Source: Dysgonomonas sp. Marseille-P4361
Lineage (GTDB): Bacteria > Bacteroidota > Bacteroidia > Bacteroidales > Dysgonomonadaceae
Direction: 5' to 3'
Assembly (NCBI RefSeq): GCF_900343125.1
Contig: NZ_OPYL01000002.1
Span: 1-64,000, forward strand
Length of the DNA: 64,000 nucleotides
Positions within the stretch are counted from its first letter, which is position 1. Each line of letters opens with the position of its first letter. The notes beneath the pieces were generated by a model. The model saw nothing but the letters and a program-made list of their open reading frames with translations. It searched no databases and had not been told where the DNA came from. Of the stretch, positions 1 to 64,000 are shown one piece after another. Position numbers and translations under genes: made by a program.

Positions 1-323
1 AGCTACTGGTAAAAGCATTGTGTTTAAAATCAGCTATTAACTGATCAATATTATTCATCTCTTTTCGTCGATGCTCATTAAGTATTTTTTTCAGGTATAA
101 AATCTTATTCTTTAATATAGCATTGAGCTGATATAGGTAGTTTTTTCTTTCCAAGGAGAAGTTTCTCAAAACTATGCGTGAATTTTCATCATCCCATTCT
201 TCCTGCATTAATTTTAGTCCGGTGGCAACCTGACGCGTCTGACGTTTATGATAAATTCGGAGACTGAGAAAACCTTCTTCTTTGTTTTTTTTTTGATGGT
301 CGGAATACTATACGGATACTCAT
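1..323 (-). pseudogene. Tyrosine recombinase (integrase) N-terminus, partial at window edge and frameshifted
   Basis: Read from the minus strand, bases 284 to 1 stay open and encode the arm-type DNA-binding start of a Bacteroidota tyrosine recombinase. The recognisable stretch is EGFLSLRIYHKRQ, then a conserved-looking GLKLMQEEWDDEN, then a basic helical segment that runs off the window. The catalytic domain is not in view. The natural start is ATG at 323, which begins MSIRIVFRPSKK, but a run of ten A (plus-strand T at 285-294) puts it one base out of frame with the rest. With nine A the two parts join into a typical integrase N-terminus. The downstream frame has a TAG at 308-310 and no ATG before the conserved part. 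Either the gene is broken, the transcript slips on the A run, or the base count is a sequencing error. The family call is fairly secure; function is uncertain. Confidence 0.75.
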
Positions 324-779
324 AGGTATGTTTTTTAGGTTAAAAAATAAGAGACAAAAATAGGACAAAAAAACGATGCTCTCTTAATATAAAAGAGACT
401 TATGGATTGATCCACTTATCCTAAAATAATGTCTGTGTAGTAGTTGCAACTTTTAGAAGAATTTAGAATTCTATTTGAATGATAAGTTAAATGTTAGGAT
501 AATTTTGTAATTATTTGGTTTATATGTGTTTGATGAATGAGTAGATTTTGTATTTTAACAGTTAGATATGTTTGTTCACTATATAATACTTAACATCTTC
601 TTTATTTGTAGTTTTCTTTTTTATAGACTAAAGTTTGCAGTATATTATCATATTCAAATATATGCGTCTGTTTTGAGATATAGGTGTAAAGACGATATAT
701 ACAGGGTGTTGAGATGGTTGGTTTTTAGTTAATATCCTGTAAGTAGGGGTTCCTAGTATGCGAAAGCATTTTGTTTTTG
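324..779. other. Non-coding stretch between integrase fragment and tRNA-Arg
   Basis: No credible gene lies here on either strand. The stretch is AT-rich. A TATTTTTG box (minus strand, 355-362) sits a suitable distance before the ATG at 323 and may be the integrase promoter -7 element, but no matching -33 box is visible. The part next to the tRNA would hold the attachment junction of an integrated element. Its core cannot be identified without the other end. Confidence 0.5.
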
Positions 780-851
780 TGACCCCGGCGGGAATCGAAC
801 CCACAGCTAAGGAACCGGAATCCTTCATTTTATCCATTAAACTACGGGGCC
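780..851 (-). tRNA. tRNA-Arg (anticodon CCG)
   Basis: The minus strand folds as a 72-nt cloverleaf. The acceptor stem is GGCCCCG with CGGGGTC (one G-U pair) and discriminator A. The anticodon stem is AAGGA/TCCTT with loop TTCCGGT, giving anticodon CCG. The T arm carries GTTCGATTC. The 3' CCA is not encoded (CACA follows). A TACTTTTG box at 863-870 (minus strand) is a plausible -7 element. The 3' end faces the integrase fragment, the usual layout for an element inserted at a tRNA gene. Confidence 0.95.
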
Positions 852-887
852 ATAAAACTTCACAAAAGTATAAAAATATTCTTAGCT

Positions 888-918
888 TTTGCCATTTCGT
901 CTCTAAAACCTATCTTTG
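888..918 (+). promoter_or_regulatory. Bacteroidota-type promoter for the aspartyl protease gene
   Basis: TTTG at 888-891, a 19-base spacer, then TATCTTTG at 911-918. This matches the TTTG / TAnnTTTG consensus exactly and is followed by ATG at 943. Confidence 0.65.
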
Positions 919-942
919 GCATCAGATGTAGCGCTATATACT

Positions 943-2042
943 ATGAAAAACTCAAACATGATCTATTATAAACTTCTTCTGACAAAAAGAATATTAACGT
1001 TGCTGATATACTTTATTCCTATCCTTATTGCAGCCCAAGAGCAAGATAACGAAGGGAGAGGGGATGAAAAGCAAGAAGAAAAGTCTATTTTACTACAAGG
1101 GGGAGCTGCATATGACAACTATTATACGGTCGTACCCTACGATGATGAGAATGGCTTCCCTGTTATTACGGTAGAAATACAAGAAAAAGAATACCGCTTT
1201 ATCTTCGATACGGGAGCACCAACTTGTGTAAGAGAGAGTCTTGCAGAGCTATTAAATTTAGATTTTCTTGAAAGAAGTACAATGAAAGATGCGGAAAGGA
1301 AGGTTGATAGTTCTAAGATCTTCCTTATAGACGAAATCACAATAGGAGGTATTCTCTTCAAAGGCATTCCATGTTGTACAATAAAAGACGATGTTCATTT
1401 TATAAAATGTTTAGGAATAGATGGTATTATAGGTAGTAATCAAATGAGAGAGTCTATTGTCCGCTTCTCTTCAAAAGAAAAAACAATAACTATTACTGAT
1501 CAGGAAGACAAGTTGGACTTGCAGTCAAAGCTGGAATTAGGAAGTGAACTATTTCTGGATCCTATTCAGAATTCACCTTATGTATGGCTAGGAATTGAAG
1601 ATAATGAAAAAGCACAAATTCAAGCCATGTTTGATAGTGGTATGAGTAGTGGTGTCTTTGATATAGCATTGAGGCACTTAGTTGAGTTTGAAGAATATGA
1701 TGTTTTTTCTGACACCATCAAGCAAAGTGTCGGTAGTTTAGGCTATGGTTTTCATGGAAAATTTGAGGATACTACATTATACCGATTTAGAGTTTCACGT
1801 CTGTGGCTAAATAATAAAGATGTTTTGACAAATTGATAATTGGAGCCGTTTGGGATCAATCTTTATCGGACAAAGTAAGTGTTGGTGATAAAATATTATC
1901 TATAAATGACTTTAATCTTGAGGAACTGGATGAGTGCCAGCTTTTATTTTTCAAACTTACTTCAATAACAAAAGAAACCAATATCTTCAAGCTAAAAGAC
2001 AAAGACGGGAATATCAAAGAAGTTGAGATAAAAGAAGAATAA
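943..2042 (+). pseudogene. Retropepsin-like aspartyl protease with C-terminal PDZ, split by deletion and frameshift
   Basis: An exported or membrane-anchored aspartyl protease of the kind common in Bacteroidota. From ATG 943 (placed by the promoter; an upstream TTG at 916 is less likely) there is a hydrophobic signal segment. The first catalytic motif is FIFDTGAPT (Asp about residue 89) and the second half-domain motif is MFDSGMSSG (Asp about residue 231). This frame ends at TGA 1834-1836. The next frame, from about 1833 to 2042, continues as a PDZ-like domain (GAVWDQSL, VGDKILSIND). Family members usually carry some 50-60 more residues between the second protease motif and the PDZ, so I infer an internal deletion that also shifted the frame. 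The protease half may still fold, but the full protein is not encoded. No neighbour suggests a substrate. Confidence 0.65.
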
Positions 2043-2051
2043 GAAAGTTAT

Positions 2052-3872
2052 CTACCTGCTTCCCAGATCCAGATACATCATCTGGAAAATAGCCTTAGCT
2101 TCTTTCTCCAGTTCGGGGCTGCCTTCCTGATGGATAATGCTTTGTCTATCGTTGTCGTAGGTCACAGTATCTATGCTGTCGGTCATTGAGAAACCATTTA
2201 CATACGAGTAATAGGCAAATTTACGACCTTCGGGGTTGAGCATATCTTTGCTAAACTTAAAGTCGTCATGATTAACCTTTAGTTGAGACAACAACGTTGC
2301 TGCCAGATCGTTCTGCGAACCATATTCACTGATCACCGTAGAATCGTTTACTGCGCCACCTGCCCAAATCATAGGTATGCGGAAGCGTTCAGCATCACTG
2401 TTGTTCAGCCCCTGCGGGTAAGACTGGATGGCATGATCGGCTATAAATATCAGCAGTGTATTATCCCACATCGGAGTCGTTCTCAATCGTTCTACAAAAT
2501 GACCTATATTCTGATCTACATAATGCACACTGTTGAGGTAAGGTTCACCGAAGGTAGTTACCGGCACGTCGAAAGGTTCGTGACTGCTTAGTGTTAGCAC
2601 TGTCTTGAAGAAGGGTTGCTCTTGTCTTGTGGTAGTCAGATCATCATAAACCCGATCGAAAAGAAATTTGTCTGGAGTACCCCATTTAGTCATTCGTTCG
2701 CTCAACGGAAAATCTTTGTCAGAAACCACATGACTGATACCACAAGCCCCAACAAAGTACGAACGCATATTGGCAAAGTCGGCATCTCCTCCATAGTAGA
2801 ACGAAAGATTATTGTAGCCAACATCTTTTAGCGTTTTGGTGATTGTCGGTAGGTTCTCCGTTTTTCTTGGATATTTCATAATGGCAACCGTAGGGTGTGC
2901 CGGATACCCACTCATAATGGAGACCAATCCTCTGTCGGTGCGGAAGCTGTTAGCATAAAAGTTGGTGAATGTAATCCCTTCTTTTGCCAGTTTGCACAGA
3001 TTAGGAGCAATGACCGAATCATTCGCTACTTTCTCCGAAAAGCTTTCGAGGATGAATAATATAATATTTGGTTTGTCGGTTTTCAACAAACGGGGAATAC
3101 TGTCAGAATAAGGTTGTCGGTTGATCTCAGCAAACAGTTTCTCGGCTTCATCTTTGTCGAAGAACTGGTATTGCGAAGCAAAGTTGTCAGACTTAAAGAA
3201 AGAGTACATCAGATTGAACTGCGGATTGATGGCAGCATGATTCAAAAACATGCGATCGCTGAAATAAACCTTACCTACATTCATTGTCGACACACTCACC
3301 CCTCCTCTGATAGGGAGGAACAAAGCGGCGGTCAATAAGGTGAGAACGATTGCTGTTGCACCAATCTTTTTAGGAACAGTAAGTTCCATTACTTGCTTGC
3401 GTATAAGGTATATGTAACCCGTTATAGCAAGTGCAGCGTAGACGATTGTTGCCACTATGCCGCCTATCATTTGCCATGCCGTAGCACTTGCAAAGGTTTC
3501 TTTCGGCTTTTGCAAGTAAAGGAACACGCTGGAGTCGAAGTGGAAGCCCCAAAACGGATAGACAACAATATCAACCACTCCTATAATGGCTATAATGGTC
3601 AGAAATAGCATAAAATATACATTGTATATACGGCAGATAACACCTCTTCTTACCCAAACGGATGCGATAAGAATCAGTGCCGGCAAGGCTGTAAGGTAAG
3701 CACTTATCGATAAGTCGAGTGGTAATCCGTGATACAATACGTCGAACACATCCTTAATGGTCAAATTTCCGTCGATAGAAGCATGAATAAGGGTAAAGGC
3801 TGTCTTCTGAACCAAGAATATCAGTACGAAATAGAAAAATATGCTAAAAAAAAGGAGTAGACGTTGTTTCAT
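2052..3872 (-). CDS. LtaS-like membrane sulfatase-fold enzyme (phosphoglycerol/phosphoethanolamine transferase family)
   Basis: A 606-residue inner-membrane protein with five N-terminal membrane segments (about 4-22, 50-73, 81-105, 135-157, 170-188) and a large periplasmic alkaline-phosphatase-superfamily domain from residue 265. Motifs follow the LtaS pattern: Glu276 in ILFILESF, the candidate nucleophile Thr312 in NSFRTDRG, and the metal ligands Asp479-His480 in IADHAI. Family members move phosphoglycerol or phosphoethanolamine from lipids to envelope glycans. In a Gram-negative host teichoic acid is not expected, so lipid A or another glycan is the likelier acceptor (inference). A TATCTTTG box on the minus strand at 3912-3919 is a possible -7 element. 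It stands alone, divergent from exbD. Confidence 0.8.
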   Translation of the reverse strand: MKQRLLLFFSIFFYFVLIFLVQKTAFTLIHASIDGNLTIKDVFDVLYHGLPLDLSISAYLTALPALILIASVWVRRGVICRIYNVYFMLFLTIIAIIGVVDIVVYPFWGFHFDSSVFLYLQKPKETFASATAWQMIGGIVATIVYAALAITGYIYLIRKQVMELTVPKKIGATAIVLTLLTAALFLPIRGGVSVSTMNVGKVYFSDRMFLNHAAINPQFNLMYSFFKSDNFASQYQFFDKDEAEKLFAEINRQPYSDSIPRLLKTDKPNIILFILESFSEKVANDSVIAPNLCKLAKEGITFTNFYANSFRTDRGLVSIMSGYPAHPTVAIMKYPRKTENLPTITKTLKDVGYNNLSFYYGGDADFANMRSYFVGACGISHVVSDKDFPLSERMTKWGTPDKFLFDRVYDDLTTTRQEQPFFKTVLTLSSHEPFDVPVTTFGEPYLNSVHYVDQNIGHFVERLRTTPMWDNTLLIFIADHAIQSYPQGLNNSDAERFRIPMIWAGGAVNDSTVISEYGSQNDLAATLLSQLKVNHDDFKFSKDMLNPEGRKFAYYSYVNGFSMTDSIDTVTYDNDRQSIIHQEGSPELEKEAKAIFQMMYLDLGSR

Positions 3873-4018
3873 TTTTTATAGGAATAATAGAGAAAAAGCT
3901 CAATTGTAGAACAAAGATAGGGCTTTATGTAAAAAAGTAAATCTATTTTATGGAATTTCAACATACTTCTTCTCTATAAGGTAAAAGATGAAGTTTAACA
4001 TTTTTAAAATTTAATAGT

Positions 4019-4645
4019 ATGGCTAACATAAATGTAAACAACAGGGGAAACGAGAAGAAAGGGAAACCAAAAAAACAATTGTTAAGGGTTGACTTCACTC
4101 CGATGGTAGATATGAATATGTTGCTGATCACATTCTTTATGTTCTGTACAACATTGAGCATGCCACAGATAATGAAACTGGCGATGCCAACGGATGAGGG
4201 TGAACAAAAGGTGCCGCAATCCGGATCAGCCACCGTTATTCTAGGAGAAGACGACAAAATATATTTTTATGATGGTATGCCAAATTATGAAGATTATACA
4301 TCGCTGAAGGTAATGAACCAGCAAGAGTTGCGTAAAGCATTGATGGACAGAAACGCTTACATCATGTCGAAACTGAAAGACCTGAGACAAGTGTATGCAA
4401 ATAAGGAGATCTCGAAAGAAGAATATAATTTGCAAGTAAAAGAGATCAAGAAATCGAAAGAAGGATTTAATATTCTGATCAAGCCGACAAAAGCTTCCAG
4501 CTATCGTAACTTAGTAGATGCTCTAGACGAAATGCATATTTGCGGCATCGATAAATACTCGATTGTAGACTTGGAAGAAGCTGACGAATTCTTGATGGAA
4601 AACCTGAAAACAGAAGGAAAACTGACTGCAATGGCAGAAAAATGA
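4019..4645 (+). CDS. exbD: ExbD/TolR-family biopolymer transport protein (orphan)
   Basis: 208 residues with a short basic cytoplasmic N-terminus, one membrane helix (about 32-50) and a long periplasmic part. The motif DFTPMVDMNMLLITFF carries Asp31 at the place of the proton-relay aspartate of ExbD/TolR. ExbD normally works with the polytopic ExbB, and with TonB for outer-membrane uptake or TolQ/TolA for envelope integrity. No exbB, tolQ or tonB gene is adjacent, which is unusual. The periplasmic domain has an inserted Lys/Glu-rich helical stretch (about residues 95-150), as in the longer Bacteroidota ExbD proteins. A terminator follows at 4773. Confidence 0.85.
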   Translation: MANINVNNRGNEKKGKPKKQLLRVDFTPMVDMNMLLITFFMFCTTLSMPQIMKLAMPTDEGEQKVPQSGSATVILGEDDKIYFYDGMPNYEDYTSLKVMNQQELRKALMDRNAYIMSKLKDLRQVYANKEISKEEYNLQVKEIKKSKEGFNILIKPTKASSYRNLVDALDEMHICGIDKYSIVDLEEADEFLMENLKTEGKLTAMAEK

Positions 4646-4772
4646 TAGCTTAATATTTTGATATATAGATATTTTTGCTTAATATTGATAACGATACAAC
4701 ACTTTAACGAATATATAACAAGGGTCCGAGACCTAAATAAACGTTTTATTGTTATACAGTTTGTCGAAAAAA

Positions 4773-4806
4773 GGCAGAGCACTTCTCGGAGCTCTGCCTC
4801 TTTTTG
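4773..4806 (+). terminator. Rho-independent terminator after exbD
   Basis: Perfect 8-bp stem GGCAGAGC (4773-4780) with GCTCTGCC (4791-4798), a 10-base loop, then TCTTTTTG. Confidence 0.85.
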
Positions 4807-4845
4807 TATATCTTTATACCTATTGTTAACCCAAACTGTATTATT

Positions 4846-6066
4846 ATGAAAAAAGCTTTTTTTCTCATCTGTCTTACTATTACATTCATTCTATTCTTTT
4901 CTTGTACTCACAAAATAGAGCCTGAATCAGCAGATTCGGTTTTACTCGAAGTCGTGTTGAAAGGTAAAAATTATGACGACCTGACTCTCGGAATAAAGGA
5001 CTTCGGTCTTCCTCAGGGAATGAATAGAGTATTTTATGTGAAAGGAAAGAAGCAAAATAAAAATCATTGGGTTTTTGAGATACCTGATTCTGTGAATAAT
5101 AGAGCTCTTAGTTTTAAGCTTTTACCCATACCTTTAGATGAAAAAACGAAAACGACATCAGAAATAACCTTTAGAGCTATTGTTGGAGGAGATACATTGT
5201 CGACAGAAAGTTTTATATATGATAAGAACATGAGTCTGATAGAAGCTACTTTTATAAGGCAAAGTGAATATGAACTTCCAATAGGTATTATAGATAATGA
5301 ATCAGGTAGCGAAGAAGTCACTATTCAGTCAGACGAGTTCTTTGTAGATTTGAAAAACTATCCTCAAACAGAGCTGGAGGCAGCAATGCATCACATCGAT
5401 TTTGGAATCTACCACAATAAAGAACTAAATAAAGATAAGTATGAAAAAGATTTAGCTAGGGTCTTAAATTTGGCTAGTAAATATTCTTATTCTAAATACT
5501 TATTAGCCCAATTAGCTTATTACAATGTAAGCTATGGAGATAAAGATGATCTTAATAGAATATATAGAACGTTTACCAACACACAAGATGAAGAAGTGAG
5601 TTTTTATAATAATATTCTAAAAAAATATTTGGAATTCAATCCTCAAAGTTTTTCATTCGAAAATGTAGAACTAGAAAATTCGCTTACGGGAAAGAAAGAG
5701 AAAATAATAGCAAATCCAGATAAATATAATTTAATTGTGTTTTCTGCATCTTGGTGTAAATGGTGTCATAAAGCTATTCCTCTATTGAAAGAAATATATG
5801 AGAAAAAACGTGAAGAAATAGATTTGATTTACATCACTATAGATGAAGAAAAATATATGGATTACTGGAGAAAGTTATTGGAAAAAGAAAGTATTCCTTG
5901 GCGAAGTCTTTCTTTGCTCTACGATGAACATGGCATTGCAAAGAATTATGGCTTATATGGAATACCTTATATGATGCTTATTAGTCCCGATGGTGAAGGG
6001 CAAATATTTAATGTATATACAGAAGAAGATAAGAAGGAATTATACAAATTATTGGAAGCTAAATAA
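4846..6066 (+). CDS. Thioredoxin-fold (TlpA-like) lipoprotein
   Basis: 406 residues from ATG 4846; an upstream in-frame ATG at 4804 lies in the terminator and is rejected. The N-terminus is a lipoprotein signal ending FILFFSC (Cys20). A DUF4369-like beta-rich region and a helical middle follow. The C-terminal thioredoxin fold has the redox motif Cys304-Lys-Trp-Cys307 and a cis-proline region GIPYMML. Such proteins act in the periplasm or at the outer-membrane inner leaflet as thiol-disulfide reductases; the substrate is unknown. It is a paralogue of the gene at 24315-25427, with the same layout and a shared IPWRS segment after the active site. It appears to be transcribed alone. Confidence 0.8.
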   Translation: MKKAFFLICLTITFILFFSCTHKIEPESADSVLLEVVLKGKNYDDLTLGIKDFGLPQGMNRVFYVKGKKQNKNHWVFEIPDSVNNRALSFKLLPIPLDEKTKTTSEITFRAIVGGDTLSTESFIYDKNMSLIEATFIRQSEYELPIGIIDNESGSEEVTIQSDEFFVDLKNYPQTELEAAMHHIDFGIYHNKELNKDKYEKDLARVLNLASKYSYSKYLLAQLAYYNVSYGDKDDLNRIYRTFTNTQDEEVSFYNNILKKYLEFNPQSFSFENVELENSLTGKKEKIIANPDKYNLIVFSASWCKWCHKAIPLLKEIYEKKREEIDLIYITIDEEKYMDYWRKLLEKESIPWRSLSLLYDEHGIAKNYGLYGIPYMMLISPDGEGQIFNVYTEEDKKELYKLLEAK

Positions 6067-6075
6067 AAGATTTAC

Positions 6076-6744
6076 CTATTTTGCTTCTTCCCCAAACACT
6101 TCTTCAAACAGTAGCTTTGTCTCTTGTTTTACCTGTTCCATGTCCGGAGCATAGCCTAGCTCTTTCTCCATCGAGGTAACACCCTTGTCTACAAAGCCGC
6201 AAGGATTGATCAGTGAAAAGTAGTTGAGGTCGGTATTCACGTTGAGGGCAAAGCCGTGCATCGTTACAAACCGGCTGCTGCGTACACCGATAGCTGCAAT
6301 CTTTCGGGTACGTCCGGGCATTGTGGTATCTATCCATACACCGGCAGCACCTTCCAAGCGTTCGGCTGTGATGCCGTATTTGGCTACCAATCGGATAATA
6401 ATTTCTTCTATGTTGTGAATGTATTGGCGAAGACCTATGTTGAACGATTCGAGGTCGAAGATAGGGTAGCCTACCAACTGCCCCGGACCGTGATAAGTAA
6501 CATCACCGCCGCGATCGATCTGAAAAAGAGAGACTCCACGCTGATTCAAGAAACTCTCCTGATAAAGCAGGTTTTCGGTCTTTCCGTGTTTGCCGATAGT
6601 GATCACATGCGGATGTTCGCAAAAGAGCAGGTAGTTTTCCGTCTGCTCCTTATTTGCTTTCTGAGCCAAGGATTTATCAAAAAGTTCTTCCTGATGACTC
6701 CACGCCTTTCCGTATTCTATGGTATGTAAATCTTGGTATATCAT
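6076..6744 (-). CDS. lipB: Lipoyl(octanoyl) transferase LipB
   Basis: 222 residues, the usual size. LipB moves octanoyl from acyl carrier protein to a lysine of lipoate-dependent enzymes (pyruvate or 2-oxoglutarate dehydrogenase, glycine cleavage H protein) as the first step of lipoate synthesis in the cytoplasm. The signature RGGDVTYHGPGQLVGYP starts at Arg78. The catalytic lysine is Lys148 (in RKIAAIGVR) and the acyl-accepting Cys is Cys182 (in NPCGF). The gene is last in a tight minus-strand run DUF4286-ruvC-lipB with gaps of 4 and 6 bases, so it is probably co-transcribed. No lipA is in the window. Confidence 0.96.
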   Translation of the reverse strand: MIYQDLHTIEYGKAWSHQEELFDKSLAQKANKEQTENYLLFCEHPHVITIGKHGKTENLLYQESFLNQRGVSLFQIDRGGDVTYHGPGQLVGYPIFDLESFNIGLRQYIHNIEEIIIRLVAKYGITAERLEGAAGVWIDTTMPGRTRKIAAIGVRSSRFVTMHGFALNVNTDLNYFSLINPCGFVDKGVTSMEKELGYAPDMEQVKQETKLLFEEVFGEEAK

Positions 6745-6750
6745 AAGGTA

Positions 6751-7314
6751 TTATTTGCTTACTTTTCCCGGATTCTTGTTGATATAGTCTTTCCAGCTTG
6801 TGAACTTCTTTTCGTTGGCAGGATTGTTGGTCTGGAAGTAGTGGCAAACAGCCGCAGCTAGTCCGTCGGTAGCATCCATCTGTTTCGGCATGCTCTCATT
6901 CGGAATTTTCAGATAGTTCTGAAGCATATAAGCAACCTGTTCTTTTGCTGCACGTCCGTTTCCGGTGATCGACATTTTTATTTTCAGCGGGGCATATTCG
7001 AATATGGGAATATCGCGCGACAGGGCGGCAGCCATAGCCACTCCTTGTGCCCGTCCCAGTTTCAACATACTCTGCACGTTCTTGCCAAAGAAAGGAGCTT
7101 CGATAGCCAGTTCGTCGGGCAGAAATTCATCTATCAGCGTGATGATGCGTTCGAAGATGCGGCGAAGTTTGAGGTAATGGTCATCGTCCTTGTTGAGTAC
7201 GAGAACACCCATCGCCATCAGTTCGGGTTTGTTGTTTACCACGCGCAACACTCCGTAACCCATCACTTGCGTTCCGGGGTCGATACCCAATATTATTCGT
7301 TCTTTTTGTAACAT
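6751..7314 (-). CDS. ruvC: Holliday junction resolvase RuvC
   Basis: 187 residues. RuvC is the endonuclease that cuts Holliday junctions symmetrically during recombination and repair, working with RuvAB. The RNase H-like fold is evident: Asp12 in [13 protein letters not shown], Glu72 in [10 protein letters not shown], and Asp147/Asp150 with His158 in [14 protein letters not shown] give the metal-binding active site. It lies 4 bases after the DUF4286 gene and 6 before lipB in one likely operon. ruvA and ruvB are not in the window. Confidence 0.96.
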
Positions 7315-7318
7315 CGGT

Positions 7319-7627
7319 TTAGAGGTCTATTTCTTCCAGCAGGGTAACAAACCCCATTGCCTTGTTGCCAAATCGTTCGACCAGTTTCTCTTGCAGTTCT
7401 TGCCCTTGTGTCGAAAACCAGTGATTCAGCGTATCTACATTTTTCACCTTAAACTGTAGCGAGTAACTGCTTCCGCTTTCTTCGTGCTGAGCGTGTATGC
7501 GACAAAAGCGAGGTTCGTGCAAAAAGCCGCTACCGGCAGCCGTGCTTATGTAAGTCTCTTTCATAAAGCGGATGTAATCGTCTAGTACATCATCTTCTAC
7601 ATGAAAGGTGGTATTGAATATAATCAT
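7319..7627 (-). CDS. DUF4286 family protein
   Basis: 102 residues from ATG 7627; the longer reading to 7672 adds residues atypical for the family and overlaps the promoter. It begins [13 protein letters not shown], typical of this small cytosolic ferredoxin-like-fold family in Bacteroidota, and contains paired aromatic and hydrophobic strands ([10 protein letters not shown]). No function is established. The family is often found directly upstream of ruvC in Bacteroidales (from memory), as here, so a link by operon only is plausible. Confidence 0.85.
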
Positions 7628-7650
7628 TATGCATATCTTTATTGGAAAAA

Positions 7651-7683
7651 CAAAAATACGAAAAGTTTGCAACAGTCGGTCAA
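7651..7683 (-). promoter_or_regulatory. Putative promoter of the DUF4286-ruvC-lipB operon
   Basis: On the minus strand, TTG (7681-7683), a 22-base spacer, then TATTTTTG (7651-7658). The ATG lies 24 bases beyond. The spacer is slightly long for the consensus. Confidence 0.45.
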
Positions 7684-7780
7684 TATCCGATTGAGTTAAC
7701 GGTTGTTTGGTAATTCATTTATGGAAAAAACGCTCTAAAAACCTCTATTATAATAAAAGACTGAAACCTCTCTCGTTGCT

Positions 7781-8806
7781 ATGAAAAATATGTACATAAC
7801 CTTTCTTTTCCTTTTTTCTTTTGTTGCAATACCCTGTACGGGGCAAGAGAAGGAAGTTTCTTTCGTGAATTATGAAGTCATGCCTTCGTATATTGGAGGA
7901 ACAGAGGCAATGTATCAGTTTATTCAGGATCGCTTCTATTTTCCTGAAGATGCACTGGAAAAAGGAATTTTTGGAAGGGTTACACTCCGCTTTGTGGTCA
8001 GTAAGACGGGAGATATAGAAGATGTAAGAGTTTTTAGAGGTATTCATCCCAATTGCGACAGTGTGAGTATAGGTATAGTAAGTTCGATGCCTAAATGGGA
8101 ACCCGGTTATCAGATCAGTCAAGGGAAAAAATATTATGTACCCATAAATTACATTTTGCCTATCATCTTTTCCGAATTCAAGAAAATTGATGGAGATACG
8201 ATCTATTGGAAAACCGATTTAAACTCCAATTTTATAGGTGGCAATAAATCTGTTGCTCAATATATAGAAGATGCAGTGGGTAGAAATGTCCTCGATGGAG
8301 AAGGGCTGGTGCGATTCATTGTTGCCAAAGACGGCACAGTACGTGATGCCATTGTGGTGAAAGAAACACGACCTTTTCACCAAAAAGAAGAGCTTTTAAA
8401 AACTATTAATTCCATGACAACATGGCAACCAGCTATTCGTGATGGTAAGCCTGTCGATTCCTTTGTGGTCTTACCTCTGTCGTTCGAGAAAAAAGAATTT
8501 ATGTATCTGATTGATCTTCCAATGCCAACATTTCCCGGAGGCGAAGAGGCTATGTATAAGTTTGTCTATGAAAATTTTTCTTTTTCGGGCGAACAACCAT
8601 TTGAGGGAGAGCGAAAAATTGTTGTGAAATTTACGGTTGACAAAGAAGGAAAAGTGAAAAATCCTCACTTGGTAAAGAGCTCAAACTCCGCTTTTGATAA
8701 CGAAGTGCTGCGCGTAGTATCTCTCATGCCCGATTGGATACCGGGAAGTTTGGATGGGAAGAATGTCGACTCTGAATTTTCGTTACCTATAAGGATTCGC
8801 TTTTAG
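7781..8806 (+). CDS. Exported protein with three tandem TonB C-terminal-like domains
   Basis: 341 residues with a signal peptide (MKNMYITFLFLFSFVAIPCTGQ) and nothing else but three successive domains resembling the C-terminal domain of TonB energy transducers, about residues 27-125, 130-230 and 240-341. Each has the pattern of an approach segment (PSYIGGTEAMYQF, PTFPGGEEAMYKF), a beta strand with FVVSKTGDIEDV, FIVAKDGTVRDA or FTVDKEGKVKNP, and a closing MPxWxPG or TTWQPA turn. There is no N-terminal membrane anchor and no proline-rich spacer, so it is not a classical TonB. It may bind TonB-dependent receptors or cell-wall components in the periplasm (inference). It appears monocistronic. Confidence 0.75.
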   Translation: MKNMYITFLFLFSFVAIPCTGQEKEVSFVNYEVMPSYIGGTEAMYQFIQDRFYFPEDALEKGIFGRVTLRFVVSKTGDIEDVRVFRGIHPNCDSVSIGIVSSMPKWEPGYQISQGKKYYVPINYILPIIFSEFKKIDGDTIYWKTDLNSNFIGGNKSVAQYIEDAVGRNVLDGEGLVRFIVAKDGTVRDAIVVKETRPFHQKEELLKTINSMTTWQPAIRDGKPVDSFVVLPLSFEKKEFMYLIDLPMPTFPGGEEAMYKFVYENFSFSGEQPFEGERKIVVKFTVDKEGKVKNPHLVKSSNSAFDNEVLRVVSLMPDWIPGSLDGKNVDSEFSLPIRIRF

Positions 8807-8862
8807 TTTGTGTAGATACTAAATGAATCCTATTGCTAAATCAATTTAATATGTCCTCCATA

Positions 8863-8898
8863 ACAAAAGATAGCTACAAGACTTCTCCTGTAGCTATC
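8863..8898 (-). terminator. Rho-independent terminator after the OmpA-like gene
   Basis: On the minus strand a perfect 10-bp stem pairs 8889-8898 with 8869-8878 (GATAGCTACA with TGTAGCTATC), followed by TTTTGTT. It lies between two convergent genes. Confidence 0.75.
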
Positions 8899-8953
8899 AA
8901 ACAAAAACTGTATATCTGTACTAGAAACTAGTAGAGCCTAGTTATTATATATC

Positions 8954-9619
8954 TTATGGGTTAATCAAGAACAATACCGCACGGTTCTTGTCATTATCCA
9001 ATTGGAATGGTTGCAATCCGTCACCTTTCCAGTTAACAGTAATTCTGTGAGCTTCGATACCGTATTTCTCTTCCATTGCTTTAGCTACAGCATTCGAACG
9101 CTCTTTGGACAGACGAAGGTTGATTGTCTGGTTTCCTGTTTTCTTATCCGCATATCCGGTAGCCACAACAGTAGCAGTTGGATGTTCTCTCAGATAATTA
9201 ACAGCCAGTTCGATCTTAGCCCATTCCGAAGCATCGATAACCGATTTGTTGATGCGGAAGAATACAGGGTCAGGTAAAAAGAACGGAGCTTTAGTCGGTT
9301 GCTTGATTTCTGGTTTTGGATCGATTGTTGGTTGAACTACTTCCGGAGCAGGTTCTTTTTCAACCTCAGGTTTTGCAAAAATATCCGGACAATCGAATGA
9401 TTTTCTATGTTCAGCTTGTTTCGATGCACTTACATCAATCGGTTGCATACTTTGTTTAGCAATAACGATTTCTTCACCATTATTCAATGTCAACGAAACA
9501 GGTCTGCTATCTGATTTAAGCAACTCCCTTACTTCCTTAGGCGATTTCTTTTCTTGAGCATTGATAGAAAAGCTTATGAAAAGTGCGAAAAATGTAATAA
9601 GTAAAAATTTTATTTTCAT
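8954..9619 (-). CDS. OmpA-family peptidoglycan-associating protein
   Basis: 221 residues: signal peptide ending FSINAQ, a linker of about 70 residues, a Pro/Glu/Lys-rich spacer (about 90-110), and a C-terminal OmpA-like domain from about residue 115. In that domain PVFFRINKSVID, ATGYADKKTGN, LSKERSNAV and NRAVLFL match the peptidoglycan-binding fold. No N-terminal beta barrel is present, so it is a soluble or periplasmic member. It probably tethers something to peptidoglycan. It is single-gene, with its own promoter (9671-9702) and terminator (8863-8898). Confidence 0.85.
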   Translation of the reverse strand: MKIKFLLITFFALFISFSINAQEKKSPKEVRELLKSDSRPVSLTLNNGEEIVIAKQSMQPIDVSASKQAEHRKSFDCPDIFAKPEVEKEPAPEVVQPTIDPKPEIKQPTKAPFFLPDPVFFRINKSVIDASEWAKIELAVNYLREHPTATVVATGYADKKTGNQTINLRLSKERSNAVAKAMEEKYGIEAHRITVNWKGDGLQPFQLDNDKNRAVLFLINP

Positions 9620-9670
9620 AATGTAACTCTTGTGTTAAGATGGATTATACCCATAATAGTCTTGAAAGTA

Positions 9671-9702
9671 CAAATTTATACATTATTCTCAATATTTTTC
9701 AA
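9671..9702 (-). promoter_or_regulatory. Promoter of the OmpA-like gene
   Basis: On the minus strand TTG (9700-9702), a 21-base spacer, then TAAATTTG (9671-9678), 51 bases before the ATG at 9619. Confidence 0.6.
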
Positions 9703-9815
9703 TTTTTTCGATAAAAGATTCTTTTTTGGCTAAAATGCTTTGGCTGAAAAGGATTTTTTCGGCATCTGTAGAGTAAAAGACTTATTTATAATTCCTTATT
9801 TTTGTTTTCTATTAA

Positions 9816-11288
9816 ATGACGCGAATGAAAAAACAGATCATCATACACCTAATAAACGGAGTTCCCCGTCACGAATATGCACAATTCAAATCCCCCGTAA
9901 ACTGGCAGATTTCGTCAGGTGAACATTGGGCGGTAATAGGTGCTAATGGTAGTGGCAAAACGATATTGACCGATATGTTGCTCAATCGATACGCCTTCAA
10001 AGAGGGCGAGGTGCAATGTTTCTCCGAGAAGGGAGAGTATGTATCACCGATGTCGGTTGCCAAGAGTGTTGCTTTCAGGGATATTTACAGTATGGTAGAT
10101 GCCGACAATAGTTATTACCAGCAACGTTGGAACAAAGGGAGTAAACAAGACACCCCGATGGTGAGCGACTTGGTGAACAAAGCAGACCGTCAATATTTGG
10201 AAGAACTGCTTCATTGGTTTGGTGTATCGGAGCTGATGGACAAGGAAGTAGATATGCTCTCGAGTGGCGAACTACGTAAGTTTTTGATTATACGATCGCT
10301 GTTGAGCAATCCTCGCTTGCTGGTTCTCGACAATCCCTTCATCGGGCTCGATGCTCCATCGCGTACTATGCTCAGCGACTTGTTTGTCAGCTTGTCGCAA
10401 CATCGCAATCTGCAAATCGTTCTGGTGCTGTCCAATCCTAACGATATTCCCGATTTTATTACACACGTGCAGCCAGTCTGTAATAAAGAGCAACTTCCTG
10501 CCATGTCGCGTGAAGCCTTTTTTGATAATAAAGAATTGATCGACAGGTTATTTGTAAAGAATGCTTCTGTTGAGAATCTTGCAGAGTTGAAAGAAGTCAG
10601 CAATGACAATTCTTCGATCTTCGACTATGCAGCTATTTTGAAAAATATATCGGTAAGATATGGCGAACAAACCATTCTGAAAGATTTGAACTGGGAAATA
10701 AAGCACGGCGAAAAATGGGCATTACTTGGAGCCAATGGTTCGGGAAAATCCACACTGCTAAGTCTCATAGCGGGCGATAATCCGCAGGCTTATGCTAATG
10801 ATATTACGCTCTTCGACCGCAAGCGCGGAACGGGTGAAAGCATTTGGGATATAAAGAAACGAATAGGCTATATCTCTCCCGAAATGCACCTTTATTATAT
10901 GAAAAATGTCCGTTGTCTGGATGTCGTTGGTTCGGGTTTCTTCGATACTGTGGGTTTGTATCGTAAATGCAGTGCTGAACAAGAACGGCTTGCCCTGCAA
11001 TGGATGCAGGTATTTGGTGTTTCTCATCTGAGCGAGGTTTCTTTCTTGCACGTGTCGTCGGGCGAACAACGTTTGGTCTTGCTGGCTCGTCTGTTTGTGA
11101 AGAACCCCGACCTGCTTATTCTGGACGAACCCTTGCATGGATTGGACGTGGCAAATAAGCAATTTGTGAAAAAACTAATCGAAGAATATTGCGGAGAAGA
11201 CAAATCGCTCATTTATGTCACACATTACGAAGAAGAAATTCCTTCTATTATAGAAAAACGTTTACTTTTGCAGAAAATTTATGAATAA
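9816..11288 (+). CDS. ModF-like protein with two ABC ATPase domains
   Basis: 490 residues from ATG 9816 (or ATG 9825), the same length as E. coli ModF. There are two nucleotide-binding domains and no membrane segment. Domain 1 has Walker A GANGSGKT (42-49) and signature LSSGE, but Walker B is LLVLDNP (Asn173 where the catalytic Glu is expected) and the H-loop region reads LVLSNPND, with no His. Domain 2 is complete: Walker A GANGSGKS (305-312), VSSGEQ, LLILDEP (Asp436-Glu437) and VTHYEE. Only the second site is therefore likely to hydrolyse ATP. E. coli ModF is linked to the molybdate operon, but no molybdate gene is nearby, so the role is open. A TATTTTTG box at 9797-9804 may be the promoter -7 element. 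Confidence 0.8.
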   Translation: MTRMKKQIIIHLINGVPRHEYAQFKSPVNWQISSGEHWAVIGANGSGKTILTDMLLNRYAFKEGEVQCFSEKGEYVSPMSVAKSVAFRDIYSMVDADNSYYQQRWNKGSKQDTPMVSDLVNKADRQYLEELLHWFGVSELMDKEVDMLSSGELRKFLIIRSLLSNPRLLVLDNPFIGLDAPSRTMLSDLFVSLSQHRNLQIVLVLSNPNDIPDFITHVQPVCNKEQLPAMSREAFFDNKELIDRLFVKNASVENLAELKEVSNDNSSIFDYAAILKNISVRYGEQTILKDLNWEIKHGEKWALLGANGSGKSTLLSLIAGDNPQAYANDITLFDRKRGTGESIWDIKKRIGYISPEMHLYYMKNVRCLDVVGSGFFDTVGLYRKCSAEQERLALQWMQVFGVSHLSEVSFLHVSSGEQRLVLLARLFVKNPDLLILDEPLHGLDVANKQFVKKLIEEYCGEDKSLIYVTHYEEEIPSIIEKRLLLQKIYE

Positions 11289-11343
11289 CATAAGCTGAAG
11301 CTGCTATTTAGTTGTTCTGTTATGTATTTTATCAAAAAAACAC

Positions 11344-11351
11344 TAATTTTG
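11344..11351 (+). promoter_or_regulatory. Possible -7 box for the PRiA4_ORF3-miaA operon
   Basis: TAATTTTG lies 24 bases before the ATG at 11375. No clear -33 element is seen upstream. Confidence 0.4.
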
Positions 11352-11374
11352 AATTAGAATAAAAAAAAGTTGCA

Positions 11375-11926
11375 ATGGTATTTAGATTTTTACTTTTATC
11401 GGATGAGGTAGAAGGCTTCAAACGAGAAATTCAAATAGACTCAGACGCCACATTCCTCGATTTGCACAAGGAAATAATAAAATCGGTTGGGTTCAAAGAA
11501 GGTGAGATGACATCATTCTTCTTGTGTACCGACGATTGGGAAAAAGAACAAGAAATCACCCTTGTAGAAATGGATACAAGCTCGGATGAAGATTCGTATA
11601 TCATGGAAGATTCTGTGCTGAACGATTTCTTGGAAGACGAAAGACAAAAGCTGATGTACGTGTTCGACTATATGACCGAGCGTGCTTTCTTCATGGAATT
11701 ACGCGAAATCATTACAGGAAAGCATTTGGATCAGCCTGTCTGTACCAAATCGGAAGGTGTGCCACCGCCGCAATTTGTCGACTTCGACGAAGAAGCAGTA
11801 GTAGGTACAACTCTTGATGTTGGTGAAAGCTTCTACGGCGACGAAGGATACGACATGGACGAACTTGACGCAGAAGGCTTCGACGGATTGGGCGATGCTG
11901 CTCTGCCTAGCGACGAAGAATTTTAA
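11375..11926 (+). CDS. PRiA4_ORF3-like (plasmid pRiA4b ORF-3 / IS1096 passenger) family protein
   Basis: 183 residues. The N-terminal ubiquitin-like part ([19 protein letters not shown], then [27 protein letters not shown]) matches the PRiA4_ORF3 family. An aromatic segment ([18 protein letters not shown]) follows, and the last 60 residues are very acidic and low-complexity. The family has been annotated from mobile elements, but in Bacteroidales it is commonly a chromosomal gene before miaA (from memory). Its stop overlaps the miaA start (TAATG at 11924-11928), so the two are translationally coupled. Function is unknown. Confidence 0.75.
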
Positions 11927-12828
11927 TGAAACAAGTAATAGTGCTGCTTGGTCCTACCGGGGTGGGAAAAACCGCCCTGAGTATCGACCTGGCAACATAT
12001 TATAATTCTCCTATTATCTCTGCCGATTCCCGGCAATTTTTTAAAGGACTTACCATCGGTACTGCTGCGCCTACAGCAGATCAGCTTACTCGTGTGCCTC
12101 ACCATTTGGTTGGGATGCTCGAGGTGGAAGACTATTACAGTGCCAGCGAGTTTGAACGCGATGCATTGAGTATTATTGCCGACTTGCACCAGACACACGA
12201 TGTGGTAGTCGTATCGGGCGGATCGATGATGTATATTGATGCCCTGTGTAACGGGATTGACGATGTACCAACCATCGACGACGAGCTTCGCAAAGAGGTG
12301 TATGCGCAGTACGAACGCGAAGGATTGGAAGCGATACAAGCTCAATTGAAAATGCTCGACCCCGTTTTTTACGATCAGGTAGATCTGAAAAACTATAAGC
12401 GGGTGATTCATGCACTCGAAGTTTGCCTGATGACGGGTAAACCATACTCTTCGTTTCGTACCAATACAAAAAAACACCGCCCTTTCAATATTGTAAAAGT
12501 AGGGCTGATGCGCGAGCGTGAAGAATTGTATAGCCGTATCAATCAGCGGGTAGATGAAATGATGGCGCAAGGCTTACTGGATGAGGCTAAATTGTTCTTT
12601 GACAGACGCCATCTGAATTCGTTGAATACGGTTGGGTACAAAGAACTATTCAAATACCTCGAAGGTGAGTGGACGCTCGACTTTGCCATAGAAAAGATTA
12701 AACAGAATACTCGTATCTATTCCCGCAAGCAGATGACGTGGTTTAAGCGCGACAAGGAAATAAATTGGATAAACCTTTCGGAAGTAACCACCGAGGAAGC
12801 ACAGATAAAGGTAATAAGCCTGCTCTGA
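11926..12828 (+). CDS. miaA: tRNA dimethylallyltransferase MiaA
   Basis: 300 residues. MiaA puts a dimethylallyl group on N6 of A37 in tRNAs that read codons starting with U. It has a P-loop GPTGVGKT (9-16), the family motif ISADSRQFF (substrate-binding Asp), a [14 protein letters not shown] segment, and the C-terminal KQMTWFKRD region. It starts one base inside the preceding stop codon, an overlap typical of translational coupling. A second miaA copy, common in Bacteroidales, is not in the window. Confidence 0.95.
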
Positions 12829-12852
12829 ATTATCTTAAATCGTTCATGTCGA

Positions 12853-12883
12853 TTTGTTTTTTGTTGCAAAAGCTTTATATTTG
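12853..12883 (+). promoter_or_regulatory. Promoter of the lipoprotein gene at 12908
   Basis: TTTG (12853-12856), a 19-base spacer, then TATATTTG (12876-12883), a full consensus match 25 bases before the ATG. Confidence 0.7.
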
Positions 12884-12907
12884 AGATAAATTAAATAATA
12901 ATATCAT

Positions 12908-13402
12908 ATGAAAAGAAAACTTTACAACTCTTTGGCCTTAGCTCTTGTCTCGGTTCTTGCGCTGACTGGCTTCACCGGCTGTACAAAAGAATACATTACA
13001 GAAGAATATATCACGAATAAAACAGGTGCGGATATGGCTACTTATATTTTTGAAGTAGCTAAAGATAAATGGGAATGGAACGCAGATATGAATCGTTACG
13101 AATATGCTTTCTCTTTTCCTGATTTTGACCAATATATGTTCGACGAAGGAGCTGTTCAGGGATGGGTGTATATCTGGAAAAGTTTTGGAGAGAAAGATCA
13201 TAAAGTGTTAGCTCAATGTCCTTATGTGCAATCATATCCTGACGGAGATACATATACATATTCCGAAACTATTGGTTACGATCTTTATCTGACTCCTGAA
13301 AAACAAATTGTGTTTTATATACAAGCTAGCGACTTGAGTGATGTAAGCGAGTATCTTGATGATTATGATTTTAAAATAAATTTTATTTATAGAACTGAAT
13401 AG
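12908..13402 (+). CDS. Small lipoprotein of unknown function
   Basis: 164 residues. A lipoprotein signal peptide ends LTGFTGC (Cys26). The mature part is rich in Tyr, Trp, Asp and Glu (KDKWEWNADMNRYEY, FSFPDFDQYMFDEG, GWVYIWKSFG), consistent with a small beta-sandwich. The TKEYITEEYIT segment just after the Cys resembles the start of other Bacteroidales lipoproteins of unknown role. I recognise no named domain. It is monocistronic, with a consensus promoter and a terminator at 13470. Confidence 0.8.
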   Translation: MKRKLYNSLALALVSVLALTGFTGCTKEYITEEYITNKTGADMATYIFEVAKDKWEWNADMNRYEYAFSFPDFDQYMFDEGAVQGWVYIWKSFGEKDHKVLAQCPYVQSYPDGDTYTYSETIGYDLYLTPEKQIVFYIQASDLSDVSEYLDDYDFKINFIYRTE

Positions 13403-13469
13403 AATTGATAAAGGCTACAAGATAATTTTTTTAGAATTATTTTAGAATTATTTTATAATACAAAATAGG

Positions 13470-13500
13470 GCAGGCATTGTAATAGATGTCTGCTTTTTTG
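13470..13500 (+). terminator. Terminator after the 12908 lipoprotein
   Basis: Stem GCAGGCAT (13470-13477) with ATGTCTGC (13486-13493), one G-T pair, then TTTTTTG. Just before it (about 13430-13461) is a short AT-rich tandem repeat, TTTTAGAATTA twice plus a degenerate third copy. Confidence 0.75.
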
Positions 13501-13599
13501 TTGTCAGTCTTGCCGTTGTTATACAATTTCTGGCGGTTGATTGCGTTATTAATGAATAAATAGTCGTTACTTTGCACATCTTTAGTTACTTTATCACGA

Positions 13600-14547
13600 A
13601 TGAGGTTTAAATATACACTGCTGATTTTTCTTTTTCTGATTGTTGGCTTCGGCACTGCTTACGGGCAGTGGGATGCTCAGATAAGTCAGTACTGGAAGAT
13701 GAAGAATTTTTACAACCCTTCGTTCATTGCCGAAACCAGCCATGTAGAAAGTTCCCTGATTCATCGTCGCCAGTGGGTGGGTATCACCAATGCTCCGGTG
13801 ACTTCCGTTGTATCTATGAATATGCCCATCTCGTTTTTGGGGAAGGATCATGGAATAGGAGCGATAATGACGACCGAAAAGGCAGGACTGTTTACCAATA
13901 CATCTATACTAGGGCAATATACTTACAAGATCAAGTTTAAGAATAATAAACGCTTACATATCGGATTACAAGGAGGGATGCTCGATGTAGGCTTCGATGC
14001 AGGCGGAATATTTATCCCCGAAAGCTCCGAACACGATAAGCAAGATATAGCCATTCCCGGTGCGGCAGGCGATAAAGTAGCCGATGCAGGTTTAGGTGTG
14101 GCATGGATAACACCCGCTTACTATGTCGGACTGTCGGTAAATCACTTGTGGGAACCAAAATTTGCGTTGGACGATTCGCGCGATGCCTATATTGCCCGTA
14201 CTTATTTTTTGATGGGGGGATACAATATTAAGCTTAGTAATCCGTTGATAGAATTGCAGCCTTCTGCCTTTTTCAAAACAGATGCCGTCACCTATCAGGT
14301 CGATCTTACAGCTAAGGTGGAGTACAACAAGATGTTCACAGGTGGGGTGTCTTGGAGAAAAGACGAAGGTTTTGTATTTTTGCTGGGTGTAAAAATACGC
14401 AGTATAGATGCCGGTTATTCATACGATTTGTCTACATCCGAATTGTCGAAAGTCAGTCATGGTAGCCACGAGGTATTTATACGATATAGCTTTCCGCTGG
14501 AAAAGAGAAAGGTAAGGAAGGTCAGTAAAAGCATAAGAATATTATAA
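13600..14547 (+). CDS. porP: PorP/SprF-family type IX secretion outer-membrane protein
   Basis: 315 residues. The signal peptide ends GFGTAYGQ, then the family opening WDAQISQYWKMKNFYNPSF, a HRRQWVGITNAPVT segment, and repeated amphipathic beta strands ending in a KVSHGSHEVFIRYSF strand. PorP/SprF proteins are outer-membrane partners of the type IX secretion system and gliding machinery. It is followed after 93 bases by porK and then porN, so it belongs to a por gene group. Several PorP/SprF paralogues are usual per genome and some serve single substrates, but the location beside porK argues for the core PorP. Confidence 0.88.
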   Translation: MRFKYTLLIFLFLIVGFGTAYGQWDAQISQYWKMKNFYNPSFIAETSHVESSLIHRRQWVGITNAPVTSVVSMNMPISFLGKDHGIGAIMTTEKAGLFTNTSILGQYTYKIKFKNNKRLHIGLQGGMLDVGFDAGGIFIPESSEHDKQDIAIPGAAGDKVADAGLGVAWITPAYYVGLSVNHLWEPKFALDDSRDAYIARTYFLMGGYNIKLSNPLIELQPSAFFKTDAVTYQVDLTAKVEYNKMFTGGVSWRKDEGFVFLLGVKIRSIDAGYSYDLSTSELSKVSHGSHEVFIRYSFPLEKRKVRKVSKSIRIL

Positions 14548-14640
14548 AAGTGTTATATCTTTACAGGTTTATATATTAATACAAAAATTACAGACGCGAT
14601 AAAAAAACAAAGTAGTCGGCTAAAGGCTAATAAGATAACT

Positions 14641-16053
14641 ATGAAACAATTGTTTTTTGCAACGATAATTTCTTTGGTAGTGTTATTGACATCTTGCGGC
14701 AAATCGTCCGGAAGTAGTGTTGGTGGCGAACTTGTCGGAGAAAAAGGCTCTTCGTGGGCCGAACCTGCACCTCATGGAATGGTGTTGGTGTCATTAGGTT
14801 CGATAGAAATGGGACCTGCCGAGAGTGATTCATTATGGGATATTAAAGCAAATCCTAAAGGAGTGTCGGTAGATAACTTCTGGATGGACGAAACGGAGAT
14901 TACCAATTCGGAATACCGTCAGTTCGTTTATTGGGTGCGCGACTCTATCCTTCGCGAACGTCTCTCTGTGATAGACGAAACTTACAAAATTACAGAAGAC
15001 CGTTACGGTGACCCTATCAAACCCTATCTGGACTGGAAAAAACCGCTTCCTAAAAGACCTCTGGAAGACGAAGAAGAAATAATGAACGGCTTGACTACAG
15101 TGCATCCGATAACAGGAGAGCGTGGAATAGACCCTTCTCAGTTGAATTTCATCTACGAATGGTTCGATCATGCCGAGGCGGCAAAATTACGTTACAGACT
15201 GAATGCTCAGGAACGTACACGCAATACGGATATCACTATCGACCCCAATGAGGTGATTATGATATCGAAAGATACAGCCTACTTCAACGAAGAAGGACTG
15301 CCTGTAAACGAGACTATCGTGAGACCGCTGAGTTCCTTGTACGACTTTGTACATACCAAGATTGTAAACATCTATCCCGATACAACAGTTTGGGTAAATG
15401 ACTTTAATAATGCCTTGAACGAGCCTTATATGCGAATGTATTTCTCGCACCCGGGGTATAACGATTATCCGGTGGTGGGAGTAACATGGGAGCAGGCTAC
15501 GGCTTTCGCTGCATGGCGAACTAAATATTATCGCATGGGGCAGCCAAAAGGCGCACGTCCGATTGAGGATTTCCGTTTGCCTACAGAAGCAGAATATGAG
15601 TTTGCAGCCCGTAACGGACGTACCGAGAATAAATATCCGTGGGATAAAGAAGATACGATGGACGACAACGATTGCTTTATGGCAAACTTTAAGCCGGGCG
15701 AGGGAAATTATACGAAAGATGGTAATCTGATTCCTTCGAAGGTAGCTTCTTATCAGCCAAATCGTTTTGGAATATACGACTTGGCGGGTAACGTTGCCGA
15801 ATGGACTTCCACAGCCTACACCGAAGCGGGAACCAAGCTGATGGATGATATTAATCCGGAGTATAAATACCATGCAGCTAAGGAAGATCCTTATGCTGTG
15901 AAGAAAAAAGTGGTAAAAGGTGGTTCGTGGAAAGATACCGGACGCAATATCAGAGGAGATATGCGCGAAGGAGAATTTCAGAATCAGCCACGTTCGTATA
16001 TCGGATTTAGATGTGTGAGAAAACAAATTGGTTTTGCTAAATCTAAAAAGTAA
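14641..16053 (+). CDS. porK: Type IX secretion ring lipoprotein PorK/GldK
   Basis: 470 residues. Lipoprotein signal with lipobox LLTSC (Cys19), then a formylglycine-generating-enzyme-like (FGE/SUMF) fold: GMVLVSLGSIEMGP, FWMDETEITNSEYR, FRLPTEAEYEFAARNG, YDLAGNVAEWTSTAY, KGGSWKDTGRN and YIGFRCV. PorK/GldK forms, with PorN/GldN, the large periplasmic ring attached to the outer membrane in type IX secretion. An insert of about 150 residues between the early motifs and the GVTWEQATAFAAW helix is characteristic of GldK. The next gene, 7 bases on, is porN; porL and porM, which normally separate the two, are absent here. Confidence 0.93.
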   Translation: MKQLFFATIISLVVLLTSCGKSSGSSVGGELVGEKGSSWAEPAPHGMVLVSLGSIEMGPAESDSLWDIKANPKGVSVDNFWMDETEITNSEYRQFVYWVRDSILRERLSVIDETYKITEDRYGDPIKPYLDWKKPLPKRPLEDEEEIMNGLTTVHPITGERGIDPSQLNFIYEWFDHAEAAKLRYRLNAQERTRNTDITIDPNEVIMISKDTAYFNEEGLPVNETIVRPLSSLYDFVHTKIVNIYPDTTVWVNDFNNALNEPYMRMYFSHPGYNDYPVVGVTWEQATAFAAWRTKYYRMGQPKGARPIEDFRLPTEAEYEFAARNGRTENKYPWDKEDTMDDNDCFMANFKPGEGNYTKDGNLIPSKVASYQPNRFGIYDLAGNVAEWTSTAYTEAGTKLMDDINPEYKYHAAKEDPYAVKKKVVKGGSWKDTGRNIRGDMREGEFQNQPRSYIGFRCVRKQIGFAKSKK

Positions 16054-16060
16054 GAAGCTA

Positions 16061-17101
16061 ATGAAAAGAATTTATCATATATCAATATTGTTGCTTTGCG
16101 GATTATGCTGTTCTCTGATGGCGTCGGCACAGCAAGAATCTTTGCGCGACAGGCTGGCTAAGAAACAACAGCAACAACAAGGAGCTTCGGCTAATGCGGG
16201 AACTAAAGTATCGCAAGTATCGGTTCGTGCCGAGATGATGAATAGAAATCAGACAAGAGATCTTACTACTGCCACCTGGATACGTGAGGTGTATCGCGAA
16301 CTAGACTTGAAGGAAGGCTCTAATGCAGCTTTGCTTTATCCTATGCAGCCGGTAGGAGGTAAGATGAATTTGTTTACCATGATATTCAAGCTGATGGCAG
16401 ATGGTAACCTAGTAGGATATAAATGGAATGGAGGGCAGGAAATGTTCTCGGAAGATCAGATCGAAGACTTTGGAGAAGTGCTGAACCGTCTCGAAATCCC
16501 TTATCAGAAAAACGGAAACGCATATATCATAGATGAATATAATATCCCGGCAAACGAGATTCTCGGTTATTATCTGAAAGAAGCATGGTACTTCGATCAG
16601 GCAAATTCAGTGATGGGAGTGAAGACTATCGCTCTTTGTCCGGTACTCTCGCGTCAGGAATACTTCGATGATGAAGGTTCGGGTGCAAGTACATCGTACC
16701 GCGAGCCATTGTTTTGGATACCTTACGAAGATATTCGCCCTTATGCCACCCGTATGCCTATTATGGCATCGGACATGAACAATGTGGTGAATAAGACGAT
16801 CGACGATTATTTCCAAATGCGATTGTATGATGGAAAGATCTACAAGACAACGAATATGGCAAATGCATTTTTGAACGAAAAATTCAAAACACCGGAAGAG
16901 TTGAAATATGCGCAGGACAGCATCGAAAAGCAATTGCAGCAGTTCGATGATAACCTGTGGGTAATCAACGATTCGATAAAAGAACGCTTTAGAGAAGACA
17001 GTAAGAAGAAGCAAAAGTCGAAAGGAAAGGTTTCTAAACCTAAAGCCTCTAAAGGTGGACAATCACAAGCAACTTATTCAGCCAGAGATAGGAGACAGTA
17101 G
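16061..17101 (+). CDS. porN: Type IX secretion ring protein PorN/GldN
   Basis: 346 residues from ATG 16061; the frame is open upstream to 16028 but that part lies in the porK end. A signal peptide ends SLMASAQ, then a Gln-rich stretch. The family core includes TTATWIREVYRELDLKEGSN, LLYPMQPVGGKMNLF and FWIPYEDIRPYATR, with a long Lys/Ser-rich C-terminal tail. PorN partners PorK in the periplasmic ring of type IX secretion. It ends at a good terminator (17130-17158), so the operon closes with porN and the PorL/PorM motor genes are not downstream either. Confidence 0.92.
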   Translation: MKRIYHISILLLCGLCCSLMASAQQESLRDRLAKKQQQQQGASANAGTKVSQVSVRAEMMNRNQTRDLTTATWIREVYRELDLKEGSNAALLYPMQPVGGKMNLFTMIFKLMADGNLVGYKWNGGQEMFSEDQIEDFGEVLNRLEIPYQKNGNAYIIDEYNIPANEILGYYLKEAWYFDQANSVMGVKTIALCPVLSRQEYFDDEGSGASTSYREPLFWIPYEDIRPYATRMPIMASDMNNVVNKTIDDYFQMRLYDGKIYKTTNMANAFLNEKFKTPEELKYAQDSIEKQLQQFDDNLWVINDSIKERFREDSKKKQKSKGKVSKPKASKGGQSQATYSARDRRQ

Positions 17102-17129
17102 AATTTAATCTGTAAATTCTAGAGAGAAA

Positions 17130-17158
17130 GGCAGCCGATTAACGGTTGCCTTTTTTTA
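17130..17158 (+). terminator. Terminator after porN
   Basis: GGCAGCC (17130-17136) pairs with GGTTGCC (17144-17150) with one G-T pair, then seven T. Nearly the same 20-plus bases recur at 19573. Confidence 0.85.
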
Positions 17159-17197
17159 TTGTTTTGTGTTAAAATTTAAAATAACTATATTTTTTAG

Positions 17198-17227
17198 TTG
17201 CTTAACTATAAATTATAGTTATATTTG
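17198..17227 (+). promoter_or_regulatory. Promoter with embedded BlaI-type palindromic operator
   Basis: TTG (17198-17200), a 19-base spacer, then TATATTTG (17220-17227). The spacer is almost wholly a 19-bp perfect palindrome, TAACTATAA-A-TTATAGTTA (17203-17221). A weaker half-palindrome pair, TAACTA and TAGTT, lies just upstream (about 17181-17200). Binding by the BlaI-like repressor encoded next would block RNA polymerase, giving autorepression (inference). Confidence 0.75.
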
Positions 17228-17247
17228 TTTTATAGAATTTAATCATT

Positions 17248-17610
17248 ATGAAAAAGCTGACACAAAAAGAAGAGGAGATTTTAGGTTATTTCTGGGCACA
17301 TGGTCCCATGTTTGTTCGCGACCTGTTGGAATTGCAAGACGAGCCAAAGCCTCATTACAACACTCTTTCTACTATCGTTCGCACATTGGAAGAAAAAGGA
17401 TATATAGGCTATAAGCAATATGGAAATACCTACCAGTATTATGCTTTGGTGTCGAAAGAGGAATATGAAAAAAGTACATTGACCTCCGTTGTCGACAGGT
17501 ATTTCGGAAACTCATACACTCGTGTAGTCTCTACGTTGATAGAAGAAGAGAAGCTGTCGATAGAAGAATTGCAAGAGTTGATACATCAAATAAAGAATAA
17601 GGGTAAATAA
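17248..17610 (+). CDS. blaI: BlaI/MecI-family transcriptional repressor
   Basis: 120 residues: a winged-helix domain from the start (LTQKEEEILGYFWAHGPMFV, then HYNTLSTIVRTLEEKGYIGY as recognition helix and wing) and a C-terminal helical dimerisation part (LIEEEKLSIEELQELIHQI). BlaI/MecI proteins dimerise on palindromic operators and are cut or released when a membrane M56 peptidase senses its signal. The M56 gene follows after 11 bases, and the palindromic operator lies in the promoter. No beta-lactamase gene is in the window, so the regulon and signal are unknown; the pair may respond to other envelope stress. The symbol names the family only. Confidence 0.9.
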   Translation: MKKLTQKEEEILGYFWAHGPMFVRDLLELQDEPKPHYNTLSTIVRTLEEKGYIGYKQYGNTYQYYALVSKEEYEKSTLTSVVDRYFGNSYTRVVSTLIEEEKLSIEELQELIHQIKNKGK

Positions 17611-17621
17611 AACACTACGCG

Positions 17622-19292
17622 ATGGATGCCTTTCTAATCTATTCATTAAAGCTGGCTGTTTTTCTCACAGTCCTTTACATCTGTGTCAAAGCTTTCTTGT
17701 CTCGCGAAACGTTCTTTAGTTTCAATCGCTGGGTATTACTACTTGGTGTAGGAGTTTGCTTGTTGTTGCCTTTGTTGAAAGTGACAGTAAGTGAAAAACT
17801 GGCTGCTCTCTTGCCTAGCGCTCTTGTCGAAAAATATTTCGCAGAAGAGGCTCAAGAAGAAGCGATTGCAGATTCTTATGCCTACTCCGAAACAATAACT
17901 ACAGAGTACATGGCAGATGTTGCAGAGACTTCGTTAGTAGATATTAGCCTTAGTCAGGTGTTGCTGATTATTTACCTTGTTGGTCTTTTTGTAAATCTGT
18001 TTCTGCTGGGTCGATCAGCTTATCTGATGTTTCGCTTAATAAGAACTAACCCCAAGCAAGATTATAAAGGATATAAATTAGTCCTGGTCAAGGATCGCAT
18101 AGTGCCATTTAGTTGGGGACAGTATATTGTTATTTCTGTTAGTGATTTTAAAGACAATCCGGATGAAATTTTGACACACGAAATCGCGCATATCGCGCAT
18201 CGTCACTCGTTGGATATAATTTTCATGGAATGTGTGCTGTTGTTGCAATGGTTCAATCCTGCTGCATGGCTTCTGAAAAGAGAATTGAAAGATATGCACG
18301 AATATCAGGCCGATATGAGTGTTTTAGAATCTGGTATCGATACAACCAAATATCAACTATTATTAGTGAAAAAAGCCGTTGGCGCAAGCTCCTACACTCT
18401 AGCCAACAGCTTCAATCACAGTAAAATTAAAAAGCGAATTACTATGATGTTAAAAGAAAAATCAAGCAAATGGGCACGGTTGAAGCTCTTATTGTTGCTC
18501 CCGTTAGGCGCACTCACAGTGTTTGCCTTTGCCCGTCCCGAAGCGAATGAACTAGCAAGCTCATCCGCTGATTACGAAAGTACAATTAATTTTGAAGAAA
18601 ACGAAATTGTACAATCTCAGATGCAAAATGATAATTCCGAAAAGGGAATGGTGGTATACATAAATACAGAGAATAAAAGAAACCTACTTTACTATCCGAT
18701 AGCCTATGATGAGGCTAAAGAAGGCGAAAAGCCAATGCATGACAAATTTGTGAAATACATGGTGGGCAATAAAGTATATACACGTGAAGGTTTTGAAGAA
18801 TTGATAAAAGGGAAAATGTATTTCAAAACAGAGACAAATATAAAGTCGAAAGATAATGTTGTTCTCGAATTTCATTGTATCACTCAGAAAAGCTTGAAAA
18901 CTCCTGTTTTGTGTATGGTGAAAATAGAAGATGAGACTCCATTTATCCCTCCGGCATTCACAAAGGATATGGAACCAATACTTACCTACGAAATAACAAT
19001 GAGGAATAAAGATAATAAACCAAATAATTCCGAAAAGAAAATCGTTAAGTTTACTCGTGTGGGAAGTGACGGAGAGGTGCTATTTACCTATCCCGCATTT
19101 TATGACGAATCAAAAGAGGGAGAGGCTCCTAAACCGGACGATTTTGTAAAGTATGTAGTAAAAGGCAAAGAATATACCCGAAATGAGTTTGAAAAACTAG
19201 TTAATGATAAAGAATTTATCGAAAATAAAGAGGATATTAATCCCACTGAAAAGGATATTCTAGAATTTCATTGTATTACGCAAAAAGCTTGA
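17622..19292 (+). CDS. M56 (BlaR1/MecR1-like) membrane metallopeptidase, C-terminus cut by a frameshift
   Basis: 556 residues as read. N-terminal membrane helices lie at about 4-24, 37-55 and 111-133, with a further one near 285-303. The cytoplasmic zinc-peptidase motif HEIAH (His186, Glu187, His190) is followed by a downstream Glu-containing DMHEYQADM segment. This is the sensor protease partner of BlaI. The extracytoplasmic part is not a penicillin-binding domain. Instead it carries two copies (about 340-440 and 455-556) of a domain with the shared segments FVKYxVxxKxYTRExFEELI and LEFHCITQK. The second copy stops at TGA 19290-19292, because one A is missing from the run at 19282-19286 compared with copy one. 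The displaced rest is listed separately. The peptidase part is intact. Confidence 0.85.
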   Translation: MDAFLIYSLKLAVFLTVLYICVKAFLSRETFFSFNRWVLLLGVGVCLLLPLLKVTVSEKLAALLPSALVEKYFAEEAQEEAIADSYAYSETITTEYMADVAETSLVDISLSQVLLIIYLVGLFVNLFLLGRSAYLMFRLIRTNPKQDYKGYKLVLVKDRIVPFSWGQYIVISVSDFKDNPDEILTHEIAHIAHRHSLDIIFMECVLLLQWFNPAAWLLKRELKDMHEYQADMSVLESGIDTTKYQLLLVKKAVGASSYTLANSFNHSKIKKRITMMLKEKSSKWARLKLLLLLPLGALTVFAFARPEANELASSSADYESTINFEENEIVQSQMQNDNSEKGMVVYINTENKRNLLYYPIAYDEAKEGEKPMHDKFVKYMVGNKVYTREGFEELIKGKMYFKTETNIKSKDNVVLEFHCITQKSLKTPVLCMVKIEDETPFIPPAFTKDMEPILTYEITMRNKDNKPNNSEKKIVKFTRVGSDGEVLFTYPAFYDESKEGEAPKPDDFVKYVVKGKEYTRNEFEKLVNDKEFIENKEDINPTEKDILEFHCITQKA

Positions 19293-19555
19293 AAACCCCA
19301 ACTTGGTATATGGTGAAAATAGGAGAGGGGAAAGATTGGAGAAATGCACTAAAAGAAGGAGGTACGGGAAATAGATTAGAGTTAATGTCTCCAGCAAAGC
19401 AAGATGATGAGTCCTATGAAATGACAAGTATACCTGTTGAATCGTATCCGGTGCCAACGAAATCTGCAAAGCAATCGGGCAAGAATGATGAGCACTATGA
19501 AATGACAAGTATACCTATAACTTCTTCACCTCAAAAAGCGACAGATAAAAAATAG
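19293..19555 (+). pseudogene. Displaced C-terminal tail of the M56 protein
   Basis: In the frame reached by adding one A to the run at 19282-19286, translation continues after CITQK as SLKTPTWYMVKIGEGK, matching SLKTPVLCMVKIEDE of the first domain copy. It runs to 19555. The tail also holds two copies of a DExYEMTSIP segment near its end. It has no plausible independent function. It would be part of a protein about 88 residues longer if slippage or a sequencing error explains the missing base. Confidence 0.75.
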
Positions 19556-19572
19556 AGTTATTAATAAGGGGA

Positions 19573-19598
19573 GGCAGCCAATTAACGGTTGCCTTTTC
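19573..19598 (+). terminator. Terminator after the BlaI-M56 pair
   Basis: GGCAGCC (19573-19579) with GGTTGCC (19587-19593), then TTTTCT. It differs from the porN terminator at 17130 by a single base over the hairpin. It overlaps the end of the convergent lipoprotein gene at 19582. Confidence 0.75.
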
Positions 19599-19992
19599 TA
19601 TTGTTATATTCATATACAGCATCCAGCCAGATCTTTCGCGGATCTTCTATGAGTTGTGAGTCGATGAAATTATTCATTTCCTCATAATTCTTCTTCATCA
19701 GCGTATAGTATTCTGCGGGAAAGCCTTGTTTTACAAAATCATCCTCCGAAATTGTCAGACAGAAGTGGTTGTTTTCAATCTTTGTATTCTCCGAAACTAT
19801 TCTGTTCAATCTGTCCACAAAGGCTTTTTGTTCGGGAGTTTGCAGGCTGTCGGAGATGAGGTGGATATAGGTGAATTCCTTTTCGTCTTTTATCTCAATA
19901 TCCTTCGCCCTGTCTTTGCTATTGCACGATGGTAGGAATATTGATAGGGTAACTAATATTATGAAAAACGAGCGAAGTCTGTTTTGTTTCAT
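19582..19992 (-). CDS. Small lipoprotein of unknown function
   Basis: 136 residues. Lipoprotein signal ending IFLPSC (Cys23). The mature part is charged and mainly helical (TPEQKAFVDRLNRIVSENTK, YYTLMKKNYEEMNNFIDSQL). I recognise no domain. The last codons (EYNNRKGNR) run through the terminator hairpin of the convergent M56 gene, so the coding end doubles as a terminator stem. It follows the U32 peptidase gene but is separated from it by a terminator (20008-20033). Confidence 0.75.
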   Translation of the reverse strand: MKQNRLRSFFIILVTLSIFLPSCNSKDRAKDIEIKDEKEFTYIHLISDSLQTPEQKAFVDRLNRIVSENTKIENNHFCLTISEDDFVKQGFPAEYYTLMKKNYEEMNNFIDSQLIEDPRKIWLDAVYEYNNRKGNR

Positions 19993-20007
19993 TTACAATC
20001 GGATTAA

Positions 20008-20033
20008 AATAAAAAAAGACTGCAAAAGCAGCC
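20008..20033 (-). terminator. Terminator after the peptidase U32 gene
   Basis: On the minus strand GGCTGC (20028-20033) pairs with GCAGTC (20018-20023) around a TTTT loop, followed by TTTTTTTATTTT. Confidence 0.8.
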
Positions 20034-20045
20034 TTTCTTCTGTGT

Positions 20046-21320
20046 TTATGCTTTCTCTACAAATCGTTTCTTTTTCTCTACAGTCACCATTTTGAAGAGT
20101 TTGTCCGATGGGCGTATCTTCTCATTCACTTTGATGGAGAATTTCTCTCCTTTTACGGTCTCTTGCACCGGTTGTAGATCGACACGAATCTCTTCTACGG
20201 TCTGAAAAACTGCACCCGTAGTTGGGCCGGTGATGACGATTTCGTCACCTACTTTCAGCGTTTGACTTTCCATCAGGAATTCGGCAACACCCAGATTGGA
20301 GAAGTATTTAAGACCTTTGCCGATGTATACCTTGCGTTTTGTAGATCCCGAACCGTAATTGCTCGACCATTCACCCAAGCGTTGTCCCAGATAATAACCA
20401 TCCCAGAAACCACGGTTGAAGACTGTTGCCAGACGTTCGTCCCAAGCTGCAATCTTTTCTTCGCTGAATGTGCCATCGCAATAGGCATGGATAGCTTCTT
20501 TGTAACACTCAACCACAAGACGTACATATTCCGGACCACGGGCACGACCTTCTATCTTAAATACGCGCACCCCTGCATCCATCATCTTGTTCATGAAGTG
20601 GATTGTTTTCAGGTCTTTGGGTGACATGATGTATTCGTTGTCTATCTCTAGCTCTATCTCACTATCTTTGTCTTTTACGATGTAGCCTCTACGGCAAATC
20701 TGATTGCAAGCGCCACGATTGGCAGATATATCTTTCTCGTGAAGGCTGAGGTAGCATTTACCCGAAACGGCCATGCATAAAGCACCATGAGCAAACATCT
20801 CGATGCGGATCAATTCACCGCTAGGACCTTTTATCTGTTGTTCTACTATATCGTTGTAAATAGCAGCTACCTGATCGAGGTTAAGCTCGCGAGCCAAAAC
20901 AACCACATCGGCAAACTGTCCGTAAAACTTAAGCGATTCGGTATTTGTAATATTCAGCTGAGTAGAAAGGTGGACTTCTACGCCAATGCTACGTGCATAC
21001 ATCATCACCGCCACATCGGCAGCAATAATAGCCGATAGCTCGGCTTCTTTTGCCGCATTCACTATCTGATGCATCAACGAAATATCGTTGTCGTAAATGA
21101 TCGTGTTGACCGTCAAATAGCTTTTTAGTCCGTTTTCTTTACAGATGGATGCGATGTTCTTAAGGTCGTCAATCGTAAAGTTGTTTGACGAACGGGCACG
21201 CATATTCAATCCCTCTATGCCAAAATAGATAGAGTCGGCACCACCTTGTATGGCTGCAGCCAGCGAATCGTAAGACCCTACCGGAGCCATTATCTCAAAT
21301 TCTGATATAGTATGTTTCAT
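20046..21320 (-). CDS. Peptidase U32 family protein (TrhP/YegQ-like tRNA hydroxylation factor)
   Basis: 424 residues. Opens IMAPVGSYDSLAAAIQGGADSIYFG, the start of the U32 barrel. It has the conserved stretch EMFAHGALCMAVSGKCYLS, GACNQICRRGY (cysteines proposed to bind an iron-sulfur cluster in the family) and FKIEGRARGPEYV. A C-terminal beta-barrel domain follows from about residue 335. In E. coli the related TrhP makes 5-hydroxyuridine in tRNA, and most U32 proteins are no longer thought to be peptidases. I infer the same role from similarity. It is transcribed from its own promoter (21357-21388). Confidence 0.85.
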   Translation of the reverse strand: MKHTISEFEIMAPVGSYDSLAAAIQGGADSIYFGIEGLNMRARSSNNFTIDDLKNIASICKENGLKSYLTVNTIIYDNDISLMHQIVNAAKEAELSAIIAADVAVMMYARSIGVEVHLSTQLNITNTESLKFYGQFADVVVLARELNLDQVAAIYNDIVEQQIKGPSGELIRIEMFAHGALCMAVSGKCYLSLHEKDISANRGACNQICRRGYIVKDKDSEIELEIDNEYIMSPKDLKTIHFMNKMMDAGVRVFKIEGRARGPEYVRLVVECYKEAIHAYCDGTFSEEKIAAWDERLATVFNRGFWDGYYLGQRLGEWSSNYGSGSTKRKVYIGKGLKYFSNLGVAEFLMESQTLKVGDEIVITGPTTGAVFQTVEEIRVDLQPVQETVKGEKFSIKVNEKIRPSDKLFKMVTVEKKKRFVEKA

Positions 21321-21356
21321 TTTTTATTTTCCCGATCGTTGTTTAAAATCGGTGTG

Positions 21357-21388
21357 CAAAATTACCATTTTATAGCGAGAGCCACAAA
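21357..21388 (-). promoter_or_regulatory. Promoter of the peptidase U32 gene
   Basis: On the minus strand TTTG (21385-21388), a 20-base spacer, then TAATTTTG (21357-21364), 37 bases before the ATG. Confidence 0.65.
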
Positions 21389-21432
21389 CAAAATAAATCA
21401 GTCTGAATCTTTATAGATAGAACTTATGATGT

Positions 21433-22596
21433 TTATTCCAAACCCAGAGTCATTTTGCTGAGCTGAATTTCGCTCACATCGCCCGTATGTTTTCCTGCAA
21501 CGTCAGACAGTTTCACAGCCTTAAGAAACTCTGTATCTTTTTTATGCGCTTTAATGTCTGTCAGCTTTATTACCATATTCAGAGCTTTTACACCCACATC
21601 GTTCGAGAAGAAAGTACCTATTCCGTAGGTGTCGTGGATGCGACCGCCAATATGGTCTTTGATCGCCTTGATGGTTTCTATGTTGAGCGAGTCGCTGAAT
21701 ACGATTGTTTTCGAGATTGGCTCTATGCGGTTTTTTTCGTAAAACTCGATTGTTTTATCGGCAAAGCTAAGCGGATCGCCACTGTCGTGACGTACACCAT
21801 CGAAAAGTTTTGCTTGCTTTAGGCTGAACGAGTTGAAGAACGAATCGGTAGTATAAGTGTCGGTAAGTGCAATCCCCAGACTGCCATCGTAGACATCTAC
21901 CCACGCTTCCAGTGCTTTCATATTTGCCGAGCGATAGCCGAACAATGCGCCATGAAACATAAACCATTCGTGAGGCATAGTGCCTATCGGTGTAGTGTCG
22001 TACTTCATAGCGAGGTACATATTGCTTGTCCCTTTGAAGCAATCGCCGGCATTGGTATGCAATGCGCCTATTACAGTGTCTTGTACATCAAACGAGAAGC
22101 GGCGGCGTGTTCCAAACTCAGAGAAGTCTGCTTGCAGATCTTTCAGTGCAATAGCTTTTGCTACAGCTTTTTCTTCCACCAGTTGAGGCTCGGCACCCAT
22201 CATCTTGAAGTATAGTTCAGATATAATAGCCATCAATGGCACTTCCCAAAGGATGGTTCTGTACCAATAACCTTCTATTACGACAGACAAGTCGCCTCCG
22301 TTTTGGGTGATGGTCACCTCTTCGGGGTCGTAGGTGAATCCCATTAGGAAATCGACAAAAACAGGATCGAAGAAATAGCATTTTTTCTTCATGAATTTTT
22401 TCTCCTCTTTCGTCATGCGGAGTTTAGCCATCTGATTCACTTCCTCTCGCATCCGTTCGGCAAATCCTTCGGGAAACTGTGTTCCTCCACGGTTGGTGAA
22501 TGCATATTTTACATAAGCCCAAGGGTAAAGCTTTTGTATGGCAAGCATTACCGAGAACTTGTACATATCGTTGTCTGTAAAGTGTTTTATTATCAT
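21433..22596 (-). CDS. pncB: Nicotinate phosphoribosyltransferase
   Basis: 387 residues. PncB joins nicotinate to PRPP to give nicotinate mononucleotide in NAD salvage. It opens with FTDNDMYKFSVMLAIQKLYP and carries the substrate and phosphohistidine region (TPIGTMPHEWFMFHGALFGY), GTRRRFSFDVQ and VRHDSGDPLSFADK for phosphoribosyl binding. Length and motifs are those of the bacterial type-1 enzyme. It is monocistronic, with the next gene on the same strand far upstream. No consensus promoter is visible before it. Confidence 0.95.
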   Translation of the reverse strand: MIIKHFTDNDMYKFSVMLAIQKLYPWAYVKYAFTNRGGTQFPEGFAERMREEVNQMAKLRMTKEEKKFMKKKCYFFDPVFVDFLMGFTYDPEEVTITQNGGDLSVVIEGYWYRTILWEVPLMAIISELYFKMMGAEPQLVEEKAVAKAIALKDLQADFSEFGTRRRFSFDVQDTVIGALHTNAGDCFKGTSNMYLAMKYDTTPIGTMPHEWFMFHGALFGYRSANMKALEAWVDVYDGSLGIALTDTYTTDSFFNSFSLKQAKLFDGVRHDSGDPLSFADKTIEFYEKNRIEPISKTIVFSDSLNIETIKAIKDHIGGRIHDTYGIGTFFSNDVGVKALNMVIKLTDIKAHKKDTEFLKAVKLSDVAGKHTGDVSEIQLSKMTLGLE

Positions 22597-22610
22597 ATCG
22601 TTTGTCTCTG

Positions 22611-22664
22611 TTTTGTATTATTTATTTAAACGTTGTTTTTTGTATTATTGTTTATTTATACGTT
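22611..22664. repeat. Short imperfect direct repeat upstream of pncB
   Basis: Two head-to-tail copies, 22611-22634 and 22638-22664, share TTTTGTATTATT and TTTATTTAAACGTT or TTTATTTATACGTT. The second copy has three extra bases. They lie in the pncB upstream region. Confidence 0.5.
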
Positions 22665-22684
22665 CATATCTTCTTTGTTTGCTT

Positions 22685-23082
22685 ATTTTGGCATTGCTGT
22701 CTAGTTTATTTTTTATTTTGTCTTGATACAAAACGAAACAAAAAATCAAGGCTATAAGTCTCGCAGACTCACCAGCTGCTCAGATGGCTAAACAAAATAA
22801 ACTTGCCCTAAGGGGCTTCGAACAGAATTTTGTTTTACGCCTCTTTCGCAGGGTGTGTTCCCTGCTGCTACTTAGATGCCGTATCCGCAATGCGACAAAA
22901 CAGAATCCTTGTTAAGCGTCAGTTATCCGTGCATCTGTTTCGCAGGCGGGTACCTGACCGATGCAGGCGGATAAAAAAGCAAATGGGCGATAGCCGTGTA
23001 TTTGCTTTATCCGGCAAGTCGATGACAGGTCGCCGAGGAATGCAGCACTAGCCTTTTGATTCGTTTTGGGCAATGCCAAAAT
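22685..23082. repeat. 398-bp structured intergenic element with long terminal inverted repeats
   Basis: The right end, 23049-23082, is a 34-base sequence whose reverse complement is found at the left end in three blocks: ATTTTGGCATTGC (22685-22697), CAAAACGAA (22729-22737) and TCAAGGCTA (22746-22754), separated by AT-rich insertions. Between the ends are hairpins: AGTCT/AGACT (22757-22769), GCCC/GGGC (22805-22816), GCAGGG/CCCTGC (22848-22865), CAGG/CCTG (22943-22956), and a long one at about 22968-23013 (CGGATAAA...AGCAAAT with ATTTGCTTTATCCG). Two hairpins are preceded by the same TTTCGCAGG (22844, 22938). It is clearly richer in GC than the flanks and has no credible reading frame. It could be a MITE-like element or a large structured RNA; I cannot name a family. 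Confidence 0.7.
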
Positions 23083-23114
23083 GAATGTTAATCCTCCAAA
23101 AAATCAATTAAGAT

Positions 23115-24305
23115 TTAAAGCGCTCTTTTAATCTTATCCAAGTTGCACATGATGTTTGCCGGAGGGCGTTTTGCGTCCAATTCCAGCTTCATGTAATCCA
23201 TATAGGGCGCAATATGGTCAAAAAACTTGTAATATCCAGCACACAGATAATTAATTTTTTCGCCATCGGCTGTAACTGCTATCCTGTTTTTGGGACATTC
23301 GCCATTGCAGGCAAACTTATAGTTGCATTGGTGGCATTGCTGCGATAAGCCTTTCGATTTATCCATGCCAAAGTCGAGTTGCTTGGATGAATACATCATC
23401 TGTGTGAGTGTTTTTTCTCGGATGTTTCCCAATTTATATTCGGGTGAGACGAAATGATCGCAGGCATATACATCGCCGTTAAACTCCATCACTCCTGCAT
23501 GTCCGCAGTTTTCGGCAAAGATGCATGTGCCGGGTTCGACCTTCATCCAGTTGGCAAGTGCGGCATCAAAATACTGGATAAAGTAATTGCCAATATCTTG
23601 TTTTACCCATTCGTTGAAAATGGCGATGAGAAAATCTCCCCATTTTTCGGGCGACACACTCCATTCGGTCACATCTCCGTTCGGATAGCGTTCGACAATG
23701 GGGGCAAACTGAATGAAATGCGAATCAATCTGTTTGAAGAAATTATAAAATTCGAGCGGATAATCGACGTTGTAATTGTTGACTACCCCCATTATGTTGT
23801 ATTCTACTCCATGCTTTCGGAGCAGATCGATGCCATGTATTACTTTGCCAAAAGTAGGCTCTCCGTTATTTGCTTTGCGGTATTTGTCGTGGAAGCGTTG
23901 AGTGCCATCGATGGAAATGCCTATTAGAAAATTGTTTTCTTTAAAGAATCGGCACCACTCGTCTGTCAACAGCGTTCCGTTGGTTTGTAGCGAATTTTCT
24001 ATCTGTCGTCCTCTGCCGTATCGTTGTTGCAGTGCAAGTGCTTTTTTGTAGAAACTGATATCTCGCAATAGGGGTTCTCCTCCATGCCAAGTGAATAATA
24101 CGAGAGCCATGGTTTGCGACTCTAGGTATTGTACGATGAATTTCTCCAGCAGTTCGTCGCTAAGCTTATAGTTGTGCTCTTGTTTGTACAGGTTTTTTGT
24201 ATCTAGGTAATAACAATAAGTACACTTGAGGTTGCAAGCAGCACCTATTGGTTTTAGCATCACATAGAGTGGTTTGGCAAAAGGGGCGATAGTGGTATTG
24301 TTCAT
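23115..24305 (-). CDS. Anaerobic sulfatase-maturating enzyme (radical SAM/SPASM)
   Basis: 396 residues. anSME enzymes use S-adenosylmethionine to oxidise the active-site Cys or Ser of sulfatases to formylglycine in the cytoplasm. The radical SAM cluster motif is Cys24-x3-Cys28-x2-Cys31 in ACNLKCTYCYY. TWHGGEPLL and SLQTNGTLL follow. The SPASM region holds the auxiliary cluster cysteines (GTCIFAENCGHAG, ACDHF, QQCHQCNYKFACNGECPK). It sits 9 bases after the thioredoxin lipoprotein gene (24315-25427), and a serine-type sulfatase lies 2 kb upstream on the same strand. That sulfatase is a natural substrate. Confidence 0.94.
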   Translation of the reverse strand: MNNTTIAPFAKPLYVMLKPIGAACNLKCTYCYYLDTKNLYKQEHNYKLSDELLEKFIVQYLESQTMALVLFTWHGGEPLLRDISFYKKALALQQRYGRGRQIENSLQTNGTLLTDEWCRFFKENNFLIGISIDGTQRFHDKYRKANNGEPTFGKVIHGIDLLRKHGVEYNIMGVVNNYNVDYPLEFYNFFKQIDSHFIQFAPIVERYPNGDVTEWSVSPEKWGDFLIAIFNEWVKQDIGNYFIQYFDAALANWMKVEPGTCIFAENCGHAGVMEFNGDVYACDHFVSPEYKLGNIREKTLTQMMYSSKQLDFGMDKSKGLSQQCHQCNYKFACNGECPKNRIAVTADGEKINYLCAGYYKFFDHIAPYMDYMKLELDAKRPPANIMCNLDKIKRAL

Positions 24306-24314
24306 GTTTTTGAT

Positions 24315-25427
24315 TTAGCTGTTCCTTATCAATTTGTATAGCTTATCCTTATCTTCTTGTTTTCGTATGTCAATTTTTTCGTATGTCAAGTCAGGATATA
24401 CCAAAAATGAGCTAGGTACACTGTATAGCATATATTTTTGTAAGATACCACTTTCTATATTGTAGGAGAAATAGCTTCTCCAAGGAATTTCATATTTTAC
24501 CAGAATCTCATTCCATTTTTCGATGAGATCACTTCTGTCAATAGAAATATAAAGCATGTCTAGTTTGTTGGAAAGATCATTGTATACCTCCTTATAGATG
24601 GGGATGGCAGCATGGCAAGGACCACAGCCTACGGATGAAAAGATAATCAGTTTATATTTGCCGTCATCTTTGACGAAAGGTTCAATGTTTTCGGGGTTGT
24701 CACATCTAGGCAGGTCGAATACTTGAAACTTATCAGTTGACTTGAATGCTTCCATATCTTCGATATAGGAAGCCAATGCTTTCCCGTGACGCGTATTCTT
24801 AGCATCGTCGTCAAGGGTGGCCAAAAGCTTCTTTGACGTTTCTAAATCTAAACTGTAATAGAATTGTACTAGATACTTCATTATAGCAAGTGAATTCGGA
24901 GTAGATTCAATGTACTCGAATATATTCTTTGTAGCTTCTTCTATCGACACCTCATCCCTTATTAATTGAGAATATAAACTTGCCATTTTTTTTGCATTAA
25001 GGTATTCTGTGTCGGAATAATCAGAAGTAAAGAATAGAGCATTGTCTAATGTTTGAAGAAGAGAAGCTTTTACTTTGACAGGCTTCTCGTCGGAAAAAAG
25101 TAGGATATTGGAGACATTATATTTGACAATTTTAGGAGAATCTACAATAGCAATGTTTAGCCAGCCTTTTTCAGGTTGAAAACCAGACAACTCTAAAAGG
25201 GTATAATCTTTGTAGATACTGTCTGATACGTCTATTTTCCAAATGTCATTTTCTTTTTTGAAATATATTTCCTGAGCAGATTGTCCGATAAAATTAGCCT
25301 TGACAGAATCAAAAGCGACATCTCCCAATTCGAAAGACCATATTCTTTCTTTTGGGGATTCTGTACAGGAAAAGTTAATCAATAATGCCATTAGAATGGC
25401 AGATAGTAAGAAATGTGTTTTTTTCAT
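24315..25427 (-). CDS. Thioredoxin-fold (TlpA-like) lipoprotein, second paralogue
   Basis: 370 residues from ATG 25427; an ATG three codons upstream is also possible. Lipoprotein signal ending LLINFSC, a DUF4369-like N-terminal part (ELGDVAFDSVKANFIGQSAQ), a helical middle, and a thioredoxin fold with the redox motif CGPC in FSSVGCGPCHAAIPIYKEVY, then IPWRSYFSY and a cis-Pro region YSVPSSFLVYP. It matches the gene at 4846 in layout. It lies just upstream of, and probably in one transcript with, the anSME gene. A role in the thiol state of exported proteins is possible but not shown. Confidence 0.8.
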   Translation of the reverse strand: MKKTHFLLSAILMALLINFSCTESPKERIWSFELGDVAFDSVKANFIGQSAQEIYFKKENDIWKIDVSDSIYKDYTLLELSGFQPEKGWLNIAIVDSPKIVKYNVSNILLFSDEKPVKVKASLLQTLDNALFFTSDYSDTEYLNAKKMASLYSQLIRDEVSIEEATKNIFEYIESTPNSLAIMKYLVQFYYSLDLETSKKLLATLDDDAKNTRHGKALASYIEDMEAFKSTDKFQVFDLPRCDNPENIEPFVKDDGKYKLIIFSSVGCGPCHAAIPIYKEVYNDLSNKLDMLYISIDRSDLIEKWNEILVKYEIPWRSYFSYNIESGILQKYMLYSVPSSFLVYPDLTYEKIDIRKQEDKDKLYKLIRNS

Positions 25428-25504
25428 GATGGACAATTTTTAGGTTGTTTTTCGTAAAACTACATTTAAATGAATTAAAAAACTTATTTGTCACATTACT
25501 CTTT

Positions 25505-26254
25505 TTATAGCGTTTTTATAACGATTACTGCTATTACAGCTAAGATTGTGAGAGAGGTTATCAGTGTCTGTATACAAATTGGGTATAAGATGCGTTTCCA
25601 TAACTTATAGGAATTGAAAACAGATGCCAGCATGTAGATGAAGATGATAAATTGTAAGAGGCTGTTCCATTGAAACATCTCGTCTATACCCCAAAAGTAG
25701 CCAATCGGGATACAGATTATACTTGCCAGAATCTGATGCCCCAAGATATAACAATTAAGCATCAGATGCTCGCCGTAGTTATACTTTGAAGCTCTGAAAA
25801 ACAGGAAGCTAATGAATGCCGTAAAAGGCATTATACTTAGCATAATCAGGCTATAATGATTGTCGAAAATATATCTTATTGTCTGAAAAAGAGATTCTAC
25901 TTGCTTTGCCTGTTCGTTAGCTTCATTAACTTCAACTTTAACATCTAAGAAGAGAGGTTGTCCCGCAAAGTGACTGATGAAAACATAAGCGGTAGCAATG
26001 AGGAAAAAGTATCCAAAGGGGTTGAAGTAGCTCACTCGCTTTCCGGCAAAGTAATCGCGTATCGTTTTTCCCGGACGAAACGTTAACTCTTTCATCGTAT
26101 AAAAGAATCCCTGATCGACATGTAAGATGCCATGCAAAAAATTATGAACAATGTTGTGTAGATCTATTCTGCTGGTTTTGGTCGATTGTCCGCATGTGGA
26201 ACAAAAGTTTCCGGTTGTCGCATTGTTACAATTTTTGCAAGTTATTTCATTCAT
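25505..26254 (-). CDS. DUF3667 membrane protein with N-terminal zinc ribbon
   Basis: 249 residues. A four-cysteine zinc ribbon (Cys6, Cys9, Cys18, Cys21) begins the protein, followed by the family segment IDLHNIVHNFLHGILHVDQGF and TMKELTFRPGKTIRDYFAGKR. About four to five membrane helices (from residue 82 on) follow. DUF3667 is widespread in Bacteroidota and has no assigned function; the conserved FRPGKTIRDYF lies at the membrane edge. It sits between the sulfatase and the thioredoxin-anSME pair on the same strand, with intergenic gaps of 113 and 77 bases, so co-transcription is uncertain. Confidence 0.85.
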   Translation of the reverse strand: MNEITCKNCNNATTGNFCSTCGQSTKTSRIDLHNIVHNFLHGILHVDQGFFYTMKELTFRPGKTIRDYFAGKRVSYFNPFGYFFLIATAYVFISHFAGQPLFLDVKVEVNEANEQAKQVESLFQTIRYIFDNHYSLIMLSIMPFTAFISFLFFRASKYNYGEHLMLNCYILGHQILASIICIPIGYFWGIDEMFQWNSLLQFIIFIYMLASVFNSYKLWKRILYPICIQTLITSLTILAVIAVIVIKTL

Positions 26255-26291
26255 AATGATTTCGAGTATCGGTATCTTTTTTTATTTAGTT

Positions 26292-26331
26292 GACGACAGC
26301 CTTTCTCGTATGAAGAAGAAAAACTGTCGTC
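26292..26331. repeat. Inverted repeat downstream of the sulfatase gene
   Basis: GACGACAG (26292-26299) pairs with CTGTCGTC (26324-26331) around a 24-base loop. No T tract follows on the minus strand, so it is not a clear terminator for the sulfatase gene. Confidence 0.4.
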
Positions 26332-26367
26332 GTATGTCAAAGTCAGATGTCAGAATTTTTGTTTCGC

Positions 26368-27966
26368 TTAATATTCGTCTACCTTTAGATTTGTTCTGTA
26401 TTCATCCAGCATTTTCTGTAATTCGGCAGTGATTTTTTCGTAACCTTTTTTACCGTATAAATTATTTAATTCGTTCGGATCGTTCTTCAGATCATAAAGC
26501 TCATTACAGTCGATTGCCACATCATCCTTCATTTTGCCTTCGCCATAGAAGTGGATCAATTTATAGCGGTCGGTGCGTACGCCATCGTGCCTTCTTACAT
26601 TGTGCACAGCCGGATAGTCGTAGTAATGGTAGTATAAGCTTTTGCGCCAATTGTCAGGCTTTTCACCATCAAAGACAGTTTCCAGCGATGTCCCGCTCAT
26701 TTCGGAAGGCTTCTCTATTCCCGCCAAAGATAAGAAAGTTGGAGCATAATCTATATTTTGTACCAAAGCATCTGTTTTGCTTCCGGCTTCTATCATCTTC
26801 GGATAGCGTATGATTAGTGGTGTTCTGAACGATTCTTCGTACATAAATCGTTTGTCGAACCATCCATGTTCGCCCATGTAGAAACCTTGGTCGGAGGTGT
26901 AAACAATAATCGTATTATCCATCAACCCCTCTTTTTCCAGATAGTCGATAAGTCGTCCTACCTGATCGTCGATACTCTTTATGCAGCGCAGGTAATCTTT
27001 CAGATAGCGTTGAAATTTCCAGTCAACAAGCTTATCTCCCTTAAGGTCTTGGGATAAGAAAAACATGTTTTTGGGATGATAACTTTTGTGCCATGCTTCG
27101 CGCTGCGATGGAGTCATTTCCTCCAGAGTCTGTATCCATTCGTTTGCATTAGGCTCATCCATACTATGTTTCAGCTCGGTTACTTTCAGGTCGTATATCA
27201 TAGTCATTGTCTTTTCTATCGACATGTCCTGCGTCTTGGCAGGCGAGCAACGTGTTGCGTAATTGTCGTAGAAAGTTTCCGGTTTAGGAAATTGTATGTC
27301 TTCATACAGATCGAGGTATTTCTCTTCGGGCATCCAGTTGCGATGAGGTGCTTTGTGATGCACAAGCAGGCAAAATGGTTTATCCTTATCTCTTTCTTCA
27401 AGAAAACGGATCGAATGATCGGTAATCAAGGTCGTTGTGTAACCTTCCTCTTTCAGGTATTTACCATTAGAATACTGACTCTTGAAGCCGGGGTTGTAAT
27501 AAGGTCCCTGATCCCACAATACGTGGAAGAAATCGAAGCCTTTTGGTTCGCATTGCATATGCCATTTACCCACTACACCGGTCTGATAGCCTTCCTTTTG
27601 CAATAGTTCCGAAAAGAATGTTTTGGTTGTATCTATCCCTTTTCCTAGTTGACGCTGTCCGTTCTGATGGCTGTAAAGACCTGTCATCAGGCATGCTCTG
27701 CTGGGAGTAGATAATGAGTTTTCGACAAAAGCCTGCTGAAAAAGCATTCCTTCGTTAGCCAAACGGTCTATGTTTGGCGTAGGAGCCAGTTTCGACAGTG
27801 GGTGACCATAGGCACTTATGGTTTGGTACGAATGGTCGTCCGTCATTATGTAAACTATGTTAGGACGCGAAGGATCTTTCTTCGGGATGTCTATATTTTC
27901 GCCGGCAGCAGGATGAAATAATGTTGCGGGTATGATAACGGTGCAGACTTTTTTCAGTGTATTCAT
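26368..27966 (-). CDS. Serine-type arylsulfatase (S1 family), exported
   Basis: 532 residues. N-terminal signal-like segment, then RPNIVYIMTDDHSYQTISAYG (metal-binding Asp43-Asp44). The sulfatase signature is SLSTPSRACLMTG, where the modified residue is Ser86 (S-x-P-S-R) rather than Cys. GVVGKWHM, HHKAPHRNW, YTSDQGFYMGEHGWFDKRFMYEESFRTPLI and a C-terminal sub-domain follow. It resembles glycosaminoglycan sulfatases acting on 6-O-sulfate (S1_11-like), but the substrate is inferred only. Ser-type enzymes need anSME, and one is encoded nearby. A TATATTTG box (minus strand, 28013-28020) may be its promoter. Confidence 0.9.
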   Translation of the reverse strand: MNTLKKVCTVIIPATLFHPAAGENIDIPKKDPSRPNIVYIMTDDHSYQTISAYGHPLSKLAPTPNIDRLANEGMLFQQAFVENSLSTPSRACLMTGLYSHQNGQRQLGKGIDTTKTFFSELLQKEGYQTGVVGKWHMQCEPKGFDFFHVLWDQGPYYNPGFKSQYSNGKYLKEEGYTTTLITDHSIRFLEERDKDKPFCLLVHHKAPHRNWMPEEKYLDLYEDIQFPKPETFYDNYATRCSPAKTQDMSIEKTMTMIYDLKVTELKHSMDEPNANEWIQTLEEMTPSQREAWHKSYHPKNMFFLSQDLKGDKLVDWKFQRYLKDYLRCIKSIDDQVGRLIDYLEKEGLMDNTIIVYTSDQGFYMGEHGWFDKRFMYEESFRTPLIIRYPKMIEAGSKTDALVQNIDYAPTFLSLAGIEKPSEMSGTSLETVFDGEKPDNWRKSLYYHYYDYPAVHNVRRHDGVRTDRYKLIHFYGEGKMKDDVAIDCNELYDLKNDPNELNNLYGKKGYEKITAELQKMLDEYRTNLKVDEY

Positions 27967-28331
27967 AGTGTAAATGGATAAGATGTTTTTTTGCCTTTAT
28001 AAGTCCAGAAAGCAAATATACAATAATATCATTTCGATGGAAAGCGTAAAATTGCCTTATTTTTTCGGAATGCTATTTTCCTGAGTGGATACCTACTGTG
28101 GGTAAGGATTGACAAAAGATGGGAAAAATAAAATTGAATGAACTTTTTTGAAACTGCTAAAAGTATTAGCAGAGTAGGGTAAAAAGCCACTTCTTTTCTT
28201 TGATAATCCTTTTATTTAATATATTTTTGCATTATAATAGAAAAAACTAATTAAGTATGTGTGCTTTCTATTACACTAAAGTGATAATCATCTAAATTAA
28301 CTAATCTATATAACTAAAACAATTTTAATTT
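27967..28331. other. Intergenic region between divergent sulfatase and frdCAB
   Basis: No gene here. It holds the frdC promoter (28199-28229), a possible sulfatase -7 box (minus strand, 28013-28020), and a 5' leader of about 95 bases before frdC. I see no clear operator or riboswitch; a short inverted repeat, CTGCTAA and TTAGCAG, lies near 28155-28172. Confidence 0.5.
28199..28229 (+). promoter_or_regulatory. Promoter of frdCAB
   Basis: TTTG (28199-28202), a 19-base spacer, then TATTTTTG (28222-28229), a full consensus match. The leader to the frdC ATG is about 95 bases. Confidence 0.75.
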
Positions 28332-29027
28332 ATGAGTTGGTTACTAAAATCTTCTATTGGTAAGAAGTTGATAATGAGCGTTACAGGTATCGCTCTTGTC
28401 TTATTTTTGCTGTTTCACGCAGCAATGAACGTAACGGCTGTTTTTTCGGAGGAGGCTTACAACGCAATTTGTGCTTTGTTAGGTGCTAACTGGTATGCAG
28501 TGGCAGGTACAGCAGCATTAGCAGCTCTTGTAGCTATCCACTTTATCTATGCATTAATCCTTACAATGCAAAATCGTAAAGCTCGCGGAAATGACAGCTA
28601 TGCAGTAAGTGTACGTCCAAAGAATGTAGAGTGGGCTTCTCAGAACATGTTTGTTCTAGGAGTTATCGTTATCGGATTCTTGCTATTACACTTTAGTCAA
28701 TTCTGGTACAAAATGATGTTTGCCGAACTATTGGGAAATCATCATGTAGAACTAGGTAGTGCGACAGTATCTCCTCAGGATGGAGCAGAATTTATCAAGT
28801 ATTACTTCAGCCAAACATGGGTTGTTGTAGCTTATTTGGTTTGGTATGTGGCTCTTTGGTTCCACTTATCTCATGGCTTCTGGAGTGCTATTCAAACTAT
28901 CGGATGGAATAACACAATTTGGCTAAATCGCTGGAAAGTGATCGGACAAGTAACTGCTACCGTGATCTGTTTGGCATTTGCTTTTGTGACTATTTATTTC
29001 TACGCAAGACATATGATTTGCCTGTAA
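28332..29027 (+). CDS. frdC: Fumarate reductase/succinate dehydrogenase cytochrome b subunit
   Basis: 231 residues, the Bacteroidales type of single large membrane anchor. Five membrane helices can be seen (about 13-35, 52-78, 100-122, 158-180, 205-228). Histidines in helices (LLFHAAMN, AIHFIYA, LLLHFSQFW, LWFHLSHGFW) are candidate ligands for two haem b groups. It anchors FrdAB and passes electrons between menaquinone and the flavoprotein. In anaerobic Bacteroidales this complex mainly reduces fumarate, supporting succinate formation. It is first in the operon frdC-frdA-frdB. Confidence 0.93.
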   Translation: MSWLLKSSIGKKLIMSVTGIALVLFLLFHAAMNVTAVFSEEAYNAICALLGANWYAVAGTAALAALVAIHFIYALILTMQNRKARGNDSYAVSVRPKNVEWASQNMFVLGVIVIGFLLLHFSQFWYKMMFAELLGNHHVELGSATVSPQDGAEFIKYYFSQTWVVVAYLVWYVALWFHLSHGFWSAIQTIGWNNTIWLNRWKVIGQVTATVICLAFAFVTIYFYARHMICL

Positions 29028-29077
29028 TCGGAGCAAATACATATTATTTTTGTTAAAGATTAAAAGAAAAAGAGATT

Positions 29078-31051
29078 ATGAGTAATATACTAGATCCAAA
29101 AAAAGATTCAAAAATACCTGAGGGACCATTGGCTCAAAAGTGGACCAACTACAAAACCGCCCAAAAATTGGTGAACCCTGCTAACAAACGTCGTCTAGAT
29201 GTTATTGTAGTAGGAACAGGTCTTGCAGGAGCTTCGGCAGCGGCATCTCTTGGAGAGATGGGCTTTAACGTACTTAACTTCTGTATTCAGGACTCACCTC
29301 GTCGTGCGCACTCTATTGCAGCACAAGGAGGAGTAAATGCAGCGAAAAATTATCAAAACGACGGTGACTCTGTTTACCGCTTGTTCTACGATACTATCAA
29401 AGGTGGTGACTACCGCGCTCGTGAGGCTAACGTACACCGTTTGGCTGAAGTAGCAAACAGCATCATCGACCAATGTGTGGCTCAGGGAGTTCCTTTTGCA
29501 CGCGAATACGGAGGTCTGCTTGACAACCGTTCGTTCGGTGGAGCGCAAGTATCTCGTACGTTCTACGCTAAAGGACAAACAGGACAACAATTGTTGTTAG
29601 GTGCTTACTCGGCACTAAGTCGCCAAGTAAACAAAGGTAGCGTGAAACTTTATACTCGCTACGAAATGGTAGACGTTGTTCTTGTAAAAGACGACAAAGG
29701 AGAAGAACGCGCTCGCGGTATTATCGCACGCAACCTTGTAACAGGTAAACTTGAGCGTTTCGCAGCTCACGCAGTAGTTATCGCTACGGGTGGATACGGA
29801 AATGCATTCTTCCTTTCTACCAATGCAATGGGATCGAATGGTTCTGCTGCTATTCAAGCTTACAAGAAAGGTGCTTACTTTGCTAACCCTTGTTATGCAC
29901 AAATTCACCCTACTTGTATTCCTGTACACGGAGAATTCCAATCAAAACTAACGTTGATGTCAGAATCTCTTCGTAACGATGGCCGTATCTGGGTTCCTAA
30001 GAAGAAAGAAGATGCAGAAGCTATCCGCGCAGGAAAATTGAAACCAACTCAAATCAAAGAAGAAGATAGAGATTACTATTTGGAAAGACGTTATCCGGCA
30101 TTCGGTAACCTTGTACCTCGCGACGTGGCATCTCGTGCTGCAAAAGAAAGATGCGATGCAGGTTTCGGTGTAGGATCTACAGGTCTTGCTGTTTACCTTG
30201 ACTTTGCTGACGCTATCAACCGTCTTGGAAAAGATGTGGTAGAGGCTAAATATGGTAACCTGTTCCAAATGTATGAAAAGATTCAAGATGAGAATCCATA
30301 CGAAACTCCGATGATGATTTATCCTGCTATCCACTACACAATGGGTGGTATCTGGGTAGACTACGAATTGATGACTTCTATCAAAGGATTATTCGCATTG
30401 GGAGAAGCTAACTTCTCAGACCATGGTGCTAACCGTCTTGGAGCATCTGCATTGATGCAAGGTCTTGCCGACGGATATTTCGTATTGCCTTACACTATTC
30501 AAAATTATCTTGCCGACCAAATTACTGTTCCTCGTTTCAGTACAGATCTTCCTGAATTTACTGAAGCAGAAAATGCAGTGAAAGAAAAGGTTGCTAAATT
30601 GATGAGCATCAAAGGACAACGTTCTGTTGACTCTATCCACAAGCAACTAGGTCACATCATGTGGGATTTTGTAGGTATGGCTCGTACTAAAGAATCGCTT
30701 GAAAAAGCAATCGAAGAGTTGAAAGCTGTGAAGAAAGAATTCTGGTCAAATGTTCGCATACCGGGAGAAGCTACAACACTGAACACTGAGTTGGAAAAAG
30801 CATTACGCTTAGACGACTTCATCGAAATCGGCTTGTTGATGGCTTACGATGGTCTTAACCGTAACGAATCTTGTGGAGGTCACTTCCGTGAAGAATACCA
30901 AACTCCAGAAGGTGAAGCGATGCGCGACGACGAGAACTATTCTTATGTTGCTTGCTGGAAATATGAAGGTGAAGGTTCAGCTCCTACACTTATCAAAGAA
31001 CCTCTTGATTATGAATTCGTAGTAAGACAACAACGTAATTACAAGGCTTAA
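29078..31051 (+). CDS. frdA: Fumarate reductase/succinate dehydrogenase flavoprotein subunit
   Basis: 657 residues. FAD-binding start ([21 protein letters not shown]) and the covalent-flavin site region [18 protein letters not shown]. Substrate-site residues lie around [15 protein letters not shown] and the catalytic stretch [11 protein letters not shown], with [20 protein letters not shown] near the flavin. The capping and helical domains are complete. It catalyses fumarate-succinate interconversion on the cytoplasmic face. It lies 50 bases after frdC and 12 before frdB. Codon usage is strongly biased to well-translated codons, consistent with high expression. Confidence 0.96.
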
Positions 31052-31063
31052 AAAAAGAAGACG

Positions 31064-31819
31064 ATGGAAAAATTAATCAATATAACTTTAAAAGTTTGGC
31101 GTCAAAGAGGTCCGAAAGAAAAAGGAGCCTTTGAATCATATAAACTTGATGGCATTTCGGTAGACAGTTCATTCCTAGAAATGCTGGATATTTTGAACGA
31201 AAAGTTGATCAACGAAGGCAAAGAGCCTATTGTATTCGATCACGACTGTCGTGAAGGTATTTGCGGTATGTGTAGCCTTTATATCAACGGACATCCTCAC
31301 GGACCGGACGAAGATATTACAACTTGCCAGTTGCACATGCGTAAATTTAAAGATGGCGAAACTATCACTATCGAGCCTTGGCGTTCTACAGGTTTCCCTG
31401 TAATCCGCGACTTGATGGTAGACCGTACAGCTTTCGACAAGATTATGCAAGCAGGTGGATACGTTAGTGTAAATACTGGTGGTGTACCTGATGCTAATGC
31501 TATACCTATCCCTAAAAAAGATGCAGATGAAGCGATGGATGCAGCATCTTGTATCGGTTGTGGAGCATGTGTGGCTGCTTGTAAAAACGGTTCGGCTATG
31601 TTGTTCGTTTCAGCTAAAGTTAGCCAGTTGGCACTTCTTCCTCAAGGACGTGTAGAAGGCGCTCGCCGTGCAAAAGCAATGGTGGCTAAAATGGACGAAC
31701 TAGGTTTCGGTAACTGTACAAATACTCAGGCTTGCGAAATGCAATGTCCTAAAAACGTTTCGATCAGCAATATCGCTCGTTTGAACCGTGAGTTCCTAAA
31801 AGCTAAATTGAAAGACTAA
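31064..31819 (+). CDS. frdB: Fumarate reductase/succinate dehydrogenase iron-sulfur subunit
   Basis: 251 residues. The N-terminal ferredoxin-like domain binds a 2Fe-2S cluster with Cys62, Cys67 and Cys70 ([10 protein letters not shown]) and a fourth Cys in TTCQLHM. The C-terminal domain has [18 protein letters not shown] and [14 protein letters not shown] for the 4Fe-4S and 3Fe-4S clusters. It relays electrons between the haems of FrdC and the flavin of FrdA. It is the last gene of the operon, and a strong terminator follows at 31843. Confidence 0.96.
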
Positions 31820-31842
31820 TCGTCTTACTAAGCAATAATAAG

Positions 31843-31875
31843 AAAAGCGACTATCTTAATGATAGTCGCTTTTTT
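31843..31875 (+). terminator. Terminator after frdCAB
   Basis: Perfect stem GCGACTATC (31847-31855) with GATAGTCGC (31861-31869), flanked by A on the left and TTTTTTG on the right. The A/T flanks make it potentially bidirectional, also serving the convergent fucosidase gene. Confidence 0.9.
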
Positions 31876-31897
31876 GTTTTATATAGTTGTTTAATAA

Positions 31898-33685
31898 TTA
31901 CTCAATAGCTTTTAACTCTGCATAAGTGTATTTATCCGAATTATCATTCGTCAGTAGAGTAGGCTCTAGTTTAATGTACGAAGAGTTATAAACCTTGTCG
32001 AAAATAACTTGCTGAGGGATAGGGTTGTTTTTGATATTGTTGAATATAGCATTCTCCTGCACTTTCTCCCATTGCTTGCCATCTTCGCTGACATAGCAGT
32101 TGTAACGTTGGATCGTAGTCTCACGTTCAGAAGGGAAAGGAGTGAAAACAAAGCCTTTGATACCTCTCGCTTCTTTTAAGTTCAATACAATAGCATCTTT
32201 CTTGTCTAAGCTTTGTTTCGAAAACTTGCTGACATCAAACGAAGGAATGTCAGGAGCATCGTATATTTCGATGTTTGAAAGAATCTGTTCGGCAAGCGAC
32301 TTGCTGATCTCTATTTGTATTTTGGACGAAGAGACTCTTGGCGTTCTCAATATACGTTTGTAACCGACTGTTGTTCCTTTGTCCAGATCAACCCATTGAT
32401 TAAGTTCCGCATCCCAATAGTTGATCTTAAACTCTTCTATTCGCTGTCCTAAAGCAATGTATTCTTGCAGAAGAATATTGTTGAAACTTGTTGCTTCTTT
32501 CAGTTCTATGGTAATTGTAGCCGTTGATATACCATCGTCAGTTGTCCAATAGGTTGAATTATCATTGTCAAACAAATTTTCAGTCGAATACTTTTTCGCA
32601 TTGCCTCTCACATTGCTTGCAGTAGCAGTAGCGCCGTCAGCCAAGTTTGTATTGAAAGCTTTTTCTCTGGCAGCTTTGAACTCCATCAGGCGGGCGGAGT
32701 CATTTGGGTGAATAAGTCCCCTTCTGTCGGGCGGAACATTCAATAGTAGGTTTGCATTGGACCCTACCGAAGAATAATAAATATCCATCAAGTGTTCTAC
32801 AGATTTTACCTTGTCGTCGGTCGCCGGACTATAAAACCATCCCGGACGAATAGAAACATCTACTTCCCCTGCAACCCATTTCTCTCCGTTGATATCTCCT
32901 TTGTTTAGTATATCTGTCGCCGGAGCGCCTTTCCCGGGAGTGAAACCTTCTACATTGAGTGTCGACCAGTTTGTTTCACCGGCATAACCTCTCTCGTTTC
33001 CTATCCAGCGGCAACCGGGACCCACATCGCTGAAAATAATTGCATGGGGTTGCTTGTTGTACACAGTTTTGTGAAATAAGTCCCAATCGTATACTTGACG
33101 CGAAGTGCCGTCTGTAGCTCCGTCGAACCATTGCTCGAAGATGTGTCCGTAATTTGATAACACCTAGTTTAATGTGTTGGCAAATACCTGATTGTATTCC
33201 GATGTATTGTAAGCCGGATGGTTCTGATCCCAAGGAGAAAGATATACACCCATCTGTAAACCATATTTCTTGCACGATTCGGATAATTCTTTCAGGATAT
33301 CACCTTTCCCTTCTTTCCAAGGACTTTCGCGTACGGTATGTGTACTAAATTCGCTTGGCCACAGACAGAAGCCATCGTGATGCTTTGCTGTTATGATGAT
33401 ACCTTTCATACCTGCATCTTTGGCTATCGAAGCCCACTGATCGGTGTTCAGTTCGGTAGGGTTGAATACCTTGGGATCTTCTTTGCCGTCGCCCCATTCC
33501 ACATTGGTAAAGGTGTTTGGTCCGAAGTGAATAAACATATAATATTCCAGTTCCTGCCACTTTAGCTGGTGCTCGGTCGGCAATGCTCCAACGCTCTTTG
33601 GAGGTGGTACATCCAATGAACATGAGTATCCAATGATAGCAAGAATAGATAGTAAAAGTACGATTGATAAATGTCTTTCTTTCAT
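31898..33685 (-). pseudogene. Alpha-L-fucosidase (GH29) with C-terminal discoidin-like domain, interrupted by an amber codon
   Basis: One continuous reading frame of about 595 codons on the minus strand, broken once by TAG at 33164-33166 (codon 174). Before it: a lipoprotein signal (IIGYSC), then the GH29 start FMFIHFGPNTF-like segment (YYMFIHFGPNTFTNVEWG), KGIIITAKHHDGFCLWPS and LSPWDQNHPAY. After it: LSNYGHIFEQWFDGA, where the Asp of WFDG is the expected catalytic nucleophile, LLNVPPDRRGLIHP, and an F5/8 type C-like carbohydrate-binding part (about 365-500). GH29 members usually read NELLxxYG at this point, so GAG (Glu) to TAG is the simplest explanation. The N-terminal fragment alone lacks the nucleophile. 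The neighbouring sulfatase suggests glycan degradation, but no SusCD pair is present. Confidence 0.88.
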
Positions 33686-33805
33686 AGTATTGTATTTGGA
33701 AAAGCTAAAATATCACTTTTTTGTTAAAGAATTTTATTTGTTAAGTCTTTTAGTTCCAATAATACGGATATAAAGAAACTTTAGATAAATAGTCGATTGT
33801 GAGTT

Positions 33806-34747
33806 TTATTCTTCTATCTTTTTAATTTTACTTTCATTTAATAATAAGTTCTTATAATTAGGGAATAGATTACTTACATCTTCAGAGGAGGTGATAGCTG
33901 GATGGAATTCAGTCCCTTTTAATATTAATTCAGCAAGGATTGTTATTGATTTTTCGATTCTTACAGCTTGCTCTTTATTGTTCTTATCTTCTGAGAAGAA
34001 TTCATTTTTTATTAATTCAGCCTCTAGTGATGTGTCTATTTTAATTTTTTCTTTTAAAGCTTCTTTCACTTCATTCAATGCTTCATTTCTTATATTAAGA
34101 TTTTCAATTAACCCATTTGTATATCTGAACTCATTTATTTTTTTCGCAATGACAGCAGCAGACCAAGTTAAGCTAGCAATTAAAGTCAATGCGCTTCCAA
34201 CACCTAAGACGAGCCAAAAAGAACCATGATCAAATTGTTTAATTTCTACCTTTCCGTTAGGGAAACTGTTAACAACTGTAGATATAGATATTTTTAGATC
34301 ATTAGCTACTTTACTCAGATTATCCAAGCCTTTTATTACAGGTAATTTGATGTTTAATGTTTGATTATCTTGTTCTTCCGGAATAAGATATTCAAACCAG
34401 TTGTATAGAAGGTTTAGTATAGATTCTAAATTTAAAAAAAAGAGACGGATAGGATCGAAAGATTTTTTGTCGAAAGAGAACTTTTCTAAGTTAGTTGAAA
34501 GTATATTATCATATACATAGTCAATATCAATTGACCTAAAAGCATGATCCGTACTTCCTAAGACAGGAAAATGTAAAATGCGATCAGTCTCAGAGAAAAA
34601 ATTTATATCTCTTAATGTTTCTAATACAATTTGTAGATTGTGAATATTATATAAGGTAAATAAACCAGTAGAAGAGCTATAGTCGTATCTAAACAGATTA
34701 TTAGCATGCGCTATTTTAATTTTTTCTTTAATATCAATTAATCTCAT
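33806..34747 (-). CDS. Orphan membrane protein of unknown function, AT-rich
   Basis: 313 residues. A soluble N-terminal region (1-175) with no recognised motif, one strong membrane segment (about 177-201, SFWLVLGVGSALTLIASLTW...), then a charged, probably coiled-coil C-terminal part (about 215-300). There is no signal peptide, so the N-terminal part is likely cytoplasmic or the helix acts as an internal anchor. The gene is visibly richer in A and T, and in Asn, Ile and Lys codons, than its neighbours panE and frdB, which suggests recent transfer. No partner gene is adjacent. I cannot assign a function; a phage-defence or toxin role would be speculation. Confidence 0.75.
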   Translation of the reverse strand: MRLIDIKEKIKIAHANNLFRYDYSSSTGLFTLYNIHNLQIVLETLRDINFFSETDRILHFPVLGSTDHAFRSIDIDYVYDNILSTNLEKFSFDKKSFDPIRLFFLNLESILNLLYNWFEYLIPEEQDNQTLNIKLPVIKGLDNLSKVANDLKISISTVVNSFPNGKVEIKQFDHGSFWLVLGVGSALTLIASLTWSAAVIAKKINEFRYTNGLIENLNIRNEALNEVKEALKEKIKIDTSLEAELIKNEFFSEDKNNKEQAVRIEKSITILAELILKGTEFHPAITSSEDVSNLFPNYKNLLLNESKIKKIEE

Positions 34748-34817
34748 AGTATTTGTTTTGTTTTTAACAAAAATAGATATTATTTTATATATTTATAAAA
34801 AATAGTCTTTAAAAACA

Positions 34818-35741
34818 ATGTCTTTAAAATATGCAGTAATAGGAACTGGTGCAATCGGTGGCTACTATGGCGGACGATTGGCAAATGCGGGCAAGGATGT
34901 GCATTTCTTGTTTCATTCCGATTATGACTATGTGAGGAAGAATGGGTTGAGAGTAGATTCGGTGAAAGGCAATTTTTATCTGACTTCGATCAATGCGTAT
35001 AATCAGACGTCGGATATGCCGGTGTGCGATGTGGTGCTTGTGGGCTTGAAATCGACAAACAATCATCTGCTGAAAGATTTGCTGCCGCCTATTATGCACA
35101 AAGATACTTTGGTCGTCCTTATCCAAAACGGATTGGGACTAGAGGAAGACTTGCAGAATATGATGCCTGATCTGCGCATTGCGGGTGGATTGGCTTTTAT
35201 CTGCTCCAGCAAGGTAGGAGAGGGGCATGTCTTTCATATGGACTATGGGAAGTTGAATGTTGGTTCGTATTCGTGTCCCGATGAGGAACTGATAAAAAAG
35301 GTCGTTGCAGACTTTAGCGAGTCGGCAGTAGAAGCCAATGCTGTTGATCTTGACGAAGCTCGCTGGCGCAAGTTGGTGTGGAATATTCCTTACAATGGAA
35401 TGACTGTGGTGCTGGATACAAGTACCGAAGCGCTGATGAATAATACTGCAACTAGAAGTCTGTTGCATGAAATGATGCTGGAAGTAATAGGGGCGGCAAA
35501 TGCTTCGGGCTTGAAACACAAGATAGATGAGTCGTATGCCATAGAGACTTTGGAAATGACCGAAAATATGGTTCCTTACCTGCCTAGTATGAAGCTCGAC
35601 TACGATGCTCGTCGTCCTCTGGAGATTGAGTATATCTATTCTCGTCCCGTAGCGATTGCCCGTCAGCATGGCTACGATATGGCAAAAGTGTCGATGCTCG
35701 AACGGCAACTGAAGTTTGTGCAATCGAATTATATCGAATAA
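34818..35741 (+). CDS. panE: 2-dehydropantoate 2-reductase
   Basis: 307 residues. ApbA/PanE reduces ketopantoate to pantoate with NADPH in pantothenate synthesis. The N-terminal Rossmann motif is GTGAIGGYYGGRLANAG (Gly9, Gly11, Gly14). NGLGLEED follows, and the C-terminal helical domain has RWRKLVWNIPYNGMTVV with the conserved Lys and Asn. PanE-like proteins also include other ketoacid reductases, so the substrate is inferred. It is a single gene with a terminator at 35748. Confidence 0.85.
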   Translation: MSLKYAVIGTGAIGGYYGGRLANAGKDVHFLFHSDYDYVRKNGLRVDSVKGNFYLTSINAYNQTSDMPVCDVVLVGLKSTNNHLLKDLLPPIMHKDTLVVLIQNGLGLEEDLQNMMPDLRIAGGLAFICSSKVGEGHVFHMDYGKLNVGSYSCPDEELIKKVVADFSESAVEANAVDLDEARWRKLVWNIPYNGMTVVLDTSTEALMNNTATRSLLHEMMLEVIGAANASGLKHKIDESYAIETLEMTENMVPYLPSMKLDYDARRPLEIEYIYSRPVAIARQHGYDMAKVSMLERQLKFVQSNYIE

Positions 35742-35743
35742 CA

Positions 35744-35778
35744 AAAAACTCCGACTTTATGAGCCGGAGTTTTCTTTT
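35744..35778. terminator. Bidirectional terminator between panE and serA
   Basis: ACTCCG (35748-35753) with CGGAGT (35765-35770), A tract before and TTTTCTTTT after. It serves the converging panE and serA transcripts. Confidence 0.75.
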
Positions 35779-35794
35779 GGTATATAAGAGATTC

Positions 35795-36718
35795 TTATTT
35801 CTTATTTACGCGGAATCTTTCGTTACCGTTTTGGATAAAGTCCACGATCTGATTTGCTGCGGCAATACCTGCATTGGTGTTTGCTTCTGCTGTCTGAGCT
35901 CCCATCTTTTTAGGAGTAGAGAAATAACGACCTGCAAATTTTTCAGCCATTTCTGCATGGTTGCCCGGCATGATGTCAGTTACATATTTGAAGTCTTTGC
36001 GTTCTTCCATCAATTTCACTACTTCTGCTTCGTTGATCACCTCTTTACGAGCTGTGTTGATCAATAGTGCATTCTTAGGCATTCTGCTTAATAGTGCATA
36101 GTTGATCGAGTTTTTAGTCTCGGCAGTAGCGGGGATATGTAACGATACATATTGGCAAGTGCTGTATAGCTCTTCCACAGTTGCTACCGCTTTCACTCCT
36201 TCTTTTTCTATTTGCTCTGCGCTAAGGAACGGATCGAAAGCATATACTTCCATGCCGAATCCTTTTGCCACGCGTGCCACATTACGACCTACATTTCCGT
36301 ATGCGTGGATACCTAGTTTCTTGCCAAGCAATTCAGTTCCTGAGGTGCCGTTGTAGAAGTTGCGAATAGCATACACCACAAGTCCGAAAGCAAGTTCGGC
36401 TACCGCGTTTGCATTTTGTCCCGGTGTGTTCATCACACAGATGTTGTTTGCAGTTGCAGCATCAAGGTCGATATTGTCGAACCCTGCTCCTGCACGAACA
36501 ACTATTTTTAGGTTTTTACCTGCTTCTAATACTTCTTTGTCGAAAATGTCGCTGCGAATAATTGCTGCGTCTGCACTAGCGACAGCATCCAATAATTCTT
36601 GCTTTGTGCTGTATTTTTCCAACAATGCCAGTTCGTATCCGGCTTTTTCGATTACCTCTCTTATACCGCTAACGGCTTCTGCTGCGAAAGGTTTGTCTGT
36701 TGCTACTAATACTTTCAT
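35795..36718 (-). CDS. serA: D-3-phosphoglycerate dehydrogenase
   Basis: 307 residues from ATG 36718; an upstream in-frame ATG (36766) would translate the intergenic hairpin and is rejected. NAD-dependent 2-hydroxyacid dehydrogenase making 3-phosphohydroxypyruvate, the first step of serine synthesis. Substrate Arg in VVRAGAGFDNID, NTPGQNANAVAELAFGL, the nucleotide site IHAYGNVGRNVARVAKGFG, and a C-terminal PGNHAEMAEKFAG holding the catalytic His. The short form lacks the ACT regulatory domain. It is directly downstream of serC, separated by a hairpin. Confidence 0.93.
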   Translation of the reverse strand: MKVLVATDKPFAAEAVSGIREVIEKAGYELALLEKYSTKQELLDAVASADAAIIRSDIFDKEVLEAGKNLKIVVRAGAGFDNIDLDAATANNICVMNTPGQNANAVAELAFGLVVYAIRNFYNGTSGTELLGKKLGIHAYGNVGRNVARVAKGFGMEVYAFDPFLSAEQIEKEGVKAVATVEELYSTCQYVSLHIPATAETKNSINYALLSRMPKNALLINTARKEVINEAEVVKLMEERKDFKYVTDIMPGNHAEMAEKFAGRYFSTPKKMGAQTAEANTNAGIAAANQIVDFIQNGNERFRVNKK

Positions 36719-36744
36719 TTTTTTATAGCTTTTGCCTTTTAATT

Positions 36745-36776
36745 CAAAAGCCTTTTGTTTGTTCAAAAGGCTTTTG
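36745..36776. repeat. Perfect hairpin in the serC-serA intergenic region
   Basis: CAAAAGCCTTTTG (36745-36757) pairs over all 13 bases with CAAAAGGCTTTTG (36764-36776) around a 6-base loop. Each arm is itself nearly palindromic. No T tract follows on the minus strand, so it looks like a processing, stability or attenuation structure rather than a plain terminator. Confidence 0.75.
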
Positions 36777-36793
36777 ATATTTGGGTTAGTTAA

Positions 36794-37867
36794 TTATTTT
36801 GCAATTTTCTTTTCGAAAGCCTGCATAGCATCCACCAGCGCTTGTACACCCTCGATTGGCATAGCGTTGTAGATAGATGCACGGAATCCTCCAACCGAAC
36901 GGTGTCCTTTCAACGACTCAAGACCTCTTTCTTTAGCAAATGCTAAGAAGTCAGCCTCGTATCCTTCGTAATCGCTTGAAAGTACAAAACATACATTCAT
37001 CAACGAACGGTCTTCAACAGCACATGTGCCTTTGAATACAGGGTTGCGGTCTATTTCATTGTAAAGCAATGCTGCTTTTTCTTTGTTGCGTTTGTACATC
37101 GCAGCTACTCCGCCATTTGCTTTCAACCATCTCAATGTCTGCATTGCAGCATAAATAGGCACTACCGGAGGAGTGTTGAACATTGATCCGCCTTCGATAT
37201 GAGTGCGATAGTCTAGCATCGTTGGGATAGGACGGTTTACTTTTCCAAGGATTTCGTCTTTAACGATAACGAAAGTAACACCCGAAGGAGCCAGATTCTT
37301 TTGCGCACCACCATAAATCAACGCATATTTAGAAACGTCAACCGGACGAGAGAAGATGTCGGAAGACATATCTGCTACCAACGGAACAGGAGAATCCAAG
37401 TCTGTATGAATCTCTGTACCAAAGATGGTGTTGTTGGTTGTGATGTGGAAATAATCAGCATCCGTAGGGATTACATAATCTTTAGGAATATATGAATAGT
37501 TAGCAGGTTTTGAAGTTGCTACTTCTACCACCTCACCAAATAATTTTGCTTCTTTAAGAGCCTTGTTAGCCCATGTTCCGGTATTCAGGTAAGCCGCTTT
37601 TTTCTCAAGCAGGTTGAAAGGAACCATACAGAATTGAAGGCTTGCTCCACCCCCAAGGAAAAGTACCGAGTAGCCGGCAGGTATATCTAGTAATTCTTTG
37701 AATAATTCAACTGTTTCGTCCATTACAGCCTGAAAATCTTTTCCTCTGTGGCTAACTTCCATCAAAGAGAATGATGAGCCGTTGAAGTCCAAAATAGCTT
37801 TCGCTGTTTCCTCTATGGTTTGTTGAGGCAAGATTGACGGACCTGCGCTAAAATTATACTTCTTCAT
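36794..37867 (-). CDS. serC: Phosphoserine aminotransferase
   Basis: 357 residues. SerC is the PLP enzyme converting 3-phosphohydroxypyruvate to phosphoserine (and the analogous step in vitamin B6 synthesis in some bacteria). It opens with the family start [12 protein letters not shown], has [31 protein letters not shown] and the PLP lysine Lys190 in [29 protein letters not shown] binds substrate near the C-terminus. It forms an operon with serA, the usual Bacteroidales order serC-serA; the third usual member, a DUF1015 gene, is present but lies apart at 40387 on the other strand. Confidence 0.96.
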
Positions 37868-38051
37868 TGTTATTTAAATTAGATATTGTTATTTGTATAT
37901 GCTCATAATAAAGCTACCAAAATTACGAATTATATATCATAAAATATCTTTTTTGAAGTGGATATTCATAGTAAACAAGTAAAATGATAAAAAACAGACT
38001 CTGTTTTGTAACAATATAGATGGGTGGTAATTTTCAGTTTTCGACGGTTTT

Positions 38052-38873
38052 TTAATATTTTACATTAAGCCAGGGGGTATGGTCTGTTATAAACTTTTTG
38101 AGTTCAATGGGGATGTCGGTACACATGAAATCTGCACCTAAATAAGCTCCGAGCATAAAGTCTGCTGTGCTTAGTCCGGGCCAAAGGCTAACGATAAGTC
38201 CTTGTTTATGAGCCAACTCTACACTTTGACGCGATGTACCCTCCATTTTGGCTCCAATTCGTTTGATGCCTAGGGCTTTACACATAGCTATTGTCTTTTC
38301 GTTACAAGGTTCTGATGTAATCATAAGTAGATCAACTCCCGGATACTTTTGTTGGAGATATCTTAATCCTCTATAGTCGGACGATGTGAAAACGAAAACA
38401 GCATCCGCTGGTTTTATTGCCATAACGGACTTGTATAGCTTGTCGCAAAATTCGTGCAATCTCTCTTCTGGATAAAGATCTTCTGGATTAGTTTTTAATT
38501 CAAACTCTACATATAATCCGGATTTTCCGTCGAGCCAAGACAGAAGTTCGTTGAGTGAAAGTATTTTGTTGTTTTGCTTTGTTCTCATAGCTTCTATTTC
38601 GCTCATGTTTTTCTCTTCCAGAACTCCGACTCCATTAGTCGTCCGTTCCAGACGGCTATCGTGCGTAATAACCAGTTCGCCGTCCTTGGTCATTCTTATG
38701 TCTGTTTCGAATCCTCGATAACCGGCATCGTAACTGGCTTGAAATGCAGAAAGTGTGTTCTCGTCATGTTCCATACGTCCACCTCTGTGAGAGAAAACGC
38801 GAATCTCTTGTATTTGGGCATTCATGGTAAATACAATTACCGAAAAACATGCAATTAGAATAAGTCTTTTCAT
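38052..38873 (-). CDS. Glycerophosphodiester phosphodiesterase, exported
   Basis: 273 residues from ATG 38873, which begins a clear signal peptide (MKRLILIACFSVIVFTMNAQ); the frame is open further upstream without a better start. The GDPD motifs are plain: FSHRGGRMEHDENTLSAFQ (catalytic His-Arg and Glu-Asn), FETDIRMTKDGELVITHD (metal Glu-Asp and catalytic His), and LYVEFELKTN. It hydrolyses glycerophosphodiesters to glycerol 3-phosphate and an alcohol in the periplasm. It stands alone, divergent from the PHP gene. Confidence 0.88.
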   Translation of the reverse strand: MKRLILIACFSVIVFTMNAQIQEIRVFSHRGGRMEHDENTLSAFQASYDAGYRGFETDIRMTKDGELVITHDSRLERTTNGVGVLEEKNMSEIEAMRTKQNNKILSLNELLSWLDGKSGLYVEFELKTNPEDLYPEERLHEFCDKLYKSVMAIKPADAVFVFTSSDYRGLRYLQQKYPGVDLLMITSEPCNEKTIAMCKALGIKRIGAKMEGTSRQSVELAHKQGLIVSLWPGLSTADFMLGAYLGADFMCTDIPIELKKFITDHTPWLNVKY

Positions 38874-39184
38874 CTGTAGAATTTTAGTTAACAAAAATAG
38901 AGTATATAAAAGCTGTAGAAGAGCTTTCGTTGGTATTAGAAAACAAAAATAAGGTATTTTTATCAATCTATTCATAGATTCTAGTTAGAGTGTTGCTTGG
39001 GTATTTTAAAAAAAATAGTTCTTGAGTGAAAATAGAAGAATATTAGGGTAATAAAATTTATGGAATGTTAAATATGAGTAGTCTTTAATTGTTATATTTG
39101 TAGAAATAAGAAATAAATGCCTTATCTGTATAGTGTGTTTTTTATCACTCGATAACAGATTAACCTTCTAAAAATTTATACAAC

Positions 39185-40255
39185 ATGAAAAAATTAGTTG
39201 CCCTTCTTGTTCTCACGTTCTTTTTTGTAGGATCAAATGCCCAAGTAAAGAAAGAAATCGCTATTCCTGACATACTCGGATATAAAACCTTGAAGACCGA
39301 TTTGCACGTGCATACAGTGTTCTCGGATGGTAAGGTATGGCCTACAACCCGAATAGAAGAAGCTTACAGAGAAGGTCTTGATGCAATAGCAATTACAGAC
39401 CATCTGGAATACAGACCTTTCAAGTCGGATATCCCTGCATCGCACAATCGTTCGCATGAAATAGCTAAGCCAGATGCTACGAAAAAAGGTGTGATACTGA
39501 TAAAAGGAACAGAGGTGACAAAGTCTAAAATGCCTCCGGGACATTTTAATGCACTGTTTATAAACGATGCAGATAAGATGGACAACGAAGATTACATGGT
39601 GCAGTTGAAAGAGGCTAAAAGTCAAAATGGCTTCATCTTTTGGAATCATCCGGGATGGCGCGCTCAACAGAAAGAAACCGTATGGTGGGATGTGCATACC
39701 GAAATATATAATCAAGGTTTGATGCAGGGCATAGAAGTGGTAAACAGTGGAGATTATTATCCCGAAGCACACCAATGGGCATTGGATAAGAAGTTGACAA
39801 TACTGTGTAATACAGATATGCACGACCCTTCGGCTATGTCGTATGATTTGGTCAAAGGGCATAGACCGATGACACTTGTTTTTGCCAAAGAACGTAGTGA
39901 AGCTGGTATAAGAGAAGCTCTTGAGGCTCGTCGTACAGCAGCTTATTTCAGAGATATTGTAGTTGCCGAACCTATGTATTTGAAGGCTATATTCGAAGCT
40001 TCGGTTGAGGTTCTTGAAGTAGAAAGAAAAGGAAATGCTGTGAAAGTGACTCTGTTGAATAAGTCAGATCTGCCATTCCATATTAAAAATGTTAGTCCAT
40101 ATTTCCGTTGCAAAGACTTTACTATACCGGCAATGAGTAAGATCAGTATTGAGGCAATAGTTGCGGCAGATGCCAATGCTTCTACTGTGAGTTTCGAAAT
40201 AGCGAACCTCTATGCAGCTCCAAATAAAGGCTTGGAATACCAATTTAACTTTTAG
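39185..40255 (+). CDS. Exported PHP-domain phosphoesterase (Sb-PDE-like)
   Basis: 356 residues with a signal peptide (ending FVGSNAQ). The PHP metal site is complete: DLHVHTVFSDG (His41, His43), AITDHLEY, IKGTEVT, FWNHPGW and CNTDMHD. The C-terminal 100 residues form a beta domain. It resembles the periplasmic Sb-PDE family phosphodiesterases, so hydrolysis of phosphodiesters is inferred; the substrate is unknown. A TATATTTG box at 39093-39100 is a possible promoter element. It lies next to, and divergent from, another phosphodiesterase gene (GDPD). Confidence 0.8.
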   Translation: MKKLVALLVLTFFFVGSNAQVKKEIAIPDILGYKTLKTDLHVHTVFSDGKVWPTTRIEEAYREGLDAIAITDHLEYRPFKSDIPASHNRSHEIAKPDATKKGVILIKGTEVTKSKMPPGHFNALFINDADKMDNEDYMVQLKEAKSQNGFIFWNHPGWRAQQKETVWWDVHTEIYNQGLMQGIEVVNSGDYYPEAHQWALDKKLTILCNTDMHDPSAMSYDLVKGHRPMTLVFAKERSEAGIREALEARRTAAYFRDIVVAEPMYLKAIFEASVEVLEVERKGNAVKVTLLNKSDLPFHIKNVSPYFRCKDFTIPAMSKISIEAIVAADANASTVSFEIANLYAAPNKGLEYQFNF

Positions 40256-40386
40256 AAGAGACTTTTGCTACAAATTACATTAGTTTTTATATATTTGTTC
40301 TAGTACAAAGTAACAGATTGTCGATTATTTAACATTGACGATCTGTTTCTTGATATAGAAAGTTGTAATCCTAAAATAGAATACCA

Positions 40387-41631
40387 ATGGCAATAATCAA
40401 ACCTTTCAGGGGTGTAAGACCTCCGCAAGCAATAGTAAAAGAAGTAGTGTCAAGGCCTTACGATGTATTGAGTTCGTTGGAAGCCAGGCTGGAAGCCGAA
40501 GGAAACGAAAAATCTCTTTACCGTATCATAAAACCAGAGATCGATTTTGAAGAAATGATCGATGAGCATCATCCCGAAGTGTACGAGCGTGCTGTCGAAA
40601 ATTTTAACAAGTTTCAAGAGCGAGGCTGGTTGGTACAAGACCCCGAAGAATATTACTATGTATATGCACAAACAATGAATGGAAAAACGCAGTATGGTTT
40701 GGTTGTTTGTTCGCATGTGGAAGATTACATGGAAGGAAAAATAAAAAAGCACGAATTGACTCGCCGCGACAAGGAAGAAGACCGAATGAAGCATGTGCGT
40801 GTGAATAATGCAAATATAGAGCCGGTGTTTTTTGCTTATCCCGAAAATGAAGAGCTGGATGCCATCGTGCAGCGTACGATAGATACTCCTGCCGAATATG
40901 ATTTTGTAGCAAATGATGGAGTAGGGCATCACTTTTGGGTGATAAAAGATAAGGAAGTAATAAAGAGAATAACCGAATTATTCGCGGCTATTCCCTCTTT
41001 GTATATTGCCGACGGACATCATCGTTCGGCAGCAGCAGCCTTGGTTGGGGCAGAAAAAGCGAAGCAAAACCCGAATCATAGGGGCGACGAAGAGTATAAT
41101 TACTTTATGGCAGTATGTTTTCCTGATAATCAGCTGAATATTATCGATTACAATCGCGTAGTAAAAGATCTGAATGGTTTGACTCCTGCGGAATTTGTAG
41201 AAAAACTGAAAACTCACTTCGTGGTAGAAGAGAAGGGAAATGATATTGTTGCCCCATCGGGTTTGCATAATTTCTCTATCTATCTGGATGGTAAATGTTA
41301 TAGCCTGACAGCCAAAGCTGATACTTATGACGACAGCGATCCTATAGGGGTGCTGGATGTGACAATCTCTTCTAAATATATTTTGGACGAAATACTCGGA
41401 ATAAAAGATTTACGTTCCGATCAACGTATCGATTTTGTGGGAGGGATAAGAGGTCTTGGCGAACTGAAAAAGCGTGTTGATAGTGGAGAGATGAAGTTAG
41501 CATTGGCTCTTTATCCTGTTACCATGAAACAACTGATGGATATCGCCGATACGGACAATATTATGCCGCCCAAAACAACTTGGTTCGAACCAAAATTACG
41601 TTCGGGACTGGTTATACATAAGCTAGAGTAA
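40387..41631 (+). CDS. DUF1015 family protein
   Basis: 414 residues. It opens IIKPFRGVRPPQ and SRPYDVLSS, and has the family signature YIADGHHRSAAAA, KHELTRRDKEEDR and GGIRGLGEL. DUF1015 proteins are widespread, often linked with serine synthesis genes (serC-serA-DUF1015 in many Bacteroidales, from memory); the ADGHHR motif resembles a nucleic-acid or phosphate-binding loop. No activity is proven. Here it lies 2.5 kb from serC, on the opposite strand. The next gene follows after 7 bases, so the two are probably co-transcribed. Confidence 0.9.
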   Translation: MAIIKPFRGVRPPQAIVKEVVSRPYDVLSSLEARLEAEGNEKSLYRIIKPEIDFEEMIDEHHPEVYERAVENFNKFQERGWLVQDPEEYYYVYAQTMNGKTQYGLVVCSHVEDYMEGKIKKHELTRRDKEEDRMKHVRVNNANIEPVFFAYPENEELDAIVQRTIDTPAEYDFVANDGVGHHFWVIKDKEVIKRITELFAAIPSLYIADGHHRSAAAALVGAEKAKQNPNHRGDEEYNYFMAVCFPDNQLNIIDYNRVVKDLNGLTPAEFVEKLKTHFVVEEKGNDIVAPSGLHNFSIYLDGKCYSLTAKADTYDDSDPIGVLDVTISSKYILDEILGIKDLRSDQRIDFVGGIRGLGELKKRVDSGEMKLALALYPVTMKQLMDIADTDNIMPPKTTWFEPKLRSGLVIHKLE

Positions 41632-41638
41632 AATCTAG

Positions 41639-42607
41639 ATGAAAAAATATTTGATACTTCTCTTTTCTCTAATATTTGTTACATTGTTACTTTCTTGTGC
41701 AAAAGAGCATAAGGAGGGCTTGCTGTGGAAAATATCAGGCAATGGACTAAATGCTCCTTCTTATTTGTTTGGAACAGGACATGGTAGAGGCTTTTATTTG
41801 GGCTGTTCTATATTGGATAGTGTTCCGGGGTTTTATGAATCTTTAAAAAATACAAACCAATATATTGGAGAATATAATTATTATGAGCCTGATACCTTAA
41901 ATACAGAAATGCTCCCTGCTGATTCTACTTATGATAAATTTTTTAATAAAGAGGACTTAGCCTTGTTAGATTCAATCTTACTGGTGGTAGTGGGGCAGAC
42001 GTCGAAGAAGTATATTCGTAAACCAGAGGTGTTGTTGGAAAGGATTAAGGGATATCTATATTATGAATATAAGAAAAAGGAGAAGACAAATAAGGATATA
42101 ATTACATATTTGCCAATGGATTATTGTTTGGAAGAGTTGGCATATCATCGAGGATATAAAATTGTAGGGTTAGATAACTTGATTAGGTTTAATTATTATG
42201 CTCATTTGCCCGAAGGTTCAGTGAAAAATGTTACAGATAGTTTGATTGTAATGTTAAGGAATAGAACATTTGAAAAAGAGTTTAAAGAGTCTGAATCAGA
42301 CACTTTATCTACTAGATTATTCGACGCTTATTGTAGGCAAGATTTTAATGAATTCGAAAAGTATTTTAATCAGAGAAATAAGAAATATGATAAGGAGTAT
42401 GAAGAAAGATTAAGGAAAGATCCTAAGAGCAAACATGTTTTACATGAAATATCTACTGTAAGAAACCATAAATGGATGGAATATATTCCTGATTTAATAA
42501 ACAAAAAAGCATCTTTCATTGCAGTCGGTTTAGGGCATTTGCTTGGCGAAGATGGTCTAATAAGTTTGTTGAGGAAAGAGGGATATAAGGTTGAGCCAGT
42601 AAATTGA
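41639..42607 (+). CDS. TraB/GumN-family lipoprotein
   Basis: 322 residues. Lipoprotein signal ending TLLLSC (Cys20). The TraB/GumN (TIKI-like) core is visible: the first motif LWKISGNGLNAPSYLFGTGH, a central helical part, and the closing VRNHKWMEYIPDLINKK and SFIAVGLGHLLGEDGLISLLRKEGY. Eukaryotic TIKI relatives are metalloproteases; the bacterial function is unsettled. It lies 7 bases after DUF1015. It is somewhat richer in A and T than DUF1015. Confidence 0.85.
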   Translation: MKKYLILLFSLIFVTLLLSCAKEHKEGLLWKISGNGLNAPSYLFGTGHGRGFYLGCSILDSVPGFYESLKNTNQYIGEYNYYEPDTLNTEMLPADSTYDKFFNKEDLALLDSILLVVVGQTSKKYIRKPEVLLERIKGYLYYEYKKKEKTNKDIITYLPMDYCLEELAYHRGYKIVGLDNLIRFNYYAHLPEGSVKNVTDSLIVMLRNRTFEKEFKESESDTLSTRLFDAYCRQDFNEFEKYFNQRNKKYDKEYEERLRKDPKSKHVLHEISTVRNHKWMEYIPDLINKKASFIAVGLGHLLGEDGLISLLRKEGYKVEPVN

Positions 42608-42631
42608 TTCCTATGTTATAGAAAAATAAAA

Positions 42632-42668
42632 AACGGTTGCTTCTTAGGAGAGGCAACCGTTCTTTTTG
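42632..42668. terminator. Bidirectional terminator between the TraB-like gene and gdhA
   Basis: AACGGTTGC (42632-42640) pairs with GCAACCGTT (42653-42661), with an A tract before and CTTTTTG after. Convergent genes share it. The stem sequence resembles the terminators at 17130 and 19573. Confidence 0.85.
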
Positions 42669-42685
42669 ATTGATTTTTTAACGTA

Positions 42686-44020
42686 TTATATAATTCCTTG
42701 AGACATCATAGCTCTTGCTACTTTTATAAAACCGGCAATGTTAGCACCTTTCACGTAGTTAACGTATCCGTCTGCTTCAGTTCCGTATTTTACGCAGTTT
42801 TCGTGTATATTCTGCATGATCCATTTCAGTTTCGAGTCTACTTCTTCTGTAGACCAGCTGATACGTTCCGAATTTTGAGTCATTTCCAAGCCTGATACAG
42901 AAACTCCTCCCGCATTAGAAGCTTTGCCCGGAGCATAAAGAAGTTTTGCTTGCTGGAATACTTCAATAGCTTCCGGTGTGGATGGCATGTTTGCTCCTTC
43001 CGAAATAGCTATTACGCCATTTGCAACAAGAGCTTTTGCTTCTTCTCCGTTTATCTCGTTCTGTGTAGCACAAGGCAGAGCAATATCTCCTTTTTCGCCC
43101 CAAGGACGAGCATTGGCTACGTATTTACAACCGTAAGTCTCTGCATATTCGCTGATACGACCTCTGTATAGTTCTTTTAATTCTTTTACGTATTCCAGTT
43201 TTTCGGTTGTAATACCTTCCGGGTCGTATATATATCCGTTCGAATCGGATAGAGTAACAGGGATAGCACCCATCTCTATCAGTTTCTCACATGTATATTG
43301 AGCTACGTTGCCCGAACCCGATACAAGGCATCTTTTTCCTTTTATGTCTATTCCTTTTGTTTTTAGCATTTCCAGTAAGAAATATACATTTCCGTATCCG
43401 GTAGCTTCGGGGCGGATAAGCGATCCTCCGAATGTAAGACCTTTTCCGGTGAATGTTCCTGTAAACTCGCGGGTCAGTTTTTTGTACATGCCAAACATGT
43501 AGCCTACTTCGCGACCTCCTACACCTATATCTCCTGCAGGTACGTCGGTGTCAGGACCAATATGACGCCACAATTCTGAGATAAATGCCTGGCAAAAACG
43601 CATAACTTCGGTTGCAGATTTTCCTTTCGGATTAAAGTCTGATCCTCCTTTTGCACCACCCATAGGAAGGGTAGTCAATGAGTTTTTGAATGTTTGCTCA
43701 AAAGCGAGGAATTTTAGGATGGAAGGACTCACCGATGAGTGAAAACGTACTCCACCTTTGTAAGGACCTATTGCATTACAGTGTTGTATGCGATATCCCA
43801 TATTGGTATGGGTGTTCCCTTTGTCATCAACCCATGTTACGCGGAAAGAGAAAATTCTGTCAGGAATGCATAAACGTTCAATAAGATTTGCTTTTTCAAA
43901 TTCAGGATGTTGATTATAAACTTCTTCTATAGACTCTAATACCTCAAAAACGGCTTGATGGTATTCTTGTTCGTGGGGGAATCTACGTTTCAAATCTTCT
44001 AAAACTTCTATTGCTTTCAT
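42686..44020 (-). CDS. gdhA: Glutamate dehydrogenase (NADP-type, hexameric)
   Basis: 444 residues. It interconverts 2-oxoglutarate plus ammonia and glutamate, the main ammonia-assimilation enzyme in Bacteroidales. It has GYRIQHCNAIGPYKGGVRFH, the catalytic Lys region PMGGAKGGSDFNPKGKS, DVPAGDIGVGGREVGYMFG, and a Rossmann motif VSGSGNVAQYTCEKL. Cofactor preference (NADPH) is inferred from the family. A TACTTTTG box on the minus strand (44057-44064) is a plausible -7 element. Confidence 0.95.
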   Translation of the reverse strand: MKAIEVLEDLKRRFPHEQEYHQAVFEVLESIEEVYNQHPEFEKANLIERLCIPDRIFSFRVTWVDDKGNTHTNMGYRIQHCNAIGPYKGGVRFHSSVSPSILKFLAFEQTFKNSLTTLPMGGAKGGSDFNPKGKSATEVMRFCQAFISELWRHIGPDTDVPAGDIGVGGREVGYMFGMYKKLTREFTGTFTGKGLTFGGSLIRPEATGYGNVYFLLEMLKTKGIDIKGKRCLVSGSGNVAQYTCEKLIEMGAIPVTLSDSNGYIYDPEGITTEKLEYVKELKELYRGRISEYAETYGCKYVANARPWGEKGDIALPCATQNEINGEEAKALVANGVIAISEGANMPSTPEAIEVFQQAKLLYAPGKASNAGGVSVSGLEMTQNSERISWSTEEVDSKLKWIMQNIHENCVKYGTEADGYVNYVKGANIAGFIKVARAMMSQGII

Positions 44021-44325
44021 CTTAATATATATTGGATTGATTGATAATATAGACTACAAAAGTATGAAAAAATATCAAAATGACGAAATTTTACAAATAA
44101 AAATGACTTTATCTTTATTAAATAATGTTTTAGTTGATAATTGGTAGTTTTTAATCTGTTTGTTTGATCTTTTGTAATGAGTGGAGGGGCGATACTATGG
44201 TTTTGTATAGCAGAAATTATAAAATCGTTTATAAACTCACGCTTATTCTGTCAGAAAGTGGATATCTGTATTCTTTTTTTCTTACTTTTGTAAAAGTATT
44301 AATAACTAACATTTTTTACTGATAC
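44021..44325. other. Intergenic region between divergent gdhA and rfbB
   Basis: About 305 bases without a gene. It holds -7-like boxes for both directions: TACTTTTG on the minus strand (44057-44064) for gdhA and TACTTTTG on the plus strand (44083-44090 is AT-rich background; the box is at 44283-44290) for rfbB. Neither has a good -33 element. No riboswitch or repeat was seen. Confidence 0.4.
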
Positions 44326-45462
44326 ATGACTTATTTGATCACTGGTGGAGCTGGTTTTATCGGCTCAAATTTTGTGAAATACATGTTGAAAGCACATCCT
44401 GAAGCAAAACTAATCGTCTTGGATGCTCTCAGATATGCCGGAAATTTAGGAACTCTATCCGAAGAATTGAAAGACCCTCGCGTAGTGTTTGTTAAAGGTG
44501 ATATATGCGACAGGGAAGTGACTGAAAAAATATTTGAAGAACATACTATCGACTATGTTGTCAACTTTGCAGCAGAGAGTCATGTCGATCGGAGTATAGA
44601 AAATCCACAGTTGTTTCTACAGGTAAATGTATTAGGTACTCAAAATCTGCTTGATACAGCAAAAAAATATTGGACAGTAGGTAAAGACGAAAATAATTAT
44701 CCTATCTGGCGCGAAGGAGTGAAGTATCTTCAAGTGTCTACCGACGAGGTATATGGCTCGTTAGGAGACGAAGGATACTTTACCGAAGAAACCCCGCTGT
44801 CTCCCCGCTCGCCATATAGTGCAGCAAAGACAGGAGGTGACCTTATAGTGCAGGCTTATGGCGAAACCTTTAAGATGCCAATCAATATAACCCGTTGTTC
44901 GAATAACTACGGACCATACCATTTTCCCGAAAAACTGATTCCTCTGATCATAAAGAATATATTGGCAGGCAAGCAGCTTCCGGTATATGGAACAGGCAGC
45001 AATGTGCGCGACTGGCTCTATGTAGAGGACCACTGTAAGGCTATTGATGCAGTTCTTCACAAAGGACGTGTCGGTGAGGTTTACAACGTAGGAGGTCATA
45101 ACGAGAAAACGAATATCGAAATAGTAAAACTTGTAGTGAATACAATATTCGATATTATGAACGAAAAACCTGAATACAGATCTGTTCTGAAAAAGAAAGA
45201 GCTTGCTGCCGATGGGTCTATTGATATAAGCTGGATAAACGAAGATCTGATATCTTTCGTTAAAGACCGTCAAGGACACGATCATCGCTATGCAATCAAT
45301 CCTGACAAAATTTCGAAAGAACTGGGCTGGTTGCCCGAAACTACTTTCGATAAAGGAATCGTACGCACTATTTATTGGTATCTTGACAATCAGGAATGGG
45401 TTGATGAGGTAACATCAGGTGACTACATGAAGTATTACGAACAAATGTACAGCAACAGGTAA
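44326..45462 (+). CDS. rfbB: dTDP-glucose 4,6-dehydratase
   Basis: 378 residues. An extended short-chain dehydrogenase that makes dTDP-4-keto-6-deoxyglucose, a rhamnose and deoxysugar precursor. NAD motif TGGAGFIGSN (Gly7, Gly10, Gly13), FAAESHVDRS, the catalytic Thr139-Asp140-Glu141 in STDEVYG, and Tyr164-x3-Lys168. NNYGPYHFPEKLIP and NVRDWLYVEDH are also typical. The other rfb genes (A, C, D) are not in the window. It lies upstream of a small two-helix membrane protein and murB-murA on the same strand, with short gaps. Confidence 0.94.
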   Translation: MTYLITGGAGFIGSNFVKYMLKAHPEAKLIVLDALRYAGNLGTLSEELKDPRVVFVKGDICDREVTEKIFEEHTIDYVVNFAAESHVDRSIENPQLFLQVNVLGTQNLLDTAKKYWTVGKDENNYPIWREGVKYLQVSTDEVYGSLGDEGYFTEETPLSPRSPYSAAKTGGDLIVQAYGETFKMPINITRCSNNYGPYHFPEKLIPLIIKNILAGKQLPVYGTGSNVRDWLYVEDHCKAIDAVLHKGRVGEVYNVGGHNEKTNIEIVKLVVNTIFDIMNEKPEYRSVLKKKELAADGSIDISWINEDLISFVKDRQGHDHRYAINPDKISKELGWLPETTFDKGIVRTIYWYLDNQEWVDEVTSGDYMKYYEQMYSNR

Positions 45463-45474
45463 TATACCTCCCCA

Positions 45475-46083
45475 ATGGATCGGTTAAAATCAATACTTGC
45501 AGATAAAATACTAGACTTGTCTACCGAGGCAGGCGAAGGAGATATCAGAGCCAGATTGGACAAAATACATCGTTTCAGAGATTTTGCAAATGCATGTAAA
45601 TCTTTGATGACTAAATATCCGGGGATAGAGAGCGAGCTTATCGGAATGGTCATGGATGACAACTTTGATACTGCTGAGGCCTCGTCCCGTGTGGATAAGA
45701 TTGTCGACTTGGCTGAAAATCCGACTACAATAATAAAAGATACTATACCAACTGATAACTCTGATGATGAAAGAAATGCAGTTGCGGAAGAAACGAAAAA
45801 CTATAATGTAATACCGGAGTTAAAATCTAATCAGACACAATCTGTTAAAGAAGAGGTGGAGGAGGAAGGATCGTTCTTCCCTACCGAAGACGAGATGGTT
45901 GTGATAAAGCGCAATACTACAATTCGTAGAGTCTTTCAAGTGCTGGCGATTGTGCTGGCAGTCTTCGTTTTAATATTTATTTTGAAATTTGTTATGCTTC
46001 ATTGGCAAACAATTTTGATAATTGTAGGAATTTTAGTTATTCTTGCAGTATTATTTGTAGGATATAAGCGAAAGCAAAAATAA
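45475..46083 (+). CDS. Membrane protein of unknown function with two C-terminal helices
   Basis: 202 residues. The first 75 residues are helical (LADKILDLSTEAGEGDIRARL, RDFANACKSLMTKYPG). A disordered acidic stretch (about 80-140) follows, then two membrane helices (about 153-174 and 178-195) with a short turn and a basic C-terminus. I recognise no family. It begins 12 bases after rfbB and ends 32 before murB, so it is probably co-transcribed with envelope-precursor genes. A scaffold or regulatory role there would be a guess. Confidence 0.75.
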   Translation: MDRLKSILADKILDLSTEAGEGDIRARLDKIHRFRDFANACKSLMTKYPGIESELIGMVMDDNFDTAEASSRVDKIVDLAENPTTIIKDTIPTDNSDDERNAVAEETKNYNVIPELKSNQTQSVKEEVEEEGSFFPTEDEMVVIKRNTTIRRVFQVLAIVLAVFVLIFILKFVMLHWQTILIIVGILVILAVLFVGYKRKQK

Positions 46084-46115
46084 CCTGCAAAAAAGTAGAA
46101 TCAATAATCCCTGAA

Positions 46116-47123
46116 ATGGAATATTATAGGCAAACCCAATTAAAAGATTACAATTCATTCAGAACAGAGGCTTTAGCAAAGATACTTTGCTGCCCTAAAA
46201 GCGTAGAAGACCTGCGCAAGTGTTTATCCGATTATCCTAACGAGAAGAAGCTAATAGTAGGAGGAGGTTGTAATATCTTCTTCACTAAAGACTTTGATGG
46301 CGTTGTGATTTGCCCCGAAATAAGAGGAGTAAGAAAAATCACAGACGAAGAAGAAGAGGATGAAGATATATTTATAGAAGTAAACGCATCCGAAGATTGG
46401 GATGAGCTTGTGGCTTACTGTGTAGATAAAGGATTTGCCGGATTGGAGAATCTATCCTTTATTCCCGGAACGGTAGGAGCAGCCCCTATCCAAAACATAG
46501 GAGCATACGGAGCTGAAGTAAAAGATGTCGTTCGCGAAGTTGTAGCCATCGATATGGAAACAAACGAAGTCGTATCTTTTTCGAATGCAGAGTGCGAGTT
46601 TGGCTATCGCGACAGCATATTCAAACGCACCAATAAGTATGTAATTATTTCAGTTGTTTTTCATCTGAAACGTACTTTTACATACACACCTAAATATTTT
46701 GACCTGAACAAGGAACTTGAAGATATTGCCGAACCTACAATCAAAGATGTAAGAGAGGCTGTTATACGTGTCAGAAAAAGAAAACTTCCGGATGAAAAAA
46801 CATTACCCAACGCCGGTAGCTTTTTCAAAAATCCATGTATAACCAGAGAACATGCCGATCTGCTGATAGCCAGCTATCCGGATCTTCCGGCTTATCATCA
46901 AAGAGACGGACTGATAAAAACATCAGCGGCTTTCTTGATAGACAAAGCAGGATTTAAAGGAAAACGAATTGGGAATATCGGTACTTACCCCAATCAGCCA
47001 CTTATTATAGTAAACTATGGCACGTCGGATGGCAATGAAATAGTTGCTTTCATGACCGAGGTGAGAAATGCTGTAAAAAGCATATTTGATATTGAATTAG
47101 AACCCGAAGTGAGAATTTATTAA
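46116..47123 (+). CDS. murB: UDP-N-acetylenolpyruvoylglucosamine reductase
   Basis: 335 residues. The flavoenzyme reduces enolpyruvyl-UDP-GlcNAc to UDP-MurNAc in peptidoglycan synthesis. The FAD-binding domain has LIVGGGCNIFF, NLSFIPGTVGAAPIQNIGAYG and EFGYRDSIFK. The proton-donor serine is in LPNAGSFFKNP. The C-terminus is of the type I (E. coli-like) enzyme. It is followed after 26 bases by murA, the preceding step of the same pathway. Confidence 0.95.
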   Translation: MEYYRQTQLKDYNSFRTEALAKILCCPKSVEDLRKCLSDYPNEKKLIVGGGCNIFFTKDFDGVVICPEIRGVRKITDEEEEDEDIFIEVNASEDWDELVAYCVDKGFAGLENLSFIPGTVGAAPIQNIGAYGAEVKDVVREVVAIDMETNEVVSFSNAECEFGYRDSIFKRTNKYVIISVVFHLKRTFTYTPKYFDLNKELEDIAEPTIKDVREAVIRVRKRKLPDEKTLPNAGSFFKNPCITREHADLLIASYPDLPAYHQRDGLIKTSAAFLIDKAGFKGKRIGNIGTYPNQPLIIVNYGTSDGNEIVAFMTEVRNAVKSIFDIELEPEVRIY

Positions 47124-47149
47124 AACTAAATAATAAGAAATTAGATAAA

Positions 47150-48454
47150 ATGGCGTCATTTATTATTGAAGGTGGTTGCCGCCTTAGTGGAGAAATAACA
47201 CCGCAAGGAGCTAAAAACGAAGCATTACAGGTAATTTGTTCCGTATTGCTTACACCCGAAGAAGTAATAATCGAAAATATTCCCGATATATTAGATGTAA
47301 ACAACCTGATCGCTTTGCTGGGAGAAATGGGTGTAGAAACCCGTCGCCTTAGCGAAGATACATGGTCTTTCAAGGCCGAGAATGTAAATCTCGACTATTT
47401 GGAAACTCCTGAGTTTTTGAAAAAGAGTGCATCTCTTCGCGGTTCGGTAATGATTATAGGACCTTTAGTAGCTCGTTTTGGAAAGGCTTCGCTGCCAAAA
47501 CCGGGTGGGGATAAAATAGGTCGCCGCCGCTTGGATACACACTTCATAGGTATTCAAAAGCTGGGTGCAGACTTTGTTTACAATAAAGAACAACAGATCT
47601 ATAATATCTCGGCGAAAAAACTGACAGGAGCATACATGCTGCTTGATGAAGCATCGGTAACTGGCACAGCTAATATCCTGATGACGGCCGTTCTTGCCGA
47701 AGGTGAAACAACGATATATAATGCCGCTTGCGAGCCTTATTTGCAACAGCTATGTAAGCTATTGAACAAGATGGGAGCCAAGATTACCGGTGTGGGATCT
47801 AATCTTTTGCGCATCGAAGGTGTAAAATCTCTGGGAGGAGCAACGCATCGCATCTTACCCGATATGATCGAGATTGGTAGTTTTATCGGTATGGCAGCCA
47901 TGACAGCATCAGAGATTACGATAAAGAATGTAGCTTACGACGAGCTTGGTATTATACCTGATACATTCCGCCGTCTGGGAATAAAACTAGAACGTAGAGG
48001 AGATGATATCTTCATTCCTGCACAAAAAGAATATGAAATAGATACCTTTATAGATGGTTCTATCCTGACCATAGCAGATGCTCCTTGGCCGGGCTTAACA
48101 CCCGATCTTATCAGTGTGCTGCTGGTTGTAGCTACTCAGGCAAAAGGCAGTGTGCTGATTCATCAAAAAATGTTTGAAAGCCGCTTGTTCTTTGTCGATA
48201 AACTGATCGATATGGGGGCTCAGATTATTCTTTGCGATCCGCATCGTGCTACAGTAATAGGTACAGGAAAACGACCTATGCGGGCAACTACAATGACCTC
48301 TCCCGATATTCGTGCCGGAATTGCACTACTGATTGCCGCAATGTGTGCCGATGGTAAGAGTACAATACACAATATCGACCAGATAGACAGAGGGTATCAG
48401 AATATCGATCTGCGTCTCAACCAGCTAGGTGCAAATATTTTACGTCTTGACTAA
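47150..48454 (+). CDS. murA: UDP-N-acetylglucosamine 1-carboxyvinyltransferase
   Basis: 434 residues. MurA transfers enolpyruvate from PEP to UDP-GlcNAc, the first committed step of peptidoglycan synthesis. It has the expected start GGCRLSGEITPQGAKNEAL, PLVARFGKASLPKPGGDKIG, the LPDMIEIGSFI stretch and SPDIRAGIALLIAA. At the position of the catalytic Cys115 of E. coli (PGGC), this protein has Asp121 (PGGD). A Cys-to-Asp change at this site keeps activity and makes MurA insensitive to fosfomycin in other bacteria, so natural resistance is expected. Confidence 0.96.
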   Translation: MASFIIEGGCRLSGEITPQGAKNEALQVICSVLLTPEEVIIENIPDILDVNNLIALLGEMGVETRRLSEDTWSFKAENVNLDYLETPEFLKKSASLRGSVMIIGPLVARFGKASLPKPGGDKIGRRRLDTHFIGIQKLGADFVYNKEQQIYNISAKKLTGAYMLLDEASVTGTANILMTAVLAEGETTIYNAACEPYLQQLCKLLNKMGAKITGVGSNLLRIEGVKSLGGATHRILPDMIEIGSFIGMAAMTASEITIKNVAYDELGIIPDTFRRLGIKLERRGDDIFIPAQKEYEIDTFIDGSILTIADAPWPGLTPDLISVLLVVATQAKGSVLIHQKMFESRLFFVDKLIDMGAQIILCDPHRATVIGTGKRPMRATTMTSPDIRAGIALLIAAMCADGKSTIHNIDQIDRGYQNIDLRLNQLGANILRLD

Positions 48455-48502
48455 CTTTAATTCATGATATAAACAAAAGTATTATTCAACTTTTTTTACA
48501 CT

Positions 48503-49144
48503 ATGACTGAAAATGAAAAGTATCTTTATGATCATTTCCTGATTAGTATAAAGTCCGGATTTGAATCTTTAGAGGATATTATTAATGATGCCCTGGAGGC
48601 TGTTGAAGACGAAGGCTGGGAGAGCGAAATCTCTGAAGAATGGATCAGAGAAACATTGAGCAGAGAGTATGCGAAAAACGAAGCCGAAAGTAAACTATGG
48701 GAACATCCCACGCATGTAGAAAAGCTGCATAAGATATTTGATAAACTGAATACAGAGAAAATCCTGGCATTGCATAATGCCGGCTATACGCAGTCGGAGG
48801 CTATATACGATGTGCAAGATGTTTGGAAAGATATCGAAGATGAAGGTGTTAAACCAATCGGTTATTGTTACTATCATGGACAAGACCTCGAAAGGGTGAT
48901 TACCGACGGTGTATTGTGTCTTGGCTTTTATGGAGAGAAAGAGAAAAACGATAAAGAAGCTATTCTGATAGGACGTAAGGTTGTAGAAGCATTCGAAGCC
49001 GAAGGTTTCACTGTAGAATGGAATTGTTCAGCTTCTCAACGTATAGAGATCCAAAATTTTGAATGGAAGAATGTGTTCACCTCTTACGATGAGGTAGATG
49101 AAAAATGGGGATACGACCGGGCAATAGAATTGATGAAAGAATAA
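48503..49144 (+). CDS. DUF6891-like protein
   Basis: 213 residues, acidic and soluble, without signal peptide. The C-terminal half has YCYYHGQDLERVITDGVLCLGF and ILIGRKVVEAFEAEGFTVEW, which I recall as the DUF6891 pattern; the N-terminal half is helical (EEWIRETLSREYAKNEAE). No function is known. It is the last plus-strand gene before the terminator at 49163 and lies 48 bases after murA. Confidence 0.7.
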   Translation: MTENEKYLYDHFLISIKSGFESLEDIINDALEAVEDEGWESEISEEWIRETLSREYAKNEAESKLWEHPTHVEKLHKIFDKLNTEKILALHNAGYTQSEAIYDVQDVWKDIEDEGVKPIGYCYYHGQDLERVITDGVLCLGFYGEKEKNDKEAILIGRKVVEAFEAEGFTVEWNCSASQRIEIQNFEWKNVFTSYDEVDEKWGYDRAIELMKE

Positions 49145-49162
49145 AGAATATCAATTTATACA

Positions 49163-49200
49163 AAGAGGGAGGCTATTTCATATAGCCTCCCTCTTTTTTA
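49163..49200. terminator. Bidirectional terminator between DUF6891-like gene and glycan operon
   Basis: Perfect 14-bp stem AAGAGGGAGGCTAT (49163-49176) with ATAGCCTCCCTCTT (49182-49195), followed by TTTTA. It lies between convergent transcripts. Confidence 0.92.
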
Positions 49201-49213
49201 TTTTCTAAGCAAA

Positions 49214-50275
49214 TTACGTATACAGTTTAGCCAATTCGTAAACTTGTTTTGCCGACTTTTCCCACGAATATTTTTTGATTTGTTCCAATCCTTTCAGTTG
49301 AAGTTCTCTTCGCAGCTCGTTGTCTTCGAGCAAAAGGTCTATTTTCGCAGCAATGTCATCAATGTCGTAAGGATCAACATATAGTGCAGCATCTTCGCTC
49401 ACTTCACGTAGTGCCGGAATATCGGAGTTGATAGCTGGACAGCCAAAGGTCATAGATTCTAAAGGAGGAAGTCCGAAACCTTCGTACAAGGATGGGTAGA
49501 TAGATAATGAAGCATTTTGATACATGCTTTGCAACGTATCGTCAGCTATATATCCAGGCAGGTATATATTTTCTCCTACCAACTTTTGCAGGTCGGGTGT
49601 ATTGAATGCCTTGAAAGACATGCCAATAATATACAGTTTGACAGATTTGTCCTTTATCTTCTGAAAGGCTTCGACCAAGCGTGCAAAATTCTTGCGAGGA
49701 TCCATGTTCGATACAGCCAGAATGTATCTGTCAGCATTGGGATCTCTTTCAAAATTTAGAATTTCCTCTTTTGTCGGCTTGTTGTGAAAAGGAACATTGC
49801 TATGTACAATGTGTATTTTATCAGCTTCTATTCCGAGGGTATCAACAATCTCTCTCTTCGAAAATTCGCTTACAGTCAGCACAGCATGAGCTTTTTTGCC
49901 TATGCGAGGCATCATAAAATGGTAAAAACGATAATAGTTTTTCGAAAACCATTCAGGATAGCGTTCGTGTGAAACATCGTGGATGGTCATTATCTGATTG
50001 TCGTAGGTCAGAGGTCCACATCCCGTAAAGCTTATCAGAAGAGGACTGCCTATGCTTTTTAAATATTTAGGAAGCGATATTTGTTCCCAAAGGTGATTAT
50101 CGAGCGAGCCACACTTTACTGTTTTAAAGTCGAATTTATAATCAGGCTGTATCTCTTGCGGTATAGCCACATGAAAGTCGACTCCCATTTCATGCAGTTT
50201 ATTGCAGATTTCGAATGCATAACGATGCACTCCACTAGCTTTCTGAGTTAAATATCTTCCGTTTACAACAAACAT
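49214..50275 (-). CDS. Glycosyltransferase family 4 (last gene of glycan operon)
   Basis: 353 residues with a GT-B fold. Donor-site features of GT4 are clear: SNMDPRKNFARLVEAFQKI, and YPSLYEGFGLPPLESMTFGCP with the E-x7-E pattern, then INSDIPALREVSEDAALYVDP. It lacks membrane segments. It probably adds a hexose from a nucleotide sugar to a lipid-linked glycan at the cytoplasmic face of the inner membrane; donor and acceptor are unknown. It lies 2 bases after the SGNH-like gene. Confidence 0.88.
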   Translation of the reverse strand: MFVVNGRYLTQKASGVHRYAFEICNKLHEMGVDFHVAIPQEIQPDYKFDFKTVKCGSLDNHLWEQISLPKYLKSIGSPLLISFTGCGPLTYDNQIMTIHDVSHERYPEWFSKNYYRFYHFMMPRIGKKAHAVLTVSEFSKREIVDTLGIEADKIHIVHSNVPFHNKPTKEEILNFERDPNADRYILAVSNMDPRKNFARLVEAFQKIKDKSVKLYIIGMSFKAFNTPDLQKLVGENIYLPGYIADDTLQSMYQNASLSIYPSLYEGFGLPPLESMTFGCPAINSDIPALREVSEDAALYVDPYDIDDIAAKIDLLLEDNELRRELQLKGLEQIKKYSWEKSAKQVYELAKLYT

Positions 50276-50277
50276 GT

Positions 50278-51384
50278 TTATTCTTTATTTTTAAATCTCA
50301 GCCAGTCTCTGTTTTGTTCTATGAAAGAGTTGATCAGGCTGTCGGTACGTTGTATTTTATCGCCTATATTAGCTGTTGTCAGCTCATACTTAGGATTGTA
50401 TATATTCAGTGCAATAGAATCGGATAATAGAGGTCCGAAATGAGTAATGTCACTGTAATGATTCAAATCTGTAATCTCTTCTCTGTCGAAAAAGAAAGCA
50501 ACTTTTACATTCTTATATTTCTCTACCGACTGCACAAAGTAATGAACAAACTTCATAAAGTTGTGGTAATAGCCACTTTCTCTGGTGTGATGCCAGTAAA
50601 GGGCAGAGTAAGAAGGGAATAAGAAGGTGTGATTAATGTCGGGATATTTTTCTATTTCCAGCTTTTCAAGAGTTTCATTCCAGTTCTTCTCCATACGGTA
50701 GTTCATACTATCCAGTATAAGATAAGAAACTCCTCTTATATTGTTCAGGTATTGATGTTTAACCTCGTCGGCACTAAATACCGAAGCAAGTCTGTCGCTT
50801 CCGATATTATCTATGTCGGTTTTCATCTTGAAAGATTCAGGAATGTCTTCAGCATTCTTAAAATAGAGTGTCATACCTATATCGGCAGGGACAAATTGAA
50901 CCAGGGTTTCGTATCCGTAAAGGTATTTTAGTTTATTGATCAACTTATCCTCATACAAATAGGCAGGGTAGCGCATGCTCTTATCCATGCGGGCAAACAG
51001 AGGCATATCTATATTGATAACCATATCTTTTACCGAATCCATTTGTACAAATGAATAGAGGTAAAGCATCTCGGTAATGTTCATCCCTCCCGAAGATAAT
51101 TTGACAGGTTTAGTTCCGGGAAAGTTATCTCTGAAAACAGACATATCCAGATTCTGAAACATGGAAGATCCCAAGAAAACGGTGTTGTAATCGTAATGTT
51201 TGGCTAGTCCTCCATTTACAAATCGAGGGTTTAAAATGTAGCGTCCATCTGTATTTACTCTGAACTGAAAGAATGGGTCTACAATGTAGCTGACAAACCC
51301 TATACAGAAAAGGAAAGCAATACAAGAAAGTATGAAAACTTTCAGGTATTTGATTGATGAATATTTGTTCTTCTTCTCTGTCAT
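50278..51384 (-). CDS. SGNH-like membrane-anchored protein, probable O-acylation partner of the MBOAT
   Basis: 368 residues. One N-terminal membrane anchor (about 13-34), the rest probably periplasmic. It is not a close match to any named family. It does show the two signature spots of SGNH-type acyltransferases: a Ser in VFLGSSMFQNLD and a D-x-x-H pair in YSDITHFGPLLSDSIALNI. The anchor, length and position 5 bases after an MBOAT gene parallel AlgI-AlgJ and DltB-DltD pairs. I infer that it takes the acyl group delivered by the MBOAT and places it on the glycan. Confidence 0.6.
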   Translation of the reverse strand: MTEKKNKYSSIKYLKVFILSCIAFLFCIGFVSYIVDPFFQFRVNTDGRYILNPRFVNGGLAKHYDYNTVFLGSSMFQNLDMSVFRDNFPGTKPVKLSSGGMNITEMLYLYSFVQMDSVKDMVINIDMPLFARMDKSMRYPAYLYEDKLINKLKYLYGYETLVQFVPADIGMTLYFKNAEDIPESFKMKTDIDNIGSDRLASVFSADEVKHQYLNNIRGVSYLILDSMNYRMEKNWNETLEKLEIEKYPDINHTFLFPSYSALYWHHTRESGYYHNFMKFVHYFVQSVEKYKNVKVAFFFDREEITDLNHYSDITHFGPLLSDSIALNIYNPKYELTTANIGDKIQRTDSLINSFIEQNRDWLRFKNKE

Positions 51385-51389
51385 TGTCG

Positions 51390-52823
51390 TTAAAAATTGA
51401 AATAGATAAAAGAACTTACTTTCGAGAAATGAATGACTGCAATGGAAAATAAAAAGGCAATCGCAATGGCATTTCTTTTCTTTGGTTTAAACTCATTATA
51501 CAGATCTATACTATTCTTTGGAACAAAGAAAGATAGGAATGCAGCGAACAGTAAAACCGATACAACGAATATTATTCGCAATATATCCGGATAGGCTAGG
51601 GTAGAGTTGTAGGCTAAAATGCCAATACCATCAAAGGCTATCGCGTCGGGGATAAACATTTTTTGTAGTATTGTCAGTGCCACTTCCATAGTCGAAGAAC
51701 TGAAAAGTACCCATGCTGCATTGACAAATATAAAAGTGAAGAATATACGAATCAGGTCGGGTATTCTATCCAATTGCTTTTCGGTCAGTTTCTCAAACAC
51801 CCTGACTACACCATGCATAATACCCCATATAACGAAAGTCCATGCAGCACCATGCCATATGCCACTGACAAAGAATACGATAAAAAGATTGATACAAGTT
51901 CGTGTCAGTCCTTTGCGGTTCCCTCCCAAAGGGATGTAGACTATTCTGAATAATGAGCGTCCCAGTGTGATATGCCAACGTTTCCAAAACTCGGTAATAC
52001 TTTTCGATTTGTATGGAGAATAGAAATTGACAGGGAGGTCGATATTCATCATTTTACCCAGTCCTATTGCCATATCGGAATAACCGCTGAAATCGAAAAA
52101 AAGACGGAATGTATAAGCTAACGATCCTACCCAAGCTGCGCCAAAAGACAGCCCTTCGGGATTGTAGGCAGCATTGTCGGTAAAGATGACCAGCGTATCG
52201 GCTATAACAGCTTTCTTGAAGAGTCCGATAACAAATATAAACAGTCCTTTGGAGAAGTTGTCGATGTTGAAGAATCTGTTTTTATCGTTTTGGTACTGCG
52301 CCATTACATCTTGCGAGAAGACAATAGGTCCTGCTACCAGCTGAGGAAAGAAAGTTATGAATAGCGTATAATCAACAATGTCGGGAACTTTCTCTTCTCT
52401 GTTTTTAACGCTGATGAGAAAAACAATTTGCTGGAAAGTATAATAGCTGATACCCAAAGGTATAAGTATTCCTTTGAGGACGAAATGGGTATCGAAAGCT
52501 ATATTTATGTTTTCGAGAAAGAAATCATAATACTTATAATAGCCTAATAGCCCTATATTGAATAATATGCCGCCAACAAAAAACAGCTTTCTGTAGATTG
52601 CTTTTTGAGACCTCTCTATGCTAGTTGCCAAAGCGTAATTGACAAAAACCGATGTGAGAATAAGCGGAACATATGAAATATTATTGTATCCGTAAAATAC
52701 AAGAGAAGCCAATATGATGAAACAATGCTGCACTTTTCGGGACACAAATCGCGACATCCCAAAATAGAGGAGCAATACTATTGGCAAAAAGACGAAAACA
52801 AATATATATGTAGAAAATACCAT
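51390..52823 (-). CDS. MBOAT-family membrane O-acyltransferase (AlgI/DltB-like)
   Basis: 477 residues with about eleven membrane helices. The MBOAT hallmarks are FDFSGYSDMAIGLG, FWKRWHITLGRSLFR, YIPLGGNRKG and FVSGIWHGAAWTFVIWG, where the His in IWHGAAW is the catalytic residue. AlgI-like proteins move an acetyl or other acyl group across the inner membrane for O-acylation of exported polysaccharides. It works with an SGNH-like protein, encoded directly downstream. The acyl donor and target sugar are unknown; the neighbouring genes suggest the heptose-containing glycan made here. Confidence 0.92.
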   Translation of the reverse strand: MVFSTYIFVFVFLPIVLLLYFGMSRFVSRKVQHCFIILASLVFYGYNNISYVPLILTSVFVNYALATSIERSQKAIYRKLFFVGGILFNIGLLGYYKYYDFFLENINIAFDTHFVLKGILIPLGISYYTFQQIVFLISVKNREEKVPDIVDYTLFITFFPQLVAGPIVFSQDVMAQYQNDKNRFFNIDNFSKGLFIFVIGLFKKAVIADTLVIFTDNAAYNPEGLSFGAAWVGSLAYTFRLFFDFSGYSDMAIGLGKMMNIDLPVNFYSPYKSKSITEFWKRWHITLGRSLFRIVYIPLGGNRKGLTRTCINLFIVFFVSGIWHGAAWTFVIWGIMHGVVRVFEKLTEKQLDRIPDLIRIFFTFIFVNAAWVLFSSSTMEVALTILQKMFIPDAIAFDGIGILAYNSTLAYPDILRIIFVVSVLLFAAFLSFFVPKNSIDLYNEFKPKKRNAIAIAFLFSIAVIHFSKVSSFIYFNF

Positions 52824-52839
52824 AAAGTAAAAGTGAACT

Positions 52840-53676
52840 TTATTCTTCTATTTCTTTGTATGTTTTTTTACTGTACCAGCTTCTTTTTACGAAGCATTTT
52901 GTTAATCCAATCCAGAATCTCATTTTGAAACGGTTCCAGGCTTTTGCCGAAATTTTAGCTTCGGGAAAATAATCTGTATCTGAAACAATGTTGAAGTAGC
53001 CTTTCTTTTGTTCGATACCGTCCTTCAAGAATTCGATGTGGTGAGTTACGGTCTTTGATTTTGGGAATACATAGAAACGCCCTTCCTTAATATTAGGAAC
53101 ATAAGGGTACTTGTAACTGATATAACTTGGTACATGTACCGGCATATTTTCTGTAATCCAGATAAAATCGGAATTCGTATCACGCAAGAAATTGGTAATA
53201 TGACATTCGGGGAATAACTCAAAATCGAATATACCAGGGTGCTTCCTTATGTAATCTGTCTTGATAAGGGCAAAATCCGTAGCAAGTGCATAGTATTTAT
53301 CGTACCAGTCGGCACTTGCCCATACGGCATTGGGTGTTTCAGCCAATCGCTTTGCATATTTAGATATGATGGCATCGCCATATACCCATGTGTCGGCTTC
53401 CAGAATCAGTGTAAATTGACTGCTTTCAGGGATAAACTTTGCGCCCTCCATCAGTAGCTGAGAATTACCTTTACGATGTCCGGCATTCTCCTCCAACACT
53501 ACAAGCTTGTCTATATGCCGGAGACTGTCCGACGGAATATCATAGCCCTTCGACTTGCCATTGCTGACTACAATGACATGGTAATTGTTATCTTTCCACG
53601 TATCACGAATGATCTGAAGATTGTACTTCAAATCATCGATCCGATCATATACACGTATAAGAACTGTAATCTCCAT
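52840..53676 (-). CDS. Glycosyltransferase, GT-A (family 2-like)
   Basis: 278 residues. It opens MEITVLIRVYDRIDDLKYNL with a nucleotide-binding Rossmann part, VIVVSNGKSK and a metal-binding LILEADTWV in place of the DxD motif. The C-terminal half diverges from standard GT2 and has aromatic-rich segments (ASADWYDKYYALATDFALI). The family assignment is by motif only. It lies 5 bases after hddA and 16 before the MBOAT gene. It may attach the heptose made by the neighbouring genes (inference). Confidence 0.75.
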   Translation of the reverse strand: MEITVLIRVYDRIDDLKYNLQIIRDTWKDNNYHVIVVSNGKSKGYDIPSDSLRHIDKLVVLEENAGHRKGNSQLLMEGAKFIPESSQFTLILEADTWVYGDAIISKYAKRLAETPNAVWASADWYDKYYALATDFALIKTDYIRKHPGIFDFELFPECHITNFLRDTNSDFIWITENMPVHVPSYISYKYPYVPNIKEGRFYVFPKSKTVTHHIEFLKDGIEQKKGYFNIVSDTDYFPEAKISAKAWNRFKMRFWIGLTKCFVKRSWYSKKTYKEIEE

Positions 53677-53681
53677 CTAAC

Positions 53682-54710
53682 TTATTTCGTGTGCCAGGTT
53701 TCCAATCCTTTTTTAGTGAAGGAATAGGGTTGAACTGTGCCTCCTAAATTTTCTAATGCTTTAACAACAGCATAACGGGTATTGCCCGGGCAGTAGAAGA
53801 ATACATAGCCTCCACCTCCGGCTCCGGATATTTTACCCCCCGTCGATCCTGCATTGATGGCAGTTTCGTATATCTCCTCAAAGAGGGGAGTTGTTATGCC
53901 ATCAGCCATATTTCTTTTGTATGTCCATCCTTCGTGCAAAATATGACCAATTTGATCAAGATCGTTCTTGAGGATGGCTTCTTTTATTTCGTAGGCCTGC
54001 GCTTTTATTTTGTGCATAGCCTCTATTGATTTAGCTTTTTGCTCCTTTACGTTTTTTTGTTGCTTTTCTATAATGTCTCCCGAATTTCGGCTCGAGTTTG
54101 TATAGTACAGGAGCATATTGTTAGATAACTCGTTGATAATATCATTTCTGATACGCAACGGATTGACAATAACTTTGTCGTCAGCATAAAATTCCATGAA
54201 GTTGAACCCGCCAAAAGCTGCCGCATATTGGTCTTGTTTACCTCCTGCCTGTTTCAGATCTACACGTTCGATAAGATAAGCCAGATAAGCCAGATCATAT
54301 TCTCCTAAAGGAAGAGTCAGCCATTCGGCATAAGCTCCCAATATGGCTACTGCCAGCGTGGATGAGGTGCCCAAACCCGACCCAAAAGGGACTTCGAGGG
54401 CGCAGGTCAGAGTAAATGAAAGAGGCTTCTTTACAAAGTCTTTTACAATGCGGTTGTAAATGCCTTTCATCAAGTCGGCCTTGTCGTTACATATAGGAAG
54501 CATTGGCGACGAGTCGAAGATGTATTCTTCATTTGTTTGAGGTATTCGGAATACAATCTTGTTATCGTTTCTGGGCTCTATGTTAGCATAAGCATATAAG
54601 CTGATGGTTGCATTCAGTATGCAGCCTCCATATATGTCGGAGTAGGGAGAAACGTCTGTTCCACCCCCGGCAAGTCCTAATCTAAATGGTGCTTTACTTC
54701 TTATAAGCAT
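53682..54710 (-). CDS. hddA: D-glycero-alpha-D-manno-heptose 7-phosphate kinase
   Basis: 342 residues, GHMP kinase fold. Motif 1 is APFRLGLAGGGTDVSPY, the ATP loop is VPFGSGLGTSSTLAVAILGAY, and motif 3 is GSTGGKISGAGGGGYVFFYCP. HddA phosphorylates heptose 7-phosphate at C1 with alpha specificity, leading to the GDP-heptose branch. GmhB and HddC, the next two steps, are encoded just upstream, which supports HddA over galactokinase- or fucokinase-like alternatives. GmhA, the isomerase that starts the path, is not in the cluster. Confidence 0.88.
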   Translation of the reverse strand: MLIRSKAPFRLGLAGGGTDVSPYSDIYGGCILNATISLYAYANIEPRNDNKIVFRIPQTNEEYIFDSSPMLPICNDKADLMKGIYNRIVKDFVKKPLSFTLTCALEVPFGSGLGTSSTLAVAILGAYAEWLTLPLGEYDLAYLAYLIERVDLKQAGGKQDQYAAAFGGFNFMEFYADDKVIVNPLRIRNDIINELSNNMLLYYTNSSRNSGDIIEKQQKNVKEQKAKSIEAMHKIKAQAYEIKEAILKNDLDQIGHILHEGWTYKRNMADGITTPLFEEIYETAINAGSTGGKISGAGGGGYVFFYCPGNTRYAVVKALENLGGTVQPYSFTKKGLETWHTK

Positions 54711-54732
54711 ATCTCAGCGAGTTTTATAAGTC

Positions 54733-55272
54733 TTATAACGAATCTGCAAACTTATACAGATTTTCGTAATAAGCGTTTATGTTATTGTGTATTTTATGTT
54801 CTTTTTTGTATTTATCGCCTACCAATATGGTATGCATACTCAGTTTTTGTCCAAATTGGATGTCCGAAAAGCTATTGCCAACCATAACCGACTTGGTGAA
54901 ATCTACTTCCGGGAAATCGGCCACAGCCTGAAATGCCATACCTACGTTAGGTTTTCTGTTTATTGATCTGTTGCTGAGATCGGTGCAGTAGTATATCTTG
55001 TCAATACGTCCCCCTGCTTTTTCTATTTCGGAGATCATATATTGATGTATTATTTCCAGATCAGAGTTTGTCATAATGCTTTTGCCTATTCCCCGTTGGT
55101 TAGTAACAACAACGATACGATCAAACTTCTGAGTAAGTATCGCCATTGCTTTCAGCGAGTCTTCGATGAAGACGAATTCAGCAATGTTTTTTACATAATC
55201 ATTTGGTCTCTCTACATTGATAACACCATCTCTGTCGAGAAAAAGATAGTTGTATTGACTCAATTCGTTCAT
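54733..55272 (-). CDS. gmhB: D-glycero-D-manno-heptose 1,7-bisphosphate 7-phosphatase (HAD-IIIA)
   Basis: 179 residues. HAD motif I FLDRDGVINVERPNDYV (two Asp), motif II VVVTNQRGIGK, motif III Lys in NRKPNVGM, motif IV VMVGNSFSDIQFG. It removes the 7-phosphate of heptose 1,7-bisphosphate. The usual zinc loop of GmhB (CxHxn CxC) is reduced here to a single Cys in YYCTDLSNRSINRKP, so zinc binding is probably lost. It overlaps the start-codon region of hddC by 4 bases. Confidence 0.85.
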   Translation of the reverse strand: MNELSQYNYLFLDRDGVINVERPNDYVKNIAEFVFIEDSLKAMAILTQKFDRIVVVTNQRGIGKSIMTNSDLEIIHQYMISEIEKAGGRIDKIYYCTDLSNRSINRKPNVGMAFQAVADFPEVDFTKSVMVGNSFSDIQFGQKLSMHTILVGDKYKKEHKIHNNINAYYENLYKFADSL

Positions 55273-55973
55273 TTCAAATTTCCGGTTTTAAAATCAACGT
55301 TAGCTTTTTCAAAATCGCTAGGGATACCGATATCTATAAAATAATTGTCTTGTTCAAAACCATAGATTCTCAACGAACTTACATGAGCTTCCATGATGTC
55401 TTTCTCGAACGAAAATTTGTCAGGAAGATTCAGCTTTGAAAAAATATCTTTATTGAAAAGGTATATTCCTCCATTTATTAGTCCGCTTTCGCAGTGCTGT
55501 TTCTCTCTGAAAGCTATTATACGTTTGTCGCCATCGAGAGCAACAGATCCGTATCTGTCAAAGTCAGTCATTGGTTTCAGGGCTATCGACAGATCAGCTT
55601 GCTCCGTCTGATGAAAAGCCTGAAATGCAGAACAATCGACATCGAAGAAAGTATCTCCGTTTATGATAAAAACCTTGTCAGATTCGCTCTTTTGCAAGGC
55701 ATATTTTATACCACCTCCAGTTCCTAAAGGCTCATTCTCGATGACATAGGATACTTTGAAAGGCTGTTGATTACTTTCTATCCAGTCTATAATGATCTCA
55801 GCCTTGTAGCCTAACGACAAGATGATATGTTCAAAGCCTTGCTTTGTCAGATAACTAAAGAGGTGTTCCAAAAATGGTTTTCCTGCTACTTCAGCCATGC
55901 TTTTGGGCACATCGTTTACTACAGATTGTAGTCTGGTACCAAAACCTCCTGCTAAAATAATTCCTTCTTTCAT
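55269..55973 (-). CDS. hddC: D-glycero-alpha-D-manno-heptose 1-phosphate guanylyltransferase
   Basis: 234 residues, nucleotidyltransferase fold: GIILAGGFGTRLQSVVNDVPKSM (nucleotide loop with the Gly-x-Gly-x-Arg and Lys), HIILSLGYKAE, GTGGGIKYAL and INGDTFFDVD for metal binding. HddC charges heptose 1-phosphate with GDP, giving the activated sugar for surface glycans. Similar proteins use other sugars, so the substrate is read from the adjacent hddA and gmhB. Its ends overlap gmhB and the polymerase gene by 4 bases each. Confidence 0.87.
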   Translation of the reverse strand: MKEGIILAGGFGTRLQSVVNDVPKSMAEVAGKPFLEHLFSYLTKQGFEHIILSLGYKAEIIIDWIESNQQPFKVSYVIENEPLGTGGGIKYALQKSESDKVFIINGDTFFDVDCSAFQAFHQTEQADLSIALKPMTDFDRYGSVALDGDKRIIAFREKQHCESGLINGGIYLFNKDIFSKLNLPDKFSFEKDIMEAHVSSLRIYGFEQDNYFIDIGIPSDFEKANVDFKTGNLK

Positions 55974-57250
55974 CGCATTTTGTTTAGTGCCCTTTTTTCT
56001 CTTTTAATATCACCTATTGTTTTTTGCAAAGCCTCCTGTTTAGGGAGATATACATAATATTTGTAAAACATGAAATAGAAGAAAATTATAAATAAAACAA
56101 GGTTTAGGTCAATCCAACCTTTGAAATTTAAAATGAAAGCATAAAGGAAAATAGCTATTGATATGGAATTAATTCCCCAATCTTTGGTGAAAGATAATTT
56201 AGCAATGTAGAATTGATATAGGTAAAAATACAAAGCTCCGGGTATTCCTACCCAATACATCATACGCGAATAGCCAACATCGGTACCTTGGAAGTCCATT
56301 GATCCAGTTCCGTATAGTATGGTGTGTACATCTTTGGGTATTCTAAACATTCCCGACAGACCTTGAGATGAAGTGGTTGTAAGCTCTCCTCTTTCAACAA
56401 AGTTGATAAATAACTCAAAAGCCCAATCAGCAAAGTGAGGGAAAGTGGCCATAACGAAGAAATATCCACCTATCATCAAGAATATGGAAGAAAGGAAGAA
56501 TGTTTTTGCTTGTTTTATATTTGCCTTGTTATCCCAGAGGTATAGAATTCCTATAAGTCCTAGTCCTACAGCCATCCCTACAATGGTAGTTCTGGCCATA
56601 AATACTCCGATATAGAAAATTAGTACATAAGTTGTAACTAGCAAGAAGAAACCGATTGGTTTGAGATCCATTCGTATCAATAGGTAAGATATTGTGACAA
56701 GTCCGAGTCCACTTAGAGCCCCTGCTCCGAAGAAGCCGATACCATATCCCATAACCCGTTGACTACCTCCTTCTTCCATAATGGCTTCGGTATATTCTAC
56801 CTGCATCTGAAGCGAGAAGAAAAAGTCATGTATAGCCTCATTGGTATTCATCCCTAAAGCAATCAGTGCTTGTAGTCCGACTGCAGCCGATATATAGAGC
56901 AAGACTGTATTTATAGTAGGTCTTTTGTGTATAGCGAAAATGAGGAATACTATCAAGTAGGAAGAGAAGAACCACGCAACCTGACTTCTGGGGTAACCAA
57001 ACATCATATGGGTAGTGGTGTTGTTGATCCATCCGGACATATAAAACGTAAGAAACATAATAGCCAGTCCGGCAAGTAATAGTATCGCTTCTTTGAATGG
57101 AAACCGATGATAGGCATACAGTGCCAGTCCGAGAGGTCCTGATAATAAAATAAAAGAGGAGCCAGCTACATTCAGTGCCTGAGGATATATATGATAGAAT
57201 GTGACTATCATAGGCAGAAGCATTGGGATTGTTTCTTTTATCTTTTGCAT
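55970..57250 (-). CDS. O-antigen ligase/polymerase-like membrane protein (Wzy-type)
   Basis: 426 residues, about ten to eleven membrane helices and one longer periplasmic loop (about 265-320, holding FVERGELTTTSSQGLSGMF). The repeat RTTIVGMAVGLGLIGILYLW and the Arg in the large loop are in keeping with O-antigen ligase or polymerase proteins, but sequence similarity within this family is low. It would polymerise or ligate lipid-linked oligosaccharide repeat units at the periplasmic face. It lies inside the glycan operon, overlapping hddC. Confidence 0.7.
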   Translation of the reverse strand: MQKIKETIPMLLPMIVTFYHIYPQALNVAGSSFILLSGPLGLALYAYHRFPFKEAILLLAGLAIMFLTFYMSGWINNTTTHMMFGYPRSQVAWFFSSYLIVFLIFAIHKRPTINTVLLYISAAVGLQALIALGMNTNEAIHDFFFSLQMQVEYTEAIMEEGGSQRVMGYGIGFFGAGALSGLGLVTISYLLIRMDLKPIGFFLLVTTYVLIFYIGVFMARTTIVGMAVGLGLIGILYLWDNKANIKQAKTFFLSSIFLMIGGYFFVMATFPHFADWAFELFINFVERGELTTTSSQGLSGMFRIPKDVHTILYGTGSMDFQGTDVGYSRMMYWVGIPGALYFYLYQFYIAKLSFTKDWGINSISIAIFLYAFILNFKGWIDLNLVLFIIFFYFMFYKYYVYLPKQEALQKTIGDIKREKRALNKMR

Positions 57251-57256
57251 ACGGAA

Positions 57257-58321
57257 TTATCTAAACACAAGTTTGTAAATAAGCGACTTTTTGTATCGAA
57301 GCTTAAAAGTACACTTTGTGTAAAAAATAGCCAAATCTCTGGATGTATAATTCTCTTCCATATAAAGCGGGGAAGCCTTTAGCCTATTTATAACCTTCAG
57401 CCCTATGCGCGAGTTTGCACATAAGCGTAACCAATGAATAGACAGCATTCGTTGGAGGTAAGCTTTGTCACAAAAAGGAGATCTCTTATTCAGGTCGATA
57501 AGTTGAAGTATAAATTCTTCACACTTGTTAAGATATTCAAACGTAGGATGAAGAGGAACGCACTCTGCTACCGAAGCATATACATTGATAAAATCTTCGT
57601 CGGTAGGGAAGCCTAGCTGTTTGCAATGTATTTTGAAAACTTTTTTCTTATTCTCAGTTTGAAGATCTTCATTCAGAGATGAAACCTGAGATTCGTGTAC
57701 TCTGTATAAAAGCAACGGTTCGTCGAGGTTTGCGATCTTCGTTTTATATATAGCCTGAGACCATAGTGCATAATCCTCTACATGAAGGTATTCGCTTTCA
57801 AATTTTAATCCTAATTCGGTAAAAACTCTTTTGCGGATAAGCACAGCCGGGTGACATATACCTGAACGAAATAGAATATATGCCCTCAGTTCTTTATCAA
57901 GGACGGGACTGTGATGGCGATCTTTCTTGGAAGGGTTTTCGGATCTGAATGCGTAAAACTGTGTGCTTACTATATCATGATCGCGATGAGTTTCCAGGAA
58001 GCTTACTTCTTTTTCGATGCGTGTAGGTAAGGCTATATCGTCTGCATCCATGCGGGCTATATATTCGCCATTGCATAGCAGAATTCCTTTATTGAGTGTC
58101 TGGATAAGTTTCAGATTCTGGGGATTGTCTACAACGGTAATGCGGTTGTCCAGCTTTTCCAATTCACGTAGTATATCTCCCGTAGAATCGGTAGAGCAAT
58201 CGTTTATTGCAATAATCTCAAGATTGCTATACGTCTGCGTAAGAATTGAATTGATCGCATCTTTTACATACTTCTCTACATTGTAACAAGGGATCAGTAC
58301 AGATACTAAAGGCTTAGTCAT
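57257..58321 (-). CDS. Glycosyltransferase family 2
   Basis: 354 residues. GT-A start PLVSVLIPCYNVEKYVKDAI, SILTQTYSNLEIIAINDCSTDST, and the DxD-type metal site in YIARMDADDIALPTRI. The region after about residue 200 (DLQTENKKKVFKIHCKQLGF on) is family-specific and may bind the acceptor. No membrane segment is evident. It uses an unknown nucleotide sugar. It lies 6 bases before the polymerase gene and overlaps the next upstream gene by 4 bases. Confidence 0.9.
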   Translation of the reverse strand: MTKPLVSVLIPCYNVEKYVKDAINSILTQTYSNLEIIAINDCSTDSTGDILRELEKLDNRITVVDNPQNLKLIQTLNKGILLCNGEYIARMDADDIALPTRIEKEVSFLETHRDHDIVSTQFYAFRSENPSKKDRHHSPVLDKELRAYILFRSGICHPAVLIRKRVFTELGLKFESEYLHVEDYALWSQAIYKTKIANLDEPLLLYRVHESQVSSLNEDLQTENKKKVFKIHCKQLGFPTDEDFINVYASVAECVPLHPTFEYLNKCEEFILQLIDLNKRSPFCDKAYLQRMLSIHWLRLCANSRIGLKVINRLKASPLYMEENYTSRDLAIFYTKCTFKLRYKKSLIYKLVFR

Positions 58322-59385
58322 TTCTTATTTGATTCGATTGTGTTGAATATAGATTTGTACCCGTCGATCATTTTCTCGAACGTGAAGTTTGCAAGATATG
58401 ATTGTCGTGCATGCTCCGACATAGACATATAGACGGTTTCGTTTGACAATATACTTTCTATTTTGTTCGTGAAATCGTCAATGTTATTTTCTACAGCATA
58501 TCCGTTTTTGCCATCCAATACCTCTGTGATTCCCCCAACTGCGGAAGCTACAACCGGAATACCATACGAAAGGGCTTCGAGTAGCGACATCGGCAACCCT
58601 TCGTAGTTGGACGGTAGGATAAATAAGTCTGCATATTTGAAGTAATAGTAAGCCGAGTGTGTCTCTCCTAAGCAAAATACGTTTGCCGGAAGATTTTCCA
58701 TCGGTTGTTTATTTCCTATCCATACAAAAGCATATTCGGGCATTTGTCGAGCTATATCCAAAAATAAATCGAATTTTTTCTGTTTCGATATGCGAGAAAT
58801 GCATACAATTGTTTTCGGAAATTGAGTTTTTAAACGTTCAAATTCCCAAGAGAGAGTATCATCCACCCTTTTTATATCTTTCTTGTAATAGTCGGTAACT
58901 CCATTGTATACCCGCACTACTTTGTTGGTGATGCCTTCCTCTTTCATCATGTCAACGTCGTACTGGCTGACACCAACTATACGGAATACTTTTTTCTTAA
59001 GAAATTTTTCTACAATTAAGAATTTCCGGAATGCTTTTCGTATAGAATCGAAACCATGCACAGTATATACTGTACTCTTCCGACTAAAGGCAATACGTCC
59101 TAATACCCCCATTTTTGATGAGTGTAAATGAACTACGTCGGGCTTATACTTAAAACGAAAATAAATAAGCTTAAACAACAGACCCAGGTCTTTCCATGTA
59201 ACCTCTTTGCGATGGTCGTTGAGCTTTATTTTTGTAAATTTTACGTCAAGGTTTTCCCAAGCTTTTCCATCACCTCCATATAAAACGAAGAGTTCATGTT
59301 CCGGGCTTAGGCTTTTAATCAAGTTGGCGACTATAGTTTGTGCTCCTCCATATTCGGAAACCGTTATGATTTGGAAAATCCTCAT
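58318..59385 (-). CDS. Glycosyltransferase family 4 (first gene of glycan operon)
   Basis: 355 residues, GT-B fold. It opens MRIFQIITVSEYGGAQTIVANL, has HLHSSKMGVLGRIAF, the Rossmann acceptor half VCISRISKQKKFDLFLDIA, and the donor site LPSNYEGLPMSLLEALSYGIP with E-x7-E followed by VVASAVGGITEVLDG. It starts the minus-strand run and lies 114 bases after pnuT, without a terminator that I can see. An initiating glycosyl-phosphate transferase and a flippase are not present in the window, so the pathway is incomplete here. Confidence 0.9.
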   Translation of the reverse strand: MRIFQIITVSEYGGAQTIVANLIKSLSPEHELFVLYGGDGKAWENLDVKFTKIKLNDHRKEVTWKDLGLLFKLIYFRFKYKPDVVHLHSSKMGVLGRIAFSRKSTVYTVHGFDSIRKAFRKFLIVEKFLKKKVFRIVGVSQYDVDMMKEEGITNKVVRVYNGVTDYYKKDIKRVDDTLSWEFERLKTQFPKTIVCISRISKQKKFDLFLDIARQMPEYAFVWIGNKQPMENLPANVFCLGETHSAYYYFKYADLFILPSNYEGLPMSLLEALSYGIPVVASAVGGITEVLDGKNGYAVENNIDDFTNKIESILSNETVYMSMSEHARQSYLANFTFEKMIDGYKSIFNTIESNKK

Positions 59386-59499
59386 TTATTAATATGTCTC
59401 TCTGTTTCGCTTGTTAAGAATGTAAAGATAATAGTATTTATTTATAAATACACAGAACTTATTGTTTTAAATGTGATTACTTTACACTTTTGGTGAGGA

Positions 59500-60108
59500 T
59501 TATTGATTGGTCTTTGTCAATTTTCGCCATTTTCTATAGCCTAGTATAGATACAACGAAGAATATGACAAATAAAATAGCAGAGAGAGGATCGCCTTGAA
59601 AGAATAGCAAAATACTGGAAATAGCATTTGCGGGGATGAGTAGTAACCATTGCTGCGCCCATTTGCGAGAAATCATCCATAGGGCTACAATGTTGAGAGA
59701 GGTTGTTAAACTGTCGCCTATCGAAATGTATATAGGGTTGTCGGTTAGTTGCAATGTAATCAATAACAGATATATGAGGAAACCTGTAGCGACTAGGGCT
59801 GATAGAATGTAAGGGGCATAGCGACGAGGAGTATTAGAGATTATTTCGTCGCCAGTGTCCGTATTTCTGTTACTGGTAATCCACTTGATCCAGCCATAGA
59901 TAGAGGCTCCGAAGAAATAGATATAGATAGACATGCTGGCGTATAGCTCGGTCTTGTAGAATATAGCAACATAGAACATAGCCATAACAATGCTCGCTGC
60001 CCACATCCAAACATTGGCTTTGTATTCAAGAAACAGGTATATCAACCCAATTATTGCTCCTGCAATACTAACCCAATTGTCTTCGATAAATAATAAAAAA
60101 CTGTCCAT
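59500..60108 (-). CDS. pnuT: PnuC-family transporter, probable thiamine transporter PnuT
   Basis: 202 residues with about seven membrane helices. PnuC-family features include IIGLIYLFLEYKANVWMW, YKTELYASMSIYIYFFGASIYGWIKW and the RKWAQQWLLLIPANAIS stretch, with aromatic and Asn residues that bind the vitamin. PnuC takes up nicotinamide riboside, but in Bacteroides the member under TPP riboswitch control (PnuT) imports thiamine. This gene lies 72 bases after a TonB-dependent receptor and downstream of a TPP riboswitch, so thiamine is the likely cargo. Confidence 0.88.
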   Translation of the reverse strand: MDSFLLFIEDNWVSIAGAIIGLIYLFLEYKANVWMWAASIVMAMFYVAIFYKTELYASMSIYIYFFGASIYGWIKWITSNRNTDTGDEIISNTPRRYAPYILSALVATGFLIYLLLITLQLTDNPIYISIGDSLTTSLNIVALWMISRKWAQQWLLLIPANAISSILLFFQGDPLSAILFVIFFVVSILGYRKWRKLTKTNQ

Positions 60109-60180
60109 GCTATCTATATTCTTATAAATTGAACGGAGTGCCGTTTATATGGCTAAAGGGACACTCCATCCATTTGATTT

Positions 60181-62409
60181 TTAAAATCTATATCTTATCT
60201 GTCCCATCAGGTTTGCACCAGCTTGAGGGTATAAACCTCTGTACACATCCTGATTGCCATCGGGGAAAGTGTAGGTGTCTATCCATGCATTGGCATTGTA
60301 CTTGATGCTTGCCAAGTTGTTGATGAAGAACCGAAAATCCATCTTGCCCGCTTTTTTAAGACCGAGTGTGTAGGATGCTACAAAATCAGAAATGAAGTAA
60401 TCTGATAAACGATTCTCAGGATTGGATGTATTGTCGTAATACATTTTACCGATGTATTTGTTTACAAAAGCAAAGCTAATATCTTCTTTTTCGAAAGGAG
60501 AGAATGTGAGTGTAAAGCTTCCAACAGTGTTGGGAGAGAATGAAATATCTGTCTTTTCGAAAAACTTGGTGGCTTGCTCATACGGAAAGATAGGATCCCA
60601 TGTTTCGGGATCGTAGATGGTGTAATATGCCGTATAGTTTTTAATCTTATTTTGGCTCAACGTCAGATTCCCATCAAAGCGAAGCCAGTAAGTTGGCGTA
60701 TAGGCAAGGGTAAGCTCAATACCAGTGCGATAACTATCGGGTACGTTTTCTTGTAGTTTGTATCCCGTATCGTTCAGTTTGCCGGTTTGTATAAACTGAT
60801 CTTTGTACTTCATGTAGTAAAAGTTAGCCCCGAAAGCTACAACCGAATTTGCATATTTGTAGCCAAATTCGTAGTCATACAGTCTTTCGGATGTTATATT
60901 TCTGCTACCTCCGCCCTTTAGCGATTCTTTGAGGTCGGCACGCAAAGGCTCACGATTAGAGATGCCGAACGAAGCGTATAGCTCATTGTTTTTTGCAAAG
61001 CGCAAAGATGCACCGATGGTAGGGTTTACAAAGTTGTAGTAATTTTTGTTTGAGAGATCCATCAAGTCGTCATCCATTCCTTTCATACGGTAGTCGATGT
61101 ATCTGTTCTGAACCTCGGCGAAAAAGGACAGATTGGTGATAGGTCTGAATTCGGCTTTGACAAATACATTCATATCCTTTTTGTCAGATTCGTTCCGATA
61201 CCACTCCAAGCCCTCTGGAATATTTTGATTGTATTTAGCCCAAAGAATATGTCCATAATGATTTCCGTCAAAATAGCTGTACATACCGCCAAGGGTTAAA
61301 GCTAATTTCTCTTTCTCATACTTTAAGTTAAAGTTGCCGGCATAAAGGTGGTTCATCATTAACTTTCGACGGATGAGGTCAGTCTTTTTGTACGATGTGC
61401 CGTCTACGATTTGATTTTCTAAACCATATTTCTTTAATTTTTCATCCGCCTTGTAGTTCTCATAATAGCCGTAACCATGATTGTAACTTAAGTTTGCATT
61501 TAAAGTCAGAGAATTGCTCAAATAACATGTATATAGAAGTTGCCCTATATTCGAGTAGTAATTATCCGTTTCGTTGTCGTAATAAGCTACGTTACCATTA
61601 TCGTCAATGTATTCCCCTGCCGGATTGTACCGTCTGTTTTTAGAGACCATTTCAGGATCGATTCCTTCCCATGTAATGCCCGTATGCTGAATACCATTCA
61701 TGTAGATGAGACGGATCAACTGTCGGTCGGTATAATGGGACAGTGCAGCATACAGATTTTTATGATCTACTTTGCCATTGCGAATATATCCGTCGCTATT
61801 GATATACGAATAGCGAGCATCAACCGATAAGCCATTCTTTAAGATACCCGTACCTGCCGCCGCAGATAGCGATAGCGTATTGTATTGTCCGTATGCTGTT
61901 GATATGTCTGCATAGGCTTTAGGTTTGCTGTGAACGGTTTGCATCGATATGCTTCCCCCAAACGAGGCACTACCGTTTGTGGTTGTTCCTACTCCCCGCT
62001 GTATTTGGATGCTCTGCAGCGAGTTAGATAAGTCGGGCAGATTGACCCAATATACTTCCTGAGTTTCCGGATTGTTGAGTGGCATTCCGTTTAGCGTAAT
62101 ATTGATACGGTTAGCATCTGTGCCCCTTATTCTGAAGCTGGTGTTCCCTATGCCTGTCCCGCCCTCGGTATAAGCAACGACCGAAGGTAATGTTTGTAAA
62201 ATAGATGGAATGTTTTTAGCTGCGTTTTCTTTTTTAAGATCAGCTTCGCTCAGATTGGAGTAGGCTATCGGAGCCTTGCTTGTAGCACGTGTAGCCGAAA
62301 CGGTTACTTCTTCGAGTTTGACCAATTTAAGGCTGTCAGCCTTGTGTTGAGAATACATTGCCGTACAGTAGAACAATGTAATAAGGATTGTGAATAAAAC
62401 CTTTTTCAT
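60181..62409 (-). CDS. TonB-dependent outer-membrane receptor, probable thiamine uptake
   Basis: 742 residues. Signal peptide ending TAMYSQ, a TonB-box-like LEEVTVSATR, then the plug domain (IPSILQTLPSVVAYTEGG, FRIRGTDANRINITLNGMPL, QSIQIQRGVGTTTNGSASFGG), and a 22-strand barrel ending in the aromatic-terminal strand NLMGQIRYRF. It imports a large or scarce nutrient across the outer membrane, driven by TonB-ExbBD. It starts 132 bases after a TPP riboswitch on the same strand and precedes pnuT, which points to thiamine or a precursor. It resembles the OMthi receptor described in Bacteroides. The leader contains a hairpin-like AAGAAATT/AATTTCTT pair that may be part of the expression platform. 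Confidence 0.9.
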   Translation of the reverse strand: MKKVLFTILITLFYCTAMYSQHKADSLKLVKLEEVTVSATRATSKAPIAYSNLSEADLKKENAAKNIPSILQTLPSVVAYTEGGTGIGNTSFRIRGTDANRINITLNGMPLNNPETQEVYWVNLPDLSNSLQSIQIQRGVGTTTNGSASFGGSISMQTVHSKPKAYADISTAYGQYNTLSLSAAAGTGILKNGLSVDARYSYINSDGYIRNGKVDHKNLYAALSHYTDRQLIRLIYMNGIQHTGITWEGIDPEMVSKNRRYNPAGEYIDDNGNVAYYDNETDNYYSNIGQLLYTCYLSNSLTLNANLSYNHGYGYYENYKADEKLKKYGLENQIVDGTSYKKTDLIRRKLMMNHLYAGNFNLKYEKEKLALTLGGMYSYFDGNHYGHILWAKYNQNIPEGLEWYRNESDKKDMNVFVKAEFRPITNLSFFAEVQNRYIDYRMKGMDDDLMDLSNKNYYNFVNPTIGASLRFAKNNELYASFGISNREPLRADLKESLKGGGSRNITSERLYDYEFGYKYANSVVAFGANFYYMKYKDQFIQTGKLNDTGYKLQENVPDSYRTGIELTLAYTPTYWLRFDGNLTLSQNKIKNYTAYYTIYDPETWDPIFPYEQATKFFEKTDISFSPNTVGSFTLTFSPFEKEDISFAFVNKYIGKMYYDNTSNPENRLSDYFISDFVASYTLGLKKAGKMDFRFFINNLASIKYNANAWIDTYTFPDGNQDVYRGLYPQAGANLMGQIRYRF

Positions 62410-62540
62410 TTAAGTAATAAACTATTTCGTACAATGACAAACAATGGTCATTATACAGTTGTTAAACAAAAAAGGGGTTTTTGATAAGAAATTTCCCGAA
62501 ATGAAAATATATGCTTGCGCGCGATTTGCATAATTTCTTT

Positions 62541-62612
62541 TCCCTACGCCGGCATTACCCGGATCAGGTTTAATGGGTGTGATCTCAGCCCGTTATATTA
62601 AGGCACCCCTAA
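62541..62612 (-). promoter_or_regulatory. TPP (thiamine pyrophosphate) riboswitch
   Basis: On the minus strand the leader reads AGGGGTGCC, then GGGCTGAGATCACACCC, then ACCTGATCCGGGTAATGCCGG and CGTAGGGA. These are the THI-box core (CUGAGA and ACCUGAUCCGGGUAAUGCCGG-type segments), and the paired ends AGGGG and CCCTA close P1. Bound TPP would turn the operon off. It is followed by the receptor gene. Confidence 0.95.
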
Positions 62613-62621
62613 GACTTGGGA

Positions 62622-62629
62622 CAAAGGTA
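62622..62629 (-). promoter_or_regulatory. -7 box of the thiamine operon
   Basis: On the minus strand TACCTTTG at 62622-62629; transcription would start about 7 bases on, just before the riboswitch. No clear -33 element. Confidence 0.5.
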
Positions 62630-62745
62630 ATAGTTCATTTTGATAAATAGAGGGATATTGTTTATAAATTTTTTCTATATCTTCGGGGTCTGATGTTACA
62701 AATGCAGAAATTTTTAGTCATATAGATTATAAACTAAATTAATTA

Positions 62746-62753
62746 TACCTTTG
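62746..62753 (+). promoter_or_regulatory. -7 box of the 62775 lipoprotein gene
   Basis: TACCTTTG at 62746-62753. Its closeness to ATG 62766 favours the later ATG 62775 as start. No clear -33 element. Confidence 0.5.
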
Positions 62754-62774
62754 CACTTATAAAAAATGAATAGT

Positions 62775-63338
62775 ATGAAAAATTATAAAAATAAACTTTT
62801 AGCTACTCTCTTAGCTGTATTTACTTTATTCTCGTTTACATCTTGTGAAACAGATGATTGGTTTAGAGGAGATTATGGATTTAGTACATCTGAATTTGAA
62901 GTCCCTCCATATACAGACAATAGAGGCACTTTCAGCCTTTTGGTTGATCTTTATGATACAGATATAAGAGGTTATGATGCTCGCATTGATTACTTAAATG
63001 ATTTTGATATATATAATAGTTGGTTAACTATTTATAGTAAAAAATCTTTTAGAGAAGGTGACCAAATTGATGTTTATTTAGAGTCAAATGGTATCGGTCG
63101 TTATAAAGCAACATTGAGAGTAGATTATAGAGGTGAAGCATATATTGATGGTGGATATGATCCTAATTTACGTAATTTTATGTATCGATTCACTGACAAG
63201 CTATTGGCTAATGGTAGAGCACAACTTCATATCTATGGAGAATTGTATGACCATAGAGGATATCCAATCAATCAGAGCTTACCATTCGATGTAACCCTCG
63301 AAAATAGTTTAGACTTATTGATAGGAGGTCGCAGATAA
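62775..63338 (+). CDS. Small lipoprotein of unknown function
   Basis: 187 residues from ATG 62775 (62766 is an alternative). Lipoprotein signal MKNYKNKLLATLLAVFTLFSFTSC, then a mature part rich in Asp, Tyr and Arg (WFRGDYGFSTSEFEVPPYTD, DTDIRGYDARIDYLNDFDIY) that looks all-beta. Its C-terminal strand (LPFDVTLENSLDLLIGGRR) is hydrophobic. I know no family for it. The gene is clearly more AT-rich than the following one. It is divergent from the thiamine operon, and a large protein starts 2 bases after its stop. Confidence 0.75.
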   Translation: MKNYKNKLLATLLAVFTLFSFTSCETDDWFRGDYGFSTSEFEVPPYTDNRGTFSLLVDLYDTDIRGYDARIDYLNDFDIYNSWLTIYSKKSFREGDQIDVYLESNGIGRYKATLRVDYRGEAYIDGGYDPNLRNFMYRFTDKLLANGRAQLHIYGELYDHRGYPINQSLPFDVTLENSLDLLIGGRR

Positions 63339-63340
63339 AT

Positions 63341-64000
63341 ATGTCTGTTGATGATAAAATTATCTCTGACTATCTTTTCGAGATACAGTCTATAGATCAG
63401 TCAAACTTATCATTACGAAATAAATACATCCGTTTGAAACGGATATTAGAGCGAAGCTGCAAAGAACTCACAGAAGGTGACTCTTTGCAGTTTCCTTCTT
63501 TATTTTCGCGCATTGTCTTCATAGCCCAGCAATACGATTTGCCAAAAGCTATGGAATGGCAGCTGCAAAATGTGCGAATAAAAGCAGCATTCTTGTTGCG
63601 AAACGAACAGAATCTTGTTTCTCCAGATCAGTATCAGCGTGCAAAAGATGTGCTGGAGGGGTTCTTCTTTTTCCTAAAAGGAGACCAATCGAAAGAGCTA
63701 CCAAATGAAGAAGCTTTACCTAAGTCTGATTCGCTCTTTTGGGAAAAGATACGTGTCGAGGTAGAGGAGGTCGATAAGGAGAAAGAACTTATCCTTTGTC
63801 GTTGCGAGCTGTTTCCCGACGAGGAGATAAAAGTAAAGTATAATGTTGAGGATGTGAATAGTGCCTTCAACGATACAGTGCATCACTTGTGGCAAGGCGC
63901 ACAGTTGAACCTTATAGATGTAAAGGTCGGCAAAGAGGGTGTTTTTGTTCCTAAAATAGTCGTTTTAGAACCCGATTATCTGATCGATGCATCGTCTATT
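63341..64000 (+). CDS. N-terminal part of a large protein, possibly a Dna2/NAM7-type helicase (cut by window end)
   Basis: An open frame from ATG 63341 to the last base, 220 codons. It has helical segments such as FPSLFSRIVFIAQQYDLPKAMEWQL and FFFFLKGDQSKEL, then a beta part ending IVVLEPDYLIDASSI. From memory, the segment PDYLIDxSSI occurs near the N-terminus of large Bacteroidota superfamily-1 helicases, but no helicase motif lies in the visible part, so the role is tentative. It starts 2 bases after the lipoprotein stop, possibly co-transcribed, though the two differ in composition. Confidence 0.6.
   Translation, partial: MSVDDKIISDYLFEIQSIDQSNLSLRNKYIRLKRILERSCKELTEGDSLQFPSLFSRIVFIAQQYDLPKAMEWQLQNVRIKAAFLLRNEQNLVSPDQYQRAKDVLEGFFFFLKGDQSKELPNEEALPKSDSLFWEKIRVEVEEVDKEKELILCRCELFPDEEIKVKYNVEDVNSAFNDTVHHLWQGAQLNLIDVKVGKEGVFVPKIVVLEPDYLIDASSI

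Follow-up and report, generated by a model that had tools for sequence, protein, structure and literature searches.

A probable MITE-like element of Dysgonomonas built from two inverted, strand-polarised modules

An intergenic segment of the window, a 64,000-nucleotide stretch of contig NZ_OPYL01000002.1 from Dysgonomonas sp. Marseille-P4361, is very probably a decayed, non-autonomous, MITE-like transposable element of Dysgonomonas. It is composed of two homologous, structured modules of ~160 nt that lie in inverted orientation around a 45-nt centre (covariance model R1, Table 1). Its insertion site would be the gap separating an anSME-like radical SAM gene from a gene for nicotinate phosphoribosyltransferase, and its relatives appear to move by transposition at inverted ~17-bp ends (TGCSAATCAGTAGTTGA), with the mobilising transposase presumably acting in trans. 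The modules may serve as a signal that becomes active upon exposure of one strand, with one module per strand so that both directions would be covered. They might prime or protect single-stranded DNA, or they might function within transcripts that run through the element either way.

Overall architecture of the element

The left neighbour of the element is the nicotinate phosphoribosyltransferase gene (pncB, 21433-22596, minus strand), and the right neighbour is a radical SAM/SPASM gene (23115-24305, minus strand, Pfam domains), which we take to be anSME-like from its domains and a nearby sulfatase-looking ORF. From its two module matches, the element spans about 22712-23085, within an insert of about 480 bp. 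The only ORF of at least 60 aa that it contains (73 aa, 22830-23051, plus strand) has no Pfam match, nor does any other ORF inside it, in keeping with the gene-less character first attributed to it by a sequence-only reading. Rfam scans of the window gave no match inside the element, and a tRNA/tmRNA scan of the window found one tRNA, outside the element, and none within it. The same reading held that the composition differs from that of the flanks. This is true of the AT-rich spacers on either side, which have a G+C content of 24% compared with 45.7% in 22712-23085 and 39.2% in the window, but not of the two neighbouring genes (44.2 and 42.7%), which are near the value of the element. Elsewhere in the window, a TPP riboswitch is found at 62523-62620 on the minus strand (Rfam, 70 bits), and two adjacent ORFs at 17248-19292 on the plus strand presumably encode, by their look, a BlaI-type repressor and an M56-type membrane peptidase.

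Each module consists of a long irregular hairpin followed by a terminal hairpin, and the two modules carry different end types (Table 1). Model R1 was built from a 57-copy alignment (A1) of right-hand, B-type modules. For this alignment, 60 B-type copies were extracted and 57 were used, the exclusions being three copies with an N, an insertion and a deletion, respectively; seven further B-type ends that lack the outer-stem motif were excluded before extraction. Because the right module of the window is itself a row of the model alignment, its match to R1 is by construction; that of the left module is not.

Several details of the sequence-only reading stand. The reverse complement of 23049-23082 recurs at the left end as ATTTTGGCATTGC (22685), CAAAACGAA (22729) and ATCAAGGCTA (22745), a repeated sequence that precedes hairpins, TTTCGCAGG, is present at 22844 and 22938, and the stretch 22968-23013 is indeed a near-perfect hairpin. 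Its view of a left arm split by AT-rich insertions is better replaced by a different end type (C), and the true inverted pair is formed not by 34-base ends but by the whole modules, 22712-22882 on the minus strand and 22928-23085 on the plus strand. The C-type end on the left is paralogous to the B-type end on the right, and the C type also occurs in relatives. Only the 13-mer that lies further out, at 22685-22697, resembles the leftover of a B-type end that was replaced.

Table 1 Features of the element and positions of the hairpin slot in pig microviruses
Feature	Position	Strand	Basis
Inserted DNA, approximate extent	22630-23111		Alignment with G007, in which the orthologous site is empty
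Putative B-type end remnant, 13 nt, ATTTTGGCATTGC	22685-22697		Identical to part of the B-type end read inward
Left module, C-type end	22712-22882	- (outward)	R1, 76.8 bits, E 1.9e-17
C-type end, two overlapping stems: CTTGAT/ATCAAG; TTTCGTTTTG/CAAAATAAA	22712-22756	-	Sequence
Centre between the modules, 45 nt	22883-22927		Gap between the two R1 matches
Right module, B-type end	22928-23085	+ (outward)	R1, 153.5 bits, E 1.4e-36
Inner stem of the right module, variable (helix 7)	22968-23013	+	Changes on both sides in 6 of 8 pairs
B-type end: AGCC, spacer, hairpin TTCGTTTTGG-GCAATG-CCAAAATGAA	23050-23085	+	Sequence; helix 8; phage matches
Hairpin slot, L216	567-666		
Hairpin slot, L215	1490-1545		
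Hairpin slot, L221	1-60		
Hairpin slot, L222	about 320-370		

The two overlapping stems of the C-type end make it a candidate H-type pseudoknot. This assignment is supported by 25 C-type ends, in which the mean longest match between the loop and the upstream sequence is 6.2, compared with 3.5 and 3.6 in controls. A pseudoknot was also considered for the other end types and is unsupported both in B-type ends (58 ends, 3.4 compared with 3.3 and 3.5) and in the ends labelled A by the script (ten ends, 3.8 compared with 3.75 and 3.4); for 77 ends of no class, the longest run is 3.6 compared with 3.6 and 3.2. At four other loci (L029, L051, L074 and L096), the B-type end hairpin is interrupted by a common sequence, CCAACCAACG..., or a close variant of it, which is perhaps a secondary insertion or an end swap.

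Distribution of copies

Modules were found with R1, among the matches listed, in 17 of the 25 genus genomes including the source genome, and in none of the remaining eight. On the same basis, the number of modules per genome is at least 116 in G019 (a lower bound, since 118 candidates were scored per genome), 82 in G012, 67 in G003, 58 in G016 and 41 each in G020 and G024; the source genome (3.3 Mb, 13 contigs) has two, which form a single copy of the element. A DNA search of 61 genomes, with ten candidates scored per genome, gave matches in 25 including the source genome, among the matches listed: 16 of the 24 other genus members, 2 of 12 from other genera of the family and 6 of 24 from other families of the order, with several of the matches outside the genus covering only 30-50 bases. 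When named genomes were scanned for the exact B-type end, 37 loci were obtained, 30 from Dysgonomonas, six from Prevotella (sp. 10(H) and isolate TD116_bin30) and one from a Bacteroidia MAG. Across a sample of the phylum (completeness of at least 90%, strict filters, ten scored candidates per genome), R1 matched 5 of 296 genomes, including the source genome. Inverted module pairs are also present in G128 and G029 (R1), and a plasmid search gave no match.

A repeat of ~330 bp in another genome of the phylum (G231) is present in three copies (L206, L210 and L211) with one module each; as judged by eye, its terminal inverted repeat, CTGACATTACCCATGTAAT, is of another kind. The modules are thus not tied to a single type of end. 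Among open-licence papers, no description of this repeat family was noticed, and a string search of such papers with five end sequences returned one unrelated paper.

Terminal repeats, target duplication and the empty site

The copies in G003, G012, G016, G020 and G024 are flanked by inverted ~17-bp repeats (TGCSAATCAGTAGTTGA). Relative to a reversed-pattern control, the terminal inverted repeat (TIR) pattern is found 53 to 2 times in G012, 21 to 1 in G024 and 0 to 1 in the source genome. With a looser pattern, and among the matches listed, the counts are 39 to 7 in G003, 64 to 8 in G016, 57 to 5 in G020, 37 to 13 in G029 and 12 to 5 in G011; by the same count, G018 shows no enrichment (6 to 5). 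The TIR pattern scan detects no recognisable terminal repeat around the window copy, and in the elements of G005, G007 and G017, which do have modules, such repeats are recognisable in few cases or not at all. Two-ended relatives and TIR pairs are 41 to 791 bp long, and some lack modules. At L191 and L195, the same TIRs enclose AT-rich stretches of unrelated filler without a module. Therefore, the modules are unnecessary for movement, and terminal repeats of the TGCSAATCAGTAGTTGA type may mobilise other content too. Six elements of ~400 bp in G016 are mutually 89.1-96.5% identical. Across 20 stretches around end repeats in G012, nearly all TIR pairs lie between ORFs; the exceptions are a weak TIR-like match inside an ORF (L094:788) and a right end that overlaps one (L095).

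Outside the TIRs, the relatives have an AT-rich target duplication of 7 bp. This register was chosen, among many lengths and offsets and after some flanks had been seen by eye, on a first set of 35 TIR pairs that was left after duplicates were removed. Here, the flanks are 76.7% identical compared with 60.5% (sd 2.2) when mispaired, with 0 of 500 shuffles as high, and eight pairs have exact 7-bp duplications compared with 1.0 expected. The register was then applied as it stood to a second set of 17 pairs (17 of 20 loci used), which comes from other sites and partly from the same genomes. For this set, the identity is 75.6% compared with 60.4% when mispaired (0 of 1000 shuffles), and five exact duplications are found compared with 0.25 expected. 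The best candidate for a duplication at the window copy itself, TATTTAA/GATTTAA, matches by eye at 6 of 7 positions and is within chance.

Among 17 other loci with the anSME-like gene, pncB was found beside it within the fetched flank in one, L112 of G007, and this site is empty. The gap between the two genes is about 40 bp compared with 518 bp in the window, and the neighbours are 87% (pncB) and 80% (anSME) identical to those of the window. A global alignment with L112 shows homology that ends near 22630 and restarts near 23121. The window element is therefore an insertion, unless it was lost from G007, the only relative that shows the empty site. With the TIRs, 7-bp duplications, empty site and copy numbers of relatives, the earlier suggestion of a MITE is upheld for the relatives; the window copy has no recognisable TIR. 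This copy is also the only one found in its genome, and both features fit the older insertion that had been proposed. The sequence-only reading was to fail if no other copy and no compensatory base changes existed, and both were found.

No TIR pair 0.8-5 kb apart that encloses an ORF of at least 200 aa was found in 197 loci (at least 1500 bases each, most of them short), nor does any TIR pair enclose such an ORF in the 20 stretches around end repeats in G012. A 221-aa ORF in L104 was considered as an autonomous partner and rejected, as it lies outside any TIR pair.

Covariation and strand polarity of the modules

The RNA fold of 22680-23086 has a z-score of -6.0 on the plus strand and -4.7 on the minus strand, and 0 of 100 shuffles are as stable on either strand. 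For the right module, 48 pairs were predicted and three doubtful ones were excluded. Within the 57-copy alignment, 95.6% of cells pair, and changes on both sides are seen in 32 of the 45 pairs. The covariation score is 0.300, compared with 0.135 when shuffled and at most 0.070 with partners slid; because the structure was derived from this very alignment and its copies share ancestry, weight is given to the size of the gap and not to a probability.

To assign a strand, each half was folded with G.U pairs forbidden, and single mismatches inside helices were counted. On the outward strand, G.T outnumbers A.C by 36 to 8 in the B half (65 copies), 17 to 3 in the A half (46 copies) and 8 to 3 in the C half (10 copies), with other mismatches making up the larger part of the totals (90 of 134, 48 of 68 and 16 of 27, respectively). 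When the opposite strand is folded, the counts are reversed (4 to 46, 4 to 19 and 1 to 5). Alignment cells show the same bias on the outward strand: 89 G.U cells (23 pairs) compared with 17 A.C cells (11 pairs) in B, and 21 (10 pairs) compared with 3 (3 pairs) in A. When the structure is instead predicted from the inward strand, the G.U and A.C counts are 12 and 14 in B, which is no excess, and 3 and 16 in A. As the halves are homologous and their copies not independent, some of this asymmetry may have been inherited. Even so, each half seems built to fold on its outward strand, with folding that looks strand-specific and mirrored, which suggests selection on that strand in both halves.

These results bear on the idea, also put forward from the sequence, of a structured RNA closed by the end repeats. 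The massive compensatory change speaks for structure, but the halves prefer opposite strands. An RNA that runs through the element would consequently read one half wrongly, which argues against a single closed RNA; the opposite polarisation of the halves points instead to a direction-independent signal.

Such a signal could still act as RNA, a reading that is compatible with a transposon and that we consider less likely than not. A transcript running either way would end with a correctly oriented module, which would protect its 3′ end or insulate neighbouring genes. Heavy compensatory change and tolerance of G.U pairs are typical of RNA, the copies are mostly intergenic, and an inverted pair would give an effect that is independent of the direction of insertion. 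Against this reading, no promoter-like or terminator-like site is predicted in 22500-23200, and 16 loci with copies or partial matches gave no Rfam match at E up to 1.

The B-type end hairpin in Microviridae

Strand-specific folding is likewise expected of a single-strand origin or ssi signal, and RNA is also compatible with it. A comparison of a Dysgonomonas element with 50,697 phage records gave three matches with E <0.001, all of them to Microviridae and all to the B-type end. When the phage form of the motif was used as the query, the five best matches were all Microviridae (E 7e-13 to 3e-5), and the next had an E of 0.2. Two of these five records are from pig faeces, two are marked porcine and one is from a sea squirt gut; four of the five are marked unverified. 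The sequence of the motif stem varies between the phages while its pairing is kept.

Microviridae package the gene-sense strand and need a start for the complementary strand. We infer that the B-type motif could be the start site of the complementary strand in these phages. More broadly, the modules may be single-stranded-DNA signals whose outward strand would fold on exposure and attract host factors for priming or protection. We regard this reading, which is also compatible with a transposon, as rather unlikely. Exposure would occur in a transposition intermediate, conjugative transfer, a replication fork or phage infection, and the single-stranded-DNA phages would carry the end hairpin for the same use. 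The strand-specific, mirrored fold agrees with it, as each DNA strand has one properly folding module. In each of the five Microviridae records, the B-type motif lies on the gene-sense strand, and four of the five matches have no annotated feature beneath them; that in MG945191, in contrast, overlaps the edge of a feature. The related phages L221 and L222 keep the preceding ATACTATGAAAAACAC and then have another sequence in place of the motif, by eye another hairpin, but L220, the closest by replication protein, has neither the motif nor the preceding bases, in a stretch that ends at the end of the record. At L216, a site at 567-590 that resembles an intrinsic terminator separates the pilot gene from the motif, but three more terminator-like sites lie just past the motif, two of them on the other strand. 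A related replication protein is present in 1244 records compared with five for the motif, which thus occurs in a small minority. Furthermore, the virion strand has the sense of mRNA in these phages, so that RNA is also possible, and the 7-bp duplication suggests ordinary double-strand transposition.

The pig microviruses share a non-coding slot with ATACTATGAAAAACAC (ATACCTATGAAAAACAC in L216) followed by a hairpin that differs between relatives (Table 1), as if the slot hairpins were swapped between them. Besides the Microviridae, 29 Flavobacterium phages have one short match to the B-type end at E 0.5, which was taken as chance. The A-type and C-type ends gave E 0.1 or worse in phage records except for MT839992 (L219:240-330), an unannotated 5.4-kb faecal scaffold with a C-type-like end and a long stem (E 0.01). 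Scans of IMG/VR gave no match, but searches there with microvirus replication proteins were also without relatives, so that this lack of matches carries no information.

We consider it improbable that the ~160-nt strand-polarised fold is a widespread single-stranded-DNA signal of Bacteroidota, with its terminal hairpin being the start of the complementary strand in some gut-associated Microviridae. If true, one host factor would link a transposon family and single-stranded-DNA phages. The shared hairpin is a testable candidate for the second-strand start of these phages and, conversely, for what the repeats recruit.

Discussion

The MITE-like element described here belongs to a large repeat family, apparently unnamed, that is interspersed in Dysgonomonas genomes and has recognisable relatives in other Bacteroidota. 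BIMEs contain inverted REP pairs, and an inverted pair of hairpin modules with strand polarity and a mostly intergenic location could be taken for a giant BIME, that is, REP-like palindromes spread on single-stranded DNA by a RAYT (Y1) transposase. This origin is very improbable: Y1_Tnp is found in only 10 of the 25 genus genomes, its presence does not track the number of modules, and it is absent from the module-rich G005, G007, G017 and G020; moreover, terminal repeats together with a 7-bp duplication are not typical of RAYT. That the terminal repeats are instead invertase sites bounding invertible segments is hardly credible: the inverted ~17-bp repeats do enclose segments that differ greatly in content (L190, L191 and L195), but a 7-bp direct duplication lies outside them in two sets of pairs and the orthologous site in G007 has no insert at all.

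Among known systems, the family most resembles the prokaryotic MITEs, and a review (PMC10969869) describes QMITE2, BrickBuilt and MITECca01 as short, gene-less, intergenic repeats with TIRs and direct repeats, the latter waning with age, and with transcripts that are predicted to fold. Like these, the Dysgonomonas relatives are gene-less and intergenic, occur in many copies and have TIRs and a direct duplication. Unlike in MITEs, their core is an inverted pair of covarying, strand-polarised modules, and modules of this type also occur elsewhere in the phylum with other ends. A parental IS was not found in the 197 loci scanned, most of them short.

Cardinium belongs to the Bacteroidota as well. 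Its MITECca01 is described as a gene-less repeat of ~240 bp with inverted repeats that derives from an IS982-family element and is reported to be unique to its strain (PMC9769881). As far as that description goes, it is likewise gene-less, bounded by inverted repeats and from Bacteroidota, and is set apart by its IS982 origin.

The BIME and REP sequences are palindromic repeats outside genes (PMC3733652). They measure 20-40 bp, compared with a Dysgonomonas module of ~160 nt, which is accompanied by TIRs and a 7-bp duplication. The absence of the Y1 transposase from several carriers is a further difference. Finally, rolling-circle plasmids and ICEBs1 carry single-strand origins (PMC4595007), which are strand-specific, folded DNA signals on mobile elements as well. 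This is a resemblance only and, unlike these origins, the Dysgonomonas element has two copies that face opposite ways.
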